DNA from: Thermosynechococcaceae cyanobacterium MS004 | GTDB lineage: Bacteria > Cyanobacteriota > Cyanobacteriia > Thermosynechococcales > Thermosynechococcaceae | Assembly: GCA_022402525.1 (NCBI GenBank) | Contig: JAKRSB010000089.1 | Location: forward strand, 1-64,000 | Length of the DNA: 64,000 bases | Direction of reading: 5' to 3' | Part shown: one piece after another, positions 1 to 64,000 of the stretch | How the letters are laid out: every line of letters begins with the position of its first letter | Position numbering within the stretch: the stretch's first letter is position 1 | The notes under the pieces: model-generated | The model's database searches: none | The model's input: the letters and a program-made list of their open reading frames with translations, nothing else | Told to the model about the DNA's origin: nothing | Position numbers and translations under genes: made by a program

Positions 1-41
1 TCAGCATTCTACGCCGTCCCAACCCTGCACTCAATCTTTTG

Positions 42-425
42 TCAGTCAATCAGGTCTGGATCTTGTAGATTGTCTCTGCGATAAGGAATTGAGTTGCCTT
101 CCCAAGGCGCTTGACCTGCTCCAAAATGGGAAAGAAAGCCATTCTGAGCTAAATTCATGTGGATTTTAGGGCGCAGGCTGTCCCAGTCAAAGGTTAGTTT
201 CCCTCCGCGATTGCCCACATAGTGGACAAGTCCACCGAGAAAAGCAACGCCGATATGACTTAAAAAAGTACACTGCTGAAAATTGAGGATGATGTCTAGA
301 CTTTGACTAGGTAGTTGTCTGATCGATTGCCATAGATTAAATAAGGCATAACAGCAATCGGAAGTAACGTAAATTTTTGGAACTTTAAGCTCTATCGTCA
401 TGTTTTTTGAAGGACTTAAGAACAT
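42..425 (-). CDS. STAS-like domain protein
   Basis: 127-residue protein that resembles a small STAS-like domain. It has a hydrophobic beta strand (LDIILNFQQCTFLSHIGVAF), a glycine-rich turn, a second strand (GGKLTFDWD) and a C-terminal helix region (NLAQNGFLSHFGAG). Such domains usually accompany GHKL ATPases in regulatory or conflict systems; no such partner is visible because the window ends 41 bases downstream. The ATG at 425 overlaps the end of the preceding truncated restriction gene by 10 bases; a second ATG at 401 would avoid the overlap. Function unproven; the family call is inferred from the strand pattern. Confidence 0.5.
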   Translation of the reverse strand: MFLSPSKNMTIELKVPKIYVTSDCCYALFNLWQSIRQLPSQSLDIILNFQQCTFLSHIGVAFLGGLVHYVGNRGGKLTFDWDSLRPKIHMNLAQNGFLSHFGAGQAPWEGNSIPYRRDNLQDPDLID

Positions 426-1171
426 GATAGGTGACGCAGAGCCTTCGTAAACACCTCCCCCTTTAGCAGCTCCACATCCTCAGCAAACATCGTAAAAATG
501 CAGCGCATCAAAAAATTAGCCGTCTCATGAGGGTCGCGCCCCTGTTCCTCCAGCCACCGCGATAGCTTCGCCAACTCCGCCGCCACCTCCCGCGTCACCC
601 GCGCCCGATACTTCTCTGGGTTCAGCGACTGCGGATCGGTGAAAATTGCCACAAAGCGATCAAACACCTCCGACTGCGCCAAATCATTTAAGTTGATCTG
701 CTTCCGCGCCCCGTAGCTGCCGTACTCCCCGCTAAATCCCTCCCACACCTCAAAATGAGAGCCAATATCACAAGTCATCAAAAAGGGCGGCAGAGTTGGC
801 AACATCCGGTTGTAGGCATAGGACTTCGCCTGGTTAAACGCCTTCTGCATCGCGTCTCGATAGGTCTTCGTTCCGCGCTTCCCGTGCCCCTTAGCAGAAT
901 CCGTACTGACCTGCTTCGCCTCAATTAAAAAGTGACCTTCCTTATAAAAGTCCGCAAACCGCGTCGTCTCGGCCTTCTCCGTATAAAACTTGATGTCCTT
1001 ATCAAAGCAAAACGGATCTCCTGCCACGCTGCCCTTAGGCGCTGGCCCCTCTACCCCTAAAGCCACGCAGAGATCGCCAAAAAACGTTTGATAATTGGCG
1101 CGCTCATTCCCCTCAGAGCCTAGCCACTTCTTCAGAAAATCCTGAACACGTTTACTATCAAATTCATTCAT
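416..1171 (-). pseudogene. MmeI-type restriction-modification protein, N-terminal nuclease part only
   Basis: The readable 251 residues match the N-terminus of single-chain MmeI-family type IIL restriction-modification enzymes. The nuclease site is visible as D-X9-EAK (FADFYKEGHFLIEAK), the D-X9-EXK spacing known for MmeI. It is followed by the helical linker ending in a motif like MFAEDVELL. Family members are about 900 residues and continue into an N6-adenine methyltransferase and a target-recognition domain. Here the frame stops after about 250 residues, and the next gene overlaps it. I therefore call a truncated remnant, though an expressed stand-alone nuclease domain cannot be excluded. 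ATG at 1171 is preferred over GTG at 1177. Confidence 0.72.
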
Positions 1172-1246
1172 GCCCACTCAATATTCATGCCCAATCAATT
1201 CATGCCCACTCGTTCAGACCCATTCGTTCATGCCCATTCGTTCAGG
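1167..1246. repeat. degenerate tandem repeat upstream of MmeI remnant
   Basis: About five imperfect copies of a unit like TTCATGCCCACTCGTT lie in the 5' flank of the MmeI-like gene and touch its start codon. The remainder of the 316-bp spacer to 1487 shows no convincing gene. Confidence 0.7.
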
Positions 1247-1487
1247 AAAACTTGCTTTAGTCGATGCTGTAAACCAGCGCTCCACCTTCACGCTAGGGGA
1301 TTCGCTACAAGTCTAATCGGATTCTGATAAGCCAGCGTAGATAGTCTTTCTCAAAACATAAGAAATGCTTAAGACGGCGCATCATGCAATCTTTGCGCTG
1401 GTATCTTCACGTTTGGTTACCTTTGGACATTTAAGTAGTCCAACTTAGCTGTATGATGTGACGCAGTGAGAGTGTAAATAAGTATAA

Positions 1488-1721
1488 ATGACTAGACAAC
1501 CTCTTTTGATAGATACTTTTGGCCCATCCGAGCTTGAGGCTAACCTCTCTGAGCTAGAGACTCAAGCCGTGGATGAACGAACGCTGAAGTCTATTCAGCA
1601 GAACTATCAGGCCAGTCATCAAGAAGAATTTTTAAAGCTAAAGACTCAAGCTGAAGCGCTGCTGCTGAACCTGCGAAAGTTTGCAGGCCAGCCCTCTGAA
1701 GATGCTGAATTTACGGCCTAG
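1488..1721 (+). CDS. small hypothetical protein (77 aa)
   Basis: Acidic, glutamate- and leucine-rich 77-residue protein with no signal peptide or membrane segment. Residues about 14-66 look helical and possibly coiled coil. ATG start; there is no strong Shine-Dalgarno (GTAAATAAGTATAA upstream). No motif that I recognise. It stands alone between the divergent restriction remnant and a zinc-ribbon membrane protein. Codon use is like that of the neighbouring cyanobacterial genes, so it is probably real. Confidence 0.6.
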   Translation: MTRQPLLIDTFGPSELEANLSELETQAVDERTLKSIQQNYQASHQEEFLKLKTQAEALLLNLRKFAGQPSEDAEFTA

Positions 1722-1777
1722 TTTCAGCGCCAGTCTCAGCGCCAGTTTCAGCACTCATTCCAGTTTCAGCGCTCATT
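1721..1777. repeat. tandem CAGTTTCAGCGC-type repeat
   Basis: Four to five degenerate copies of a CAGTTTCAGCG(C) unit start at the stop codon of the preceding gene. A second small family (AAGGCCATT, three copies) follows at about 1846-1897. Confidence 0.7.
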
Positions 1778-2045
1778 AACGTCATCTCGACCAAAACCAG
1801 CTCCCCTCTATTTCAAGCGCTTTCTGTTTGAAGGAAGGGGGCTTAAGGCCATTCTAAAAGAGCATTTCTGCAAGGCCATTGTTGAAAGGCCATTACTGAG
1901 CCCATCCCTCCATTGATCTCCGTGGGGATGGGTTGTTTGCCAATCGTAAAGATTGTTAGGCTAGTGTTTGAGTGCCCTTGAGGGCTGGGCTAAAGTGTCT
2001 CCAGGGAACTCAGACACTCCTCAGACACTCCACCGTGGCTTCATC

Positions 2046-2573
2046 ATGAACGTACCTGAGCTTCAGCTATTTTCTACCAAGGGTCGATCTTCCCAATGGC
2101 TGAGCGAAGCAATACTGCTTGAAGAGCGCTATCCTTGCCCTGTATGTCGACATGGGCAGATAGAGGCACTTTTTATGGTGGATGCCTTTAGCTGCGGCTT
2201 TTGCCGACATATTTTTACGGTGGATGGGCTGCACCTGCGCCTAGAAGACAATACTCAGCCTTTCCGGTGGCGCTGGACAGGCGATCGCTGGAAGTCGGCT
2301 CAGCAACCCATCTCACCAGACTGGCTATTGATCCTTTGGGCGCTGGGCATTGCCTTTGTCTCAGTGCCAACAGCATTGGTTTGGCTGGCCTACCATACCT
2401 TCCCGCCCCTACCCGGCCAGAGCGGTGCGGAGTTTCCGGTACTGTGGACGGGTCTTGTCTTTTTGTCGCACCTTGTCATTGTGAGCTGGCTGTGGGTGGA
2501 GCAGGTACAGCTTCCCCTATACGTGACGGCCAAGCTTTACTGGCAGCGATTGATCGCCCAGGTGCTGGAGTAG
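2046..2573 (+). CDS. zinc-ribbon membrane protein, conserved in cyanobacteria
   Basis: 175 residues from ATG at 2046. An upstream TTG at 1968 would add 26 residues that look non-coding. The N-terminal half carries CPVC and CGFC, two CxxC knuckles about 20 residues apart, which form a zinc ribbon. Two hydrophobic segments follow (about residues 95-118 and 135-157), so the ribbon probably lies on one face of a membrane. The C-terminus is short and amphipathic. No catalytic motif. It resembles an uncharacterised cyanobacterial family; role unknown. Confidence 0.7.
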   Translation: MNVPELQLFSTKGRSSQWLSEAILLEERYPCPVCRHGQIEALFMVDAFSCGFCRHIFTVDGLHLRLEDNTQPFRWRWTGDRWKSAQQPISPDWLLILWALGIAFVSVPTALVWLAYHTFPPLPGQSGAEFPVLWTGLVFLSHLVIVSWLWVEQVQLPLYVTAKLYWQRLIAQVLE

Positions 2574-2580
2574 CCACGCG

Positions 2581-3315
2581 TTAGGAAGAGGCTCCCGCTT
2601 GGGTCGGTATGACCAAAGAAGGCAGCAGCCGTTCTAGATCCCACTGGGCGGCAGCGTGGGCAAGCTGGGCAAGGTTTGTTGGGTCTGGAACGTGCGGCAA
2701 GACCCCCAAGACAGGAATCTGCGTCATAGACTCTAGCAGATGGGTGGGCGTCCACTGCTCAATTTCCTGGGAGGAGCAAGCTTCAGGGCAGCTCAGAATC
2801 AATCCCCGAAGGTTAACCTTTGCTTTTTGCGCCAGCGCAACATGGGCGATCGTCTGTCCAATGGCACCCAAGCGTACAGGAACAACCAACACCGTCGGCA
2901 GCCGCCAGTCGTAGGCGAGGTCTGCCCCCGTCAGCTCGGCGGTGAGCGGTGAGCCTAATCCGCCCACCCCCTCTACTAAAACCCAGTCATAGTTTTGCTG
3001 TAGCTCTTGAAAGACTGGCCAGAGCAGCGCTAAATCAACAGTTTTACCCTCAGCCGCTGCCGCTAGAGGCGGGGCTATGGGAGTCTCAAAATAAAGCGGC
3101 GTGAGCTGCGCCAGGGTTTGGGTCAGGGTGAAGTGCTGACTGTACCATTCGCGATCGCCTACCCCAGACTGAATCGGCTTAAAGATCGCCAAGCGCTGGC
3201 TTGCGCAATAGGTCTGAAGATAGGCGGCGATCGCGGAAGTGACCAGCGTTTTACCGACTCCTGTATCAATGCCGCTAATCAAAAGAGTTGGGGTACTGGG
3301 GCTAGCGTTGAGCAT
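2581..3315 (-). CDS. bioD: dethiobiotin synthetase
   Basis: BioD closes the ureido ring of biotin: 7,8-diaminopelargonate + CO2 + ATP gives dethiobiotin. The 244-residue product shows the P-loop GIDTGVGKT close to the N-terminus, EGVGGLGSPL in the substrate loop, and VPVRLGAIGQT typical of the family. I start at ATG 3315 (MLNASPS); the reading frame stays open to 3423, but that part is low-complexity and overlaps a tandem repeat. No other bio gene is adjacent. It is convergent with the zinc-ribbon gene, 7 bases apart. Confidence 0.9.
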   Translation of the reverse strand: MLNASPSTPTLLISGIDTGVGKTLVTSAIAAYLQTYCASQRLAIFKPIQSGVGDREWYSQHFTLTQTLAQLTPLYFETPIAPPLAAAAEGKTVDLALLWPVFQELQQNYDWVLVEGVGGLGSPLTAELTGADLAYDWRLPTVLVVPVRLGAIGQTIAHVALAQKAKVNLRGLILSCPEACSSQEIEQWTPTHLLESMTQIPVLGVLPHVPDPTNLAQLAHAAAQWDLERLLPSLVIPTQAGASS

Positions 3316-3367
3316 AAAGATTGAATGTCTGGAAGATCTGTGGACTGGAAACCAATGGATTGAATTA

Positions 3368-3424
3368 GTGAGCCTGAACAAGTGAGCCTGAACAAGTGAG
3401 CTTGAGCAAGTGAGCCTGAACAAG
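3368..3424. repeat. 14-bp tandem repeat, four copies
   Basis: Four copies of GTGAGCCTGAACAA (one variant GTGAGCTTGAGCAA) lie directly upstream of bioD. Confidence 0.85.
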
Positions 3425-3512
3425 AGCCCTATCTAGCCTAGGCCATTTTCAAGATGATTAAGCCTAGGTGAAAGTTCTCGACTGAAGCTTTGTTGAGCCA
3501 TGCTGCTAGGCT

Positions 3513-3857
3513 ATGCTGAAGGCTGACCTAAGGAATTTTTTTGAACGAATGTCTGACGAAACCCATCTCCAAAGCGACTTTTCAATGATCACCACCCTGA
3601 TTTGGCAGGTGGTTGCGCAGTCTGAGGGAGATGCGATCGCCCAGCTTAGGGTACTGCGATTCTTAGAAAATCTACACCAGGATATTCGCGAAGCGCACTT
3701 TCAGCCTGCACTCCCAACCGACCGTCATGGCCTACATAATCTCCTAAAGGAAATTGAGACGAATGGTGGCTGGCCCTATATTCCCAAAATGGACCTCAGA
3801 ACGTTTCTCGCCCTTGAGAATGAAAAAAATCAGGCCGTAGAAGTAGACCCAGGCTAA
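3513..3857 (+). CDS. conserved hypothetical protein (114 aa)
   Basis: Soluble 114-residue protein without membrane segments or recognisable catalytic motif, mainly helical, with the pattern RFLENLHQDIREAHF in the middle and GGWPYIPKMDLRTFL near the end. The ATG at 3513 lacks a strong ribosome binding site; an internal ATG at 3549 is an alternative. It is a plausible cyanobacterial orphan gene. It lies 180 bases before the ATP-grasp operon and may or may not share its transcript. Confidence 0.6.
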   Translation: MLKADLRNFFERMSDETHLQSDFSMITTLIWQVVAQSEGDAIAQLRVLRFLENLHQDIREAHFQPALPTDRHGLHNLLKEIETNGGWPYIPKMDLRTFLALENEKNQAVEVDPG

Positions 3858-4037
3858 GCCGTCTCTGAGAGGGTATCTCCCATGAGCTATCTCTAACTTG
3901 TGACACATCTTAGGAAAAGAAGACTCAGCCTCTCGATTTATCCTCTGCAATAGCGTATCTAACGCTACAGATAAGTGCGGTCATGAAGTCGTTAGTATAC
4001 GATGCAGACCTAACGTTTTATCTGGGGACATCAAGCT

Positions 4038-5468
4038 GTGCGCTTTGACACCTACGAGCCAGGAGACTTTTACGATGAGCTTTTTATCGGCAAGGATCAG
4101 CCTCGGCCAGAGGGGCAGCCCCTTGTTGATCGGATTCAGGCTTTGCCGACGGGTGAGCTTCTGCTGCGCCAAGAAGCAGCCCAGAAGGCGATGTATAAGC
4201 TAGGCGCAACGTTCAATGTCTACGGCGACGAAGAGGCCGAAGACCGCATTTTTCCCTTTGATGTGATTCCGCGCATTGTGACGGTTGCAGAATGGGAAGT
4301 GCTAGAGCGGGGGCTGAAGCAGCGGATCCAGGCACTCAACTTATTTATTGATGATGTCTACCACGACCAAAAAATTGTGGCAGATGGTCATATTCCCCTA
4401 GAGCTCATCGAGTCGGCCAAGGGGTTTTTGAAACCCTGTATGGGACTGAACCCGCCCAAGCGGATCTGGTGCCACATTACCGGAACTGATCTGGTGCGCG
4501 ATCGCGATGGAAGATGGTACGTGCTAGAAGACAATATGCGCTGTCCTTCCGGCATTTCCTACGTGCTTGAAAATCGACGGGTCATGAAGAATACCTTTCC
4601 GCAGGTGTTTACAAAAATGCGGATTCAGCCTGTGGATGAATACCCCAGCCGCCTGCTCGAAACCCTACTCTGTCTTGTACCGGACCATATTGATGACCCC
4701 ACCGTGGCCGTGCTCACCCCTGGCATCTATAACTCAGCCTATTTTGAGCATTCCTTTTTGGCGCAGCAGATGGGCATTGAGCTAGTCGAGGGGCAAGATT
4801 TAGCCGTAGTGGATGGCTATCTCCAGATGCGCACGACCAAAGGATTGAAGCGCGTTGACGTTATTTATCGGCGCATTGATGACGATTTTCTAGACCCTAA
4901 AACCTTCCGCAAAGACTCAGCCCTCGGCGTACCGGGGCTGATGGAGGTGTATCGCGCTGGGCGGGTGGCGATCGCCAATGCGCCCGGCACAGGCATTGCG
5001 GATGACAAAGTCATCTACGCCTACGTACCCGACATGATTCGCTACTACCTCGGCGAAGAACCGCTCCTGTCCAACGTACCCACCTACCTCTGCTGGCGGC
5101 CGGAAGATATGGCTTACGTCCTTGACCATCTTGGGGAGCTGGTGGTGAAATCGGCCAACGAAGCGGGCGGCTATGGGATGCTGGTAGGCCCCCACTCTAC
5201 GCTTGAAGAACAGGCAGAATTCGCGGAAAAAATTAAGGCAAGCCCCCGCAACTATATTGCTCAGCCCACCCTATGCCTTTCCAGAGTGCCCACCATTCTG
5301 GACGGGAACATTGAAGGATGCCATGTCGACCTGCGCCCCTATATCCTTTATGGTGAAGAAGCCTACGTCCATCCGGGGGGACTCACTCGCGTCGCCCTTA
5401 AAAAAGGTTCCTTAGTCGTCAACTCATCCCAAGGGGGCGGCAGCAAAGATACTTGGGTGCTTTACTAG
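4038..5468 (+). CDS. circularly permuted ATP-grasp protein
   Basis: 476 residues, the normal length for the circularly permuted ATP-grasp family (DUF404/DUF407, CP_ATPgrasp). Visible signatures are FPFDVIPRIV near residue 80, EDNMRCPSGISYVLENR around 165-185, NAPGTGIADDK near 315, and the C-terminal NSSQGGGSKDTWVL. ATP-grasp enzymes form amide bonds through acyl-phosphate; substrates of this branch are unknown. GTG start at 4038. It is first in a three-gene set with an alpha-E protein and a transglutaminase-like protein, a partnership proposed in comparative genomics as a peptide-ligation and modification system. The spacer to the next gene is 112 bases and repetitive. Confidence 0.88.
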   Translation: MRFDTYEPGDFYDELFIGKDQPRPEGQPLVDRIQALPTGELLLRQEAAQKAMYKLGATFNVYGDEEAEDRIFPFDVIPRIVTVAEWEVLERGLKQRIQALNLFIDDVYHDQKIVADGHIPLELIESAKGFLKPCMGLNPPKRIWCHITGTDLVRDRDGRWYVLEDNMRCPSGISYVLENRRVMKNTFPQVFTKMRIQPVDEYPSRLLETLLCLVPDHIDDPTVAVLTPGIYNSAYFEHSFLAQQMGIELVEGQDLAVVDGYLQMRTTKGLKRVDVIYRRIDDDFLDPKTFRKDSALGVPGLMEVYRAGRVAIANAPGTGIADDKVIYAYVPDMIRYYLGEEPLLSNVPTYLCWRPEDMAYVLDHLGELVVKSANEAGGYGMLVGPHSTLEEQAEFAEKIKASPRNYIAQPTLCLSRVPTILDGNIEGCHVDLRPYILYGEEAYVHPGGLTRVALKKGSLVVNSSQGGGSKDTWVLY

Positions 5469-5504
5469 GCGTTTTATTGGCGTTTTATTAAACCCTGAAT
5501 TCAG

Positions 5505-5567
5505 GCAGACCGTTTTAAGCAGATCACTTTAAGCAGATCATTTAAGCAGATTGTTTTAAGCAAATTC
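5505..5567. repeat. TTTAAGCAGAT tandem repeat
   Basis: Four degenerate copies of a TTTAAGCAGATCAC-like unit fill the spacer between the ATP-grasp and alpha-E genes. Confidence 0.8.
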
Positions 5568-5580
5568 TTCATAAAAGACC

Positions 5581-6672
5581 ATGCTGAGCCGCGTTGCAGA
5601 CTCCATTTATTGGCTGAATCGGTACATCGAGCGGGCCGAAAATGTTGCGCGCTTTTTGGATGTGAATCTCAATCTGCTGCTAGATATGCCCTCTGGCATG
5701 CAGCAGCAGTGGAAGCCCTTGGTTGCCACCACGGGCGATATTGACTTATTCAAGGAGCGCTACGGCGACTTTACCGCAGAAAACGTCATTCAGTTTTTGG
5801 TGTTTGACCGGAAGTATCCCAATTCAATTTTGTCCTGTCTCCAGTCCGCCCGTGAAAATGCCCGATCAGTGCGTGAAATCATTTCTTCTGAAATGTGGGA
5901 GCAGGTCAATACGTTTTACATGCTGATTTCAAAGGCGCACCTCGACCTGTCCCTGCCTAAGCTCAACGCCCTATTGACGGATGTAAAAGAGTCGAGTCAT
6001 CTCTTTGCTGGGGTGATGGAGGCAACAATGTCTCACAATGAGGCCTGGAATTTTGGCAAGATCGGTCGTTTTTTAGAGCGCGCTGATAAAACGTCTCGGA
6101 TCTTAGACGTGAAGTATTTTATGCTGCTTCCTGCCTCTACCTACGTAGGAACCACCATTGATGAACTGGGCTGGATGGTGCTTCTACGCTCGGCCAGCGC
6201 CTACGAAATGTATCGAAAACGCAGTACCCAACACCGGATTACGCCGGCTGGGGTGGCTGAGTTCTTGATTCTAGATCCAGAATTTCCGCGATCAATTCGG
6301 TTTTGTCTATTTCAGGTCGAGCGATCGCTGCACCAAATTACGGGCACACCGATGGGAATGTGGCGAAACACCGTGGAGCGAAATGTAGGCAGGGTACGGT
6401 CTGAGCTAGAGTACGTCACCATTGCCGAAATTGTAAATGCGGGAATGCATGAATTCCTGGATCGTCTCCAGGGTCAAATGAACGTTATCGATCAAAATAT
6501 TTTTGACGAATTTTTGTCGCGGACTCCTATTGGAAAAAAAGAGGCCGCCCCAAAAGCTCAGACTCAAACCCAGAGCCCAGACCAGACTCAAGGCCAAAGC
6601 CCAGATCAGAGCCCAGACCAGACCCAAGGCCAAAGCCCAGATCAGAGCCAACGGCAGACCCAAAGCGTATGA
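5581..6672 (+). CDS. alpha-E domain protein (DUF403)
   Basis: 363 residues. The body (about 1-316) is the all-helical alpha-E domain, starting with MLSRVADSIYWLNRYIERAE, the family hallmark, and containing RFLERADKTSRILD at about 160-175. Family members sit next to circularly permuted ATP-grasp proteins and are thought to assist them; no enzyme activity is established. The last ~45 residues are an unusual Q/S/P/D-rich tail built from repeats of QSPDQTQG, encoded by a DNA tandem repeat. Its stop codon overlaps the next start (ATGA), so translation of the two is probably coupled. Confidence 0.87.
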   Translation: MLSRVADSIYWLNRYIERAENVARFLDVNLNLLLDMPSGMQQQWKPLVATTGDIDLFKERYGDFTAENVIQFLVFDRKYPNSILSCLQSARENARSVREIISSEMWEQVNTFYMLISKAHLDLSLPKLNALLTDVKESSHLFAGVMEATMSHNEAWNFGKIGRFLERADKTSRILDVKYFMLLPASTYVGTTIDELGWMVLLRSASAYEMYRKRSTQHRITPAGVAEFLILDPEFPRSIRFCLFQVERSLHQITGTPMGMWRNTVERNVGRVRSELEYVTIAEIVNAGMHEFLDRLQGQMNVIDQNIFDEFLSRTPIGKKEAAPKAQTQTQSPDQTQGQSPDQSPDQTQGQSPDQSQRQTQSV

Positions 6673-7535
6673 AATACGCCATCACCCACACCACGGCCTA
6701 TCGCTACGATCACCCTGTCTTGCTTGACCCCCATACGCTGCGCCTGCAGCCCCGCACAGACGGATTCCATCAGCTACAGCAGTACAGCATCGCCATCACG
6801 CCAACTCCCCAGGGCCAAACCACCTTCCTGGATGCGGAAGGCAATTTGCTGACCCGCTGCTGGTGGGGCGATCAGCCCATTGATCATCTAGAAATTTTGA
6901 CCACCTCTGCCGTCGAAACCCTCTGCGACAATCCATTTAACTATCTTTTAGAGCCGTGGGCGACAAAGCTGCCCATTGATTACCCGTCCGCACTCATGGG
7001 CCACTTAAATCCCTACTTGAGCGCGGCCCAACTGGGCAGCATTGCGGCGGATCCGGTGGCGTCTCAGATTGCCCAAGATATTGCCCATCAGGTGAATTGG
7101 AATACGATTCTTTTTTTGAGCGAGTTAACCCAACTCATTAATCAAAAGCTCGGCTATCAGGTGCGGGAGTCTGGCGACCCGATGCCGCCCAGTATTACCT
7201 GGAGCCAAAAGAGCGGCTCTTGCCGAGACTTTGTGATGCTGTTTATGGCGGTGTGTCGTGCGGTAGGGCTAGCGGCTAGGTTTGTGAGCGGATACGAAGC
7301 GGGTGATCCAGCCTATGAGCAAATGCTGCACGCCTGGGCAGAGGTTTACCTCCCCGGCGCAGGCTGGCGCGGCTATGACCCAACGATGGGGATTTTGGTC
7401 TGCGATCGCCATGTTGCGGTTGCGGCCAGTGGCTGGCCACGCTACGCCGCCCCCGTGACAGGCACCCATCGCGGCGGCAATGGATCGACGGCGGTTCTTG
7501 AGAATAAAGTCATCATCAGACCCAGCGAATCTTGA
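6669..7535 (+). CDS. transglutaminase-like cysteine protease family protein
   Basis: 288 residues. The N-terminal ~90 residues form the beta-rich bacterial transglutaminase-like N domain (MKYAITHTTAYRYDHPV). The catalytic core has Cys185 (KSGSCRDFVML), His221 (LHAWAEVYL) and Asp237 (GYDPTMG), a complete Cys-His-Asp triad. No signal peptide, so it should act in the cytosol. Third gene of the ATP-grasp / alpha-E / transglutaminase set, overlapping the previous gene by four bases. By context it may cut or modify the product of the ATP-grasp ligase; substrate unknown. Confidence 0.87.
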   Translation: MKYAITHTTAYRYDHPVLLDPHTLRLQPRTDGFHQLQQYSIAITPTPQGQTTFLDAEGNLLTRCWWGDQPIDHLEILTTSAVETLCDNPFNYLLEPWATKLPIDYPSALMGHLNPYLSAAQLGSIAADPVASQIAQDIAHQVNWNTILFLSELTQLINQKLGYQVRESGDPMPPSITWSQKSGSCRDFVMLFMAVCRAVGLAARFVSGYEAGDPAYEQMLHAWAEVYLPGAGWRGYDPTMGILVCDRHVAVAASGWPRYAAPVTGTHRGGNGSTAVLENKVIIRPSES

Positions 7536-7570
7536 CCTGCCCCATTCGCAATTGAGTCCAAAAGCCACAA

Positions 7571-7591
7571 ACTCCACTGGACAACTGGAGT
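7571..7591. promoter_or_regulatory. inverted repeat upstream of Rrf2 gene, possible operator
   Basis: ACTCCA and TGGAGT form a perfect 6-bp inverted repeat separated by 9 bases, 44 bases before the GTG start of the Rrf2 regulator. The position fits autoregulation, but nothing in the sequence proves binding. Confidence 0.3.
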
Positions 7592-7634
7592 ATACTGGGT
7601 TACGAAGTTATGTTGTCTCAAGACGGCAAAAATT

Positions 7635-8072
7635 GTGGAACTTTCCAGTAAAAGCGAATATGCCCTGCTAGCGCTGATGAGTCTGGCGGATCACTTTCAT
7701 GGCAATGAGCCATTGCAAATTCGTCAGATTGCAGCACAGCAAAGCATTCCAGACCGCTATTTAGAGCATCTACTCGCAACGCTTCGGCGGGCGGGACTGG
7801 TGCGATCGCAGCGGGGGGCGAAGGGTGGCTATTTGCTGGCGCGGGAGCCTTGGCAAATTACGGTGCTAGAGGTCATGACCTGCATTGAAGGGCAAGATAT
7901 TACGGCCTCTACCGAAAATACCGCAATAAAGACCACGGAAAAAAGAGTAGTGGACGACATCTGGCAGACCGCTTGCGAGACGCTGCGTAAGGTGCTGAAA
8001 GATCATACGCTACAAGACCTCTGCGATCGTCGGGATGTGCAGCGGCAGTCAGAGCTGATGTACTACATCTAA
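7635..8072 (+). CDS. Rrf2 family transcriptional regulator
   Basis: 145 residues with the Rrf2 winged helix at the N-terminus (ELSSKSEYALLALMSLA, then DRYLEHLLATLRRAGLV and SQRGAKGGYLLAR). Cysteines are at about 83, 114 and 130, too widely spaced for the compact three-cysteine cluster site of IscR, so Fe-S binding is not supported. GTG start. It is directly upstream of cysK, 174 bases apart and on the same strand. This recalls the CymR-CysK pair of Firmicutes, where an Rrf2 regulator controls cysteine metabolism and binds CysK. That role here is inference. Confidence 0.85.
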   Translation: MELSSKSEYALLALMSLADHFHGNEPLQIRQIAAQQSIPDRYLEHLLATLRRAGLVRSQRGAKGGYLLAREPWQITVLEVMTCIEGQDITASTENTAIKTTEKRVVDDIWQTACETLRKVLKDHTLQDLCDRRDVQRQSELMYYI

Positions 8073-8246
8073 TCCATCTAAATCTAGTACATCCAAACCT
8101 AATACATCTAAAGACTTTTCAGTCATGATTTCAAGCAGGTTTGCTTTCATAGGTTTACTCCGATAGCTGTACTCTGCCCATTCTGTTTTCCACCTCTCAA
8201 GCTACTATCCAGCATTTTTCTTGGAGCCATATAAGGACTAAACACC

Positions 8247-9215
8247 ATGCGCGTCGCCTACGATGTCACTGAACTCATTGGCCGTACTCCTCTGGTACAG
8301 CTCAATCGCATTCCCCAAGCAGAGAACTGCGTGGCCCAGATCTTAGTCAAGCTAGAGGGCATGAATCCGTCGGCATCGGTGAAGGATCGGATTGGGGCTA
8401 ATATGATTCGGGTGGCGGAAGAGAAGGGATATATTCGCCCAGAAGAAACGATTTTGGTTGAGCCAACCTCTGGCAATACGGGAATTGCGCTAGCGATGGT
8501 GGCGGCGGCAAAAGGTTATCGCCTGATCTTGACCATGCCGGAAACCATGAGTACAGAGCGTCGAGCCATGCTGAAGGCATACGGTGCTCAGCTAGAGTTA
8601 ACTCCCGGCAGCGAGGGAATGAAGGGCGCAATTCAGCGCGCTCAAGAAATTGTAGATAGGCTGCCCAATGCCTATATGCTCCAGCAGTTTCAAAATCTAG
8701 CGAATCCCCAAATCCATCGAGAAACAACCGCTGAAGAAATTTGGGAAGATACAGATGGACTGGTGGATATTTTGATTTCAGGGGTGGGCACTGGCGGAAC
8801 ACTGACGGGCATTGCCGAGGTCTTAAAGGATCGTAAGCCTGGGTTTCAGGCGATCGCCGTGGAGCCAGTCAATAGTCCGGTGTTGTCCGGCGGCAAACCG
8901 GGACCTCACAAAATTCAGGGGATTGGGGCTGGATTTATTCCTTCGGTGCTGAAGACTGAGCTCATTGATGAAGTGGTCAGCGTCAGCGATGAGGAGGCGA
9001 TCGCCTATGGTCGCCGACTGGCGCGAGAAGAAGGGTTGCTGTCAGGAATTTCCTCAGGGGCTGCACTCTGTGCGGCGGTGCGCGTTGCCCAGCGTCCCGA
9101 AAATGAAGGAAAACTGATTGTGATGATTCAGCCCAGCTTTGGTGAACGCTACCTGAGCACGCCCCTGTTTCAAGATTTAGAGCCTGCCTATGCCGTCGCA
9201 ACAGCCCACGTTTAA
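8247..9215 (+). CDS. cysK: cysteine synthase A
   Basis: O-acetylserine sulfhydrylase, a PLP enzyme that makes cysteine from O-acetylserine and sulfide. 322 residues, standard length. Visible motifs are [11 protein letters not shown] with the PLP lysine (about residue 44), the substrate loop [12 protein letters not shown] (about 72-83), the phosphate-binding [11 protein letters not shown] (about 179-189) and the C-terminal [11 protein letters not shown] start at 8247. It stands downstream of an Rrf2-type regulator. Confidence 0.93.
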
Positions 9216-9324
9216 GGCAGATTTACCGATTTTCCAGAAAACGATTTTCCATAAGTAGCTTTCCTGTTCACCCACTGGAGGGCGCTTCAAAGGCAGCTTC
9301 CAGCCCTCTGGCCACATCAGCCCG

Positions 9325-10062
9325 TTATATCAGCCCTTCGTGGGATGTCTGGGCTGAAGTGCTGGGCTTTTGAGACTTGCGAAGGTTTACCTGTGCCTTC
9401 AGCCAGCTCAACCAAGTCTCGAACCCCTCACCGGATTTAGCGGAGAGCGGAATAATCGTGGCATGGGGGTTCATTTGGCGAACATTGGCGATAATGCGGT
9501 CTACGTCTATTTCTAAGTAGGGCGCTAAGTCCATTTTGGTAATGAGTAAACAGTCCGCTTCCTGAAACATCACCGGATACTTGAGGGGCTTGTCTTCCCC
9601 CTCAGTAATGCTGAGAAGCGCCACTTTTGCATGCTCGCCCACTTCAAATTCTGCGGGGCAGACGAGGTTGCCGACGTTTTCAACCAGCACCAAATCAATC
9701 TCTGATGGGTTAAATTCATGCACCAAGCGATGCAGGCCACCCGCCACCATTTTGGAGTCGAGATGACACGATCGCCCAGTATTGATGGCAATGACCGGAA
9801 CGCCATACTGCCGAAGTCGATCAGCATCTAGCTCTGTGGTCATGTCCCCTTCAATGACGGCAGCCTTGAGGGATGGGGATAAATCTTGGGTGATCGCCGC
9901 CAGTGTGCGCTCCAAAACCACCGTTTTGCCAGCACCAGGACTACTCATTATGTTGATGCAGGTAATTCCCCACTCATCAAAGTGAGCGCGGTTGTGGTCA
10001 GCCCCCTCTTGGTTGGCATGGAGTAGATTAATGCCTAGTGCAGCGTCAAAGGTTTGGTGCAT
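9325..10062 (-). CDS. ghaB: HypB-like GTPase, predicted nickel chaperone of guanidine hydrolase
   Basis: 245-residue SIMIBI GTPase of the HypB family. Visible are Walker [21 protein letters not shown], the G-domain metal site GRSCHLD with a second cysteine in [10 protein letters not shown], and TKMDL for guanine. The N-terminal CxxCGC motif and His-rich stretch of some HypB proteins are absent. No hydrogenase or hydrogenase maturation gene is in the window. The gene follows a riboswitch-controlled arginase-fold gene and a HypA homologue, the arrangement known for the guanidine hydrolase accessory proteins GhaA/GhaB. It should deliver Ni2+ using GTP. Automatic annotation would call it hypB; context argues otherwise. 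Confidence 0.8.
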
Positions 10063-10099
10063 GAAAATCCTCTTATGGAGAGCTGAAGGAGCTTAGCGC

Positions 10100-10510
10100 T
10101 TAAGGCTTGGATTGCAAGGAATCTCGTTCTGGCTGGATTGGAGCGGAGGGCTCGGAGTGCGGAGCTGCATACTCCACCCGATCTACTTTTAACTCACGCC
10201 CAGAGCGAATATCCTCCATTGGCGATCGGCAGGTCGGACAGGCATACTGAATTCCCACTTCAGGCTGATATTCCGCCTGGCAGGTATGGCAAAAGGCAAT
10301 CAGGGGCGTCTCCCGAATAATCAGCTTCGCCCCTGCTAAAAACGTATTGCGTGTCTGCACCTCAAAGGCAAACTGCAAACTCACAGGCTCCACACAGGTA
10401 AACCGACCCACCGTGAGATGGACATGGGTGATGTTGGGTTGCTCAGGCTGAGCCTCCCACCAGTCGCGCACGGTCATGATCAGCGCTTTGGTCATGTCGG
10501 TTTCGTGCAT
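10100..10510 (-). CDS. ghaA: HypA-like nickel metallochaperone of guanidine hydrolase
   Basis: 136 residues of the HypA family. The N-terminal MHE gives the conserved His2 nickel site. The zinc domain has two CxxC knuckles, CHTC and CPTC, at about residues 73-93. An extra tail of about 25 proline- and serine-containing residues follows the domain. It sits 91 bases after the arginase-fold gene and 37 before the HypB-like gene on the same strand. With the guanidine-I riboswitch upstream, the three genes match the gdmH-ghaA-ghaB set rather than a hydrogenase cluster. Confidence 0.8.
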   Translation of the reverse strand: MHETDMTKALIMTVRDWWEAQPEQPNITHVHLTVGRFTCVEPVSLQFAFEVQTRNTFLAGAKLIIRETPLIAFCHTCQAEYQPEVGIQYACPTCRSPMEDIRSGRELKVDRVEYAAPHSEPSAPIQPERDSLQSKP

Positions 10511-10601
10511 GGTGTGTTTAACGCTTACTTTAAACGCTTAATCTTAATTGATTGGACTAATTTATTTGACGTCCAGCAATAAGCAAGGCCTTTGGCTATG
10601 C

Positions 10602-11801
10602 CTAATCCCAAGCCTGATCAACCTGCATATTGGCTTCAGAATGGATATAGGAAGGCTTCTGAGTACGCGGAAGCTGACCAGAATGGACAAGGTTAGCCAT
10701 CGTGTCGCAGATGACGCGGGTGGCCATGAGGGAAGTCATGTCGCTCACATCATAGGGCGGGGACACTTCTACAACTTCCAGTCCGCAGATGGGTGCTTTT
10801 TGCACAATCTTGGCCAGCAGGCTGAGGGCTTCGCGGGGCAGTAGTCCACCTGGCTCCGGCCAGCCAGTGCCAGGGACAAACCCCGCATCAATGCAGTCAA
10901 TATCAAAGCTAATCCAAACGCAGTCGGTGCCATCGAGCGCTCGCTCTAGGGCATAGTCTACTGCCGCATCAATCCCGCGATCCACAATATCAGAGACGGT
11001 CAGGATATTAGTGGCCCGTTCGCGGCAAACCTTAACCCCCTGGCGAGGCACCTGCCAGCCGCCAATGCCAAGCTGTACCAAGTTTTTGGCAGGCGCATTG
11101 GCCATATTGGTTGCATGGAACCAAGGGCAGGTGTGCATACGCTCATCTAGATCGGTTTCTTGGGTGTCAACATGGCGGTCAAAGTGAATAATGCCCACTT
11201 TTTTGTCGCCCAGATGCCGACAAATGCCGCGCACGGTGGGGAACCCAATGGAGTGGTCGCCCCCTAAAATAATGGGGAATGCGCCCGACTCAAAGATGTG
11301 AGCAATTCCCTTAGAGATTTGGTCGAAGGACTTTTCGTTATTGGCTGGAATGGTAAAAATATCGCCCACATCGCAGAGGGTAATTTGTTCGCGCAGGTCT
11401 ACTCCAAGCTCAAAGTTATAGGGGGTATAAAGCGCTGAAATTCGGCGAATCCCTTGGGGGCCAAAGCGGGTGCCGGGACGGTAGGTGGTGCCGGAGTCGT
11501 GAGGCACCCCCACGATCGCCACATCATATTCACCGACCCGACGCACATCCTCTAGGTAGGGAGCCTTCATGAAGGTATTAATGCCGGCGTAGTGGGGCAG
11601 TTCACCACGCGAAAAGGTAGGAATCGACCGATCCTTAATGCTGGCAGCGCCTTCTAGGCCATACTCTAAGCCTCTTGCCTCTTCCTGCTGCCAGCCCGTT
11701 AGGGGTAAGCGAGCCTCAAGCTCTAGGCCGCGCTGTGCTTGGGTTGGCTCCAAGCCTTGATCTGGACTTTGAAAGAGGGGGTTAGAGGAGTTGTCGCTCA
11801 T
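10602..11801 (-). CDS. gdmH: ureohydrolase-fold guanidine hydrolase (GdmH type)
   Basis: 399 residues, about 80-90 longer than agmatinase, with an N-terminal extension as in the cyanobacterial Ni-dependent guanidine hydrolase (Synechocystis Sll1077). The metal-binding motifs are GGDHSIGF, FDRHVDTQ (DRHxD in place of the usual DAHxD) and SFDIDCIDAGFVPGTG. The reaction is guanidine + H2O to urea + ammonia. Two facts outside the protein support this over agmatinase: a guanidine-I riboswitch in the leader and HypA/HypB-like nickel chaperones downstream. ATG at 11801. The substrate itself was not tested here; agmatinase is the main alternative. Confidence 0.83.
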   Translation of the reverse strand: MSDNSSNPLFQSPDQGLEPTQAQRGLELEARLPLTGWQQEEARGLEYGLEGAASIKDRSIPTFSRGELPHYAGINTFMKAPYLEDVRRVGEYDVAIVGVPHDSGTTYRPGTRFGPQGIRRISALYTPYNFELGVDLREQITLCDVGDIFTIPANNEKSFDQISKGIAHIFESGAFPIILGGDHSIGFPTVRGICRHLGDKKVGIIHFDRHVDTQETDLDERMHTCPWFHATNMANAPAKNLVQLGIGGWQVPRQGVKVCRERATNILTVSDIVDRGIDAAVDYALERALDGTDCVWISFDIDCIDAGFVPGTGWPEPGGLLPREALSLLAKIVQKAPICGLEVVEVSPPYDVSDMTSLMATRVICDTMANLVHSGQLPRTQKPSYIHSEANMQVDQAWD

Positions 11802-11917
11802 GAAGGCTCCTGAAGGATAAATAAATTGATACAGACCAAAATGACACAGACCAATGAACAGACGTATGAGGGGAACGGCGCGAACCTTGGCAATCTAGAG
11901 CTTTCACCAAAAGCAGC

Positions 11918-11975
11918 AAAAAAGCCCAGAAAAACCACTCAGTCTTGGGACTAATCAAGGTTCTCCAGGGCTTTT
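11918..11975 (-). terminator. riboswitch expression platform terminator
   Basis: On the minus strand AAAAGCCC (11975-11968) pairs with GGGCTTTT (11927-11920), helped by AACC/GGTT at the inner end, and ends in a run of six T. The 5' arm overlaps the conserved 3' segment of the aptamer, so guanidine binding should prevent terminator formation. Confidence 0.78.
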
Positions 11976-12118
11976 ATCCCGCCGTGTGGCCGATTTAAGT
12001 TTTATTGTCGTTAACACAGCAAAACTTAAAAGGCGGCTTCTCTTGGACCAGACATCTGAGGGACTGCATGCTGGGGCAATTACAAAACGACCATGCAGCG
12101 ATTAGATCGGAACCCTAG
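11963..12118 (-). ncRNA. guanidine-I (ykkC) riboswitch
   Basis: Read on the minus strand, the leader shows the signature blocks of the ykkC class in order: CTAGGGTTCCG (12118-12108), CTGGTCCAAGAG (12053-12042) and ACACGGCGGGA followed by AAAAGCCC (about 11987-11968). A terminator follows. This class binds free guanidinium and turns on guanidine export or degradation genes. It lies about 160 bases upstream of the gdmH-like gene on the same strand. Confidence 0.88.
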
Positions 12119-12134
12119 AAGCAAGGGCTATGAA

Positions 12135-12190
12135 GTTGTTCGTGCAAGGGTTGTTCGTGAAAGGGTTGTTCGTGAAAGGGTTGTTTGTGG
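12135..12190. repeat. tandem GTTGTTCGTGAAAGG repeat
   Basis: Four degenerate copies of a 16- to 17-bp unit lie just upstream of the riboswitch. The rest of the spacer to 12385 holds another short repeat (GTATCTGGAAGAG-like, 12334-12376) and no gene. Confidence 0.8.
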
Positions 12191-12385
12191 ACTGTCTAAG
12201 AGTTAAAGGTCTGACGACTCATGATCTGCTGCTATTGCAGCTCAAGGTGGTCAGCCTCAATAGGGCTAGCTAATAGCTTAGACCACACGCGGGAAAATTT
12301 GAAGGGTTGTTTGATCCAACCCGATGTTGTATCTGGGAGAGAGTGTATCTGAAAGAGAGTATCTGGAAGAGGGTTGAATTGCGCT

Positions 12386-13402
12386 CTAGCTTTCGGGTGA
12401 ATTGGGGGGCGCGACGACGGACGGGCGGAGCAGTGCCTTGCGCCCCAGAACAATAATTGCAGCCCCGCCTGCTAAATAAGGGCTAAAGACCAGCAGCCAA
12501 ATGCCAACTTGGAGCAGGTTGACGGTGGTTTTGCCGACGGCATGGGTGGACTGGAGCCAAGTTTCTTTGATGCGATCGCCCACAGAGATCCCCTGCTGCG
12601 TTTGAGCGATCGCGGACTTAAGGGTCAGGTTTAGGGTAGAGTAGGCCACCCGCTGCTGAAGGTGCTGAACCTGTCCCTGGATTTGCTCAATCTCATTCCG
12701 AATGCGGGTTAGCTCTTGAGAGACCTTGAGGACATCTCCCACAGAGCCAGAGCGCTCCATAATGCCTAGAACAACCCCTTCCGCCTTGCGCAGATTTTTC
12801 AGTCGGGCACCAAAATCTACAAGTTGTCCCGCCACATCCTCCGCCTGAATGGAGCGCGAATCAACGGTTCCTAAGGTTGCTAACTCTTCTAATGCGGTGT
12901 CTAGCTGTGCTTGAGGAACCCGAAACTGCAAGGATGCCGTGTGGTAGGAGGCATCGGACTGAGGTGTGCTGTCCTGGAGATTGAGAATATCTCCACCACG
13001 GGCTTGTACAACCTTCGTTGCACCTTGAATGGCAGGCTCGACGGACTGCACCGTGAGGGCAAGGGTGGCCGTTTTGATGAGCTGGGTTAATTGGGCGCGG
13101 GCGGGCTTAGGCGCAACAGTCGAGTCTGCGACGAGATTCTGAGTGCCAGCACTTCCGGCGTTTTGTTCTTCAGCCTGGATTTCTGGGGCGGCGTTTGGGG
13201 CGGAAGCTGGCGCAGAAGATTCGAGTCCCGAACGGGTGGCGGCAGAGCAGCTTCCAAACACAATGCTGCTCAACATCATGCTGAGCAACATTGTGCTGGC
13301 TAAAAGCGATCGCTCACGGGCGGAATGGCCCAGCGCTGCTTGCCGTCTAGGGAGGTTAATTCCTAGTGCCGTTTCTTGATCCTGCGATAATCTGCCGTTC
13401 AT
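12386..13402 (-). CDS. DUF4349 domain protein, probable lipoprotein or membrane-anchored
   Basis: 338 residues. After a basic N-terminus there is a hydrophobic segment (about 33-50, LLASTMLLSMMLSSIVFGSC) ending in a cysteine that could be lipidated, though the lipobox is imperfect. A Pro/Ala/Glu linker leads to the DUF4349 domain (about 105-300). This contains the coiled-coil stretch LKVSQELTRIRNEIEQIQGQ and a C-terminal transmembrane helix (GIWLLVFSPYLAGGAAIIVL) followed by a basic tail. Function of the family is unknown. Divergence from typical size is not evident. Confidence 0.82.
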   Translation of the reverse strand: MNGRLSQDQETALGINLPRRQAALGHSARERSLLASTMLLSMMLSSIVFGSCSAATRSGLESSAPASAPNAAPEIQAEEQNAGSAGTQNLVADSTVAPKPARAQLTQLIKTATLALTVQSVEPAIQGATKVVQARGGDILNLQDSTPQSDASYHTASLQFRVPQAQLDTALEELATLGTVDSRSIQAEDVAGQLVDFGARLKNLRKAEGVVLGIMERSGSVGDVLKVSQELTRIRNEIEQIQGQVQHLQQRVAYSTLNLTLKSAIAQTQQGISVGDRIKETWLQSTHAVGKTTVNLLQVGIWLLVFSPYLAGGAAIIVLGRKALLRPSVVAPPNSPES

Positions 13403-13537
13403 GGTTCATGCATCCTCGTCGGTCATCCCCATTATCTGGCCGCCAGGGGAACTTCAAACTCTGGTTTCAGTTTATGTAACCTCTACCATGCAGTTCCCCA
13501 TAGTCTTGCCAAGACTCCGCTCCATTGGCTTCAGCCA

Positions 13538-13597
13538 ACTGACTCCTGCTCCACTGACTCCTGCTCCACTGGCTCCTGCTCCACTGACTCCTGCTCA
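13538..13597. repeat. 15-bp tandem repeat, four copies
   Basis: Four near-perfect copies of CCACTGACTCCTGCT between the DUF4349 gene and the GGDEF-EAL gene. Confidence 0.88.
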
Positions 13598-13613
13598 GCT
13601 TCAGCGAAATTTG

Positions 13614-16250
13614 CTAAAACAGCGTTTCATTCCGAATCACAAGCTGGAGAACTGCGGTAGAAGTCTGGAGCAGTACGGCTGAATCAACGTTTTTTTGTAA
13701 GGAACGCAGCAGGCATTCCACTTTACGGGTGACATCGACTGCATTGGCGGAAACTTCTCCGCTGTGGAGCTGAAAGCCAGACAGCAAGTCGAAAGCGCCT
13801 GCCGCTTGGGCTTGTTCGCGAATTTGGTCGTTGAGCAGCGGGGATGTGCCGTCCGTGAGCAGGACGGGCAAGGTTTCGTAGTGCAGCCGAAGCCACTGCA
13901 AAAAGTCCGTCACGGTCGATTCTAAGGAGGCAACATCAATCAGCAAAAGATCGGGAAAGCGATCGCCAGCGGATTCCATTTGCCGCAGGGTCTCAATGAG
14001 GCCCACATCGGGGGCCTGCCAAATAATCGATACCGACTGGGCCATCAGCACCTCGCGCCAGACCTGCCCCTGAAGCAACGAAGGCTGATGCATCAACACC
14101 AACGGAGCATTTTTCCACTGGGGATCGATCTCCTGGGACATCGCCGCATCAAAAAACTCTAGCTCTGTTTTACCAATGCGAATCACGTCCCCGTTGTGGA
14201 GCTGAGTAGGCACGTTGATGCGCTGATGGTTGAGAAAGGAGCCGTTGCGGCTGCCGAGGTCAACCAGATAAAATTCCCCCGATCGGGCTAGGCGCAAGAT
14301 CATGGCATGCTCCCTGGAAACACGGCGATCAGGGAGACAAATGGTACTCTCTGGGGCGCGCCCTAGGGTCCAGGACATGCGTCCCACCAGTAAAAGCTGA
14401 TATCGTCCTGACCGTGACCGGATAAAGAGCTTGGGTAAGGCCACAGCCAGAGAGGTATCGGCATCGGGCTTAAACTGCATTTCTAAAAACAGGAATGCCT
14501 GATGGCGCTCCATGGGACGCGCCAAGGCGTAGCCCTGCCCCCATTCACAGCCGAGCGATCGCAGCCGCGCAATATGACTGGCTTCTTCCACCCCCTCGGC
14601 GATCGCCTTCATCCCTAGCGATCGCGCGAGGGACAAAATGGTGCGGACAATCTCTAAATTTTCCGTGGACTCTAGCCGCAAAATAAAGGAGCGATCCAGC
14701 TTAATCACATCAATGGGAAACTGATCCAGATAGCTCAGCGCCGAGTAGCCCGTCCCAAAGTCATCGATGCAGAGCTGCACCCCCAGGGACTTAATGTGCT
14801 GAAGCCGGTCTAAAACCATTTCAGAATTGTTCAGCAGTAGACTCTCGGTAATTTCTAGCTTGAGGCAGCGCGGATTTAACCCCGACTGTTCGAGGACCGT
14901 TTGTAAAACCGTCGGCAGGTCAGGGTGAGAAATTTCAGAACTCGATAGGTTGACGCTCACAAAAGTCGAGTCTGCCTGGGGAAACTGCTGCTGCCACTGA
15001 TGCATCAGCAAACAGGCCGTGGACAGCACCCACTGACCCAGCGGAATAATCAGCCCCGTTTCCTCCGCGATCGGCAAAAACTCACCGGGCGCGAGCAGTC
15101 CCTTCGTGGGATGCTGCCAGTACACAAAGGTCTCAAACCCTGATAGCCGACCCGACTCCATCGTAATGATGGGCTGCAAAAACAAACACAGTTCCTGCCG
15201 CTCCAGCGCTCGACGCAGATCATTCTCGACCTGAAGGCGCGCTACGGCATGAATGTGCATTCCGGGCTGAAACAGGCAATACCGCGCTTTCCCCAGCGCT
15301 TTAGCCTGATATAGCGCGATATCAGCATCTCGAATCAGGTCTTCCGGAAAGGCATATTCCGTCGTGCTGAGGGCAATCCCAATACTCGTTGTGGTAAAAA
15401 TCTCGTGTTCTTCAATCTGAAAGCGCTGACTCATGTCCTGTAAGATGCGATCCGCGACCAGAGTGACGTCTTCTAGGGAAAAAACATCAGAAATGAGCAT
15501 CGTAAACTCATCCCCTCCCAGGCGCGCCACGGTATCAGTAGGGCGAATGGAAGACCGCAAGCGCTCTGCAACCTGCACCAGCAGTAGGTCGCCAACGCGA
15601 TGGCCCAGACTATCGTTAATCACCTTGAACCGATCAAGGTCTAAAAACAAGACCGCAAACTGACTTTCCGGCGATCGCTGTGTCCTTCTAACCGCATGGT
15701 TTAGTCGATCAATAAACAGTGAACGATTGGGAAGTCCCGTGAGCTGGTCGTAAAAAGCATCATGCTGAAGCTGCTCCTGCGCCTGTTTTTGGCTGGAAAT
15801 ATCCGTAATGAGCGCCTGGATTTTTGGCGGCGACTCAGCCGTACTGGGAGAGCGGTACCCCTGCTCAAAAAACCAGCGCTGTTGCCCAGATCTTGTCTGA
15901 AATCGGTATTCCACACTATAGGACTGCCGACTGTCAAGAGAGTGCTCTATTTTGTGAAATAGATCTGTCAAATCATCAGGATGAATCAGGCTATTGAACG
16001 GGTAAAGCGACGTTTCTCCCCCACAGAGATCCTCTGGAGTGTAGCCCGTCAGCGCCAAGCAACCCCCTGAGGCAAAACAAACTGACCGCGTATGGTCTCC
16101 ATTCCGCAAGAGGACAATACCCGGCAGCGCCTGAAGCAAATCGGCAGCTTGGGAGGCAATTTTAAGCGCACTATCTGAATTCAAATCTCTATCCTTAGGA
16201 TGAGGTAGCACCAAAGCTAAACGGGGGAGCCTGAAGCCATTCGTCCACAA
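13614..16250 (-). CDS. PAS-GGDEF-EAL-FHA protein with receiver-like C-terminus
   Basis: 878-residue cyclic-di-GMP signalling protein. In order: PAS/PAC (about 35-150); GGDEF (about 160-325) with intact GGDEF and the RxxD inhibitory site (RPTD) five residues before it; EAL (about 335-580) with ETF replacing EAL but with ITES, DDFGTGYS, KLDRSF, AEGVE and GQGY kept; FHA (about 610-690) with GRAPES, SREHA and GSRNGSFLN; and a receiver-like end (about 705-840). Both enzymatic domains look competent. FHA reads phosphothreonine, so it may link Ser/Thr kinases to c-di-GMP. Start is TTG at 16250; no nearby ATG exists in frame. Confidence 0.88.
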   Translation of the reverse strand: MWTNGFRLPRLALVLPHPKDRDLNSDSALKIASQAADLLQALPGIVLLRNGDHTRSVCFASGGCLALTGYTPEDLCGGETSLYPFNSLIHPDDLTDLFHKIEHSLDSRQSYSVEYRFQTRSGQQRWFFEQGYRSPSTAESPPKIQALITDISSQKQAQEQLQHDAFYDQLTGLPNRSLFIDRLNHAVRRTQRSPESQFAVLFLDLDRFKVINDSLGHRVGDLLLVQVAERLRSSIRPTDTVARLGGDEFTMLISDVFSLEDVTLVADRILQDMSQRFQIEEHEIFTTTSIGIALSTTEYAFPEDLIRDADIALYQAKALGKARYCLFQPGMHIHAVARLQVENDLRRALERQELCLFLQPIITMESGRLSGFETFVYWQHPTKGLLAPGEFLPIAEETGLIIPLGQWVLSTACLLMHQWQQQFPQADSTFVSVNLSSSEISHPDLPTVLQTVLEQSGLNPRCLKLEITESLLLNNSEMVLDRLQHIKSLGVQLCIDDFGTGYSALSYLDQFPIDVIKLDRSFILRLESTENLEIVRTILSLARSLGMKAIAEGVEEASHIARLRSLGCEWGQGYALARPMERHQAFLFLEMQFKPDADTSLAVALPKLFIRSRSGRYQLLLVGRMSWTLGRAPESTICLPDRRVSREHAMILRLARSGEFYLVDLGSRNGSFLNHQRINVPTQLHNGDVIRIGKTELEFFDAAMSQEIDPQWKNAPLVLMHQPSLLQGQVWREVLMAQSVSIIWQAPDVGLIETLRQMESAGDRFPDLLLIDVASLESTVTDFLQWLRLHYETLPVLLTDGTSPLLNDQIREQAQAAGAFDLLSGFQLHSGEVSANAVDVTRKVECLLRSLQKNVDSAVLLQTSTAVLQLVIRNETLF

Positions 16251-16390
16251 AATATACCGTTAAGTTAGGGAAAACAGCAATTTTGCTCCACTTCTTAGGA
16301 ACGGTCAGGAAAAAATTGAGTGCACGTCAAGCAAAAATCATTAAAAAATGAGACATTTTGCAAAGCTAAAGGGCTGAAAGTGTGCAAAGG

Positions 16391-18652
16391 CTAAAGGGCT
16401 AAAACCTTGCGTAAAGACTCCTCTAAGTCATCAGAAACGGATCGTTGCCCCGCTTCAATTTTAGCAATGAGGCTCTGGTGGACGTGAAGTGTTTCCGCGA
16501 GCTGGGACTGCGTCAATCGTAACGCCTTCCTTGCCGATCGCACCTCTGCCCCCGTCAGCCGATCAAACCGCAGCCGCACTGACGCACCGCGCTGATCCAC
16601 CCTTGGCTCAACAGTCGTTTGCGAGTCCATGAATCCTCTGCTGCCCTTGCGGAGAGGAGGCTGTAGCTCAACGGGCAAGGCAAGCCACTGTTCAATCCAC
16701 TCTTGTGGCCACTCCTGCGGCAACGCTTGCGACCCGTCTTTTGGCAGGTCTTTTGGCGCATCTTTTTGCACGTCTTTTGGCCAAGATTGGCTCAACGATT
16801 GCAGCCAGCTAGGGCAAGATTGGCCGTAGAAATCATGGGGCTGAGGCTGAAGTGTTTGATTCTTGGGCCGCCATCCCAACACCAGAAGGGCTTCTAAGGC
16901 TTGATGCCAAGCCTGAATCAGCGTTGCTGCCTGCTGAGGCTGAATCGTCCAGTCGGTATCGGCAGAATAGGGGAGCACCACGGTCAATAAATCTCGGACA
17001 GACTCTGTCGGGCGTTGTTCCTGCTCCCTTAAAAGCGCTTCTCGAAGCATCAGATGAGTGAGTAAGCTGAGCAGGAGGGGAGCTTTGCAGTAATTCAGCC
17101 GCAGCAAATTTAAGGCCAGGGTGCCAAAGTCCAGAAAAGCCTGTTTGGCCAATGTCCCGCCTAGGGCGAGGAGGCGACTCACCCACAGTCCTGGGCGAAG
17201 GGTCACATAGACCTGATCCGGCGACTCAAGTTTCCCCGTTGTCCAGTTCAGGTTGCCGCGATCCTCACTCAGCACTTCCCAGAGACTTCCTCTGACCTGA
17301 AAGGCATCCACCGCAGAGGAGCGTGGGTCGGTCATCCAAAGGGATGAAACCTGCATTGCGCCAAACTGGTGTATCAGTCCTAAAAGATCGGGCGGATGGG
17401 GGGCAGCTTGAGTTGGATTCCAGTCCAGCTGTATTCGCATGTCGCTGGCTTTGAGTGTAAAGCTCTGGTCTTGGGGAGAAGACTGTGCCATGGCATGGGC
17501 TGCCCACAAATACTGGAGCTGTAGCAGCGCTAAGCCATAGTGCTGCTTGATTTGCGTTAGAAGCTCCCAGGGCAGTACGGCTAAGTCCTGAGGGCGAGTG
17601 AGATAGTGCTCTATGGCGTGCGGCGCTACGACCAAATCGGGTACCAGATCGGAAGCCAAATCGGATATGGGATCAGGCTCAAGATTGGGGTCTGGGTTGT
17701 CCCCATCTGGACGGGCTACGGGAAGAGAGCCCGAAGCTTGCTGGGGGGTACTCAGTTCAGGGGCGATCGCGTCAGGTGCTGCCAGATCCAAAGTCTTGAT
17801 CCCAGAAGTCTCCAGACTAGAAGGTTCAGCAAAAATCTGCTGTAAAAATTCAAGCCAGACCTCAGGGGCGATCGCCTGTAATGGGGGCAGGACTGGAACA
17901 TCAAGGGTGCGGGACTGCACAGAAGGCACGAGGCCCAAAAACTGCTCTAGGCGATTAGACGACCACTGCTCTGGCTCCAGTACCTGGAGAATCTGAGTGC
18001 TGATTTGCGAAACCCAATAGGACAGGATAAAGTCTTCAGCCCGCTGCTCGGATTGCACCGGATAAATGCATTCTCTCCAAAGTGCTTCACAGAAAGGACG
18101 CTGCGCCATGTCTTCGAGCAGCGATTGACTGGTGGATATCTCTAGATCCTGAATCGTCCAGATCAAAAGACTGCGCCAGACCTCTGCGCTAATGAAGTCC
18201 CAAAGCCGATTGTGCGTAAAAAGTTGCTCCAGCCAAGGAATGCTTGAGCGCACAACCTGGCTATAGTCAGACTGGCTTTGAAACTGAGCTTCATCCAGGG
18301 CTGGATTAAACGACACGATCACCCCAGCAAAGTCTAGGGTGATGGGTTCTGTGTCTTCCATTTGGGCAGCAAGACGCATTCCATAGCAGTGCAGCAGTGC
18401 CGTTGTGATCTGCACGGCAACCTGGTGTGTCAAGGACTGTTGCTCAAGGTAATGACGGGTTGCTGCTTCGTAGACCGTAAAGTCAAGGCTTTTTGCAGCA
18501 TTCAGCAAATCGGCTAATTTGGCGTACCGCTCCAGAACGCTAGACTGCACACCCTGAATTGCTGCACCAAGATCCGCTCCCTCCCCACAGGTTGGGACGG
18601 CTGAGGTGCGATCGCGCAAAGGATTCTGTTGAGAAAGTAAAGGCTCTGCCAT
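16391..18652 (-). CDS. large cyanobacterial protein with C-terminal XRE-type HTH
   Basis: 753 residues. Only the C-terminal ~60 are recognisable: an XRE/Cro helix-turn-helix (VRSARKALRLTQSQLAETLH, then IAKIEAGQRSVSD). The preceding ~690 residues are rich in Leu, Gln, Trp and Pro and have no catalytic motif that I recognise. Two low-complexity linkers (about 305-345 with PISDLASDLVPDLVV, and about 625-660 with KDAPKDLPKD) are encoded by short tandem repeats. A DNA-binding tail on a large helical body suggests a regulator or a nucleoid-associated scaffold, but this is inference. ATG at 18652. Confidence 0.7.
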   Translation of the reverse strand: MAEPLLSQQNPLRDRTSAVPTCGEGADLGAAIQGVQSSVLERYAKLADLLNAAKSLDFTVYEAATRHYLEQQSLTHQVAVQITTALLHCYGMRLAAQMEDTEPITLDFAGVIVSFNPALDEAQFQSQSDYSQVVRSSIPWLEQLFTHNRLWDFISAEVWRSLLIWTIQDLEISTSQSLLEDMAQRPFCEALWRECIYPVQSEQRAEDFILSYWVSQISTQILQVLEPEQWSSNRLEQFLGLVPSVQSRTLDVPVLPPLQAIAPEVWLEFLQQIFAEPSSLETSGIKTLDLAAPDAIAPELSTPQQASGSLPVARPDGDNPDPNLEPDPISDLASDLVPDLVVAPHAIEHYLTRPQDLAVLPWELLTQIKQHYGLALLQLQYLWAAHAMAQSSPQDQSFTLKASDMRIQLDWNPTQAAPHPPDLLGLIHQFGAMQVSSLWMTDPRSSAVDAFQVRGSLWEVLSEDRGNLNWTTGKLESPDQVYVTLRPGLWVSRLLALGGTLAKQAFLDFGTLALNLLRLNYCKAPLLLSLLTHLMLREALLREQEQRPTESVRDLLTVVLPYSADTDWTIQPQQAATLIQAWHQALEALLVLGWRPKNQTLQPQPHDFYGQSCPSWLQSLSQSWPKDVQKDAPKDLPKDGSQALPQEWPQEWIEQWLALPVELQPPLRKGSRGFMDSQTTVEPRVDQRGASVRLRFDRLTGAEVRSARKALRLTQSQLAETLHVHQSLIAKIEAGQRSVSDDLEESLRKVLAL

Positions 18653-18826
18653 AGCGGGGCATGGCTAAGAAACGAAGAGAAAGGGGCTAAAAATCTAGCG
18701 CTTTAATCTTAACCCCAAATTTTCCTAATCTTAACGATTCCAGGCCTAAAGAATAGCAATTCTCAAGCCAGAACCGCCACTACTAGAGCCTATCGCTGAA
18801 AAAAGCGGTAGATAGAATTGTAAAAA

Positions 18827-18898
18827 TGGGTGACGAGGGAGTCGAACCCTCAACCAAGAGATTAAGAGTCTCCTGCTCTACCATTGAGCTAATCACCC
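18827..18898 (-). tRNA. tRNA-Lys(CUU)
   Basis: 72-base cloverleaf on the minus strand: acceptor GGGTGAT/GTCACCC with a terminal G-U pair, D arm GCTC/GAGC, anticodon stem GGAGA/TCTCT around CTCTTAA (anticodon CTT), T arm GAGGG-TTCGACT-CCCTC, discriminator A. CCA is not encoded. Confidence 0.95.
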
Positions 18899-19067
18899 AG
18901 GAATATTTTGGCAAGCGACTTAAATAGACTGGCTAATCAATAAACTTGCTGATTTGATGAAAATGCCGTAAAGGTTGCCAAACATTTTCAGTTCATATCC
19001 TAGCATAGCTTTGAGCGCTCTTTAGAGGGCGACTGGCAGATAGCGATTGCCCTTTTGGAGCGCTGGG

Positions 19068-20498
19068 CTAGCCTTCTTTTTGCTGCTGATAGAGCTGCTT
19101 AAATAGGCGTTGCTGCACGGCATGATCCACGATGGGCTGGGGATAGCCTGTCCGCTGAAGTTGGTCAGCAGGAATCTTACCCGTCACTAGATATTCAGGA
19201 TCGACACTGCGCAGTTCGGGAAGCCACTCTCGGATATATTCTGCCTCAGGATCAAATTTTTGCGCCTGACTGGCAGGGTTGAAAATTCGGAGCGGTTTCG
19301 GATCCATGCCGCTGGAGGCGCTCCACTGCCACCCACCGTTGTTTGCGGCAAGGTCGCCATCAATGAGGTTTTGCATGAAGTATTTTTCGCCGCGCTGCCA
19401 GTTGATGATGAGATCTTTGGTTAAAAAGCTGGCGACAATCATGCGACAACGGTTGTGCATCCATCCAGTTTGGTTGAGCTGACGCATGGCTGCATCTACG
19501 ATGGGGTAGCCCGTTTGTCCAGTACACCAGGCTTCAAACTGCTCGTCTGTGCCTTGCCAAGGAAAGGTTTGCCATAGGGGACGATAGGGACCATCGGCAA
19601 GGGCGGGAAAGGCGTAGAGCACATGCTGATAAAATTCGCGCCAGGCTAGCTCTTGCCGCCAGGTTTGGATGCTGGCGCGCACTTCGTCGCTGCGACAGTC
19701 TTCGAGCTGGAGGGTGGTGGCGGCCCACAGGGTACGAATTCCAATGACGCCAAATTTGAGCGGTGCGCTGAGTAAAGAGGTGCCTAGGACGGCGGGATAG
19801 TTACGATTTTCCTGATACTCAGCGATCGCATTTTGGCAAAAGTAGTCCAGGATATCCTTGGCGGCCTGCTCTCCTGGATCAACAATGAGGGGTGCATCCC
19901 ACACAAAGCCAAGCTCTGGGGCGGTAGGCAGGGGCAAGATGCCTGCTTCAATCGCGATCGCATGCTCATCTGCGGTAAGTCCCTGGGCATTTCTGAAGGT
20001 GGGGCAGGGCTCTAGCTTTGTCTTACTGCTCCAGTTGCGCCAAAAGGGGCTGTAGACCGTATAGGGTTCTCCCGCATTGGTGAGGATCTCGCCAGGTGCA
20101 TGCAGCAACTGATCCCAAAAGGTGGAGACTGCGATGCTGTTCTGCTGGAGTGCAGCAATAACGCGGCGATCGCGCGCTTGGGCGTAAGGCTCTACATCTT
20201 GGTTCCAAAAGACCGCATCGACATTTAAGGCACGGGCAAGGCGGGGAATTCCCTCTTCAGGCTTAGCTTTAAGGATAATCAACTGGCTACCCACAGCCTC
20301 GTACTGTTTTTCGAGTGCCTGAAGACAGCCCATCATATAGGTAACGCGAACAGGGGCCATATCGTCCCGATCTAAAATGCCAGAGTCCAGGCAGAAAACG
20401 CCTACAACTCTTGGTGTACGGGCACGAGCTGCGGAAAGCCCTACATTGTCTAAAATCCTGAGATCACGGCGATGCCAAAATAAAACTAACTCAGCCAT
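19068..20498 (-). CDS. phr: deoxyribodipyrimidine photolyase (class I, CPD)
   Basis: Light-driven repair of cyclobutane pyrimidine dimers. 476 residues, the usual length. The N-terminal alpha/beta antenna domain starts [17 protein letters not shown]. The FAD domain shows [32 protein letters not shown] and [20 protein letters not shown], all hallmarks of class I photolyases. The strong similarity in layout to the Anacystis enzyme suggests an 8-HDF antenna, but this cannot be read directly. ATG at 20498 is preferred over TTG at 20501. It is a single gene with no operon partner. Confidence 0.93.
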
Positions 20499-21982
20499 CA
20501 AAGCTCCAAGGTAAGGTAGGCAGACTTAACGATGGCATCGATCCCTCAAGTATTGTCGCTGAAAGTCTTAGAAACGGGTCGCGTAAGAATTAAATGTCTG
20601 GATTCAAATACCTGGCTTTGAAGGCCTGGAGTTAAATCCCTAAAATTAACGTCCGGAGCTGCTTTGGTTAATTTTTGCAGGCGTTGAGACGTCATTAAAG
20701 GCGTGGCACCAAAGCGCTCACAAAGGCAGCCACCCCACAAGATAGGGCGAGGTATTCTGCACAAAACTTTAAAGTAGCCGAAGATCTGGAATTTAGGAAA
20801 CACTGGACAGGGCAGGATGTTTTGAGAGGCACTTTTACGCCAGGCTGAATATACCAAGCTGAATACACCAGGCTAAATACATCAGGTTGAATACATCTGT
20901 GACACCAGCGTAACGACGGAATAGCTTCTATATCTACCCATTTTGTATGCCCACCCATTAGAGCTGTTGCTTTATAAAGTAAAACAACCTTGAAAGTCTT
21001 TCCCAGAGGGCATTTTAGCGATTTTCACCAAAAGACCCGTAACCTTCTCTGGGCAAGGGCTTCAGCGATTCTTGAACTTAAATAGGCAACAAATAGGCAA
21101 CAATTCTAAGCTTTACAGTTGCGTAAGCTTTACAGCCAGGCTGTCCAAGCGCCTGCATTCCACTGAATTTTATTTTAGAGGGAATGACCTTTGCAGCGTC
21201 TATGACCTCGACAGAGCATAAAGCCCCAGCGTTCTGGCAATCCTTCTGGCGATCAAAACGGATGGAGTTCCAGCTTGAAGCCTCGGCTCCACTCGCAATA
21301 AAAAAGATTTGTTGTCGGATAACTTGAGCAGCGGTGGTTGAGAAGACCAATTCAGAACTGAATTGGCGGCTAAATTTGCAACTGAATTCAGAGTTGAATA
21401 TATTCTTACGGAGAAATATAAATGCATTCATAGAGAAAATTGAATCTATAAAATTAGTTCTTGCCAGTCCAGTAAAATGTAATTAGGATTGCAGGAAATT
21501 CACTTCGATCTATCCATATTTTTATTTGTCTAGGCAGTATAAACAAAGTGACTGGTCGTCAACCAAAGAAAACTCACGCTGGCTCAGATCTTGTTTTTAC
21601 AAGGATTCAAGCTTTTTTAACTTGTTAGTTCGAGTTGAACAATCGAGACAAATAAATCTCTATTTTTAACAAGATGTACACTAATAAATTTGCATTATAT
21701 AAATACAGACATCAAATCATACTAATTCAATAAGTGAGTAGATAGTATATTTTTAAATTAAATCAAATTAAAATGATCAACTCATTGACTAGGTGGGGCA
21801 TTCTGAAAAAAGATTTAGAGATTTTGATCAAGATTCAATCCGTAGAGTCATATGTAGATGTGATTTGATTGCGCCATCTGATTTTGGAACAAGACTAGTT
21901 CAGATGTTTGCAGGTGTCGATTGCTCTGCACTAGGCATTTCTACTTCAAACGATTGATGAAATGGATAGATAGGAGTCTATT
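20499..21982. other. 1.5-kb region without a convincing gene
   Basis: Open frames here (for example 20546-20857 and 21078-21431 on the minus strand) have no recognisable motif and unlikely composition. A tandem CAGGCTGAATACAC repeat occupies 20841-20898. From about 21440 to 21960 the sequence becomes clearly AT-rich, unlike the surrounding genome, and leads into the promoter side of the next gene. No tRNA, known RNA or mobile-element signature was found. Confidence 0.55.
20841..20898. repeat. tandem CAGGCTGAATACAC repeat
   Basis: Four degenerate 14- to 15-bp copies downstream of divergently placed genes, within the gene-free region. Confidence 0.75.
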
Positions 21983-22876
21983 GTGCTAAAGCCACGGCTA
22001 TATTCACCAGATAAAGTTCGTGTCGGAGATGTGCTCATTCAGAAAGGGCTGATCACCGCAGACAACTTACGACAGGCGCTACTGGAGCAGCAAGAAAGCC
22101 ATGAGAAATTGGGAGAGATCCTAATCCAACATGGTGTATTGACTCGTCGGCAGCTCAAAGCAGCATTAAGCGAACAGCGCTGGCGTAACTGGGTTGCGGC
22201 TTTTGTCCTCAGCCTTGGATCTTTGTCCTCCGTCGCGCCGAGGCTTGCCGTGGCTACGCCGAATAATGTGAATAATCTTATGAAGCCTTCTGCTGAGGCA
22301 GGCCAAAGCTACGCTAGGAAGACGGATCAAGATTTATCTGCAAATGCTAGCTTTTATCAGCCTTTGGCGGCTAACCCTAACCCGACGGTCGCTTCGCCGC
22401 TTCAAGGGTTTTGCCATCCCTTGAATGGCTTGGGCTACTTGTCTCAGGGCATTAATGGGCCAACCCATCGCGGCAGAATGGCCTATGCCTATGACTTGGC
22501 CACAAGTATTGGGACACCGGTCTATGCTATGCGGGCTGGACGGGTTTTGGGGATGCAGGATAAATACCCAGATACGGGGGGTGGCCCAGAGAAAATCTCC
22601 AAGTTCAACTACGTGATGATTGAGCATGATGGGGGCTATCGCTCTGTATATGTTCACCTCCAGCAAGGATTCCGCAGCACGGTTCAAATTAAGGCGGGCG
22701 ATCGCGTTGCGAAGGGTCAACTCATTGGCTATAGCGGCAACTCAGGCTGGAGTACGGGCCCACACCTCCATATAGAAATCCAGCGACCGGGCAGTGCCTT
22801 TGGCTTTACCCAGAGCGTACCTTTTGCCGTTGCGGGAACCTGTAACCCCAGCACTGTCGCAACGACGCGCTCATAA
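21983..22876 (+). CDS. M23 metallopeptidase with GspE-N/MshEN-like N-terminus
   Basis: 297 residues with an unusual order. Residues 10-66 form a GspE-N/MshEN-like helical repeat (VGDVLIQKGLITADNLRQAL, then LGEILIQHGVLTRRQLKAAL), normally found at the front of type II secretion and pilus ATPases. One transmembrane segment follows (about 73-92), then a linker, then an M23/LytM domain (about 150-290) with HRGRMAYAYD, a Zn-binding pattern, and HLHIE. The N-terminus should face the cytosol and the peptidase the periplasm, linking an intracellular cue to cell-wall cutting. GTG start with GGAG six bases upstream. Confidence 0.8.
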   Translation: MLKPRLYSPDKVRVGDVLIQKGLITADNLRQALLEQQESHEKLGEILIQHGVLTRRQLKAALSEQRWRNWVAAFVLSLGSLSSVAPRLAVATPNNVNNLMKPSAEAGQSYARKTDQDLSANASFYQPLAANPNPTVASPLQGFCHPLNGLGYLSQGINGPTHRGRMAYAYDLATSIGTPVYAMRAGRVLGMQDKYPDTGGGPEKISKFNYVMIEHDGGYRSVYVHLQQGFRSTVQIKAGDRVAKGQLIGYSGNSGWSTGPHLHIEIQRPGSAFGFTQSVPFAVAGTCNPSTVATTRS

Positions 22877-23045
22877 CACCCTGCCAATAGCACCCTGCCA
22901 ATAGTGCTTTGTCATTAGGACTTCACAGGGAGTACCTGACGACTATTAACGATTGATGTAAAGTTGAGCTGTAGGGCCACATTCTCTGCTAAATAAACCC
23001 TTGTAGAATGCTTAAAAATTCACACTACTGGGAAGGAGCAAGCCA

Positions 23046-23306
23046 TTGTTTACATCATCGCTATTTGCCGTTGCCGTGCGAGCCGCAGATTGGAGTCCCA
23101 AAATTGCAGCCATTATGATTGTTTCTAACATTGTGGCGATCGCCTTTGGGAAAGCCACCATTAAGCAGAAGAACGTCGGATTAGGGCTTCCCGCCCCTGC
23201 CTTTTTTGGCGGATTGAGCCATGGTGCCATGCTGGGAGTGACCTGCTTCGGCCACATTTTGGGCGCTGGAGTCATCTTGGGCCTGACGAACATGGGTGTT
23301 TTGTAG
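23046..23306 (+). CDS. psaK: photosystem I reaction centre subunit PsaK
   Basis: 86 residues with the PsaK pattern: short N-terminus, a first transmembrane helix (about 18-36), a stromal loop with KATIKQKNVG, then GLPAPAFFGGLSHGAMLGVTCFGHILGAG and the second helix. PsaK sits at the edge of the PSI monomer and supports state transitions and antenna coupling. The start is TTG at 23046, supported by AAGGAG seven bases before it (23033-23038); no in-frame ATG gives a full-length protein. Monocistronic, with a strong terminator after it. Confidence 0.92.
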   Translation: MFTSSLFAVAVRAADWSPKIAAIMIVSNIVAIAFGKATIKQKNVGLGLPAPAFFGGLSHGAMLGVTCFGHILGAGVILGLTNMGVL

Positions 23307-23382
23307 AGGCGTTTTGTAACAAGACCCTCTTTGAGAAGCATTTCGCAGAAAGCGAAGCATGCAGCCTAACCGCAGAGGAAGC

Positions 23383-23416
23383 AGCGTGGGAATGGCATTC
23401 CCACGCTATTTTTTTT
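23383..23416 (+). terminator. intrinsic terminator after psaK
   Basis: Perfect 11-bp stem AGCGTGGGAAT / ATTCCCACGCT with a 3-base loop, followed by A and eight T, 77 bases after the psaK stop. Confidence 0.93.
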
Positions 23417-23469
23417 ATTGCAGACCCGACTTAAGGACAGACCCCACTGCCAACTTTTAGGATGGAATG

Positions 23470-23525
23470 GCAATGTAAAGCCTGGGCAATGTAAAGCCTG
23501 GGTAATGTAAAGCCTGGGCAATGTC
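23470..23525. repeat. 16-bp tandem repeat, about 3.5 copies
   Basis: CAATGTAAAGCCTGGG repeated between psaK and the TetR gene, with single-base differences. Confidence 0.88.
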
Positions 23526-23572
23526 GAGCACAGACGACAGCAAGTCTAGGTAACAGACCACCTAGAGATGGG

Positions 23573-24199
23573 TTAAGACGTGGCGGGTTGATGAACCAGA
23601 AGACCATTCATGAGGATATCGGCCAGGGTGTCTGCTAATGGCACTTGACTGGGTGCAGAGCTAGAGGGGTTGAGCCAATGGTTATCAATCCAGCTAATGC
23701 CTAAAAAAAGAATCAGCATGACCTGAGCTACGTTGGCTGCATCTAGGGGGCGGTAGAAGCCTCGGTCGATACCCGTTTGCACAAAGGCTTCTAAAACCTC
23801 CTGCATTTGACGAAGGCGCTCTTTCTGTAAGGGTTCACAGAGTTCTGGATGAAAGGGTGATTGGGTCAGACAGACTTTTACGAGGTCTGCATGATGATGA
23901 AAGTCTTTGATGCGGTGGCGCATGAGGGCAACCATATCTTGGTAATCAGAGACTTCGCAGAGCGTGGCAAGTAAATCGTTGAGGAGGGTATTCCATCCTT
24001 CAGAAATGACGGCTGCCAAAATCGATTTTTTGTTTTCAAAATGCCGGAACAGCGTCCCTTCTGCAACATGAGAAGCTTCAGCCAGCTGTTTGGTCGTGGT
24101 GCGTTCGTAGCCTTGAGTCGCAAACAAGTGCTCCGCAGATTCTAAAATGCGGCTATGGATTTTTTGATCTGAGGTTTGTGTCGGGCGGTGCAGCAGCAT
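23573..24199 (-). CDS. TetR family transcriptional regulator
   Basis: 208 residues. The N-terminal TetR helix-turn-helix is clear (IHSRILESAEHLFATQGYER, TTKQLAEASHVAEGTLFRHF, ENKKSIL). The C-terminal ligand-binding part is helical and divergent, as usual. ATG at 24199. It is not next to an evident efflux pump or enzyme gene, so its target cannot be read from context; the convergent psaK is unlikely to be a target. Confidence 0.88.
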   Translation of the reverse strand: MLLHRPTQTSDQKIHSRILESAEHLFATQGYERTTTKQLAEASHVAEGTLFRHFENKKSILAAVISEGWNTLLNDLLATLCEVSDYQDMVALMRHRIKDFHHHADLVKVCLTQSPFHPELCEPLQKERLRQMQEVLEAFVQTGIDRGFYRPLDAANVAQVMLILFLGISWIDNHWLNPSSSAPSQVPLADTLADILMNGLLVHQPATS

Positions 24200-24404
24200 C
24201 GTTTGCCCCCAAAGTTAAAGCTGTATCCCAATGCTTTTGTAGCCCTATTTTCTACTAGCACCTATCAAAGCTGCGGTGAATGTGTTGATTCTTTATGAAA
24301 GTTTTTATGTTGTTTCTCGTGCGGTTGTTTCTCGTGCATCTAATATTTTTGGTTCCTGGAATTCTGGTGAATGGGGCAAGGGTTCATGAGGCTGGGACGA
24401 TCGC

Positions 24405-25085
24405 ATGATTCCAGTACCTGCTAACGATGCACCTGACTACGTACAAATTCTGCGTCAATCAATGACGGCAGTAGGCTTACCTAGTCTGCGATCGCTCTCT
24501 GAGAATAGCGGAGTCTCTCGCCGTCAAGTTCGGCGGCTGCAGACAGGAGAAGCCCATTTGCTCTCTGTGCAACATGCCCAGCAGCTTGCGAGATCGCTCC
24601 AGATCTCTTTACCAGAACTCATCCAGACCTTTAGCTCCACAACCCTAGCATTAACGCCTGAGTCTGGGCCTGCCGAAACCACACCGGCCGAAACCAACAT
24701 TGTTGCTGAGTATCAGCGCCTCAAGAATGAAATGGCCCAACTGCGATCGCAGCTTTTCCAAGTCTTCCAGCTCGAAACGCTCAATACCCTCGAAACGCTG
24801 CTGCTTTATTGGCCCACAGCAGCCCATAAAGCAAAACAAGATCCCACCGCACCAGCTGTTCAGTTGCTGCCGCTCCTGCGTCCCCTTGAAAACTTGCTTC
24901 AGTCCTGGGCGATTGAAACAATTGGAGCGGTCGGCGAAACGGTCTGCTACAACCCACAGCTTCACCAATGGAATGCGCCCCATTCCCCCCCTGAGCGAGA
25001 CGCTCCGGTACGAATTACCCATGTTGGCTACCGCCAATCCCATCGGATACTGCATCGAGCCAAAGTAGCTGCTGTGGCGGGATAG
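24405..25085 (+). CDS. HTH domain fused to GrpE-like C-terminal region
   Basis: 226 residues. The first ~70 form a helix-turn-helix (LRSLSENSGVSRRQVRRLQ, then HAQQLARSLQISLPELIQ). Residues about 100-130 are a coiled-coil-like helix. The end (about 175-222) resembles the beta domain of GrpE, with the pattern IGAVGETVCYNPQLHQ and VGYRQSHRILHRAKV, where GrpE proteins have IGxxGEpFDPxLHE and GYxxxxRVLRxAxV. GrpE is the DnaK nucleotide-exchange factor; the fusion suggests a DNA-binding cochaperone or a domesticated GrpE. ATG at 24405; the gene stands alone. Confidence 0.7.
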   Translation: MIPVPANDAPDYVQILRQSMTAVGLPSLRSLSENSGVSRRQVRRLQTGEAHLLSVQHAQQLARSLQISLPELIQTFSSTTLALTPESGPAETTPAETNIVAEYQRLKNEMAQLRSQLFQVFQLETLNTLETLLLYWPTAAHKAKQDPTAPAVQLLPLLRPLENLLQSWAIETIGAVGETVCYNPQLHQWNAPHSPPERDAPVRITHVGYRQSHRILHRAKVAAVAG

Positions 25086-25358
25086 GGTCTTGAAAGGTAA
25101 GGTCTTGAAAAATAGGGTTTTGAAAAGATCTTTTGAAAATTTCTGAAAATGAGGGTTATGGGGTTGGATAAATGGGGTTGGGTAAATATAGGGCTTGATG
25201 CGCTTGGGACTCCGTAAAGGGCTGACGAACTGGCAGGAAGGATTAAGATTACCAGCTCGTCAGCAGCGTAGCCCAAGGTCTATGGATCATTCTGTGCAGA
25301 AACTCGATGTATAAACTAATCGCGATGAGTGGAGGCCCCAAAACCTAGCGCATTTTGA

Positions 25359-25435
25359 TCTAGTGCTTTTGAATCTAGTGCTTTTGAATCTAGTGCTTTT
25401 TAATCTAGCGCTTTTTAATCTAGCGCTTTTTAATA
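25359..25435. repeat. 15-bp tandem repeat running into a gene 3' end
   Basis: Five copies of CTAGTGCTTTTGAAT (variants CTAGCGCTTTTTAAT). The last copies supply the stop codon and final codons of the minus-strand gene at 25420. Confidence 0.9.
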
Positions 25436-25695
25436 TAGGCAAAGTAGCCCTTATCTTGGAGGCGACGGAGTGCGTACTCGGCTTCAAAGCGGGTGCCGTA
25501 GTTGTCCTTCACTTTCCAGCTTTCGCCACGGTGCTTGCGGTAGAGAACAAGGTAGGAATTATTGCTGCGATAACCATAGCTATCAGAAAAGCGATGGCCA
25601 CCGATATTCACTTCAAAAGCCTTGGCCATTAAGGGGGCGGTTAAGGTCGCGCCAAATGTGGTGAGAGCGAGAAGCGTAACGACTGCTTTTTTCAT
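25420..25695 (-). CDS. small secreted protein (91 aa)
   Basis: 91 residues with a clear signal peptide (MKKAVVTLLALTTFGATLTA, likely cleavage near AKA-F at about residue 26). The mature part is about 65 residues, basic and tyrosine-rich (YGYRSNNSYLVLYRKHRGESW) and ends in YFAYIKKR. It is reminiscent of small SPOR-like or periplasmic adaptor folds (RFEAEYALRRLQDKGYFAYI), but I cannot assign a family with certainty. The final codons lie inside a tandem repeat. Confidence 0.7.
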   Translation of the reverse strand: MKKAVVTLLALTTFGATLTAPLMAKAFEVNIGGHRFSDSYGYRSNNSYLVLYRKHRGESWKVKDNYGTRFEAEYALRRLQDKGYFAYIKKR

Positions 25696-25969
25696 GGGAA
25701 GAACCTCATTACCTAAAGGGTTGATGTTTAGTAATCTCTCATGCTGTTTAGGGTGAGAAGCTGATCGAAATCACAGGCAAGTTGTGTTTGTGATTGCCCC
25801 ATCGAAATCGGCCCCATCGCAGTCGGCCCCACTGCGTTAGGTGGGGAGCGCTGAGTCTACGTGAACACGGCTTCTCCAGCGGAAAAAAGGCGATCGCTCC
25901 ACCGCAAGGCGATGCTGGGATTGATATGATGAGGGCGTTTAGGTCATTTCACAACTTCTGGCTCTGAAG

Positions 25970-26599
25970 ATGATAGCCATCTATAGTTTCTGCGCGTTAG
26001 TGGGGGGCGGATTTGTTCTGCTGTCTGCGTTTGGGGGACTAGATGGCCCCGATTTTGACCTGGACTGGGAGTTTGACCCAGATTGGTCTGATCCAGGTCG
26101 GTCTAATGCGCAATCTCGATGGATTTACAAAACACTTCGCCCTTTTATCTGGCTCCTCGAAAGCCTGAGTAACTTTAAATTTTGGACTTTTGGCGCGTGC
26201 TTTTTTGGCCTAACGGGTTTGCTCTTAAACTATATTCAGCCCTCCCTCGGCACAACTATCATCCTGGTGATCGCCCTGGGAATGGGGTTAATCATTGGGC
26301 TATTGGCGGCACGACTCCTGCGGATGCTGCATCGCCGTCAGGTTAATAGTCTCATCCAGACCGAAGACTTTGTGGGCACTCTCGCCACCGTGGAGATTCC
26401 CTTTGATCAATCGAGTCGGGGGAAGGTGCGGATTCAAATAAAAGACTCAATTTTGGAGCTTAGTGCATTTACCAACGATACAAAGCCCCTTCAGCTTGGT
26501 GAGCAGGTCGTGGTCATTGGCATTGAAAATAACCGAGTGTGGGTTGTGTCTGAGGAAACGCTACACCATTCCGACGCCCTCCCCCCAACTTCTGATTAA
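25970..26599 (+). CDS. NfeD-like membrane protein with C-terminal OB-fold
   Basis: 209 residues. One N-terminal transmembrane helix (residues 2-22), an acidic loop (GPDFDLDWEFDPDWSDP), then two helices (about 70-110), then a soluble beta domain (about 125-195) with GTLATVEIPFDQSSRGKVRI and GEQVVVIGIENNRVWVV, the pattern of the NfeD OB-fold. NfeD proteins usually pair with flotillin-like proteins and protect membrane proteins; no flotillin gene is adjacent here. ATG at 25970. Confidence 0.75.
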   Translation: MIAIYSFCALVGGGFVLLSAFGGLDGPDFDLDWEFDPDWSDPGRSNAQSRWIYKTLRPFIWLLESLSNFKFWTFGACFFGLTGLLLNYIQPSLGTTIILVIALGMGLIIGLLAARLLRMLHRRQVNSLIQTEDFVGTLATVEIPFDQSSRGKVRIQIKDSILELSAFTNDTKPLQLGEQVVVIGIENNRVWVVSEETLHHSDALPPTSD

Positions 26600-26629
26600 G
26601 GCTCAAATCGGCAGCATCAGGCTTTAGAA

Positions 26630-26679
26630 AGCAAGATTGGAGCACAAGATTGGAGCGTAAGATTGGAAGGCAAGATTAA
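26630..26679. repeat. tandem GCAAGATTGGAGCA repeat
   Basis: Four degenerate 14-bp copies after the NfeD-like gene. Confidence 0.8.
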
Positions 26680-26768
26680 TGCCTTGATGTCCTGTCCTGG
26701 CTCTTAGCGTTCTGCTACAGGCGCGATCGCTGGAGAAAAGATGGCTTGATATGATGCTGGAAAGTGCC

Positions 26769-26813
26769 TAAACATTGCCTGCCTGAACATTACCTGCCCA
26801 AACATTACCTGCT
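26769..26813. repeat. 15-bp tandem repeat, three copies
   Basis: Three copies of an AAACATTACCTGCCC-like unit upstream of the tRNA-Arg locus. Confidence 0.82.
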
Positions 26814-26872
26814 TGTTTGTTGCTTAGGTTGTCTATTGGGACAGTGCTTGAGGGCTTCTGTTTGACATTGAA

Positions 26873-26946
<74 letters not shown>

Positions 26947-27084
26947 AAGGCACAAGAACACTAGCCAAAATCATTTTAGCCACTCTTTCTTAGCCAACAT
27001 TTCACCCCCCTAGCTTAGCCTAAAGCATGTCAGTCAGAAGCGATGAGGGGTGACTGATATTTAACCCAAGCGGGTGGCTTGAGT

Positions 27085-27136
27085 CAAGATTAACCTGCTG
27101 CAAGATTAAACTGCTGCAAGGCTAAACTACTGCAAA
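27085..27136. repeat. tandem CTGCTGCAAGATTAAA repeat
   Basis: Three to four degenerate copies directly downstream of the minus-strand gene that ends at 27151. Confidence 0.78.
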
Positions 27137-27150
27137 ACTCAAGACCCAGA

Positions 27151-27540
27151 TCAGGAGCAACAGGAGGCGTCCTGCTGACTGGTTTGCCAAACATTAACCA
27201 AATGGCCTTCCAGCTTGGGGTCAAGGTTCATCATAAACACCCCTTCCCCCACGGGCTCTTGCTGCGCCAGCCAGTAGCCCTCAAGCTGCATTTCAACCTG
27301 TTGGGCAGCTTCTTGAGGCACCAGCCTTAAGGTTGAAGTAGTTGCTGAGGATGCCTCCCGAATCAAGTCCTTAAGTGCGGGGACAGAGCGGTTCACCCTA
27401 AGTGAAATTGAGGTTGGCTCCAGCCCCAGAGGTTGCCCTTGGCTCAACCCTAACAAAACCCTTCTGCGGATGGCCATGTCTAAAGACTCAGCTGAGCGCT
27501 CTAAGGTAACGCCCGTAGAGGTATAGGTTAGTTTCAACAT
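27151..27540 (-). CDS. conserved cyanobacterial hypothetical protein (129 aa)
   Basis: 129 residues of a family found across cyanobacteria. The hallmark start MLKLTYTSTGVTLER, the central Leu- and Val-rich stretch and the ending EGHLVNVWQ are visible. No signal peptide or transmembrane helix. It ends with two cysteines (DASCCS). No catalytic motif and no known function. ATG at 27540. The spacer to the next gene on the right is over 900 bases. Confidence 0.78.
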   Translation of the reverse strand: MLKLTYTSTGVTLERSAESLDMAIRRRVLLGLSQGQPLGLEPTSISLRVNRSVPALKDLIREASSATTSTLRLVPQEAAQQVEMQLEGYWLAQQEPVGEGVFMMNLDPKLEGHLVNVWQTSQQDASCCS

Positions 27541-28467
27541 AAAAAATTCCTGAAAGATCCATTTTTTGCATTCTCTTTACACAACAACGGGTAGTTTTAT
27601 CTCAAACTACTACCCACAATTTTGATGGCTTCGTCAGGGAAACCACTCATTTCTGGGTCTATTTAACATAAACATGCGGCTTATCGCCCTAAACTGCCAG
27701 TCTATTCAAGGATCTGCCGAATCTTAAAAAGCTTGACTAAACCTTAAGGAACTGAATCTTGTTAAGATTCAGCGTTTATTGTCCAGCCTACGAACCTCGG
27801 CGCGACTCAATGAGAGACAACACTCAGCTAAAGGGAGGAGAACCAAGACACCACAACATTACCTGCCGCCCACTGTCTAGACAGGGCGATCGCCAGAAAA
27901 TCATAGACGGAGAGGCGCGATAAACCCCTAAGTCAATCTTTAGGGCTTCATCGGCTACAGTAGTGAGCTTTAGTGCCACAAGTTTTGAGGCCAAAAGACT
28001 TTCAGACCCGACAAGAAGCTGAACCATTTTCTGCAATGGCACAATCATCAGAGGTCGTGATGAGGTCTTTATGTTGCTCCAGAATGCCACAAGATGATAA
28101 AACTCAAGACACTGTGAGACGTAGACTTAAGACTTGAATAAATAGCCTGAACGGGGCAAAGCCACAGGAAGCAAATGGTCAAACCTTCAGGAAATGAGTC
28201 TTAACGCACTTAAGGTTTGACGGCTATGGGCTTGATGAAATGCTCCTATAAGATACTACAATCGTAGTATGTTTTGTCAAGTTTAGGCGTTATTCGTTAC
28301 CCAAGACAGGGAACGGCTACATTGGCTTGCGATGACTAGGTTCTTTGAGCGTCTTTATCTCCTCCAGATCTCACCAAGGATAAAGTCAAGCCCAGCGCAG
28401 GTTCATCGCTTAAACGGCATAGCGTAAAAATCATGTTGAGAAACATCGCGTCTAGGAGAAGGTTAGG
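27541..28467. other. 0.9-kb gene-free region
   Basis: The only long open frame (27824-28090, minus strand) has no start context or motif and is unlikely to be a gene. The region holds a palindrome at 28253-28270 and otherwise nothing that I can name. Confidence 0.5.
28253..28270. promoter_or_regulatory. operator-like palindrome ATACTAC-N4-GTAGTAT
   Basis: Perfect 7-bp arms around AATC in an otherwise plain region, about 200 bases upstream of a ribbon-helix-helix gene. The half site resembles the TACTAC half sites recognised by BlaI/MecI-type repressors. No such repressor is in the window, so the binding factor is unknown. Confidence 0.4.
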
Positions 28468-28839
28468 GTGACCCATGTTCGTCAGGGTTCAACCACGGAA
28501 ATGCAGGTTACAAGCATCCGGCTAGAGCAGGAGTTGAAAGAGCACCTCAAGGCATTGGCTGGGCAGCAAGGATACCAGGCGCTTATCCGTGAAATTCTTT
28601 GGAACTATGTAGAGCAGCACTCCAGTCTTCAGCCAGATCAAAGCTTGCCAAATCAAAACTTGACCCCTCAAAGCTTGACGATCCGTGCAACCTTGCCCGC
28701 AACGGCTCAATCTACGGAGTGCTGCATCCTGACAGGGCAGTTAATTCATCCAGGAGAATCTATGCTGCTGGGTTTGACGCTGGAGGGTCGTTTGGTGCCT
28801 CTTGCCGCAATGGCGCTAAGTGCTGAACGGCTAGTCTAG
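28468..28839 (+). CDS. ribbon-helix-helix (CopG-like) DNA-binding protein
   Basis: 123 residues. The N-terminal part (MQVTSIRLEQELKEHLKALA, then YQALIREILWNYVEQH) has the beta-helix-helix pattern of CopG/MetJ-type regulators. A Gln/Pro/Leu linker (QPDQSLPNQNLTPQSL) leads to a C-terminal part with CCILTGQLIHPGESMLLGL. GTG at 28468 has AGGAGAAGG just upstream; the ATG at 28501 is a second possible start. No toxin gene is adjacent, so a free-standing regulator is more likely than an antitoxin. Confidence 0.7.
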   Translation: MTHVRQGSTTEMQVTSIRLEQELKEHLKALAGQQGYQALIREILWNYVEQHSSLQPDQSLPNQNLTPQSLTIRATLPATAQSTECCILTGQLIHPGESMLLGLTLEGRLVPLAAMALSAERLV

Positions 28840-29012
28840 TTCGCGCTAGCTGCCATTCTTGTGTTGTCATTCCTGGGTTGTCATTTCCTGGTTACCATTG
28901 GCAGTCTTTTTTGCTTTGTGTGATCTGTATCACGTAAAGGCCGAGTGTTGAGTCACTGCCCCACCGCGTACAATCCAGCATTCTGTAGAGAACAGAGGTG
29001 CAGGAAAAGTTC

Positions 29013-29546
29013 ATGGGTGTGGGCAGTCTCAAGCAAGCGTCGGTGAAGGTTTTATCGACTGGGTTGGCTTTATGCAGTGCGACGGTCGGGCTAGGATTAT
29101 CGATGGCTCCGGTGATGGCCAGCTCTGGGATCGCTTTAATGCAGACTCCAGTGTCCCAAGCCCCACTATCCCAATCTCCACTATTCCAGAGCGATCTCCC
29201 TGAGCAGGACGGCATTTATCTCTACGGGGAATCCAGTCAGCCTAATCAGCTAGGAAAGGGCTACTTTATCTTTTCAAAAACTGGCTCACAAGTTGTGGGC
29301 GCGATCTACTATCCGCTGTCAGAATATAGCTGCTTTATGGGTCGGCAGAATAATACCGATCTCAAAGTCACGCTTGTAGAGGCTGGGGAGCAGGCCGCGC
29401 AAGGATTTGAGGTGCCCCTCACGCCCATGTATGCGATCGCCCGTATTGGAGAATCTGAAGCAAGGGTACTATCTGCTTGCCGCCAGGAAGTTGCAAACCT
29501 TCAGACAACACCAAAAGAAACCGTGGGCTACAAGACAGGGGAATAA
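29013..29546 (+). CDS. secreted conserved hypothetical protein
   Basis: 177 residues from ATG 29013, which has AGGAAAA a few bases upstream; GTG at 28998 is less likely. The signal peptide runs to about residue 36 (VKVLSTGLALCSATVGLGLS, cleavage near VMA-SS). A low-complexity stretch of repeated SQAPLSQSPLFQS follows, then a compact domain with DGIYLYGESSQPNQLGKGYF and VVGAIYYPLSEYSCFMG. The family is common in cyanobacteria and uncharacterised. Two cysteines in the mature part could form a disulfide in the periplasm. Confidence 0.7.
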   Translation: MGVGSLKQASVKVLSTGLALCSATVGLGLSMAPVMASSGIALMQTPVSQAPLSQSPLFQSDLPEQDGIYLYGESSQPNQLGKGYFIFSKTGSQVVGAIYYPLSEYSCFMGRQNNTDLKVTLVEAGEQAAQGFEVPLTPMYAIARIGESEARVLSACRQEVANLQTTPKETVGYKTGE

Positions 29547-29615
29547 GCAGGCTGGACTTGCGCCTCCGCACCCCGTCCTAAACCTGAAGCATCCTGACAT
29601 CTAGCTCAGCACTGG

Positions 29616-30371
29616 CTACTCAAGGGTCTGCTCAACACTCTGCTCAGCGGAGCGTACCACTTCCTGAAGGTTGGGCAGCTCCACCAGCTCTCGTTCTCGG
29701 TTCTTAATATTCAGGGGAATTACCAAAGGTTCTGGCAGATCAAGCCAACAGCTAGAAATCGGTAGGGTTTGGTCTAAATCTTCAAGAGGACGGGGGATGA
29801 CCATAACCGCATTGAGTTCACCAATGCGTTCCGCCTCCTGCATTCCAGCCTCAATAGCCACCGCCACATCCGCCACTGCGCCCCGAATAATAATGGTGCA
29901 GAGCCCCGCACCAATTTTTTCGTAAGCCGAAAGGTACACATCGGCTGACTTCAGCATCATGTCCGCAGCGCCCACCATCGCCGGAAATCCACGGGTTTCT
30001 AAAAGGCCGACCGCGAGGTGACTCAGCCGACTGGTGCCGCCATTTTGGGCAACCTGAGATAGCCTTGCGCTAATGGGCAAAACGGCCTCAAGATTGGGTA
30101 GGGGTCTGGCTAGGACTAGGCTGGAAACATACTGGCCAAACTGAAGGGCTGTTTCTTCGCCCGTTTTAACGGCAAGCCTCACGTCCGCAATGCCACCCCG
30201 CACGATCGCCGTGCAGAAGCCGCCTCCCGTTTTTTCATAGCCCACTAGCGTCACACCCGATGACTTCAGCATCATGTCTGCTGTACCAACGATCGCGGGG
30301 AAACTTTGGGTAGAAACTAACCCTAGTGCGGTTTCTTTCGTGCCTCGGCGGGTTGTCCGGTTTGATTGCAT
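29616..30371 (-). CDS. ccmO: carboxysome shell protein CcmO (tandem BMC)
   Basis: 251 residues from ATG 30371; TTG at 30383 is less likely because AGGG is well placed for the ATG. Two BMC domains in tandem: about 17-100 (ALGLVSTQSFPAIVGTADMM) and about 120-205 (AVGLLETRGFPAMVGAADMM), then a charged tail. It forms pseudohexameric trimers needed for shell assembly. Last gene of the ccm operon, 111 bases after ccmN. In some cyanobacteria ccmO is unlinked; here it is in place. Confidence 0.95.
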   Translation of the reverse strand: MQSNRTTRRGTKETALGLVSTQSFPAIVGTADMMLKSSGVTLVGYEKTGGGFCTAIVRGGIADVRLAVKTGEETALQFGQYVSSLVLARPLPNLEAVLPISARLSQVAQNGGTSRLSHLAVGLLETRGFPAMVGAADMMLKSADVYLSAYEKIGAGLCTIIIRGAVADVAVAIEAGMQEAERIGELNAVMVIPRPLEDLDQTLPISSCWLDLPEPLVIPLNIKNRERELVELPNLQEVVRSAEQSVEQTLE

Positions 30372-30482
30372 TGCCGCCCTCAAGGGTGATTCCTTCTCTC
30401 TACTCTACCTATATCTTTTGTTTACTGACTGCTTTTACATCAGGAAGAGAAGTAGTCCAGAATTTAAGTCTAGAAATGGGGT

Positions 30483-31175
30483 CTATGAATGGGAGTGAGC
30501 ACGATGGGGTAAAAGCGTGGTTAGTAAGCCATTCACGTAGTCTTTGCCATGAATGGTCGATGTTTTGCCTGCTTCGCTACCCTTAGCCCCTCCATTCAGA
30601 TTTGCCGGATTCGATGAAGCGACGGTTGAGGTTGATGGCCTAGTTAAGTCTGCACTGGTTGGATATACAAAGGTACTGCCAGAAGGATCGCCAGAGGGGT
30701 TGTCAGAGGAATTGCCAGAGGGATCACCAGAATGTGCTGATTCCTCCTGCCAAGGATCAGAAGATTGAGTGGCTTCTGGGGAAGCAGGTGAGGCGACAGG
30801 CTGCGGCACACTAGACTGGACAGAACGACTGCGATCGCCCAGCAGTGACCCTGGCGGAATTACCGCTCGACTGGCAACCGACCATTCCATCACGGTGCAG
30901 GATGTCCCCACGCAGGCATAGGCACCAATCACGCCGCTGCCCAGCATCAGGACTCCCGCTCCCAGATTCACCCCTTCCTGAATTTCTAGCGCGCCCCCAT
31001 AGGCATGGATGACCGTTCCCATGCCAACGCAGACGCTAGCTCCAATGACAATCCGGCTGCCTTCTTCAGCCTGTAGCAAAACCCCAGGCGCGATCGCTGC
31101 ACTCGGATGGATCACCACATCACCAATGCTGCGGCTTTGAGAATCATGCATGGCCTGAAGCGGCGGCAGAACCAT
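30483..31175 (-). CDS. ccmN: carboxysome assembly protein CcmN
   Basis: 230 residues. The N-terminal ~130 form a left-handed beta-helix of hexapeptide repeats (IHPSAAIAPGVLL, GVNLGAGVLMLGSGVIGAYA). A linker of about 80 residues rich in Ser, Pro and Asp (with GDPSG repeats) leads to the C-terminal encapsulation peptide (KDYVNGLLTTLLPHR), which binds the shell. The N-terminal part docks on CcmM, so CcmN ties the Rubisco-CcmM core to the shell. The linker repeats are encoded by a tandem DNA repeat. Confidence 0.94.
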   Translation of the reverse strand: MVLPPLQAMHDSQSRSIGDVVIHPSAAIAPGVLLQAEEGSRIVIGASVCVGMGTVIHAYGGALEIQEGVNLGAGVLMLGSGVIGAYACVGTSCTVMEWSVASRAVIPPGSLLGDRSRSVQSSVPQPVASPASPEATQSSDPWQEESAHSGDPSGNSSDNPSGDPSGSTFVYPTSADLTRPSTSTVASSNPANLNGGAKGSEAGKTSTIHGKDYVNGLLTTLLPHRAHSHS

Positions 31176-31215
31176 CAAACAAATAGCCTCTAGGGTTCAC
31201 AAACATATGCATGCC

Positions 31216-33624
31216 CTAAGGGCGCTGAATCACCAGCTCCGCCACGCGACGTTTTGCCTTCGCATCAATGCCAACCAGCCGGACATATTCTCCCTGATGC
31301 TCCGCAACACAGTTTTCTAGCGCCTTAAACACCTCGGCCTCACGGGTTGCCGAAATCGGCTTACAGCTATTCCAGGCACTAGCGCGAAAACGTCGCTTAT
31401 CCGCATGTTCCGTCCCAATCTTGTGCCCCTGCGCCAGCAACTGCCGCACTTGAGACACCACATCAGAACCCAGTGGCCCAGCCGGAGCGGCTTTACTGGG
31501 GGCATGATTTGCCGAGCCGTTGGCTGGAGCAGAAGCATAGGTGCCTGCTCCATTGCTTCTGGGGCCTTCCTTAGGGGCAGAGGTCTTCTCACCAGGACGC
31601 TGAACAATGACCTCTAGGACGCGCCGCTTGGCTTTCGGGTCAATGCCCACCAGCCGTACATAGTCACGGGCATGTTCCGTCACAAAAGACTCCAGCGCAG
31701 CCAACGCTTCTGAATCGCGCTTTGCCTTAATCGTCTTTCCTGTTGTCCATGCCCCAGAGCGGAAGTGGCGCTGATCAGCAAACTCCGTCGTGATTCGCAA
31801 TCCTTGCGCCAGAAGCTGGCGAATATGCTCCGCCACATCTGACCCAATGGGAACTGCGCTGTGGGTTGCGGCAACGGTCTCTGGAGCAGATCCGGAGCGG
31901 ATCTCAGGGCTAGAGACAGCCGCATTAGACACCGCCTGACTGCCAGGCCGCTGCACAATAATTTCAGCAACGCGCCGCTTAGCCTTGGCATCAATCCCAA
32001 TCAAACGCACATAGTCACCAGGATGCTCTGCCATACAGGCCTCTAGCCCAGCAATTACCTCTGCTTCCCGGGTAGACGCAATGGGGCGGCAGCTATTCCA
32101 GGCACTGGCTTTAAAGCGACGCTTGTCAGCGTGCTCCATCCCAATTTGGTACCCCTGCGCTAAAAGCTGACGGACTTGGGTTGCAATATCAGACCCCAAT
32201 CCGCTGGTTTTACTTGCTCCAGAAGACCCGCTGGAAGACTGGCTTGCAGCACGATTTGGCTGAGAGCTGCCCTGATCTTCAGGACGCTGGATGACCAGTT
32301 CCGCCACGCGCCGCTTTGCCTTAGGATCAATCGCCACAAGTCGAACATATTCCCCACGATGCTCAGCCATAGAGGCATCAAGGGCGGCTAAAACCTCTGG
32401 CTCACGTTTCGCACTAATGGCTTTACCCGTACTCCAGGCACTTGCCCGAAAGCGACGTTTGTCAGCATATTCTGTTGTAATACGGCAGCCCTGAGCCAAG
32501 AGCTGGCGAACCTGGCCGGCCACATCTGCACCCAAGGGAGCGGCGCTGGAAGAGGAACCGGATGGGGTTGGTGCATAGCTGGTGGTCGAAGCAGGTCGAG
32601 CGACAGAACCCCCAGCAGAACTTCCACGGCTCTCAGCATGCTGAACACCGTCAGGCCGCTGAATCACAAGCTCAGCTACGCGCCGCTTTGCTTTTGAATC
32701 AATCCCGACAAGTCGAACATACTCTCCAGAATGTTCGGCCATGCAGGCTTCCAGTGCTTTTAAGACTTCTGCCTCACGGCTGGCGGCAATGGGCTTGCAG
32801 CTATTCCAGGCGCTCGCTCGAAAGCGACGCTTGTCCGCATGTTCCGTGCCAATCTTGTAGCCCTGAATCAGGAGTTGACGCACCTGTTCAACGGCATCGG
32901 TACTGAGGGAAGTATTTCCTAGGGTCACGGCAGCAGATCCTCCATTAGAGCGGTATTCAGGGCGAACAAATTCAGAACTAACAAATTTAGGGGTGGCAGA
33001 CTTAGGATTAGCCGATTGGGCAGTCCTTACCTCCTCAGGGGGGCTGGTGTAGCCAGAGCGCAGTAGTTGATTAACGCCAACAATATGGCTGGCAAACGAA
33101 ATATCAGCAGGCTTTACATCCGAAAGGCGATCTGCCTCTAGCTGAGTGGTAATGACAGCCCCGGAAGGCACAAACTTACCAGGGGGGATTTCAACATCCT
33201 GAATTAAGGCGTGCATCATTACGATGGAGCCTTGCCCAACCCTGGCATTAAAAACCGTCGAGCGAAACCCAATGAAACAGTTGTCGCCCACGTAGGCGGG
33301 GCCGTGAATCAGGGCCATGTGGGTAATGGATGTATTGTTGCCCACCCAAACCGAGTATTCCTGCTCGTCGTCACCCAGGACTCGGCCTTGCGCTAGCCCG
33401 TGAATAACAACGCCATCCTGAATATTGGTGCTGGTACCAATGGCAAAAGTTCCCCCTTCATCCGCCCGAATGGTTACACCTGGAGCAACCATCACGTTGG
33501 CTCCAATCTGCACATCGCCAATGACTGTGGAGAATTCGTGGATATGAGCAGTTTTATCAACCTGAGGTTCGGCTAAGTGCTTAGACCAGGATTTTGTAGG
33601 AGCCGCAAGCCCTCGTGCAGCCAT
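31216..33624 (-). CDS. ccmM: carboxysome scaffold CcmM with five Rubisco-small-subunit-like modules
   Basis: 802 residues. A gamma-carbonic-anhydrase domain (about 1-210) keeps the three zinc-type histidines ([14 protein letters not shown]). Five SSUL modules follow at about 245-330, 365-455, 475-560, 590-680 and 715-802, each opening VRQLLxQG and each with (H/Y/F)ADxRxFR. Modules 1, 3 and 5 have a Cys pair 18 residues apart (NSCKP...EAC); modules 2 and 4 have STGK or TTGK and no pair. SSUL modules bind Rubisco and condense it. Five modules is at the high end for the family. A short form probably starts inside the gene. Confidence 0.95.
32926..32943 (-). promoter_or_regulatory. internal ribosome binding site and GTG start for short CcmM
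   Basis: On the minus strand GGAGGA (32943-32938) stands 9 bases before an in-frame GTG (32928-32926, about residue 233), exactly in the linker before SSUL module 1. This would give a ~570-residue form with all five modules and no carbonic-anhydrase domain, the equivalent of the short CcmM35/52 form known in other beta-cyanobacteria. Confidence 0.75.
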
Positions 33625-33694
33625 GAATCATTCTCCTGTTTGATGAGTTGCCCGCTGGGCGCTTCCCTAGGGGCTGCAAGTGTAAAATGCAGAC

Positions 33695-33765
33695 ATAAAA
33701 ATCGATATATTCAAATTTGATATATTCAAAGTCGATATATGCAAAATCGATACATTGACGTACAC
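33695..33765. repeat. AT-rich CGATATATTCAAA repeat between ccmL and ccmM
   Basis: Four degenerate copies of a CGATATATTCAAATT-like unit in the 282-bp ccmL-ccmM spacer, which is long for this operon. Confidence 0.75.
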
Positions 33766-33906
33766 AAACCCTTAGGTGCAATTCTTCACCAGAAGAACTT
33801 GAGTTAACTCGCTCTCATGCGCTCCGAGGTAAGGATGCCAAAGGCTGAGGGTGGATGGGTTCAACAAAAGCACAGGACTTGCGCAGACAACTGCATACCG
33901 CTCTCT

Positions 33907-34206
33907 TTAATACTGTTCTCTCTTGTTGTAGAGCGAAAGCCCGTCCAGATTCACAGTATCAATAATGCCGACGACTAAGGCATCTAGGGGGCGATGCTCA
34001 CTCCCTGAAAGCTTGCGCGCTGCGCTGCCCCGACTCACCAGTACCCATTCGTTCACCCCTGCCCCCACGCTGTCAGCCGCGACTTCATACTTCGGAAGAA
34101 GTTGACCTTCTTCGTCGATGAACTGCACCAGTAAAAATTTGACGCCCGTCAGGCTCTGATCTTTCTGGGTGCTGACAACGGTGCCACGAACCTGAGCAAT
34201 CTGCAT
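33907..34206 (-). CDS. ccmL: carboxysome vertex protein CcmL
   Basis: 99 residues, the normal length. Starts MQIAQVRGTVVSTQKDQSLTG and contains VAADSVGAGVNEWVLVSRGSAAR, both conserved in the EutN/CcmL family. The protein forms pentamers that close the twelve shell vertices. It begins two bases after the ccmK1 stop, so translation is probably coupled to ccmK1. Confidence 0.96.
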   Translation of the reverse strand: MQIAQVRGTVVSTQKDQSLTGVKFLLVQFIDEEGQLLPKYEVAADSVGAGVNEWVLVSRGSAARKLSGSEHRPLDALVVGIIDTVNLDGLSLYNKREQY

Positions 34207-34208
34207 TC

Positions 34209-34550
34209 CTACGGTCTGCCAATCGGGCGAATGCCGCTAACGCTTTCGCGGAATTGCTCAACGTCTTCGGTGTAGCGAATCGGCAGCACATACTCCAGGT
34301 TTTCGTGAGGACGCGCGATGATGTGGGTGGACAGCACTTGCCCACCATTGACGCGGCGGACGGACTCAATGCCCGCAGCAACGGAGGCTTGCACTTCGGA
34401 GACATCTCCGCGCACGATGACGGTGACGCGGCCTGAGCCAATTTTTTCATACCCCACAAGGGTAACGCGCGCTGCTTTGACCATTGCGTCAGCGGCTTCA
34501 ACTACGGCAGGAAACCCTAGGGTTTCAATCATGCCCACTGCGATCGCCAT
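34209..34550 (-). CDS. ccmK1: carboxysome shell hexamer protein CcmK1
   Basis: 113 residues, one BMC domain ([41 protein letters not shown]) with the longer C-terminal tail ([11 protein letters not shown]) that distinguishes CcmK1 from CcmK2. The pore motif is the usual KIGSG. Builds the shell facets. It differs from the neighbour ccmK2 by few residues in the core, so the pair arose by tandem duplication. Confidence 0.94.
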
Positions 34551-34579
34551 AAATCTATTCTCCAGAGTTAAGTATTCTT

Positions 34580-34656
34580 CAATTCACAGACTTGTCAATT
34601 CACAGACTTGTCAAATTACAAGCTTGTCAAATCACAGGCTTATCAAATCACAAGCT
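34580..34656. repeat. 17-bp tandem repeat between ccmK2 and ccmK1
   Basis: Five degenerate copies of TTGTCAAATCACAAGC-like units within the 186-bp spacer. Confidence 0.85.
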
Positions 34657-34736
34657 CGCTAGATCATTAGCGAAGGTTGGAACCGCTACGGGGCAAAGGC
34701 TTCAATCTAGCAGGCTCCGTAACGGCTCAGTTGAGC

Positions 34737-35045
34737 TTACATTCTGAACTGCTCAACATCTTCGGTGTAGCGAATCGGCAGAACGTACTCCAGGTTTTCG
34801 TGAGGACGCGCAATGATATGCGTAGATAGCACTTCCCCACCATTCACCCGCTTGGCAGACTCAATGCCTGCGGCTAGAGACGCCTGAACCTCAGAAACAT
34901 CCCCCCGAATGATCACGGTGACGCGGCCTGAACCGATTTTCTCGTAGCCCACCAAGGTCACGCGTGCAGCCTTGACCATAGAGTCCGCAGCCTCAACAAC
35001 AGCGGGGAACCCTTTGGTTTCAAGCATTCCAACAGCAATTGACAT
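34737..35045 (-). CDS. ccmK2: carboxysome shell hexamer protein CcmK2
   Basis: 102 residues, single BMC domain ([38 protein letters not shown]), the usual length of CcmK2, the major shell facet protein. First gene of the operon; the order K2-K1-L-M-N-O is the standard one for beta-carboxysomes. The leader faces the divergent ndhF4 gene over a 724-bp spacer. Confidence 0.95.
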
Positions 35046-35769
35046 AATTTTCTCCTAACGTTTTTGGTGCTTCTGCCTTTGACAAATACTTAGAGCGACC
35101 GCCATCGGAACGTTTTTACACGGGGGTGGCCATTGTTCAAATTCTTATCAAAGCTCTCTGAGTCATGACTGAACTATGACTGAATCATGACTGAATCATG
35201 AAACTAGCCATGAAACCAGAATAGGGTTGCTGTTCTCCTTTTGACAATATAAGTTTCGATGATAGTTTCAAATTTCGGATATTACCTTAGCTAATATATA
35301 ATGCCGTGGCCTACTTTTCCCAAAATTTGCGCATCAAAGACTATGCACATAGCCCTGAAACTTACTTGCGCCCTAAACCTGCAGCCCTCCGAAATTTACA
35401 GAACAGGCGATCCGTCAGCTTGTCAGTAAACTCGTTAAGTAAACCTGTAAGCAAACTGACCCCTTTATAAAAATAGGATCAAAGGTGCCTCATAAGTAAG
35501 CTTTAGGACAGGAATTGAAGATTATTTCTGGAAGAACCTTTCCCTGCGTCACCTCTGGGGTTTAAGCTAAATTTAACAATTTGACATATTCCTTTCAGAA
35601 TCAGGCCTTTTTAGGTCAGGGGTTCATCCAGTTCTTGAGGGAGATATGGAGGCAGCCAGATGCCGTCCAAGATGCTCAAGGTCTGGGGCTGTTTCTTCTG
35701 CTTGATCCGCTTAGGACAAGGGCCTCAAGGCTAGAACAATGTTCTGGAATTACTTTATAGGACTGCCAC
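35046..35769. promoter_or_regulatory. divergent control region of ccm operon and ndhF4-ndhD4-cupB
   Basis: 724 bases with no gene, AT-rich in the centre (35220-35310 and 35560-35600). Two TTGACA boxes are visible (about 35242 and 35580), but no convincing -10 partner could be matched. Carbon-limitation control by LysR-type regulators is known for such genes; I see no site that I can assign. Confidence 0.5.
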
Positions 35770-37605
35770 ATGAATGACATCCTCCTGCAAACGGGCTGGT
35801 GGGTGCCTTGCTATGGATTGCTGGGTGCTCTGCTGACGCTGCCTTGGTCGATGGGTTTGGTGAAGCGCACTGGGCCAAGACCCGCAGCCTATTTCAATAT
35901 GTTCATGACGCTTGTGGCGTTTATCCATGGAACCCTCCTTTTTCGGGCGACTTGGCACCATGAACCGGTTGAACTGGTTCTGCACTGGCTCAGCATTGCC
36001 GATCTAGACCTCACGCTCAACGTGGAGCTGTCTTCGGCCACGGTTGGGTCAATGGAGTTGGTAACTGGGCTGAGTATTCTGGCTCAGCTTTTTGCCCTTG
36101 GCTATATGGAGAAAGACTGGGCACTGGCTCGCTTTTATGCGCTGATGGGATTCTTTGAGGCGGCAATTAGCGGGTTGGCAATCAGCAATTCGCTGTTTTT
36201 GACCTATGCCTTTCTAGAAATGCTGACGCTCTCTACTTATCTACTGGTGGGATTTTGGTATGCGCAGCCCTTGGTGGTTACTGCGGCGCGGGATGCCTTT
36301 TTGACCAAGCGCGTGGGGGATATTTTGCTGCTGATGGGGGTGGTGACGCTCTCTGCGCTGGCGGGGAGTTTAGACTTCCCCGATCTCTATGACTGGACGG
36401 AGACGGCGCAGCTTTCCCCACTGGTGGCCAATTTATTGGGGCTGGCGCTGATTGCAGGGCCGATTGGGAAGTGCGCCCAGTTTCCGCTGCATTTGTGGCT
36501 GGATGAGGCGATGGAAGGGCCAAATCCAGCGTCAATTCTGCGAAATTCCGTGGTGGTGTCAGCGGGAGCCTATGTTTTAATTCAGCTTCAGCCGATTCTT
36601 AATTTGGCTCCAGTGGCGCTGATGACCCTGGTGGGGATTGGGATGATTACGGCGGTTGGGGAGTCTTTTGTGGCGATCGCCCAGGTGGATATCAAGCGGG
36701 CGTTTTCCCATTCCACGAGTGCCTATTTAGGTCTAGTGTTTATTGCAGTGGGGATGCAGTGGACAAATTTTGCGCTGCTGCTGCTGTTTGCCCACGCGAT
36801 CGCCAAGTCTCTGTTATTCATGAGCGTGGGCTCCATTGTCTTGACGACCAATAGCCAAGACCTAACGGAGTACGGGGGGCTATGGTCGCGGATGCCTGTC
36901 ACAACCTCAGCGTTTGTGGTGGGCTCCTTATCCCTGGTGGGGCTATTGCCCCTAGGGTGCTTTTGGGCTTTCGAGCGCGGCCTGGATATTTTCTGGTATG
37001 ACCAGCCGCTGTTGTCGGCCATTATTTTGCTGGTCAATGGCCTATCGGTCATTAGCTTGACGCGCATTTTTAGACTGGTCTTTCTAGGGCCACCCCAGCC
37101 CAAAACTCGGCGATCGCCAGAAGTCCCCTGGACAATGGCTGTACCCATGGTGTCGCTCATTATTGTGACCCTACTGTCGCCGCTTTTAATGCATAACCTA
37201 GGTCTTTTGCCCAACTGGGAATACATCAACAAAAGCGCTGGCATCACGCTAATTGCATCGGGGCTTATGGGATTAATCATTGGGGGAACGTTAGAGCTGC
37301 AAAAATCGAAGTCCCGCTCCATCAAAAAGCCCATTCGAGTCGTCCAGGATATGCTGTCCTACGACTTTTATATTGACCGACTTTACGGCTTTACTATTGT
37401 CTTTTTAGTCAGTTCACTGTCTCGGTTTATGGTTTGGTTTGATCGCTACATCGTAGATGGAGCAGTCAATGCCGTGGGATTTGCCTCAGTCTTTGGGGGG
37501 GAGAGTCTCAAATATAGCGCGTCGGGTCAATCGCAGTTTTATGTCCTCACAATCTTGATCGGTGTGAGCGTATTAGGCCTCCTCCTCACTTGGACCTTGT
37601 GGTAG
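35770..37605 (+). CDS. ndhF4: NDH-1 subunit NdhF4 (CO2 uptake)
   Basis: 611 residues, about 14 predicted transmembrane helices, antiporter-like subunit of NDH-1 complexes. Conserved features are AFLEMLTLSTYLLVGFW, KRVGDILLLMG, GPIGKCAQFPLHLWLDEAMEGPNPASI and AHAIAKSLLFMSVGSI. The numbering as the constitutive (MS') type rests on its partners: ndhD4 and cupB follow directly and no cupS is present. Proton pumping by this complex drives CO2 hydration at the thylakoid. ATG at 35770. Confidence 0.9.
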   Translation: MNDILLQTGWWVPCYGLLGALLTLPWSMGLVKRTGPRPAAYFNMFMTLVAFIHGTLLFRATWHHEPVELVLHWLSIADLDLTLNVELSSATVGSMELVTGLSILAQLFALGYMEKDWALARFYALMGFFEAAISGLAISNSLFLTYAFLEMLTLSTYLLVGFWYAQPLVVTAARDAFLTKRVGDILLLMGVVTLSALAGSLDFPDLYDWTETAQLSPLVANLLGLALIAGPIGKCAQFPLHLWLDEAMEGPNPASILRNSVVVSAGAYVLIQLQPILNLAPVALMTLVGIGMITAVGESFVAIAQVDIKRAFSHSTSAYLGLVFIAVGMQWTNFALLLLFAHAIAKSLLFMSVGSIVLTTNSQDLTEYGGLWSRMPVTTSAFVVGSLSLVGLLPLGCFWAFERGLDIFWYDQPLLSAIILLVNGLSVISLTRIFRLVFLGPPQPKTRRSPEVPWTMAVPMVSLIIVTLLSPLLMHNLGLLPNWEYINKSAGITLIASGLMGLIIGGTLELQKSKSRSIKKPIRVVQDMLSYDFYIDRLYGFTIVFLVSSLSRFMVWFDRYIVDGAVNAVGFASVFGGESLKYSASGQSQFYVLTILIGVSVLGLLLTWTLW

Positions 37606-37668
37606 CTGAGGATTGCAATCAGCGATCAAAAAGAGCAGCAGAATTAGCGGATAGAAGAGGAATTTTGG

Positions 37669-39201
37669 ATGTTAAGCGTACTGCTTTGGATTCCATTTAT
37701 AGGAGCGGTGGTGCTGATTGTCCTGCCGGGACTTCAGGACTCTCGACGCGCCCAGTGGGTTGCGCTGCTGTTGGCGACCTTCGCCTTTGCCTGGACCATT
37801 TTTCTAGGATTTCAGTTTGACTTTAGCGCAACAGGCTCCCAGTTTCAGGAGCGCCTGTCTTGGCTAGAAACGCTGGGGCTTCAGTATCAGGTGGGGGTAG
37901 ATGGTCTGTCTTACCCCTTGGTCGTGCTCAATAATTTGCTGACCTGTGTGGCAATCTATGGCTCTGACCCGGATAAAGAGCGGCCCCGATTTTACTACAG
38001 CCTACTTCTGCTGCTGAACTTTGGCGTAGTCGGCGCATTTTTATCTGAAAATCTGCTGCTGTTTTTCTTGTTCTACGAAATAGAGTTGATTCCGCTGTAT
38101 TTCCTCATTGCCATCTGGGGTGGGGCACGACGGGGCTATGCGGCCACTAAGTTTTTAATCTATACGGCTGTCTCTGGCATTGCGATTCTGGGGAGCTTTT
38201 TAGGGCTGGTCTGGCTGAGTGGTGCGGAGAGTTTTGCCCTCCAGCGCGACCTTGCCGAAACGCTGACGCTGACCCAGCAGCTTATTTTACTGGGTGGGCT
38301 GCTGCTGGGCTTTGGCATTAAAATCCCCCTCGTGCCCCTGCATACCTGGCTGCCCGATGCTCACGTTGAAGCCTCCACGCCTGTCTCTGTCCTTTTGGCG
38401 GGGGTACTGCTGAAGCTGGGCACTTACGGGCTGCTGCGCTTTGGGCTGGGCCTATTCCCAGAAGCCTGGTCTGTGCTAGCGCCCTATCTGGCCACTTGGG
38501 CGGTGGTGAGCGTCCTGTACGGGGCATTAACTGCGATCGCCCAAACCGACATGAAAAAGATGGTGGCCTATAGCTCAGTAGGGCACATGGGGTACATTTT
38601 GCTGGCGGCAGCGGCCAATACGCCCTTGAGCCTCGTTGCCGTCATTGTGCAGATGATTAGTCACGGACTCATCTCTGCACTGCTCTTTTTGCTCGTGGGC
38701 GTGGTGTACACAAAAACAGGCACCCGCGACTTGACGGTGCTGCGCGGTTTACTAAACCCAGAGCGCGGCTTACCTCTGATTGGTAGCCTGATGGTGGTGG
38801 GCGTGATGGCCAGTGCTGGTATTCCGGGGATGGTGGGCTTTATTTCAGAGTTTTTGGTGTTTCGGAGCAGTTTGCCCGTGTTTCCAGTTCAGACGCTGCT
38901 CTGTATGATCGGCACCGGACTGACCGCTGTGTATTTTCTGCTGCTGGTTAACCGCGCCTTCTTTGGTCGTCTCATCACCCGCTCCGATGGTAAGGTGGTG
39001 ACACTGGCTCCCGTTATTTGGCGTGAGCGATCGCCAGCAATTCTCTTAGCCATCCTGATTGTTGTGTTTGGGCTACAGCCCAACTGGCTTGTGGACTGGA
39101 CAAGGGCAACTATTGCAGACTTTTCAGGTTCGCCAGCAGTACTGGCCCAACGAACAACCCTTCCAGAAGCTGACTTGGCAAGGGCTATCACACTGCATTA
39201 G
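37669..39201 (+). CDS. ndhD4: NDH-1 subunit NdhD4 (CO2 uptake)
   Basis: 510 residues, 13-14 transmembrane helices. Conserved NdhD blocks are YQVGVDGLSYPLVVLNNLL, FYEIELIPLYFLIAIWGG, GIKIPLVPLHTWLPDAHVEA and TDMKKMVAYSSVGHMGYI. Sixty-three bases after ndhF4 with the same orientation. The pair forms the distal proton channels of the NDH-1MS' complex. ATG at 37669 with GAGGAA upstream. Confidence 0.93.
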   Translation: MLSVLLWIPFIGAVVLIVLPGLQDSRRAQWVALLLATFAFAWTIFLGFQFDFSATGSQFQERLSWLETLGLQYQVGVDGLSYPLVVLNNLLTCVAIYGSDPDKERPRFYYSLLLLLNFGVVGAFLSENLLLFFLFYEIELIPLYFLIAIWGGARRGYAATKFLIYTAVSGIAILGSFLGLVWLSGAESFALQRDLAETLTLTQQLILLGGLLLGFGIKIPLVPLHTWLPDAHVEASTPVSVLLAGVLLKLGTYGLLRFGLGLFPEAWSVLAPYLATWAVVSVLYGALTAIAQTDMKKMVAYSSVGHMGYILLAAAANTPLSLVAVIVQMISHGLISALLFLLVGVVYTKTGTRDLTVLRGLLNPERGLPLIGSLMVVGVMASAGIPGMVGFISEFLVFRSSLPVFPVQTLLCMIGTGLTAVYFLLLVNRAFFGRLITRSDGKVVTLAPVIWRERSPAILLAILIVVFGLQPNWLVDWTRATIADFSGSPAVLAQRTTLPEADLARAITLH

Positions 39202-39281
39202 CAATCCGTCGCAATCCATCATTAGCAATCCATCGGTCATTTGACGTTCGTTATATCAGATGCGTTCTGACCCTCCTCGCC

Positions 39282-40418
39282 ATGCTAGAGACACCCACCG
39301 CAAGACACCCTTCCACCGCCTACATTGAGCGAATACTCAGCGGCAAGACGCTTTTGCCCGATACGCCAGAAAATACCCTAGAGGTTGTGGGCATTCTCAA
39401 AAGCTACGGCGTCGTGATAGGGGCCTATTCCAAAAATTTACTTTACATTGCGGAACATCAGTTTTTAGAGCTGTTCCCCTTTTTTAAGTACTTCAACGGC
39501 AAGACCAGCTTGAGTGCCCTACTGCGCCACTGGTTCCACGATCGCATCAACTACGAGTACGCCGAGTACTGCATGAAAGTGATGCTTTGGCATGGGGGTG
39601 GCGGACTCGATAGCTACCTAGATTCTGGCGAGTTCAAACTTTTGGCACGCAAAGCCATTGATGCCAAAATCCGAAATAACCCCTTGATTCGCAGTCTCAA
39701 TCAAGTCTTTCCTGACTTCTTACCAGAGCAAATCCGGCAGTTTGTCTACTACAGCGTCCTGGGCCAGTTTTGGGACGTCATGAGCGAACTGTTCCTGACC
39801 CTAGCTGACCGATACGAGCAGGGTAAAATCACTTCCATTCCAGATGTGGTGGCGCACATTAAAGCAGGACTGGTCGCAGCAGCAGGCAACCCCATCACCT
39901 ACAGCGTTGACATCGGCGGACAGTCCTATGACCTGATTCCAAAGTCTGCGGGGTTAATCTTTATTTCGGATGCCGCCGTTCCCTACGTGGAGGCTATTTT
40001 CTTTAGAGGGACACCTTTCCCCGGTACGGTATCTTACAACGCTCAGGCGCAGCAAATTTCCCCAGACCCAGGACGATTTGCCTACGGCGCACTTTATGCT
40101 GACCCGCTGCCCGTTGGCGGTGCGGGCATTCCGCCCACGCTGCTCATGCAGGACATGCGTCACTATCTGCCTGAGTCTCTACACCGCCTCTATCAAAATA
40201 CAACTCGGAAAGAGGCAGATTTGCTGATTAAAATCTGCGAAAGCTTCCAGAAGTCGATGTTTTGCGTCACCAATGCAGCCATCTTAGGGCTTATGCCCCA
40301 CGATTTAGAAACCACCGACCCCAAAGAACAGAAAGTAAACCAACACTACCTCGAAGGCTGGATGGATCGCCTCCGCACCTCTCAGCTTGAAACGGTACAA
40401 ACCAACTCGCTTCAATAA
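39282..40418 (+). CDS. cupB: CO2 hydration protein CupB (ChpX)
   Basis: 378 residues of the CO2 hydration family. Recognised blocks are AEHQFLELFPFFKYFNGK, HDRINYEYAEYCMKVMLWHGGGGLD, and GTPFPGTVSYNAQAQQISPDPGRFAYGALYADPLP. No signal peptide; it sits on the cytosolic side of the NDH-1 complex as a carbonic-anhydrase-like unit. CupB rather than CupA is inferred from length (CupA is longer) and lack of a cupS gene. Follows ndhD4 by 80 bases. Confidence 0.9.
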   Translation: MLETPTARHPSTAYIERILSGKTLLPDTPENTLEVVGILKSYGVVIGAYSKNLLYIAEHQFLELFPFFKYFNGKTSLSALLRHWFHDRINYEYAEYCMKVMLWHGGGGLDSYLDSGEFKLLARKAIDAKIRNNPLIRSLNQVFPDFLPEQIRQFVYYSVLGQFWDVMSELFLTLADRYEQGKITSIPDVVAHIKAGLVAAAGNPITYSVDIGGQSYDLIPKSAGLIFISDAAVPYVEAIFFRGTPFPGTVSYNAQAQQISPDPGRFAYGALYADPLPVGGAGIPPTLLMQDMRHYLPESLHRLYQNTTRKEADLLIKICESFQKSMFCVTNAAILGLMPHDLETTDPKEQKVNQHYLEGWMDRLRTSQLETVQTNSLQ

Positions 40419-40431
40419 CCAGTTCATTAAG

Positions 40432-41505
40432 ATGGCCATCTCTTCCCTGCACGATCCGCTGCGGTCTCTTGAGGAGGGACGCTGGTTTAAGTTAATTTGC
40501 GGGGCAAGCTTTCAGAACCTCCCCGCGATCCGCACGCTTGCCTTGGTTTATTCCTTGGCGGGAGCAGACTGCATTGACGTTGCGGCCGACCCCGCCGTAA
40601 TTCATGCTGCGCGCGAGGGGATCACCGCTGCCCAGAAGTTACAGCCTGTTGTTCAACCCGTTTGGCTCATGGTGAGCCTTAATGATGGAGAAGATCCGCA
40701 CTTCCGCAAGGCTACGTTTGACCCGCAGCGCTGCCCCTCAGACTGCTCCCGCCCCTGCGTCTCAATCTGCCCCGCTCAGGCGATCGCCTTTTCTGAACAC
40801 CATTCAGGCGTCCTTGAAGAACGCTGCTATGGCTGTGGACGCTGCCTGCCCATCTGTCCGATTGAGCAAATCACAACGCGATCGCACCCTGCAACCCTAG
40901 AAGCCGTAGCGCCTTTGATTCGTTCGGGTCAAGTCAATGCCCTAGAGCTTCATACCCAGGTCGGGCATGAAGAAGCGTTTCAGCAGCTTTGGCTTAGGGT
41001 ACAGCCCCTTCTCTCCGACTTAAAAATCCTGTCTATTAGCTGCCCTGAAGCCAGTGGCATACTGGACTACCTGACCTATCTTCATCAATTAATAGCCCCC
41101 CTTCCCTGCCCACTGATTTGGCAAACCGATGGACGCCCCATGAGCGGAGATATTGGAGATGGTGCAACACGGGCAACCCTGCGGTATGGAGAAGCTGTCC
41201 TGCGATCGCCCTTACCCGGCTTCGTACAGCTTGCAGGGGGCACCAACGCCCACACAATTCTGAAGATTAAATCCCGCGATCAGAATGCAGAGCATCCGAC
41301 TTCAACCCTATCGGGCATTGCGTTTGGTAGCTATGCCCGAAGTTTACTCCAGGGGCTACAGTCAAAACTAGAGGCTCAGCCGCACTCTTCCTACCACCTA
41401 GAAGACTATCCGGCTCTGCTCACTGAAGGACTAGAGGCTGCCCGTCAGCTCGTTGAACCGCTAAAGCACATTTATTCACTCAACCCTGGGAAGGGAGCAG
41501 CCTGA
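40432..41505 (+). CDS. ldpA: light-dependent period protein LdpA (Fe-S clock input)
   Basis: 357 residues from ATG 40432, 13 bases after cupB; the frame is open to 40387 but overlaps cupB. N-terminal FKLICGASFQNLPAIRTLAL and AGADCIDVAADPAVI are typical. Ferredoxin-type clusters: CPSDCSRPCVSICP and CYGCGRCLPICP around residues 101-145, giving two 4Fe-4S sites. LdpA senses redox state and feeds light quality into the Kai clock. Placement behind the CO2-uptake genes suggests cotranscription. Confidence 0.9.
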   Translation: MAISSLHDPLRSLEEGRWFKLICGASFQNLPAIRTLALVYSLAGADCIDVAADPAVIHAAREGITAAQKLQPVVQPVWLMVSLNDGEDPHFRKATFDPQRCPSDCSRPCVSICPAQAIAFSEHHSGVLEERCYGCGRCLPICPIEQITTRSHPATLEAVAPLIRSGQVNALELHTQVGHEEAFQQLWLRVQPLLSDLKILSISCPEASGILDYLTYLHQLIAPLPCPLIWQTDGRPMSGDIGDGATRATLRYGEAVLRSPLPGFVQLAGGTNAHTILKIKSRDQNAEHPTSTLSGIAFGSYARSLLQGLQSKLEAQPHSSYHLEDYPALLTEGLEAARQLVEPLKHIYSLNPGKGAA

Positions 41506-41511
41506 GCACAG

Positions 41512-41562
41512 GGTGAGCTATGCACAGATGGGCTATGCGCAGATGGGCTATGTGCAAGATGG
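41512..41562. repeat. 15-bp tandem repeat after ldpA
   Basis: Three copies of GCTATGCGCAGATGG-type units begin just after the ldpA stop codon. Confidence 0.82.
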
Positions 41563-41603
41563 GGACTGTAACTCTGACAGACAGGCCCCCTGACGGAGTG
41601 CGG

Positions 41604-41652
41604 CTCTTATCGAACGCGACCCTTATCGAACGCGACCCTTATCGAACGCGTC
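41604..41652. repeat. 16-bp tandem repeat overlapping the RlpA-like gene end
   Basis: Three copies of CTTATCGAACGCGACC; the last provides the final arginine codons and stop of the minus-strand gene at 41639. Confidence 0.85.
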
Positions 41653-41977
41653 GAATTGAAACGGGGGCAACACCAGAGCGAAGCAGGTCAATTTGTTGGG
41701 CAGCAGCTTTACTCAAGTCAATGCCGCAGTTACAGCGATCATTAATGCGGACGGTTACGGAGCGACCATTGTTCAAATTGGTAACCTGAACCACGGTTCC
41801 CAAGGCATAGGAGGGATGAGCTGCGGTGTAGTCCCAGGTATTAAACCGTTCGCCAGAGGCAGTTCTTGCCCCCTGATAGGCGTCGCTGTAGTAGGTTGCA
41901 GTTTGACTATAGGCCGCAAGAGGCATGAAGGTGGTAGCGGCGGCGATCGCCAAGGCAGAAAGTGATTGCTTAAGCAT
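41639..41977 (-). CDS. RlpA-like double-psi beta-barrel protein
   Basis: 112 residues. Signal peptide 1-24 (LSALAIAAATTFMPLAAYSQ). The mature part is a minimal RlpA/DPBB domain: ATYYSDAYQGARTASGERFN, TAAHPSYALGTVVQVTNLNNG, and VRINDRCNCGIDLSKAAAQQ, with the catalytic Asp in RINDRC and the conserved His. RlpA proteins are septal lytic transglycosylases acting on denuded glycan. No SPOR domain. The small size fits secreted DPBB proteins of cyanobacteria. Confidence 0.85.
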   Translation of the reverse strand: MLKQSLSALAIAAATTFMPLAAYSQTATYYSDAYQGARTASGERFNTWDYTAAHPSYALGTVVQVTNLNNGRSVTVRINDRCNCGIDLSKAAAQQIDLLRSGVAPVSIRRVR

Positions 41978-42486
41978 TTATACTCAGATTGAAGGAGAAC
42001 TTGATTCAGCCCCAACCTTATCAACCGAATCAAAAATCCGTCAATCTTAACAATCTTTCCTGATCTCCTAGGTCACCTTGCTTAAGGCGAAAGGCTAGAA
42101 TCCTTGCATGTCAATACCTCTAGCCTGACTGAGTATGATTACTTAGCCAATTCAAATGATTACCAAAGTCACCATATCCTGACATTGGGCGCTTCTTTCT
42201 CAAAATTCACCCTAAGACTGAAGCAATATCTATCCGGCGAAAGAGGAGCCCAATTCTGTAGCCCGTCAAAGCTTACAGGACTCTCATCTCCAGATAGCTG
42301 TATAGAGACATTAGACTTAGCTATGCTTCGAGAGTTAATACATAAAAAAAAGTAATCTGAGTGCTGTTGAATTGTGGGGTCGGCTGGGGAACCCCTACGA
42401 GATTGCGCGATCGCAGCACAGGCTTCATAAAAAGAATTGCACTGCACGGCTTCCCATGCAAATTCAATCATTGCCGATTTGGGCAT
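41978..42486. other. 0.5-kb region without a supported gene
   Basis: Two overlapping opposite frames exist (42104-42355 plus; 42169-42486 minus). Neither shows a motif or balanced composition. The minus one begins three bases after the frameshifted hicA and could be a degraded downstream gene of the same operon. Confidence 0.4.
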
Positions 42487-42488
42487 CC

Positions 42489-42723
42489 TCAGCGAAGCTC
42501 AAATAAAGATCGCGGTAGCCCAGACTGACGAATAATGGACTGCAATGTCCCCAAATGTCCCCATTCGTATCTCTGCATAGTTAGGGACGGGAACCGTAAC
42601 GGTAGAGTCATCGGCTCGCTGCTGCATAATGATGTGGCTTCCTCTCTGCCGAACCTTGCTAAATCCATTTTGTTCAAGGATCTCGCATACATCTTGTGCA
42701 GATAAAACTCTGAGCCTACCCAA
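42489..42723 (-). pseudogene. hicA: HicA-type toxin, frameshifted by a 10-bp tandem duplication
   Basis: The first ~50 residues read as HicA (LSAQDVCEILEQNGFSKVRQ, then GSHIIMQQ with the catalytic His and VPVPNYAEIRMGT). After ATG-GGG-ACA the frame is broken. The expected ending TLQSIIRQSGLPRSLFELR is present in the next frame and stops at 42489. The cause is visible: AAATGTCCCC at 42553-42562 repeats AATGTCCCC at 42544-42552, an insertion of 10 bases. The toxin is therefore truncated or inactive unless a sequencing error is involved. Start is TTG at 42723, overlapping hicB by eight bases. Confidence 0.78.
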
Positions 42724-42943
42724 CCATCACCTCCAGTCTGGTCACAAAAACCTCACCGGGCAAGCGGCTTTCAATTTCAGAAAGGTCAGCCGTCTCAAAA
42801 AAAAGCTCTAGGGCTTCAATCAAATTTTCTCTAGATTCCTCGACCGTGCGTCCCTGGCTTGCAATATCTAGCTCAGGACATAAAGAAACATACCCATCTC
42901 CTTCTCGTTCGATAATGGCCGTGAATTGGCGGATCTGTTTCAT
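42716..42943 (-). CDS. hicB: HicB family antitoxin
   Basis: 75 residues from ATG 42943 (MKQIRQFTAIIEREGDGYVS). The HicB partial RNase H-like fold is clear: CPELDIASQGRTVEESRENLIEALELFFE. It lacks the C-terminal DNA-binding domain of longer HicB proteins. It precedes and overlaps the frameshifted hicA, the reverse of the classical hicAB order but common in cyanobacteria. It should neutralise HicA by direct binding; with hicA broken its role may be residual. Confidence 0.85.
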   Translation of the reverse strand: MKQIRQFTAIIEREGDGYVSLCPELDIASQGRTVEESRENLIEALELFFETADLSEIESRLPGEVFVTRLEVMVG

Positions 42944-43083
42944 AAGGCCTATCTGTAGATTTTTCAGCAAGGCAACCAGCCATTGAATTTAGAAAGCTAA
43001 GAAAGGCAAAAGACGGGCAAAGCTGATTGATCTCGCAACCGACTCGCAGCCTAGCAAATGCCCCTCTTAAGACGCCTAGCCTA

Positions 43084-44742
43084 CTATTCCCATTCAATGG
43101 TGCCAGGGGGTTTGGAGGTGATGTCATAGACCACCCGGTTGACGCCTTTGACCTCATTCACAATGCGGTTAGAAATTTTTTCTAACAGCTCGTAGGGCGC
43201 ACGGGACCAGTCTGCGGTCATACCGTCTTCACTGGAGACGAGGCGCAGCACGATGGGGTAGGCGTAGGTGCGCTGATCCCCCATTACCCCCACACTCCGA
43301 ACGGGCAGCAGTACGGCAAACGCCTGCCAAAAATCGTGGTAAAGTCCAGCACGGTTGATTTCTTGGCGCACAATCAGGTCGGCATCCCGCAGGATGTTAA
43401 GACGCTCAGCAGTCACTTCGCCCAGGATGCGAATCGCAAGGCCAGGGCCAGGGAAGGGGTGACGCTGCACAATTTCGTCAGGCAGACCCAGGAGCCTTCC
43501 TACTTTACGCACTTCGTCCTTAAAGAGTTTCCGCAGCGGTTCAACGAGCTTAAAGCGCAAATCTTTGGGAAGACCACCCACGTTGTGATGGCTCTTGATT
43601 TTGACGGCTACCCGCTCTCCCGTGGTGGGATCGACATTGGTATCAGCGGACTCAATAACGTCGGGATAGAGGGTGCCCTGGGCAAGATAGTCGAAAGGGC
43701 CTAGGCGCTGAGATTCTTCTTCAAAAACCTGAATAAATTCATGGCCGATGCGCTTACGCTTTTCTTCTGGATCGGTGACGCCCTCTATCTTGGCTAAGAA
43801 GCGATCGCGGGCGTTGACGTAGGCCACATCAATTTGAAATTCTTCGGCAAAGAGCTTCACCAGGCGCTCTGGCTCTAGCTTACGCATGAAGCCCTGGTCA
43901 ATAAACATACAGGTTAGCTGGTCGCCAATGGCTCGATGCAGAAGAAAAGCCAAGGTGGAGGAATCAACCCCACCAGAGAGGGCCAACAGGACTCGCTTCT
44001 TACCAACGCGCGCACGGATGTCGCGAATGGCTTCATCCACGAAGGCATCGGTTGTCCAGGTGGGTTCGCACTCGCAAATGTGGTACACAAAGTTCCGAAT
44101 CAGCGCTAATCCGCCAATAGAATGGACGACCTCTGGATGAAACTGGACGCCATAGAAACTTTTCTCATGGTGGGCGATCGCCGCACAGGGCGTATTGGCG
44201 GTGTGTGCCAAAACCTTAAATCCATCGGGCAGCTTGGTCACCGAATCCCCGTGGCTCATCCACATAATGGCTTCGTGGTCGACATTGGTGAGCAGATCGG
44301 TGGGGTCGTCAATCAGGAGCGAGGCCTTGCCGTACTCCCCAAGCTTAGAGGTCTCTACTTGGCCGCCCAACTGCTGCACCATTAGCTGCATGCCGTAGCA
44401 AACTCCCAAAACGGGGATACCTAGGTTCCAGATTTCCGGATCGCAGACGGGTGCACCCACATCGTAGACGGAATTAGGCCCTCCTGAGAGGATAATGCCT
44501 TGAGGATTAATGGTTTTGAGCTGTTCTGCCGTGGTGCGGTAGGACAACACCTCTGAATAAACCTGAGTCTCACGAACTCGACGCGCAATGAGCTCTGAAT
44601 ACTGAGAGCCAAAATCCAAAATCGCAATCATCGGCCGATGGTTCGGGTTAAGGCTTGTTACGGTTGGCACTGAAGCTTCTGGGATTTGTGTTTCTGGAGC
44701 TTGCGTTTCTGGGGCTTGTTGATGAGAAGGAACTGAAATCAT
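43084..44742 (-). CDS. guaA: GMP synthase (glutamine-hydrolysing)
   Basis: Converts XMP to GMP with glutamine and ATP. 552 residues from ATG 44742, which has AGGAG in the right place; the open frame extends to 44799. After a ~37-residue variable leader (with APETQ repeats) comes the GATase domain: [15 protein letters not shown] with the catalytic Cys, and QFHPEV. Then the PP-loop [16 protein letters not shown] and the C-terminal dimerisation domain ending KPPGTIEWE. Length and motifs are complete. Confidence 0.95.
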
Positions 44743-45135
44743 TTTTGCTCCTGAAGGCAAAGGGGTCGGCAAGGGGAGAGCGGGGCATTCAAAAAGCAAA
44801 AAAGCGTTTCGGATTGAGCGCTAAATCTAAGGGTTAAATATCTAAGGGTTAAATCTCCATCATCAAATTACCAAGTCTCTGCAAACAACGCTTTGGGAAA
44901 CGAATCGGGAATGCATGGGTTTCATGCACGACTTGGGAGTGAATGGTCGACTGGATGACCAAATTGGTGAGAAACTGCGATATACGAATAAATACCCAGG
45001 CTTTCGGTGTTTTTATTTTAGGATTTGCTGCTGTCAAGCACTTAGGTTCAGTAATCTTAGGTTCAATAATCTTAAGTTCAATAGAGATCTCTTAAGTCTC
45101 AAGTTTAGAATCTGAGCGCTTGGTTTTGCAATTTT
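44743..45135. other. 393-bp spacer between guaA and nnr
   Basis: No gene. Contains a degenerate CTTAGGTTCAATAAT tandem repeat at about 45043-45105 and a TCTAAGGGTTAAAT duplication near 44824-44850. The guaA promoter should lie here, but no box is clear. Confidence 0.5.
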
Positions 45136-46761
45136 TCAGTGGAGGTCATGCTCAAGACTGGCCGGAGAAACGATGGAGCTGCGATTGAGCTGCGATCGCA
45201 GGGCAGGCAGCAAAGATTCAGCTAGGGTTGCAGCATTGACGCCCAAAACCGTCTGCTGCTGAGCTGCCCAAATTCCGGCTTGAGCATGCCACCAAACCCC
45301 AGAGAGGATCGCTTCTAGGAGCGCTTGCGGCTGAAGAGAAGACCCTTGCGCGAATCGTCCAGCCAAGAGGCCAGCCACGAGTCCCGTCAACACATCGCCA
45401 CTGCCGCCACGGGCAAGGGCTGGGGTGCTTTCAGTATTGATCCAAGTCCTATTGATCCAATTCTGGGACTGAGGAGAGGCGATGATGGTGCGGGCTCCTT
45501 TATAAACGATCACCGCACCGGAATCTTGAGCGGCCTGCTGGGCTGCCGTGAGGGGTGGCAAGGTGGCCAAGTCTGGAAACAGCCGACGAAATTCTCCTGC
45601 ATGGGGCGTCAGGATGGTCAAGGCCTTGCGCGATCGCAGTCGGTCTGTGCCTAGTTCGGCCAATAGGTTCAACCCATCTGCATCTAAAACGAGGGGGCGA
45701 TCGCTATCCAGAACAGCCTCCAGGACGGTCGCACACTCAGTGGTGACGCCAGGGCCATAGGCGATCGTGTCAAAGCGCTCTAGGTCTAAATTGTTCGGTA
45801 GCTCAGCGATCGCCCCCGATGGGGTTTCCACGCAGTCAATCACGACTGCATCGGGGAGCTGAGCCACCACCCAAGGCTTGAGGCTGGCCGGCACCGCAAT
45901 GGAAAGCATCCCCAGACCAGAAGCTCTTGCGCCAAGCCCTGCCAAAATGATGCTTCCTGCATATTTACGAGACCCCCCGATGAGCAGCCCATGTCCCTGT
46001 TTGTACTTGTGGGTTGTGGGATTGCGCTGAAGCGGTAGCCAGCCTAAAACCTGAGCGCCCACCAAGCGCTGTATCGGTGCAGGATGCCCTAAGACAAACT
46101 CAATTGGCGGTTCCGGAATATCAAAGTCAATCAGCTCAGCTTGCCCCATCCAGGGCAGGGCGGCTTCTTGCACCAAGCCGAGTTTCCAGAGTCCCAGGCA
46201 TAGCGTGTGAGTGGCGCGCACTGCGATGCCCAAGGGTTCGCCGGTATCCGTATGTAGTCCGGAGGGCAGGTCAATGCTGACCATTGGCTGCGACCATGTA
46301 TTGAGCGTGCCAATGATTTCCGCGATCGCCCCCTCTAAAGGCCGCTCTAACCCAAACCCAAACAGTCCATCAATCAGGAGATTGCATGCTTGTAGATCCC
46401 CCACAGACTTGCAGAACGGGATCGAGAGCGATCGTGCAAACTGGGCATGGGCGATCGTCAGAGGCTTGCTTCGCTCAAAGGGATGATAAATCCGCACTCC
46501 ATAGCCCTGAAACCATAGCTCTCTGGCCACCACCAGAGCATCCGCGCCGTTGTGCCCTGGCCCCACCAGGACACCAACCTGGGGAAAGCTATCACAACAA
46601 TAGAGGGCCTGAATGCGTCGTGCAATCAGACCCCCTACTTTTTCCATGAGTGCCGCAACGGGCATTCCATTTTCAAACATGCATGACTCAATCTCACGCA
46701 TTTGCTGTGCTGAAACCACAGCCGCCTGAACTTGGAGCGCGCGCGAACTTAACGCATTCAT
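45136..46761 (-). CDS. nnr: bifunctional NAD(P)H-hydrate epimerase/dehydratase
   Basis: 541 residues from ATG 46761. The N-terminal YjeF_N epimerase (about 1-215) has VGPGHNGADALVVARELWFQG and SIDLPSGLHTDTGEP. The C-terminal ADP/ATP-dependent dehydratase (about 230-530) has GGSRKYAGSIILAGLGA, LTPHAGEFRRLFP and ARGGSGDVLTGLVAGLLAG. Together they repair hydrated NADH and NADPH. Two-domain fusion is common in bacteria. It lies 40 bases after psaL on the same strand and may be read through from it. Confidence 0.92.
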   Translation of the reverse strand: MNALSSRALQVQAAVVSAQQMREIESCMFENGMPVAALMEKVGGLIARRIQALYCCDSFPQVGVLVGPGHNGADALVVARELWFQGYGVRIYHPFERSKPLTIAHAQFARSLSIPFCKSVGDLQACNLLIDGLFGFGLERPLEGAIAEIIGTLNTWSQPMVSIDLPSGLHTDTGEPLGIAVRATHTLCLGLWKLGLVQEAALPWMGQAELIDFDIPEPPIEFVLGHPAPIQRLVGAQVLGWLPLQRNPTTHKYKQGHGLLIGGSRKYAGSIILAGLGARASGLGMLSIAVPASLKPWVVAQLPDAVVIDCVETPSGAIAELPNNLDLERFDTIAYGPGVTTECATVLEAVLDSDRPLVLDADGLNLLAELGTDRLRSRKALTILTPHAGEFRRLFPDLATLPPLTAAQQAAQDSGAVIVYKGARTIIASPQSQNWINRTWINTESTPALARGGSGDVLTGLVAGLLAGRFAQGSSLQPQALLEAILSGVWWHAQAGIWAAQQQTVLGVNAATLAESLLPALRSQLNRSSIVSPASLEHDLH

Positions 46762-46801
46762 GGGCAATCTGCTAGACGGGCTTCAGTCGACCCCAAAACG
46801 A

Positions 46802-47266
46802 CTACAGCAGAGCCTTAAACGCAAGACCAATCCAAATGATGGCTCCGGCAAAAACTGCTCCACCAATGCCGCCAATGAGAAACGATCCGGCAAATTCATT
46901 CCACCCTTCAGCAGTCCCAAACCCTTCAGGGGCAGGTGCTGCCAAATTTGCAATCGGTGGCAAAGGACGGCTTCCTGCATAGATCGAAAGACAAACCGTC
47001 AAAATCACAATGAGCCCACTGGCTCCTAGAACCCCCGCCAGGTTAGCAATTTCGGTATTGCGCAGAGGCCCTAGTTTCGCAAAGGGACCATAGAGCAAAT
47101 ACCCATGAGCCATGCCAATTTCTAGGCCACGGCGTGCAGGGGCTAACCCCACCCGATAGGCAGGTAAATTTTGGATGAGGGCTTTTGTGAATGCAGAGGA
47201 ATTGATGGGCGTTGCTAAGTTCCCAACTTGTGGATCGCCACCAGCGCTAATAACATCTAATGTCAT
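46802..47266 (-). CDS. psaL: photosystem I reaction centre subunit PsaL
   Basis: 154 residues from ATG 47266; the frame is open to 47284. Conserved PsaL blocks: PQVGNLATPINSS, YRVGLAPARRGLEIGMAHGYLLYGPFAKLGPLRN, then three transmembrane helices. PsaL forms the trimer or tetramer interface of PSI. The usual neighbour psaI is not found before or after it in this window; psaJ and psaF lie upstream on the same strand, separated by a 470-bp repetitive spacer. Confidence 0.95.
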   Translation of the reverse strand: MTLDVISAGGDPQVGNLATPINSSAFTKALIQNLPAYRVGLAPARRGLEIGMAHGYLLYGPFAKLGPLRNTEIANLAGVLGASGLIVILTVCLSIYAGSRPLPPIANLAAPAPEGFGTAEGWNEFAGSFLIGGIGGAVFAGAIIWIGLAFKALL

Positions 47267-47397
47267 GTTCTTCTCTCTTCTCAAAGTTTAGAGCAACGGT
47301 AAGTCGATAGAGCCCTGATCCTATCTTCTAAAGGGTGTAAGTGGGGATAGCGTTAAGTGAGGGAAAGGGTACAGACTACACGCTGTGGCTCCTCAAT

Positions 47398-47457
47398 CAT
47401 AGTCCTGACTCACATAGTCCTGACTCACATAGTCCTGACTCACATAGTCCTGACTCA
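47398..47457. repeat. 15-bp tandem repeat, four perfect copies
   Basis: CATAGTCCTGACTCA is repeated four times without a single mismatch, the most regular repeat in the window and therefore probably recent. Confidence 0.97.
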
Positions 47458-47566
47458 AGGCTAAAACAGGCTAGTACAGCTTGGCGTAAGTTTGCCTACT
47501 GGTGAAAGTTCCAGGATTCAGACTGCATAAACACGTTCAGAATTCAACGTGAGTTCGATGATGCAC

Positions 47567-47687
47567 TTGAAGCCCTTCACCCCAAACCCCTCTCCCAAAG
47601 GCGAGGGGCTTAAGAAGGTTGATTTTTAATTGCCCCTCCTTCTCCCTAGGGAGAAGGAGGTTGGGCGGTTGTTTTTTGTCAAACTCA
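47567..47687. repeat. dispersed-type palindromic repeat
   Basis: Two hairpins: CCCCTC/GAGGGG around 47588-47608 and a perfect 26-bp palindrome at 47635-47660 (12-bp arms CCTCCTTCTCCC around TA). Similar C/G-rich palindromes are scattered in cyanobacterial genomes and look like small non-autonomous elements. Confidence 0.7.
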
Positions 47688-47735
47688 CGTGAACTTAATC
47701 GTTGAGGGACTTACATCAAGCTGTGCTAGAACCTT

Positions 47736-47855
47736 TTACGGCATAGGGTGAAATAGTAAATCAGGGAAAAACCGATTAAATTCAATCAAAATGCCTGCGG
47801 TAAAGGTAAACCAGGCCGCAGCCAAGACTGGTGCAGAGGATAGAAATTTTGACAT
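47736..47855 (-). CDS. psaJ: photosystem I reaction centre subunit PsaJ
   Basis: 39-residue protein, too short for usual ORF cut-offs. It reads [20 protein letters not shown], then [19 protein letters not shown]. This is the PsaJ signature: one transmembrane helix ending in GILIEFNRF and a C-terminal PDLLFHP. PsaJ binds next to PsaF and holds chlorophylls at the edge of PSI. It lies 229 bases downstream of psaF on the same strand, the normal psaF-psaJ order with a longer than usual gap. ATG at 47855. Confidence 0.95.
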
Positions 47856-48084
47856 CGCATTCTCCAGTTGAAAGGTTTATTAGAAGTCTTGCCGATTTAC
47901 AGACTAACTTCCCGCTTGCTGACTTAAAAGAGCTGTGGGTTAAGAGGCTCTTTCATCCGTAGATCCTAAAAGTAAGGCTGCTTTTCGTCACCTAGAGTCT
48001 GCTAGAAAGCTCAGAGTCTATTAGGTTCTGTGAATTAGATTCCTGTGAATTAGATTCTGTTAGCTAGATTCTGGCTTCTAGGCT

Positions 48085-48582
48085 CTATCGAGGTGAAACG
48101 GTGATTTCATCGTTTTTAGCCGTCAGCTCACCTGAGGTCAGCTCTTTGAGGGCTGATAAAGGCCACGCAAAGCCAGTTAGCATAATGCGAATGGCCAAGG
48201 GAACGTTAATAATAATTTCGGCAAGGGCTGGATTTTTGTCTTTGCGGACGGCAATCAGATAGGCCCGACCGACCCAGCCGATCCAGCCTGCAATGTATAG
48301 AAACAATAGCCCCGGAATTGTGAAGTCGCCCGCATGGCTCCAGCGACCATCTGCAATGAGACGAGGTAGTCCGTCTTCAGCACCGCAGAGGGCTTGGCTG
48401 TAGCGCTCAAATCGCTTGGCACCAGAATCGGGGTCACTGGTGGTTGGACGGGCATTTTTGGCGCGCTGTTGAAACGCTGCAGACTCGCTACAGGGAACTA
48501 GCCCTGCAATATCGGCGGAAGCCGATGGTGTAAACCCGACCCACAGGGTAAACATTAAAACGAGAGCAAACAATCGACGCAT
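48085..48582 (-). CDS. psaF: photosystem I reaction centre subunit PsaF
   Basis: 165 residues from ATG 48582; the upstream open frame to 48690 is not conserved. A lumen-targeting signal peptide ([20 protein letters not shown], cleavage after ASA) precedes the lumenal domain with [23 protein letters not shown] sequence and two cysteines (VPCSES, ALCGAED). A transmembrane helix follows ([21 protein letters not shown]). PsaF lies on the lumenal side and supports donor docking. Confidence 0.95.
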
Positions 48583-48856
48583 AGAATTGTTTCCCTTTAC
48601 GAATGAAGTAGGCTTTTGTTTAGGGGATTGCGCGCAGTTTTGTGCCCAATCCCTTGATTGTGATGGCAATAACGATAGGTTTGACGGCAAGGATTGACAC
48701 CCTAAGGTTGATCCCTACAGGTCTAGAACCCACAGGTCTATGAACCAAATTTTTAGAAAATCCTACTCTCTAAATCCTGGGCGCTAACGCTTGAGGAAGC
48801 AAAACGCTAAGGTTTAAGCAGAGAATAGGCTTACTCATTCAAAAAATTACCAGCTA

Positions 48857-49909
48857 ATGGCGACAGTTTTAGCAATTGAAACGAGTTGTGACGAAACTGC
48901 GGCGGCAGTTGTTAAAAAACATCACATTTTTAGTAGTGTTGTGTCTTCTCAGATTGCCATTCATCAGCCCTACGGGGGAGTGGTGCCGGAGGTGGCGTCG
49001 CGGCGGCATGTGGAAACCATGAACGAGACGGTGGCAGAAGCGATCGCCCAGTCTGGTCTAGGCTGGTCTGAAATTGACGGTGTGGCAGCAACCTGCGCCC
49101 CTGGGCTGGTGGGTTCTCTGCTGGTGGGGCTAACCACGGCCAAGACCTTGGCAATGCTCTACGACAAGCCGCTGATTGGGGTACACCACCTCGAAGGCCA
49201 TATTTATGCGTCCTATTTAGAGCAGCCTGACCTTGCGCCACCGTTTCTGTGCTTGCTGGTGTCGGGGGGGCACACGAGCTTGATTGCGGTGCGGGACTGT
49301 GGGCAATACGAAACCCTCGGCCAAACCCGTGATGATGCGGTGGGGGAAGCCTTTGATAAGGTCGCGCGGCTTTTGGGGTTGGGGTATCCTGGCGGGCCCG
49401 CGATTGATCGGCTGGCGCGGGAGGGCAATCCTCAAGCCTTTGCGCTGCCGGAGGGAAATATTTCCTTGCCGGGAGGCGGTTATCACCCCTACGACACGAG
49501 CTTTAGCGGCCTGAAGACGGCGGTTTTGCGGCTGACGGAATCCCTGAAGGCTGAGGGCGCACCGCTCCCGATCGCCGACATTGCGGCCAGCTTTCAGGAA
49601 ACCGTAGCGCGATCGCTCACGCGGCGGGTGATTCGCTGCGCCTTAGATCAGGGGTTTGCCACAATTGTTGTGGGTGGGGGCGTCGCGGCCAATGGTGCCT
49701 TGCGATCGCACCTGAGCGCTGCGGCTAGCGAGAAAGGACTGCGGGTAATTTTTCCGCGCATGGATCTCTGCACAGACAATGCCGCCATGATTGCCTGTGC
49801 TGCCTCAGCTCACCTGAGTGTAGGCCATCACTCACCGCTAGATTTGGGCGTGAAGTCTAGATTGGCGATCACCGATGTCATGTCGCTCTACCAGTCAGGA
49901 CACCCCTAA
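48857..49909 (+). CDS. tsaD: tRNA N6-adenosine threonylcarbamoyltransferase
   Basis: TsaD puts the threonylcarbamoyl group on A37 of ANN-decoding tRNAs, with TsaB, TsaC and TsaE. 350 residues. ASKHA-fold motifs: [14 protein letters not shown] at the N-terminus, the metal-binding [38 protein letters not shown] and [16 protein letters not shown] at 48857; divergent from psaF, a neighbourhood also known in Synechocystis. Its last four bases overlap the convergent gatA. Confidence 0.95.
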
Positions 49910-51354
49910 ATCTCAGGCTGATGTAGATGCCACTGGGTTGCTTGCTCGTAGGCATAGGCGACCTGAAAGACCTGATCTTCACGCAGGACATTACCAATAA
50001 TCTGTAGGCCAATGGGCAAGCCCTGGGCGTCAAAACCACAGGGTAAGCTCAGTCCTGGCAGCCCTGCCAAGTTAACGGGAATCGTCATCAAGTCAGACAG
50101 ATACATACTCAGGGGATCGGCTGTTTTTTCCCCAGCCTTAAAGGCCGTAGTGGGTGCCGTGGGACTGACCAAGACATCGACGGACTGAAACGCAGCCTCA
50201 AAATCCTGCTTAATGAGCGTCCGCACCTTCTGCGCCTTGAGATAGTAGGCGTCGTAATAGCCCGCAGAGAGGGCATAGGTGCCAATCATAATCCGGCGCT
50301 TCACCTCTGCCCCAAAGCCCTTGGCGCGGGTCTGGGTGTACATAGAGAGCAAGCTATCCGCCTCTTCTGAGCGAAACCCGTACTTCACGCCGTCATAGCG
50401 CGCCAAGTTCGCAGAAGCTTCTGAGGGAGCAATGACGTAATAGGTGGGCAGGCCATAGCGAAAGCGAGGACAGGAAATTTCCTGCACCTCAGCCCCTAGC
50501 GCCTTGAACTGCTCAATCGCCTGGTAGACGGCATCAGCCACAACGCTGTCTAGACCTTCGCCAAAGGTTTCGGTAATGATGCCGATGCGCTTCCCCTTGA
50601 GGTCTGGAATCAGGGACTGGGTATAGTCCGGAATGGGCACCTTTAGGCTAGTGGAGTCTTTTGAGTCGTAGCCCGCGATCGCGCCCAGTAAAATCGCCGC
50701 ATCTTCCACCGTGCGGCCAAAGGGGCCAATCTGATCTAAAGAAGAGGCATAGGCCACCAGGCCAAACCGTGAGACTAGGCCATAGGTCGGCTTAAGGCCC
50801 ACAATGCCACAAAACGAGGCTGGCTGGCGAATAGAGCCGCCTGTGTCAGAACCCAGCGCCACGACGCATTCATCTGCGGCCACTGCGGCCGCCGAGCCAC
50901 CGGAAGACCCCCCTGGTACGCGGGTAATATCCCAAGGATTGGCCGTGACCTGATAGGCTGAATTTTCCGTTGAGCTGCCCATGGCAAACTCATCCAGATT
51001 TGTCTTGCCCACCATGACAGCACCCGCTTCCGCCAGCTTGTGGGTGACGGTAGATTCGTAGGGAGGCACAAAATTTTCCAGAATGTGGGAGCCGCAGGTT
51101 GTCCGGATGCCCTTGGTGCAGAGATTATCTTTAATGCCGATGGGGATGCCGGCCAGCAGACCAATTTCTTCTCCTGAAGCAAGCTGGTCATCCACCCGTT
51201 GGGCTTGAGCCAGCGCCTGATCTGCGGTGACGGCTAGAAAGCTGCGAAGCTTTGGCTCTAGCTGGTGAATTCGCTCCAGCGCTGCTTGGGTAATTTCTGT
51301 GGCGGTGCGCTCTTTTCTCACCAGTTGTTGGTGCAACTCCCGAATGGAAGCCAT
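49906..51354 (-). CDS. gatA: glutamyl-tRNA(Gln) amidotransferase subunit A
   Basis: 482 residues, amidase signature family. The catalytic Lys is in [14 protein letters not shown], and the serine-rich [14 protein letters not shown] plus [16 protein letters not shown] give the cis-Ser/Ser nucleophile pair. It releases ammonia from glutamine for transamidation of Glu-tRNA(Gln) with GatB and GatC, which are elsewhere. ATG at 51354. Convergent with tsaD, overlapping by four bases. Confidence 0.95.
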
Positions 51355-51449
51355 GCAGCAGATCCTTTTCCTAAACGGACAGTCCAGTTAAGCATTTTAT
51401 CTTGCTTTATGGACTGTTCTTTGCCGCCCTTGAAACGCCGTGATTCAAA

Positions 51450-51489
51450 ACGCTTAAATTTAATACGCTTAAATTTAATACGCTTAAAG
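51450..51489. repeat. 15-bp tandem repeat upstream of gatA
   Basis: About 2.7 copies of ACGCTTAAATTTAAT upstream of gatA. Confidence 0.85.
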
Positions 51490-51593
51490 CACACGCTATT
51501 TTGACGCAGGACTCATGCTTCAGGAAGCGCTGGCAATTGCGACACCTGGTGCAGCTTGCGGCGAATATCTATAGACGCGCAACAAACTTAAAA

Positions 51594-51665
51594 TGGGTTG
51601 CCCGGGATTCGAACCCGGAACTAATCGGTTAAAAGCCGAGTACTCTACCGTTGAGTTAGCAACCC
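51594..51665 (-). tRNA. tRNA-Lys(UUU)
   Basis: 72-base cloverleaf on the minus strand: acceptor GGGTTGC/GCAACCC, D stem ACTC/GAGT, anticodon loop CTTTTAA (anticodon TTT), T arm CCGGG-TTCGAAT-CCCGG, discriminator A, no encoded CCA. Second lysine isoacceptor of the window. Confidence 0.96.
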
Positions 51666-52010
51666 AAAACCATAACGAATGCCTAAATTTTGCTTAGGCA
51701 CAGAGCTTTAACTTACCATGCTCTTCGGTATTCTGCCAAGTTTCGTTTGATAGCCAAAATAAATGTCCGCTGGCTTACTCAAGGCATTGTGAGCCCAGGC
51801 ATTGTGGGGCAAGGCATTGTGGATCTGGGTGCTAGACCTGCGGAGTCTACGATTTTGACCCTAAGATTCAGTGCTTCTTAAATGCTTAATCTTGAGTGCT
51901 TTTTCAGCGGCCAACGCAAATCCGCCGCCTTCCCCTGGAATATGAGGGTCAGACGGCGGAATGAGGGACAGATTGCGGTTCCTGCTGAAGCTTGATTCGC
52001 TCTGCAAACT
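51666..52010. other. 345-bp spacer with repeat and hairpin
   Basis: No gene. Holds a GGCATTGTGGGGCAA-like tandem repeat (51781-51823, three copies). It also has a hairpin with TCCGCCG/CGGCGGA arms at about 51930-51962 that could end the minus-strand hli transcript, though its T run is short. Confidence 0.55.
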
Positions 52011-52259
52011 CTAGACGTAGGTTCTGAAGAAGACTGCAGACAGCGCCCCGGTCACGCTTACAGCGATTAGGGCATTGGTGAAAAAGCGACCCAGTTCTGG
52101 ATTAGAGCCCAACAGGGTATCTTTTCGCCCTGCCGAGAAAAATAAAGACCAAGCCTGATTGGCTGTAATCGATTCGCCACGATTAAAGCCCGGTCTGAAA
52201 ACAACGGGCCCAAACCAGTTGAGGTACTTATCTAGATAGGTGTCAACGTTCGTTTGCAC
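52011..52259 (-). CDS. small membrane protein in hli operon, possibly LilA
   Basis: 82 residues. A hydrophilic N-terminal part (YLDKYLNWFGPVVFRPGFNRGES) precedes a single transmembrane helix near the end (FFTNALIAVSVTGALSAVFF). No chlorophyll-binding ExxNxR motif. It follows the hli gene by 146 bases on the same strand. In Synechocystis an Hlip gene is cotranscribed with lilA, which encodes a one-helix protein without the chlorophyll motif; the position suggests the same role here. The family assignment is by context only. Confidence 0.55.
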   Translation of the reverse strand: MQTNVDTYLDKYLNWFGPVVFRPGFNRGESITANQAWSLFFSAGRKDTLLGSNPELGRFFTNALIAVSVTGALSAVFFRTYV

Positions 52260-52405
52260 TGTTTTTTCTCCTTAAAGGAATATTGAATGAGGTATTGCGG
52301 AGACCAAGATTAAGCCTTGAGGGATTTGCCTCGTTTGGGACTTTCCCACAGCCTCACCTCGTCTTGATAGATTGCCTAGGACTAGATTGACTAGAGCTAG
52401 ATTGC

Positions 52406-52615
52406 CTAGAGGTTGGTGAGCCAGCCGATGACGCCATGTCCGGTGAATGCTTCTAGAGCGATCGCCGACACAAAACCAATCATGGCCAGACGCCCGTTCA
52501 TTTTTTCGGCGTACTGGGTAAAGCCTGCCTGGACTGTTTCATCGACATACATGGTGGGCTCAACTGCAAAGGTGTTGAGCGTACCGCGTTCTTCTCTAAC
52601 TGTTCCGCTGCGCAT
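52406..52615 (-). CDS. high light-inducible protein (Hlip/Scp)
   Basis: 69 residues. The chlorophyll-binding motif ExxNGRxAM is exact ([20 protein letters not shown]), followed by a single transmembrane helix and [10 protein letters not shown]. The N-terminal ~35 residues are a stromal extension. Hlips bind chlorophyll a and carotenoid, dissipate energy and accompany PSII assembly and chlorophyll synthesis. Upstream, an HLR1 element and a -35 box mark high-light control. ATG at 52615. Confidence 0.94.
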
Positions 52616-52648
52616 GATTGCTTCCTTTTTTATTTCGTTTTGTTTCTC

Positions 52649-52688
52649 TATGTAAATAAATGTAACTTAACTCTTTACAATTTGTCAA
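52649..52688 (-). promoter_or_regulatory. HLR1 (RpaB) site and promoter of the hli gene
   Basis: On the minus strand TTGACA (52688-52683) is followed after 17 bases by TTACAT. GTTACATT-TA-TTTACATA (52666-52649) fits the HLR1 consensus, two (G/T)TTACA(T/A)(T/A) direct repeats two bases apart, at every position. HLR1 binds the response regulator RpaB; overlap with the -10 region implies repression in low light. Confidence 0.8.
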
Positions 52689-52767
52689 ACTTAAATTATT
52701 GGTTTGCAAATGCCTTTGAAATTGAAGGACATCTGAGAAGTGCAGCCAGTCCCGCGCGGCGGCAGGC

Positions 52768-52810
52768 AGAGCCCATCAGTCCCGCACTTGGCACAGGACT
52801 GATGGGCTCT
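52768..52810 (-). terminator. strong stem-loop after the two-component operon
   Basis: Perfect 15-bp inverted repeat (AGAGCCCATCAGTCC with its complement) around a 13-base loop, 20 bases after the response-regulator stop codon. No T run follows on either strand, so a classical intrinsic terminator is not assured; an mRNA 3'-end stabiliser or protein site is possible. Confidence 0.55.
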
Positions 52811-52829
52811 ATCACAGTGGACTCCAGTT

Positions 52830-53471
52830 TTAAAGCGACCACTTGGAGGCCAGAATAGCCACCTGGGTGCGATCGCGTAGGTTGAGCTGCCGTAGCACAC
52901 TATTGACGTGATTCTTGACCGTGCGTTCTGAGATGTAGAGCTGCTCGGCAATTTCGCGATTGCTGCAGCCTTTTGCAATGAGCTGTAACACCTCCTGCTC
53001 GCGGGGGGTGAGCTGGGTGTATTCCGGCGGATGCTCAACGGGTGCGGGAGCGCGCTGTAGGGTTTTTTCAAAGAGTCCGGGGCCAAACTGGGTATACCCC
53101 TTATGGACGGCACGAATCGCGTCGGCCAGTTCGGTGGAGGGAGTGTCTTTGAGCAGGTAGCCTTTCGCGCCGCAGCGAATGGCCTGGGTCACGTATTCAT
53201 CATCATCAAAGGTGGTGAGCACCAGCACTTTAATATCGGGGGCGCGCTCCTGGAGTATCCGCGTCGCAGCAACGCCATCCATGATGGGCATCCGCACATC
53301 CATAAGCACGACATCGGGCTTCAGGGAAAGCGCTAGATCGACGGCCATCTGACCATTTTCAGCTTCACCCACAATGGTCAGGTCTGGCTTGGCTTCGAGC
53401 AGGCTGCGGATGCCTTCGCGGATGATGCTTTGGTCGTCGACGAGTAAAAGTTGAATCATGCGTTGAATCAT
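52830..53471 (-). CDS. NarL/FixJ family response regulator
   Basis: 213 residues. Receiver domain 1-120 with the acidic pair (DDQS), phosphorylation Asp in VVLMDVRMP, Thr in VLVLTTFDDDEY and Lys in YLLKDTP. LuxR-type helix-turn-helix about 147-205 (LTPREQEVLQLIAKGCSNRE, SERTVKNHVNSVLRQL). It follows its sensor kinase by 18 bases. ATG at 53471 has AGGATC upstream; the second Met four codons on is an alternative. Target genes unknown; the hli operon downstream is separated by a hairpin. Confidence 0.93.
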   Translation of the reverse strand: MIQRMIQLLLVDDQSIIREGIRSLLEAKPDLTIVGEAENGQMAVDLALSLKPDVVLMDVRMPIMDGVAATRILQERAPDIKVLVLTTFDDDEYVTQAIRCGAKGYLLKDTPSTELADAIRAVHKGYTQFGPGLFEKTLQRAPAPVEHPPEYTQLTPREQEVLQLIAKGCSNREIAEQLYISERTVKNHVNSVLRQLNLRDRTQVAILASKWSL

Positions 53472-53489
53472 GCTTGGATCCTGTCTGAA

Positions 53490-54806
53490 TCAGACCTGCC
53501 CCCCCGTTTTGGGGAGCGTGAGATGGATGCGGCAGCCCTGGGCCTGCGGATGTGCTTGTTTGGGGCGCGTAATTTCAAAGGTGCCGTCTAAGGCTTCGGT
53601 GCGCTCTCGCATACTTTGAAGGCCAAAGCCTGTGGTATTGAGGGCGGGGTCAAACCCTTGACCGTTATCTTGGATCTCAAGCTCAATACGGGTGGATTGC
53701 TCGGCTAGACGAATCTGAACCTGAGTGGCGTGGCTATGCTTGGCAATGTTGGTGAGGGCTTCTTGGACAATACGGTACAGGGCGATCGCCTGTTCGGTGG
53801 GGGGCGATCGATGGAGCTGAACGGTGCGCTGAATCTGAATATTAGTCGTGCGCCCAAACTCATCGATCAGCTTTTCTAGGGCATTAGGCAAAGATTGACC
53901 TTGGAGGGGCTGCTGATGCAGGCTTGCCACAGACTGGCGCACGTTTTTAAGGGCCTCTTTGCCAAGGCTGCGCGCCTTGGCCAGATGGTCTGTAGCTCTG
54001 ACTAAATCTTGGGGCACCCACAAGGCTACATTTTCGAGCTGGATGCTTTGAGCGGTGAGGGTATGGCCAACGGAGTCATGGATATCGCGGGCAATGCGGG
54101 TGCGCTCTTGCAGGATGGCTTGGTTCTCGGCCAGCAGTGCATAGCGGCGCAGGCGATCGTTGGCCAATTCTAGGCGATCGCGGCTTTGGCGCTCGGATAA
54201 AATCGTCCCCACCATCAGCAGCACAAAAATTAGCACCAGCCCAAACATGAGGGCTGAATTGAGAGTCAGGTTTAAGACCGCTGCCTGGGCCTGCTCCGCT
54301 GTCCAGCGACGCAGGGGACGCAGCGGTGCAGTTCGTTCAGGGTTCCCTAAACTGCTGTTATAAAACTGACGCAATCCCATCAAGAGTCGCAGCACATAGG
54401 CACCAAATGCCGCCCCCGCAACCACAGAGCGCCCCCGCCAAGGAAACAGCAGGCAGCTCCGGATCACCACCACCAGCAGCATGGCCGAAAAGCTATTGCC
54501 CCCCTGTCCTCCCCAAAAGGTGGCAAGCCAGCTAATGCCAAATCCCAGCAGCGTATAGAGGGCCTTAGCGGTTCGCGACTGGGCAATGGGTAGGCGCAGC
54601 CCTAGCAGCCCCAAGGCTCCAATACACAAAAACACCCCCAACACAAACGGCTCGGCGTCTACAATGGGGCCAGCGCCCCGCAGAAAACGCGATCGCCTGG
54701 GCAAGAAGGGTGGGGGGAAAGCCGTCAGCGCCGCAATGCCCAGGAGTGTCCACTCTAGATAGAGCAGCACGGGAAATGGATGCTTAACAAAATTTGGGCG
54801 CGGCAT
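53490..54806 (-). CDS. NarX/LiaS-type sensor histidine kinase
   Basis: 438 residues from ATG 54806 (MPRPNFVKHPF). About six hydrophobic segments in residues 1-225 form a membrane sensor without a large periplasmic domain. A short coiled coil leads to HisKA_3 with the phospho-His in ERTRIARDIHDSVGHTLTAQ, then HATPase_c with TNIAKHSHATQV and IQDNGQGFDP. The membrane-embedded design is like kinases that sense envelope state. Paired with the adjacent NarL-type regulator. Confidence 0.92.
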   Translation of the reverse strand: MPRPNFVKHPFPVLLYLEWTLLGIAALTAFPPPFLPRRSRFLRGAGPIVDAEPFVLGVFLCIGALGLLGLRLPIAQSRTAKALYTLLGFGISWLATFWGGQGGNSFSAMLLVVVIRSCLLFPWRGRSVVAGAAFGAYVLRLLMGLRQFYNSSLGNPERTAPLRPLRRWTAEQAQAAVLNLTLNSALMFGLVLIFVLLMVGTILSERQSRDRLELANDRLRRYALLAENQAILQERTRIARDIHDSVGHTLTAQSIQLENVALWVPQDLVRATDHLAKARSLGKEALKNVRQSVASLHQQPLQGQSLPNALEKLIDEFGRTTNIQIQRTVQLHRSPPTEQAIALYRIVQEALTNIAKHSHATQVQIRLAEQSTRIELEIQDNGQGFDPALNTTGFGLQSMRERTEALDGTFEITRPKQAHPQAQGCRIHLTLPKTGGQV

Positions 54807-54896
54807 AAAAAGCGGCAAGAGCGGAATGAATTGCGTTTAGGGAAGCGCTATGGGTTGAGGTGCAGGGTCTAGGGAGAAAGTTTAGGCGCAGAGAGT

Positions 54897-55412
54897 TTAG
54901 GCACAGATCTGCTCTCCCCAAAGAATAGGCTCCTGACGCTCAACGCGACCTGGATCGGCACATTTGAAAGCTTCTACTTTGCCGCTTTTCATTAAGCCAT
55001 AGGTCTGCGAGTCATCGGTCTGGGAAACACCAAAAGTGACGGTGCCCACTGTTTTGCAGTTTGAAATAATGTCTGTACTGACCGCAGTTAGGAAGCGTTG
55101 AGACCTTAAAACGCTCTGTGTTCCTGGCCCCATAAGCCCAAATGAGTAGCCAATATTTTTTCCGGCTGGGCGGTCAGGGGCATCGTTAGGATGCTGCACG
55201 ACCTCCACGACCTTGGCGTTTGATCGTTCAATGCGGCTGCGTCCTCTGGCAATGGCGTTGCGACACTCGCCCGTCTCGGCTATTCGTGATTTTGGCTGGG
55301 CGATGGCAGAAAAAGGTGCAGTGAAAACTAATGCATTAACTGACAGCACATTCAGTACCAGTACATTAAGTGCCAGTACATTAAGTCCATTGAGGCCCAA
55401 AGGTCGCTTCAT
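54897..55412 (-). CDS. secreted hypothetical protein with repeat-encoded signal peptide
   Basis: 171 residues from ATG 55412. The signal peptide is odd: LNGLNVLALNVLVLNVLSVN repeats the motif LNVLxxN and is encoded by a 15-bp DNA tandem repeat (55331-55394). Cleavage is likely near AIA-QPK (about 38). The mature ~135 residues have four to five cysteines (GECRNAI, SNCKTVG, FKCADPG, EQICA), suggesting disulfides in the periplasm. Family not recognised; conserved-looking motif is TVGTVTFGVSQTDDSQTYGL. Confidence 0.72.
   Translation of the reverse strand: MKRPLGLNGLNVLALNVLVLNVLSVNALVFTAPFSAIAQPKSRIAETGECRNAIARGRSRIERSNAKVVEVVQHPNDAPDRPAGKNIGYSFGLMGPGTQSVLRSQRFLTAVSTDIISNCKTVGTVTFGVSQTDDSQTYGLMKSGKVEAFKCADPGRVERQEPILWGEQICA
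55331..55394. repeat. 15-bp tandem repeat inside a signal-peptide coding region
   Basis: Four degenerate copies of AGTACATTAAGTGCC, in frame, producing the LNVL repeats of the signal peptide. Confidence 0.85.
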
Positions 55413-55796
55413 AGTTTTTAGATTGATGGCTTTAATGCAGTGAGTGGGAGACATTCTGGGAGAGACATTCCAGAGTCAGGCGCGATCGCCTAAGAATCAT
55501 CCATAACAACCAGCATAAGAGGAATTTAGGCTGGTCGGAGGAAAGTAGTTCTAAGGTACTAGGAACAGTTAGACCCTCCGATCCTGTTGGCCTGTGGGCG
55601 GATTTTGTAGAGTATTGGTGTTAGCAAAAACAGCGTTGGGAAATACAGTTTTCTTCTACGTCGGCTCAACAAGATGCGTTCGACCGAACTTAATATTCAG
55701 CGCAGTAATATCCAGCGCAGTCGTTATATACGTCGCGCCACACATCACGTTCATTTGGACCTTAGCGCAAAGCCTTATCTATTCAAGGAAAATCTC
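55413..55796. other. 384-bp divergent spacer
   Basis: No gene; promoters of the two flanking secreted-protein genes must lie here. A NIQRS-type duplication (ATATTCAGCGCAGTA) at about 55691-55720 is visible. No box is convincing. Confidence 0.45.
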
Positions 55797-56342
55797 ATGA
55801 AAGTACGTTCTATGTTGTTGATTGCTGCTTCTGCAATGATGCTGCCCCTAGGCGGTGCCCTGATGGCCAATACGGATCTTCTCTCTGGTGCAGCCAATGC
55901 TGAATCATCCGCACTCAACTTACTGGCTCAAACGACCCCAGCGGAAAAGCCAGAGGGTGGACGTCGTAAGGGCGCAGGCAGAGGAAATTGGGGTCAAGCG
56001 CTAAACCTAAGCCCAGAGCAGCAGGCGCAAATTAAGACCATCCGAGATCAGGAACGCGCCGCATCCGAAGGGCTTCGCCAAGAAGCCAGAACCGCGCGTC
56101 AACAGCTCCGCACCCTGCTATCTGGGAATGCAAGCGATGCTCAAATCCGTCAGCAACACCAAAAAGTGCAGCAGCTCGGTCAGCAACTCAGAGAGCGCCG
56201 CTTTGACACAATGCTGAAGGTGCGTGCTGTGCTGACCCCAGAGCAGCGCGCAAAATCTGCTGAGCTAAAGCAGCAGCGTGGCGAACGCCGTGGACGAGGG
56301 CAGCGTCAAAATCCATCGGGCACAGCACCTAACGCGACATAA
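55797..56342 (+). CDS. Spy/CpxP-like periplasmic protein
   Basis: 181 residues from ATG 55797, with AAGGAA upstream; the frame is open from 55674. Signal peptide to about residue 38 (MLLIAASAMMLPLGGALMAN, cleavage near ANA-ESS). The mature helical hairpin contains two LTxxQ-type motifs, LNLSPEQQAQIKTI and AVLTPEQRAKSAEL, the hallmark of Spy/CpxP periplasmic chaperones. Arg/Gly-rich low-complexity stretches flank it. A role in envelope stress or metal resistance is inferred from the family. Confidence 0.8.
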   Translation: MKVRSMLLIAASAMMLPLGGALMANTDLLSGAANAESSALNLLAQTTPAEKPEGGRRKGAGRGNWGQALNLSPEQQAQIKTIRDQERAASEGLRQEARTARQQLRTLLSGNASDAQIRQQHQKVQQLGQQLRERRFDTMLKVRAVLTPEQRAKSAELKQQRGERRGRGQRQNPSGTAPNAT

Positions 56343-56396
56343 GCGCGACATAAATAAACGCGATTAATTAACGCGATTAATTAACGCGACTTAAAT
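56342..56396. repeat. tandem TTAATTAACGCGA repeat
   Basis: Four degenerate copies begin at the stop codon of the Spy-like gene. Confidence 0.82.
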
Positions 56397-57213
56397 TAGC
56401 GGTAGCCATCCTTCGCTGCTTCAACCCTCAATCAAACTCCTCATGCTGGCCTCTTTTCCTTCGGGGAAAGAGGATTTCTTTTCGGCCGTGCTTTTGTGTG
56501 TGGAGGCTTCCAAGGGTTAGTAGGCGTGGGTATAGCTGGTTGTCCAGCGTCTTTCACTAGCGCCTGAGGTCAGGAAACTTTGTTGATTTCTCTAGAGAAG
56601 GAGATCGAGTTTTACCAATGGCTTAGAGCCCTGATATTTGAGCGCGTTGTATAAGGTATTGAATGGCGCTTTAGAGCACCACAATTGATTAAATTTCTTT
56701 GATAAGAAAATTCTATCAATTATGAGTGTTCCTTCAAAAATCTATGCTTTAAGAAATTCTTGTCTACCTGGAACTTAGTCGCAGAAATCCCATTGAATTT
56801 CTCTCCCTGTAAGGATTACAGCAAAATGACATGCACAGAATCTGTTGAGTCCCTCTTCGCAAAATCTTCGGCGAGGGCGGGGTTGATTTTCTGTGAATTT
56901 GATATTCCCAGTGAAATTACGGGGATCAACAGTTGAACAATCAGGGAACGATAGGCTAAAGTCACCGAAGACGTTTACGAAACTTAAAGCGATTTCAGCA
57001 CGAATCTGAAATCAATGTTTCTAAAGTCTCTAGCTTGTCTAAATGCCCAAACCAGGTTACTTTGTCTTAAGCGTTAACGCCCAATCGGGCAGCTCTTGTT
57101 TTGCATGAGCCATAACCTTAGGTTTTGATTCTGCTTGGCGCAATCTCCAGGTATTGCCCTAGGTATGAGCCAAAGCACACTAAGTAACTCATGATGTATT
57201 AGGAGGTCTTCAC
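56397..57213 (+). promoter_or_regulatory. long structured leader of the LysM-M23 gene
   Basis: More than 800 bases without a gene. Structured elements: hairpin CTGTAA/TTACAG at 56807-56821; and a larger arm closed by CACAGAA (56834-56840) with TTCTGTG (56889-56895), containing CCCTC/GAGGG (56851-56877). GTTGAT (56882-56887) can pair instead with ATCAAC (56925-56930), giving two exclusive folds. Cyanobacterial LysM and M23 genes are known to carry c-di-AMP riboswitches, but the conserved GCTAAC and GCCGAA blocks were not found, so the ligand is open. Confidence 0.45.
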
Positions 57214-58893
57214 TTGAAGCGAGAAATTCCGCAGAAGGTTGATGCTAGATTTGGTTATGCAGGCCAGGCTTGTTCTGTTTCTGTCTCCCAACTTTGGGCA
57301 ACCCTTTTCCGTCGAACTCGTTCTGCTTCTTTATTGAGCGTTGCACTGACGACTGGCACGTTTTGCGGGGTGTTCACCCCCCATCAAGAAGCTCAGGCTT
57401 TTTCCGCCATCTCTCCCAGCCGCCTGGGAACCGTCCCTACCGTAACTCAGTTGTTCAATTCAGCAGACGCTCCAGATCGGAGCTACCAAGCTTTAACTGC
57501 TTTAGGAAATCCGTCTCTGGTTTCCTCAAACTCTATTTCTGAGCTAAAAATTTCTGAGCTAAAGCTTATCTCGGAAATAAAGGTAGACAACAGTCAGGTT
57601 ACTTTTGAACCCAACGCAGCATTGTCCACTCGGCTATCTTTTCAGAATGAGCCCAATGTTCTTGGGGCCAGTGCTCTTGGTCTTGCTGCGGGTTCTGTCG
57701 AAAACCTGTCAGAGGTGTCCCTTTCTGCGGAAACCCAGGAAAGCCTCAACACAGCCGAGGCGATCGCTGCTTCTGTTGAGCTATTAAATACAAAAAAAGC
57801 TCTCGCTTCCGAAGGTTTAGAGATTCAGGAATCGGGAGCTTTCGTTCATAAGGTCGAAAAAGGCGAAAATCTGACTGAGATCGGCAACAAGTATCAGGTT
57901 TCACCAGATGCGATCGCCGTTACCAATCAGCTCTCCAACCCGAATGAGATTGAGGCTCATGAAGCCTTAGTCATTCCTGCTGTTAGCGTTGGAGCCGTCA
58001 TTGGCACCCCACTGTCTCTCGGAGCCCTAGCCATTGATGCGGCAGCCGTCATGAAGGTTGCCAAGAGCCAGGGGATTTCGGAGAAGCTCCTTGCCCCCCA
58101 GCAAGCTGAGCGTTCTCTCTCAGATTTACCTGCTCAGCCTTTATCTACTGAGTCTGTATCTACCGAGTCTGTTCGTGCAGTTCAGCCTGTTAGCCTCTCT
58201 GCTGCCAAAGACCTGCCCTCGGCTGCCCTGCCTTCTGTAGGTCAGACCGATATGGAGACGGCTCCCCTGGCACCAGCACCAGCCTCAATTGACAGGGCGT
58301 CAGCGATTCAAGAGCAAAGCCTCTTAGCGCTTCAAGCCCCTAAGTCTTATAGTCGTGAGTCCGCAGCCGAGGCTACAGCCAGCGTCAGCGCCCCCCTTGC
58401 GGCAACTTCACTTTTGGCTCGGAAGGGAGCGTTGCCTCAGATTCCTAACCTAGATCTTCCTGGACTAATGTCTGCCGATCAGTTCTTGCCTTCCAGCCTT
58501 CAGGGCGGCGGTATCCAGAAGTATATCTGGCCAGCCCGTGGTGTCTTTACCTCTGGGTATGGGTGGCGCTGGGGTCGGATGCATCGCGGCATTGATATTG
58601 CTGCCCCTGTGGGTACACCTGTGGTGGCTTCAGCCGCTGGGGTTGTGGTGACAGCCGGCTGGAATGATGGAGGCTTTGGCAATTTAGTAGAAATTCGCCA
58701 TCCTGACGGTGCCCTAACGCTCTATGCCCATAATCATCGGATTATGACGCGAGTGGGTGCGGTGGTTAATCAGGGCGAACTGATTGCTCAAATGGGCTCT
58801 ACGGGTCGCAGTACGGGGCCCCATACCCATTTTGAAATTCATCGTCAGGGCAGTGGCGCTGTGAACCCCATGTTTTACCTGGGTAGAAGCTAG
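57214..58893 (+). CDS. LysM-containing M23 metallopeptidase
   Basis: 559 residues. TTG start with AGGAGG seven bases before it. A hydrophobic segment (about 31-55) anchors or exports the protein. One LysM domain at about 210-260 (VHKVEKGENLTEIGNKYQVS, then LVIP) binds peptidoglycan. A long Ser/Ala-rich linker with SVSTESV repeats leads to the M23 domain (about 440-555) with HRGIDIAAPVGTPV and HTHFEIH, a complete zinc site. The protein should cut peptide cross-links of peptidoglycan. A separate M23 protein lies at 21983. Confidence 0.9.
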   Translation: MKREIPQKVDARFGYAGQACSVSVSQLWATLFRRTRSASLLSVALTTGTFCGVFTPHQEAQAFSAISPSRLGTVPTVTQLFNSADAPDRSYQALTALGNPSLVSSNSISELKISELKLISEIKVDNSQVTFEPNAALSTRLSFQNEPNVLGASALGLAAGSVENLSEVSLSAETQESLNTAEAIAASVELLNTKKALASEGLEIQESGAFVHKVEKGENLTEIGNKYQVSPDAIAVTNQLSNPNEIEAHEALVIPAVSVGAVIGTPLSLGALAIDAAAVMKVAKSQGISEKLLAPQQAERSLSDLPAQPLSTESVSTESVRAVQPVSLSAAKDLPSAALPSVGQTDMETAPLAPAPASIDRASAIQEQSLLALQAPKSYSRESAAEATASVSAPLAATSLLARKGALPQIPNLDLPGLMSADQFLPSSLQGGGIQKYIWPARGVFTSGYGWRWGRMHRGIDIAAPVGTPVVASAAGVVVTAGWNDGGFGNLVEIRHPDGALTLYAHNHRIMTRVGAVVNQGELIAQMGSTGRSTGPHTHFEIHRQGSGAVNPMFYLGRS

Positions 58894-59029
58894 CTTCTTA
58901 AAAGTCTTAAACGCACTCGCTCGTTAATCTAATCTAGCAGGCTGTTCTAAATGCCTGTCTGAGGTTGATCGGGGAGTGAGGCTTTTAAGCAGCGCTCCTG
59001 AATCTCTCTTAAAAACTGACCTTTAAAAG

Positions 59030-59068
59030 CTGAGTAATGCCCTTTATGGGGAATGCTCAGTTTTTTTT
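59030..59068 (+). terminator. terminator shared by the convergent M23 and coaX genes
   Basis: Stem CTGAG...CTCAG with inner CCC/GGG pairs and a loop near TTTA, followed by eight T (59061-59068). It overlaps the last codons of the minus-strand coaX gene. Confidence 0.85.
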
Positions 59069-59910
59069 ATGCACTTTTGTGCTCGGATGGCTTGGATTCC
59101 CTTAAAAACAAGGTCTAGATCTAAGCGAAGGTTTATGCCCTTCCCCAGCGCAAGAGATGGGCGATCGCCATACTGATCGACCCAGCGATCGCAGTAGGTT
59201 CCGAGACGTGAGGCATCTCCGCCGGTCAGCACCACGGGGCTGTCTGGGTAGCGAAGCCGCCATTGGGTGATGCGGTGGTTGATTCCGGCAATGACCGTCT
59301 GAATAATGCCGCTTTGGATGGCGATCACGGTTTCTGTGGCCCAGAGTTCTGGCAGGTCATCAGGCAGCTCGATTAGCGGCAGATCCGCTGTTGACTTGGC
59401 CAAGGCATTGAATTGAAGTCTGAGGCCGGGGAGAATAGCGCCTCCTACAAAATGCCCCCTTGCGTCTGCACCCGTGAAGGTGAGGGCGGTGCCTGCGTCA
59501 ATGACTAAACAGGGCCAACCGTAGGTGAGGCCAGCCCCCCAAAGGGCGATCGCGCGATCGATGCCGAGAGTTGGGTAGGTGTCTTGCAGGGGAATATTGG
59601 AGAGGTGTAGGACATTAAGCTTGGGGTAGTTTTGCCAAACGGTGGCTTGGGCTGGGACAACGGATAGAAGCCATAGCTCAGGAACGCACTTTTCTAGGCT
59701 AGATTGCCGAATAGATTGCCTCAGAGCGTCAGGGAAGAGGGTTTGCCATTCAGTCCAGATTTGGGGACGAAACTCCTGAAGATTGGCTAGCTCTAGGTGG
59801 GCACAGTCCCAGGTTTGCAGTAGCGTCTGATCTACAAACAGCGCCCAGTGGAGCCGCGAGTTGCCAATGCTCAGCGCCAGCCAAGGATTCTTGAGGGTGT
59901 TTTGCAGCAT
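59044..59910 (-). CDS. coaX: type III pantothenate kinase
   Basis: 288 residues from ATG 59910 (MLQNTLKNPWLALSIGNSRL); GTG at 59946 is less likely. First step of coenzyme A synthesis. ASKHA features are the phosphate loop ALSIGNSRLHW, the pantothenate-region motif GIDRAIALWGA, and CLVIDAGTALTFTGAD, GGAILPGL. The first acidic residue of the phosphate loop is replaced by serine; cyanobacterial CoaX proteins are known to vary at this position. Convergent with the LysM-M23 gene. Confidence 0.87.
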   Translation of the reverse strand: MLQNTLKNPWLALSIGNSRLHWALFVDQTLLQTWDCAHLELANLQEFRPQIWTEWQTLFPDALRQSIRQSSLEKCVPELWLLSVVPAQATVWQNYPKLNVLHLSNIPLQDTYPTLGIDRAIALWGAGLTYGWPCLVIDAGTALTFTGADARGHFVGGAILPGLRLQFNALAKSTADLPLIELPDDLPELWATETVIAIQSGIIQTVIAGINHRITQWRLRYPDSPVVLTGGDASRLGTYCDRWVDQYGDRPSLALGKGINLRLDLDLVFKGIQAIRAQKCIKKTEHSP

Positions 59911-59961
59911 TGACGGCAGTAGCAAACAATGAGTCCAGGTTGACACCGTTTTTCTGGCTGG

Positions 59962-60537
59962 TCAAAGGCTCGTTGTTTGACTTAGCTTAAGCCAGTTAAA
60001 AATCTGTTCTACCGTCAACGTGAGGTCTAATCCCTCTAGCACAGGCACAGAATCTTGCGGCTGCCGTTTGATTTCAGGAAGTTGACCAGGTTGAAAGCAG
60101 AGAATAGCTTTTTCTTCTGGATCAATGAACCATCCTAGTTTGGTTCCGTGCCGTAGACAAAATAATATATTGTCCGTTACTTTTGTCTGGGATTGTCCTG
60201 GAGACAAAATTTCAATCGTCCAGTCTGGAGCCACTGTGAATGCGTTACCCACATCGCCATCGTTGTCAAAGGGGATGTGGTGCCAGTAAAAAACGGCTAT
60301 GTCTGGCACAATTGAGCGATTTTCAAAGGTGCAGCGCAGCGCTGGAAAGGCGTAGGCAATCTGCTGGGGAATCCCTGTTGCGTTGATGGCCGTTGCCATT
60401 TGAAACTGCAGCGCGCTGTGTTTCCCTTGAGGCATTGGTTTCTGGACAACTTGGCCATTCATGAACTCGCTGGCAGGAGATGTTTCCGGCAGCTTCAGAA
60501 ATGTATCTAGTGTGGGTTTCAGGATTGTTGCTGTCAC
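59962..60537 (-). CDS. Uma2 family protein (PD-(D/E)XK fold), divergent copy
   Basis: 191 residues of the Uma2/DUF820 family. Nuclease-fold motifs: SIVPDIAVFYW (Asp) and WTIEILSPGQSQTKVTDNI (Glu and Lys), then LGWFIDPEEKAILCF. Family is greatly expanded in cyanobacteria, activity unproven. GTG at 60537. It starts 51 bases after coaX on the same strand, reversed relative to the two Uma2 copies that follow, and is only distantly similar to them. Confidence 0.85.
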   Translation of the reverse strand: MTATILKPTLDTFLKLPETSPASEFMNGQVVQKPMPQGKHSALQFQMATAINATGIPQQIAYAFPALRCTFENRSIVPDIAVFYWHHIPFDNDGDVGNAFTVAPDWTIEILSPGQSQTKVTDNILFCLRHGTKLGWFIDPEEKAILCFQPGQLPEIKRQPQDSVPVLEGLDLTLTVEQIFNWLKLSQTTSL

Positions 60538-60797
60538 GGTTTTTCAGGCGATCGCGCAGTCATTCTTCTGATGTTATTATGCGCCATGTTTGGGGTGCTT
60601 GAGGATTGGGATGCTTGAAGAAATGGTGTGGAACAGTGTGTGGGAGATCGCCAGTCGTTTTTGAGCCAGGGTGAAATCTGCGATCGCACAGCATAGACTC
60701 CAGACACCATCGAATAGATTGAGGGGTAGACATTCTCAGCAAAGCCGTATGATTCCCCTCCGTTATACTAAAGTCAGTCTTGCTGGAGCATCCTGCA

Positions 60798-61586
60798 ATG
60801 GTTCGCCTTGATGCCAATCCACCCTCTGTCAATGAAGAGAGCGACAATGAGGATATTCAGTGGCTCCCCACCCAATTAGATAGCGATGAGCCACCCTTGG
60901 AAACAGACTTTCACCGCAATCAGATTGACCTGTTGATTCGTCTGCTGAAGCATTACTGGCAAGATCGCTCAGACTTCTATATCTCTGGCAACTTAACGGT
61001 CTACTACAACGCACAGCAGCTCAAAAAACGCGACTTCCGAGGGCCGGATATCTTTGTGGTACTCGGCACCGAAAAAAAAGACCGTCGTAGCTGGGCGGTG
61101 TGGGAAGAGGGGGGCAAGTACCCAAATGTGGTGATTGAGCTACTGTCTAGCGCCACAGCAGCCGTAGATAAGGGCAAAAAGAAAGCGCTGTATCAGGACG
61201 TATGGCGAGTGCCCAATTACTTCTGGTTTCATCCCCAGACGATGGAGTTTGCGGGGTTTCACCTGGTGGAAGGTCGCTACGAGGCACTAACTCCAACAGA
61301 GCAAGGGTGGTTGTGGAGCGACCAGCTAGAGCTATTTGTGGGCATCCATCAAGAGCAACTACGCTGGTTTAGTGCAGAGGGGCAGATTGTCCCGTTGCCA
61401 GAGGAGGCAGAGCGGCTGGCGAAGGAGCAAGCTGTGCTGGCGAAGGAGCAAGAACGGCTGGCGAAGGAGCAAGCTGTGCTGGCGAAGGAGCAAGAACGGC
61501 TGGCGAAGGAGCAAGCGCAACAAAGAATTCAAACGCTGGAAACACTACTGCGATCGCAGGGCATCGACCCAGACACGATCCGATAG
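60798..61586 (+). CDS. Uma2 family protein, tandem copy A with coiled-coil tail
   Basis: 262 residues from ATG 60798. Uma2 core about 10-195 with RGPDIFVVLG and VVIELLSSATAAVDKGKKKA. The tail is a charged coiled coil built from repeated AKEQAVLAKEQERL units, encoded by a tandem repeat (about 61420-61510), and ends GIDPDTIR. The neighbour 97 bases downstream is a close paralogue, so this is a local duplication. Function unproven; restriction-like nuclease fold is predicted. Confidence 0.85.
   Translation: MVRLDANPPSVNEESDNEDIQWLPTQLDSDEPPLETDFHRNQIDLLIRLLKHYWQDRSDFYISGNLTVYYNAQQLKKRDFRGPDIFVVLGTEKKDRRSWAVWEEGGKYPNVVIELLSSATAAVDKGKKKALYQDVWRVPNYFWFHPQTMEFAGFHLVEGRYEALTPTEQGWLWSDQLELFVGIHQEQLRWFSAEGQIVPLPEEAERLAKEQAVLAKEQERLAKEQAVLAKEQERLAKEQAQQRIQTLETLLRSQGIDPDTIR
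61420..61512. repeat. in-frame tandem repeat in Uma2 copy A
   Basis: GGCGAAGGAGCAAG-containing units repeat about five times in frame and lengthen the coiled-coil tail. Confidence 0.88.
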
Positions 61587-61683
61587 ACTCAGCCCAATAA
61601 ATTCAGACGTAGGGATTTTGGGCTTAAATTTCTCCATATTCTCTGCCCTACACTAAAAGCATTCTGACTGGAGCGTCTGAGTA

Positions 61684-62451
61684 ATGGTGCGTCTTGATCT
61701 GAACCTTCCCCAATCTATTGATCCGGAACCCACAGATGACATCCAGTGGCCACCCACCCAGTTAGATAGCGATGAGCCACCTTTGGAAACAGACTTTCAC
61801 CGCAATCAGATTGACCTGTTGATTCGTCTGCTGAAGCATTGCTGGCAAGACCGTCCAGACTTCTACATCTCTGGCAACTTAACGGTGTACTACAACGCAC
61901 AGCAGCTCAAAAAACGCGACTTCAGAGGCCCAGATATTTTTGTAGTGCTGGGTGCTGAAAAGAAAGACCGTCGCAGTTGGGCGGTTTGGGAAGAGGGGGG
62001 CAAGTACCCAAATGTGGTGATTGAGCTACTGTCTAGCGCGACAGCAGCAGTAGATAAAGGCCCCAAGAAAGATCTGTATCAAAATGTGTGGCGGGTGCCA
62101 AACTATTTCTGGTTTCACCCTCAGACGATGGAATTTGCAGGGTTTCATTTGGTCAAGGGTCAGTATGAGGCATTAACGCCTACGGAGAACGGCTGGCTCT
62201 GGAGCGATCAGCTTAAGCTATATCTAGGCATTTATGAGAATCAATTGCGCTGGTTTAGTGCAGAGGGGCAGCTTGTGCCGTTACCGGAGGAAGCAGAACG
62301 GCAGGCTAGAGAGCAAGAACGACGTGCTAAGGAACAGGCTATGCAGGCTAGAGCGCAAGAACAGCAGGCTAAGGAAGAGGTGCAGCAACGGGTAAAACAA
62401 TTAGAGGCGCTGTTGAGAGCACAGGGTATAGACCCAAGCACCATCGCATAA
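61684..62451 (+). CDS. Uma2 family protein, tandem copy B
   Basis: 255 residues, nearly identical to copy A through the core (same RGPDIFVVLG, VVIELLSSATAAVDKG, VPNYFWFHPQTMEFAGFHL). The tail diverged to AREQERRAKEQAMQARAQEQ and ends GIDPSTIA. ATG at 61684. The high identity in the core against a changed tail points to recent duplication with repeat turnover in the tail. Confidence 0.86.
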   Translation: MVRLDLNLPQSIDPEPTDDIQWPPTQLDSDEPPLETDFHRNQIDLLIRLLKHCWQDRPDFYISGNLTVYYNAQQLKKRDFRGPDIFVVLGAEKKDRRSWAVWEEGGKYPNVVIELLSSATAAVDKGPKKDLYQNVWRVPNYFWFHPQTMEFAGFHLVKGQYEALTPTENGWLWSDQLKLYLGIYENQLRWFSAEGQLVPLPEEAERQAREQERRAKEQAMQARAQEQQAKEEVQQRVKQLEALLRAQGIDPSTIA

Positions 62452-62480
62452 GGTTGATGGGGGATGATGCAAATACCTGA

Positions 62481-62942
62481 ACCCACCCCGCCCTAAGGGC
62501 ACCCCTCCAAGGAGGGGATTATGGAGACAAAGGCGTATTTCATTCCTTATGAGCCGCACTTAAAGGAACTGGCGCGGCAATTGCGCCATAATATGACCCA
62601 GGGAGAGGTAATTTTATGGCAGCATTTGAAGCGGCGACAAATGTGTGGCTTAGATTTTGACCGTCAACGTCCGATTGATGCGTACATTGTTGATTTTTAC
62701 TGCAAACGGCTGCGGCTTGCAGTTGAAGTGGATGGCAACAGTCATGACGGTGAAGTTGCCCAACAAAATGATTTTGTAAGGCAAACTCGCCTGGAGTCTT
62801 TAGGAGTAAGGTTTTTACGGTTTAGCGAGACTCAAGTTTGCCATCAAACCCAGAGCGTGTTGAACACTATCAAAACCTGGATTCTCAATCACCCACCCTA
62901 AAAATCCCCTCTTGGGAGGGGTGCCCGTAGGGCGGGGTGGGT
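62481..62942. mobile_element. compact inverted-repeat element carrying a DUF559 gene
   Basis: Two ~40-bp inverted repeats (62481-62520 and 62901-62942; about 36 of 40 positions match) enclose a single gene. The left repeat ends immediately before its ATG and the right repeat starts in its stop codon. Each repeat is itself able to form hairpins (GGGC/GCCC and CCCCTC/GAGGGG). No target-site duplication is obvious. The layout looks like a minimal selfish element; mobility is inferred, not shown. Confidence 0.65.
62521..62901 (+). CDS. DUF559 (Vsr-like) endonuclease-domain protein
   Basis: 126 residues, full length for DUF559. Opens with the RQLRHNMTQGEVILWQHLKR block, then GLDFDRQRPIDAYIVDFYCK and AVEVDGNSHDGEVAQQNDF, the restriction-endonuclease-like (Vsr/PD-(D/E)XK) core, and ends LGVRFLRFSETQV. 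Proteins of this family are frequent in cyanobacteria. No methyltransferase or mismatch-repair partner is adjacent, against a Vsr-type repair role. Its placement between inverted repeats suggests that it is cargo or the mobility enzyme of the element. Confidence 0.88.
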   Translation: METKAYFIPYEPHLKELARQLRHNMTQGEVILWQHLKRRQMCGLDFDRQRPIDAYIVDFYCKRLRLAVEVDGNSHDGEVAQQNDFVRQTRLESLGVRFLRFSETQVCHQTQSVLNTIKTWILNHPP

Positions 62943-63341
62943 CACAATGTATGCTGTTCATCCATAAGCTTGGCTACTTAAAGATTATGAAACATACCCA
63001 TGCCTCAGAGCTTGTTTGAAAACTTTCTAACGCTTTGCACCTGCCCCCTAAATCCCCCATTCTGGGGGACTTTCCCACTCTTAAGTCCCCCAGAATGGGG
63101 GGTTGGGGGGCGAATGTAGAAGATGCGGAGACTTTTAAAACAGCCTCTCAGATAGATTAGAAAATGGTGCCTCATATATGGCAAAGGTTTGAGGCATTAC
63201 TGAGGTGTGCAACAGAAACAGAATTTGCCTGTTTTGCTCATAAGTTCTAAACCAAGTTCGTTTTGAATACTCCATTGAGGTGATTCGAGAGCCTCAAAGC
63301 TTTGTTCCATAGCAAGCACCATTTGCTGAAGCTATCTGCCC
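62943..63341. other. 400-bp spacer with palindromic repeat
   Basis: Open frames here are shadows. It contains the palindrome at 63042-63112; the promoter of the next gene must lie near 63200-63330. Confidence 0.5.
63042..63112. repeat. dispersed-type GC-rich palindrome
   Basis: Arms of about 30 bp (centred on CCCCCATTCTGGGGGAC and its complement) around a short loop. Such C/G-rich palindromes are common between cyanobacterial genes; it may be a non-autonomous mobile repeat. Confidence 0.75.
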
Positions 63342-64000
63342 ATGAAAATCCTATCCGTCCGATTCCCAACGTTCCTTCAGCGTTTTTTGCTGCTTGGGAT
63401 AGGATGCCTAGGGCTATTGGGAATGGCTCATGCTCCATCAGCACTGGCGCTGATTGCAGATTCTTCTGTCTATTCCTACCGCAGACCTAGCTTTGACGGC
63501 ATTGGCAAACAATATATGGGGCGCGAAATTGCAGAGGTGATGGGGCATCAAGGGGCGAGCTGGCTGGAAAGGAGCGATCGCACCACGGAAGAACAGCCCC
63601 AGAAAATGCTAGCAGCCCTACATTTAGCCCCCACGGATACGGTGGCCGAAATTGGAGCCGGGACGGGCTACATCAGCTTACAGGCGGCGGCGCTTGTGCC
63701 CCAGGGGCAGGTACTGGCGGTTGATATTCAGCCAGAAATGATTGAGTTGCTCAACAGCCGCATCAAGTCCTTAAGGATCTCCAATATGACTCCCATCCTG
63801 GGCACAGAGCAAAGCCCAAATTTATCGCCGGGGAGCATTGACCTAGCCCTAATGGTGGATGCCTACCACGAGTTTAATTTTCCCCGCGAAATGATGGCGG
63901 CGATCGCTCAGGCACTGAAGCCGATGGGTCGGGTGGCCTTAGTAGAGTATCGGGGAGAAGACCCCTTCGTCTTTATAAAACCCCACCATAAAATGACCCA
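63342..64000 (+). CDS. secreted class I SAM methyltransferase-like protein (partial)
   Basis: 219 residues are visible; the gene runs past the window end. Signal peptide or anchor about 5-35 (FLQRFLLLGIGCLGLLGMAH). The methyltransferase core has motif I VAEIGAGTGYISLQAAAL, an acidic end of strand 2 (VLAVDIQPEMIELLN) and motif IV-like LALMVDAYHEF, all consistent with SAM binding. Such exported methyltransferase-like proteins occur in cyanobacteria and have no assigned substrate. ATG at 63342. Confidence 0.82.
   Translation, partial: MKILSVRFPTFLQRFLLLGIGCLGLLGMAHAPSALALIADSSVYSYRRPSFDGIGKQYMGREIAEVMGHQGASWLERSDRTTEEQPQKMLAALHLAPTDTVAEIGAGTGYISLQAAALVPQGQVLAVDIQPEMIELLNSRIKSLRISNMTPILGTEQSPNLSPGSIDLALMVDAYHEFNFPREMMAAIAQALKPMGRVALVEYRGEDPFVFIKPHHKMT

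Follow-up and report, generated by a model that had tools for sequence, protein, structure and literature searches.

A five-module CcmM with alternating cysteine-pair and cysteine-free SSUL modules in a Thermosynechococcaceae cyanobacterium

Redox tuning of the carboxysome protein CcmM is thought to make a functional compartment out of the dense pre-carboxysome. The closest described systems are the CcmM proteins of Synechococcus elongatus PCC 7942 and Synechocystis sp. PCC 6803. In S. elongatus, a gamma-carbonic-anhydrase-like (gammaCAL) domain is followed by three SSUL modules, which crosslink Rubisco and attach to it in a groove between two RbcL dimers (PMC8580825). Cysteine pairs are present in SSUL1 (C261/C279) and SSUL2 (C377/C395) and absent from the third module, and a short isoform, M35, arises from an internal start. 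The apparent KD of M35 for Rubisco is ~0.2 uM in the reduced and ~1 uM in the oxidized state, whereas Rubisco binding by the full-length trimer is unaffected by redox state; oxidation promotes homodemixing of full-length CcmM via the SSUL1 and SSUL2 disulfides (PMC8580825). The contact between SSUL and gammaCAL needs the same patch as the contact with Rubisco (PMC8580825). Synechocystis CcmM has four modules in block order, and disulfides were detected in SSUL3 and SSUL4, with Em values of -271 and -254 mV (PMC13214033).

The CcmM described here resembles the S. elongatus protein in its gammaCAL domain and SSUL modules, its predicted internal start, and its combination of modules with cysteine pairs spaced by 18 residues and modules with none. 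It shares with the Synechocystis protein the mixing of module types. It differs from both in number and order, with five modules arranged ABABA (A, both cysteines; B, neither) as compared to AAB in S. elongatus. The gene lies in a stretch of 64,000 nucleotides (hereafter the window; contig JAKRSB010000089.1) from a 4.93 Mb draft genome of 150 contigs that is rated 100% complete.

The ccmM gene (31216..33624, minus strand) opens with ATG at 33624 and encodes 802 residues, comprising the gammaCAL domain, a linker and the five SSUL modules. A Pfam search of the protein returned Hexapep at the N-terminus and five RuBisCO_small (PF00101) stretches, in agreement with the preliminary description of this DNA as a five-module CcmM, and the NCBIfam CcmM model NF053794 matched with 958.9 bits (cut-off 550). 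The gene context on the same strand is ccmK-ccmK-ccmL-ccmM-ccmN-ccmO. Two copies of ccmK (34737..35045 and 34209..34550, both minus strand, PF00936) and ccmL (33907..34206, minus strand, PF03319) precede the gene; ccmN (30483..31178, minus strand; 151 bits to NF053793, cut-off 100; the listed TTG start is uncertain) and ccmO with its double BMC domain (29616..30383, minus strand) follow. The NF053794 match far above its cut-off and the ccm neighbours together identify the product as CcmM, on sequence grounds a standard protein of the beta-carboxysome.

All eight cysteines of the protein are at residues 116, 276, 294, 380, 512, 530, 754 and 772. Six of these form three pairs with a spacing of 18 in every case: Cys276/Cys294 in module 1 (32653..32901), Cys512/Cys530 in module 3 (31945..32193) and Cys754/Cys772 in module 5 (31219..31467), all on the minus strand. 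In each of these A modules both cysteines occupy the SSUL1 positions; those of module 1 coincide with the pair of S. elongatus SSUL1 in an alignment with 6hba. The B modules 2 (32281..32529, minus strand) and 4 (31594..31842, minus strand) have Gly at the first cysteine site and Ser or Phe, respectively, at the second; Cys380 of module 2 is unpaired and lies at another site. Alignment of the five modules thus confirmed the pairs in modules 1, 3 and 5 and their absence from 2 and 4. Two details of the preliminary description needed correction. The NSCKP motif that it gave for A modules is indeed replaced by STGK in module 2 and TTGK in module 4, but reads NSCRP in module 3. The spacing of 18 that it compared to the first S. 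elongatus module does match SSUL1, but is found in SSUL2 as well (PMC8580825). The flexible linkers between the modules are 29-42 residues long and rich in Gly, Ser and Ala.

The B modules are predicted to keep the SSUL fold and most of the residues that contact Rubisco. Module 4, the most diverged of the five, yielded a predicted structure with a pLDDT of 90 and TM scores of 0.92 to 6MR1 and 0.93 to the S. elongatus module 6hbb. 6MR1 is a solved cysteine-free (B-type) CcmM module with the SSUL fold from another genus, probably Thermosynechococcus because its motif matches module 1 of Thermosynechococcus CcmM; when the two structures are aligned, it shares 47% identity with module 4. The contact patch DKRRFR is fully kept in module 2, while in module 4 positions 250 and 252 (S. 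elongatus SSUL1 numbering) are occupied by Gln and His, and the latter substitution suggests that it may bind Rubisco more weakly. None of the A and B modules examined departs from Arg251, and Arg252 is kept in nearly all modules, including 165 of the 171 B modules across the phylum.

The gammaCAL domain (approximately residues 1-193; 33046..33624, minus strand) matches the CcmM gammaCAL structures 3kwc and 7o4z with E-values below 1e-70 and has His75, His102 and His107. A cysteine pair of the BP-1 Cys194/Cys200 type is absent here (window positions 33025-33080). In T. elongatus BP-1 this pair, at the gammaCAL C-terminus, forms the activating disulfide. Its absence suggests that the domain in the window is not a redox-activated carbonic anhydrase. 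The C-terminus of the domain reads SGYTSPPEE here and SGYRC..ECI in two relatives from the same genus (G009 and G010), which keep the pair. A short isoform with the five SSUL modules and no gammaCAL domain is likely, by analogy with CcmM35, as a GTG at codon 233 (32926..32928, minus strand) just before module 1 is preceded by a predicted ribosome-binding site, GGAGG (32939..32943, minus strand), 10 nt upstream, and motif and spacing are identical in G009 and G010. By the same criterion, comparable start motifs before module 1 were found in 41 of 130 CcmM proteins from a wider survey and in 21 of 260 control stretches.

For this survey, SSUL modules were extracted by HMM from 80 contig loci, the genomes of the family and about 85 more genomes across the phylum. 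Removal of proteins more than 90% identical in their modules left 130 CcmM proteins with 494 modules, of which 269 were A, 171 B, 36 had only the first cysteine (c) and 18 only the second (d). Of the 494 modules, 440 thus had both cysteines or neither (Fisher p 2e-73, a value that ignores the kinship of the sequences). Other alignment columns covary with class. Proline at column 38, two residues after the first cysteine, occurs in 227/269 A and 11/171 B modules, and histidine is the residue at column 22 of 248/269 A modules and of 77/171 B modules, with tyrosine nearly as common (75) in the latter class. Modules 1 to 5 of the window follow these columns, with P-A-P-T-P at column 38 and H-Y-H-F-H at column 22. 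Every CcmM protein (130/130) contained an A module, 121 mixed A with non-A modules and nine were all-A. The two classes that the preliminary description had proposed as functional therefore hold up as classes of sequence, and mixing A with other modules is the rule among CcmM proteins rather than a novelty of the present gene. Separate from the main CcmM, three genomes encode additional gammaCAL proteins of 309-324 residues with one SSUL module (L116/L212 in G011, L117/L213 in G001, L196 in G030).

Only the strict five-module ABABA order is unusual in the present CcmM. The idea that homologues share the alternation was not borne out, as four-module proteins favour blocks: strict alternation of A and non-A modules was seen in 8 of 87, as compared to 22 expected from shuffles within proteins. 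Among 33 three-module proteins, 8 alternated (10 expected), and among nine five-module proteins only the present one did (0.4 expected). Because the proteins share ancestry and the sample is biased towards relatives of the window, these counts are descriptive only. Given three A and two B modules, ABABA arises by chance in one of ten orders. Among named loci, BBAA prevails in Chroococcales and Pleurocapsales, AABB and its variants in Nostocales, A-first blocks in Leptolyngbyales and BAcA in Spirulinales. Acaryochloris-type genomes of the same family (g2) also have five SSUL modules, but mostly AAAAA and in a separate module clade. Same-genus relatives have ABA (G009, L214) and ABBA (G010, L215). 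Being rarer than in shuffled four-module proteins, alternation was rejected as a phylum-wide pattern and is not a general design.

How the order arose was addressed with module trees that left out the cysteine columns and, with about 83 columns, were mostly weakly supported. Modules of the genus together with those of G016 formed one group against two Acaryochloris-type genomes (100/99). Within the genus, the CcmM proteins of G009 and G010 resemble the present one in having outer A and inner B modules of the same module clade, but differ from it in having three and four modules. B modules of the genus, five in all, clustered together (92/86 in one tree, 95/82 in another). The two of G010 (L215 modules 2 and 3) were sisters (97/91) and have an exact repeat of 32 bases in common, which points to a more recent duplication of the B module alone. 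Window modules 1 and 3 did not group, and module 3 joined the third module of G009 weakly (68/69). A tree built from module DNA gave little resolution. The preliminary description had read the order as duplication of an A-B pair. As a recent event this is ruled out by third-position identities of only 0.30-0.49 between window modules, which make any module duplication old. An older pair duplication, of A-B or B-A, is possible: AU tests of constrained groupings neither supported nor rejected it (modules 1+3, p 0.22; 2+4, p 0.39; 3+5, p 0.32). An expansion specific to the window, with all five modules in one clade, was marginally rejected (p 0.04). The simplest reading is that one B type arose in the lineage of the genus and that modules were then gained and lost around it. 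A genome search at the level of the order added nothing beyond the family.

The explanation that we favour, and consider rather likely, is that the gene encodes a standard CcmM whose A modules weaken on oxidation while its B modules hold, in an order specific to the lineage. By analogy with S. elongatus, full-length CcmM would trimerize and link Rubisco to carbonic anhydrase and CcmN, and the short isoform would crosslink Rubisco. As long as they are in the reducing cytosol, modules 1 to 5 would all hold Rubisco. As the carboxysome interior oxidizes, modules 1, 3 and 5, which are probably redox-tunable and would lose Rubisco affinity on oxidation, in keeping with the work on S. elongatus and Synechocystis (PMC8580825, PMC13214033), would form disulfides and their grip would weaken. 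We infer from the SSUL fold, the mostly conserved contact residues and the S. elongatus analogy that modules 2 and 4 are constitutive binders. As these would keep binding Rubisco after oxidation, the condensate would loosen rather than dissolve. The tuning may be limited to the short isoform, as the full-length S. elongatus trimer binds equally in both redox states. The ABABA order itself would be one outcome of module duplication and loss within a genus that also shows ABA and ABBA, and not a conserved design.

The same observations could be read differently. B modules might have lost their cysteines through relaxed constraint once other modules carried the switch, with little difference in function between A and B. 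This would fit the 54 single-cysteine modules, the long branch of module 4 and the at least 29 class changes on a large module tree (FastTree, 499 rows), although the starred branches of that tree force only two changes and its support is too weak for a firm count of B origins. It fits less well with a mixture retained in 121 of 130 proteins, with only nine all-A, and with further columns that covary with class, and we regard it as unlikely, if still worth weighing. Substitutions at positions 250 and 252 of module 4 could instead indicate that B modules contact Rubisco more weakly or have another main partner such as gammaCAL, which in S. elongatus is contacted through the same patch (PMC8580825); alternation would then separate two kinds of contact. 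The complete patch of module 2 and the near-constant Arg252 of B modules across the phylum make this improbable.

If selection had favoured the spacing of switchable and constant binders along the chain, with duplication of an A-B unit producing it, this would account for ABABA and for the alternating or near-alternating orders in a few other proteins (BABA in L019, ABAB in L023, Spirulina-type BAcA), and the AU tests did not reject the groupings of modules 1+3 and 2+4. Yet four-module proteins alternate less than their shuffled versions, the nearest relatives have ABA and ABBA, and module 3 leans, weakly, towards the third module of G009 and not towards module 1; we give this explanation very little credence. 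Tandem modules in a 150-contig draft also raise the question of an assembly artefact in a repetitive gene. Misassembly is nevertheless hardly credible, because the longest exact repeat inside ccmM is only 17 bases; pairwise DNA identity between modules is 61-75% and the gene is a single open frame of the right length.

Beyond the favoured reading for this gene, the survey yields a testable rule, that CcmM is nearly always mixed and always has at least one cysteine pair. We found no published survey stating near-universal mixing and a constant A module, in a search that did not cover the original 2019 Nature paper on CcmM/Rubisco condensates. It is tempting to propose, though we do so tentatively and with some doubt, that beta-carboxysomes in general are under selection to equip each CcmM with one or more switchable modules and, in most cases, with one or more that lack the pair, the two classes having been swapped many times along the chain; ABABA would then be an extreme arrangement. 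The present gene and its ABA and ABBA relatives provide natural variants for testing the mixing rule.

On the opposite strand beside the ccm genes, window positions 35770-41505 (plus strand) hold ndhF3-type and ndhD-type genes, the former model matching with 962 bits, followed by ORFs of 378 and 372 residues; this cluster probably encodes a CO2-uptake NDH-1. The sole beta-carbonic anhydrase (PF00484) of the genome, a frame of 284 residues (G000:C124:3692-4162, L216), has the C-terminal end PQQAARIYRGSKR, which is similar to the C-terminal peptide of CcaA that docks on CcmM.
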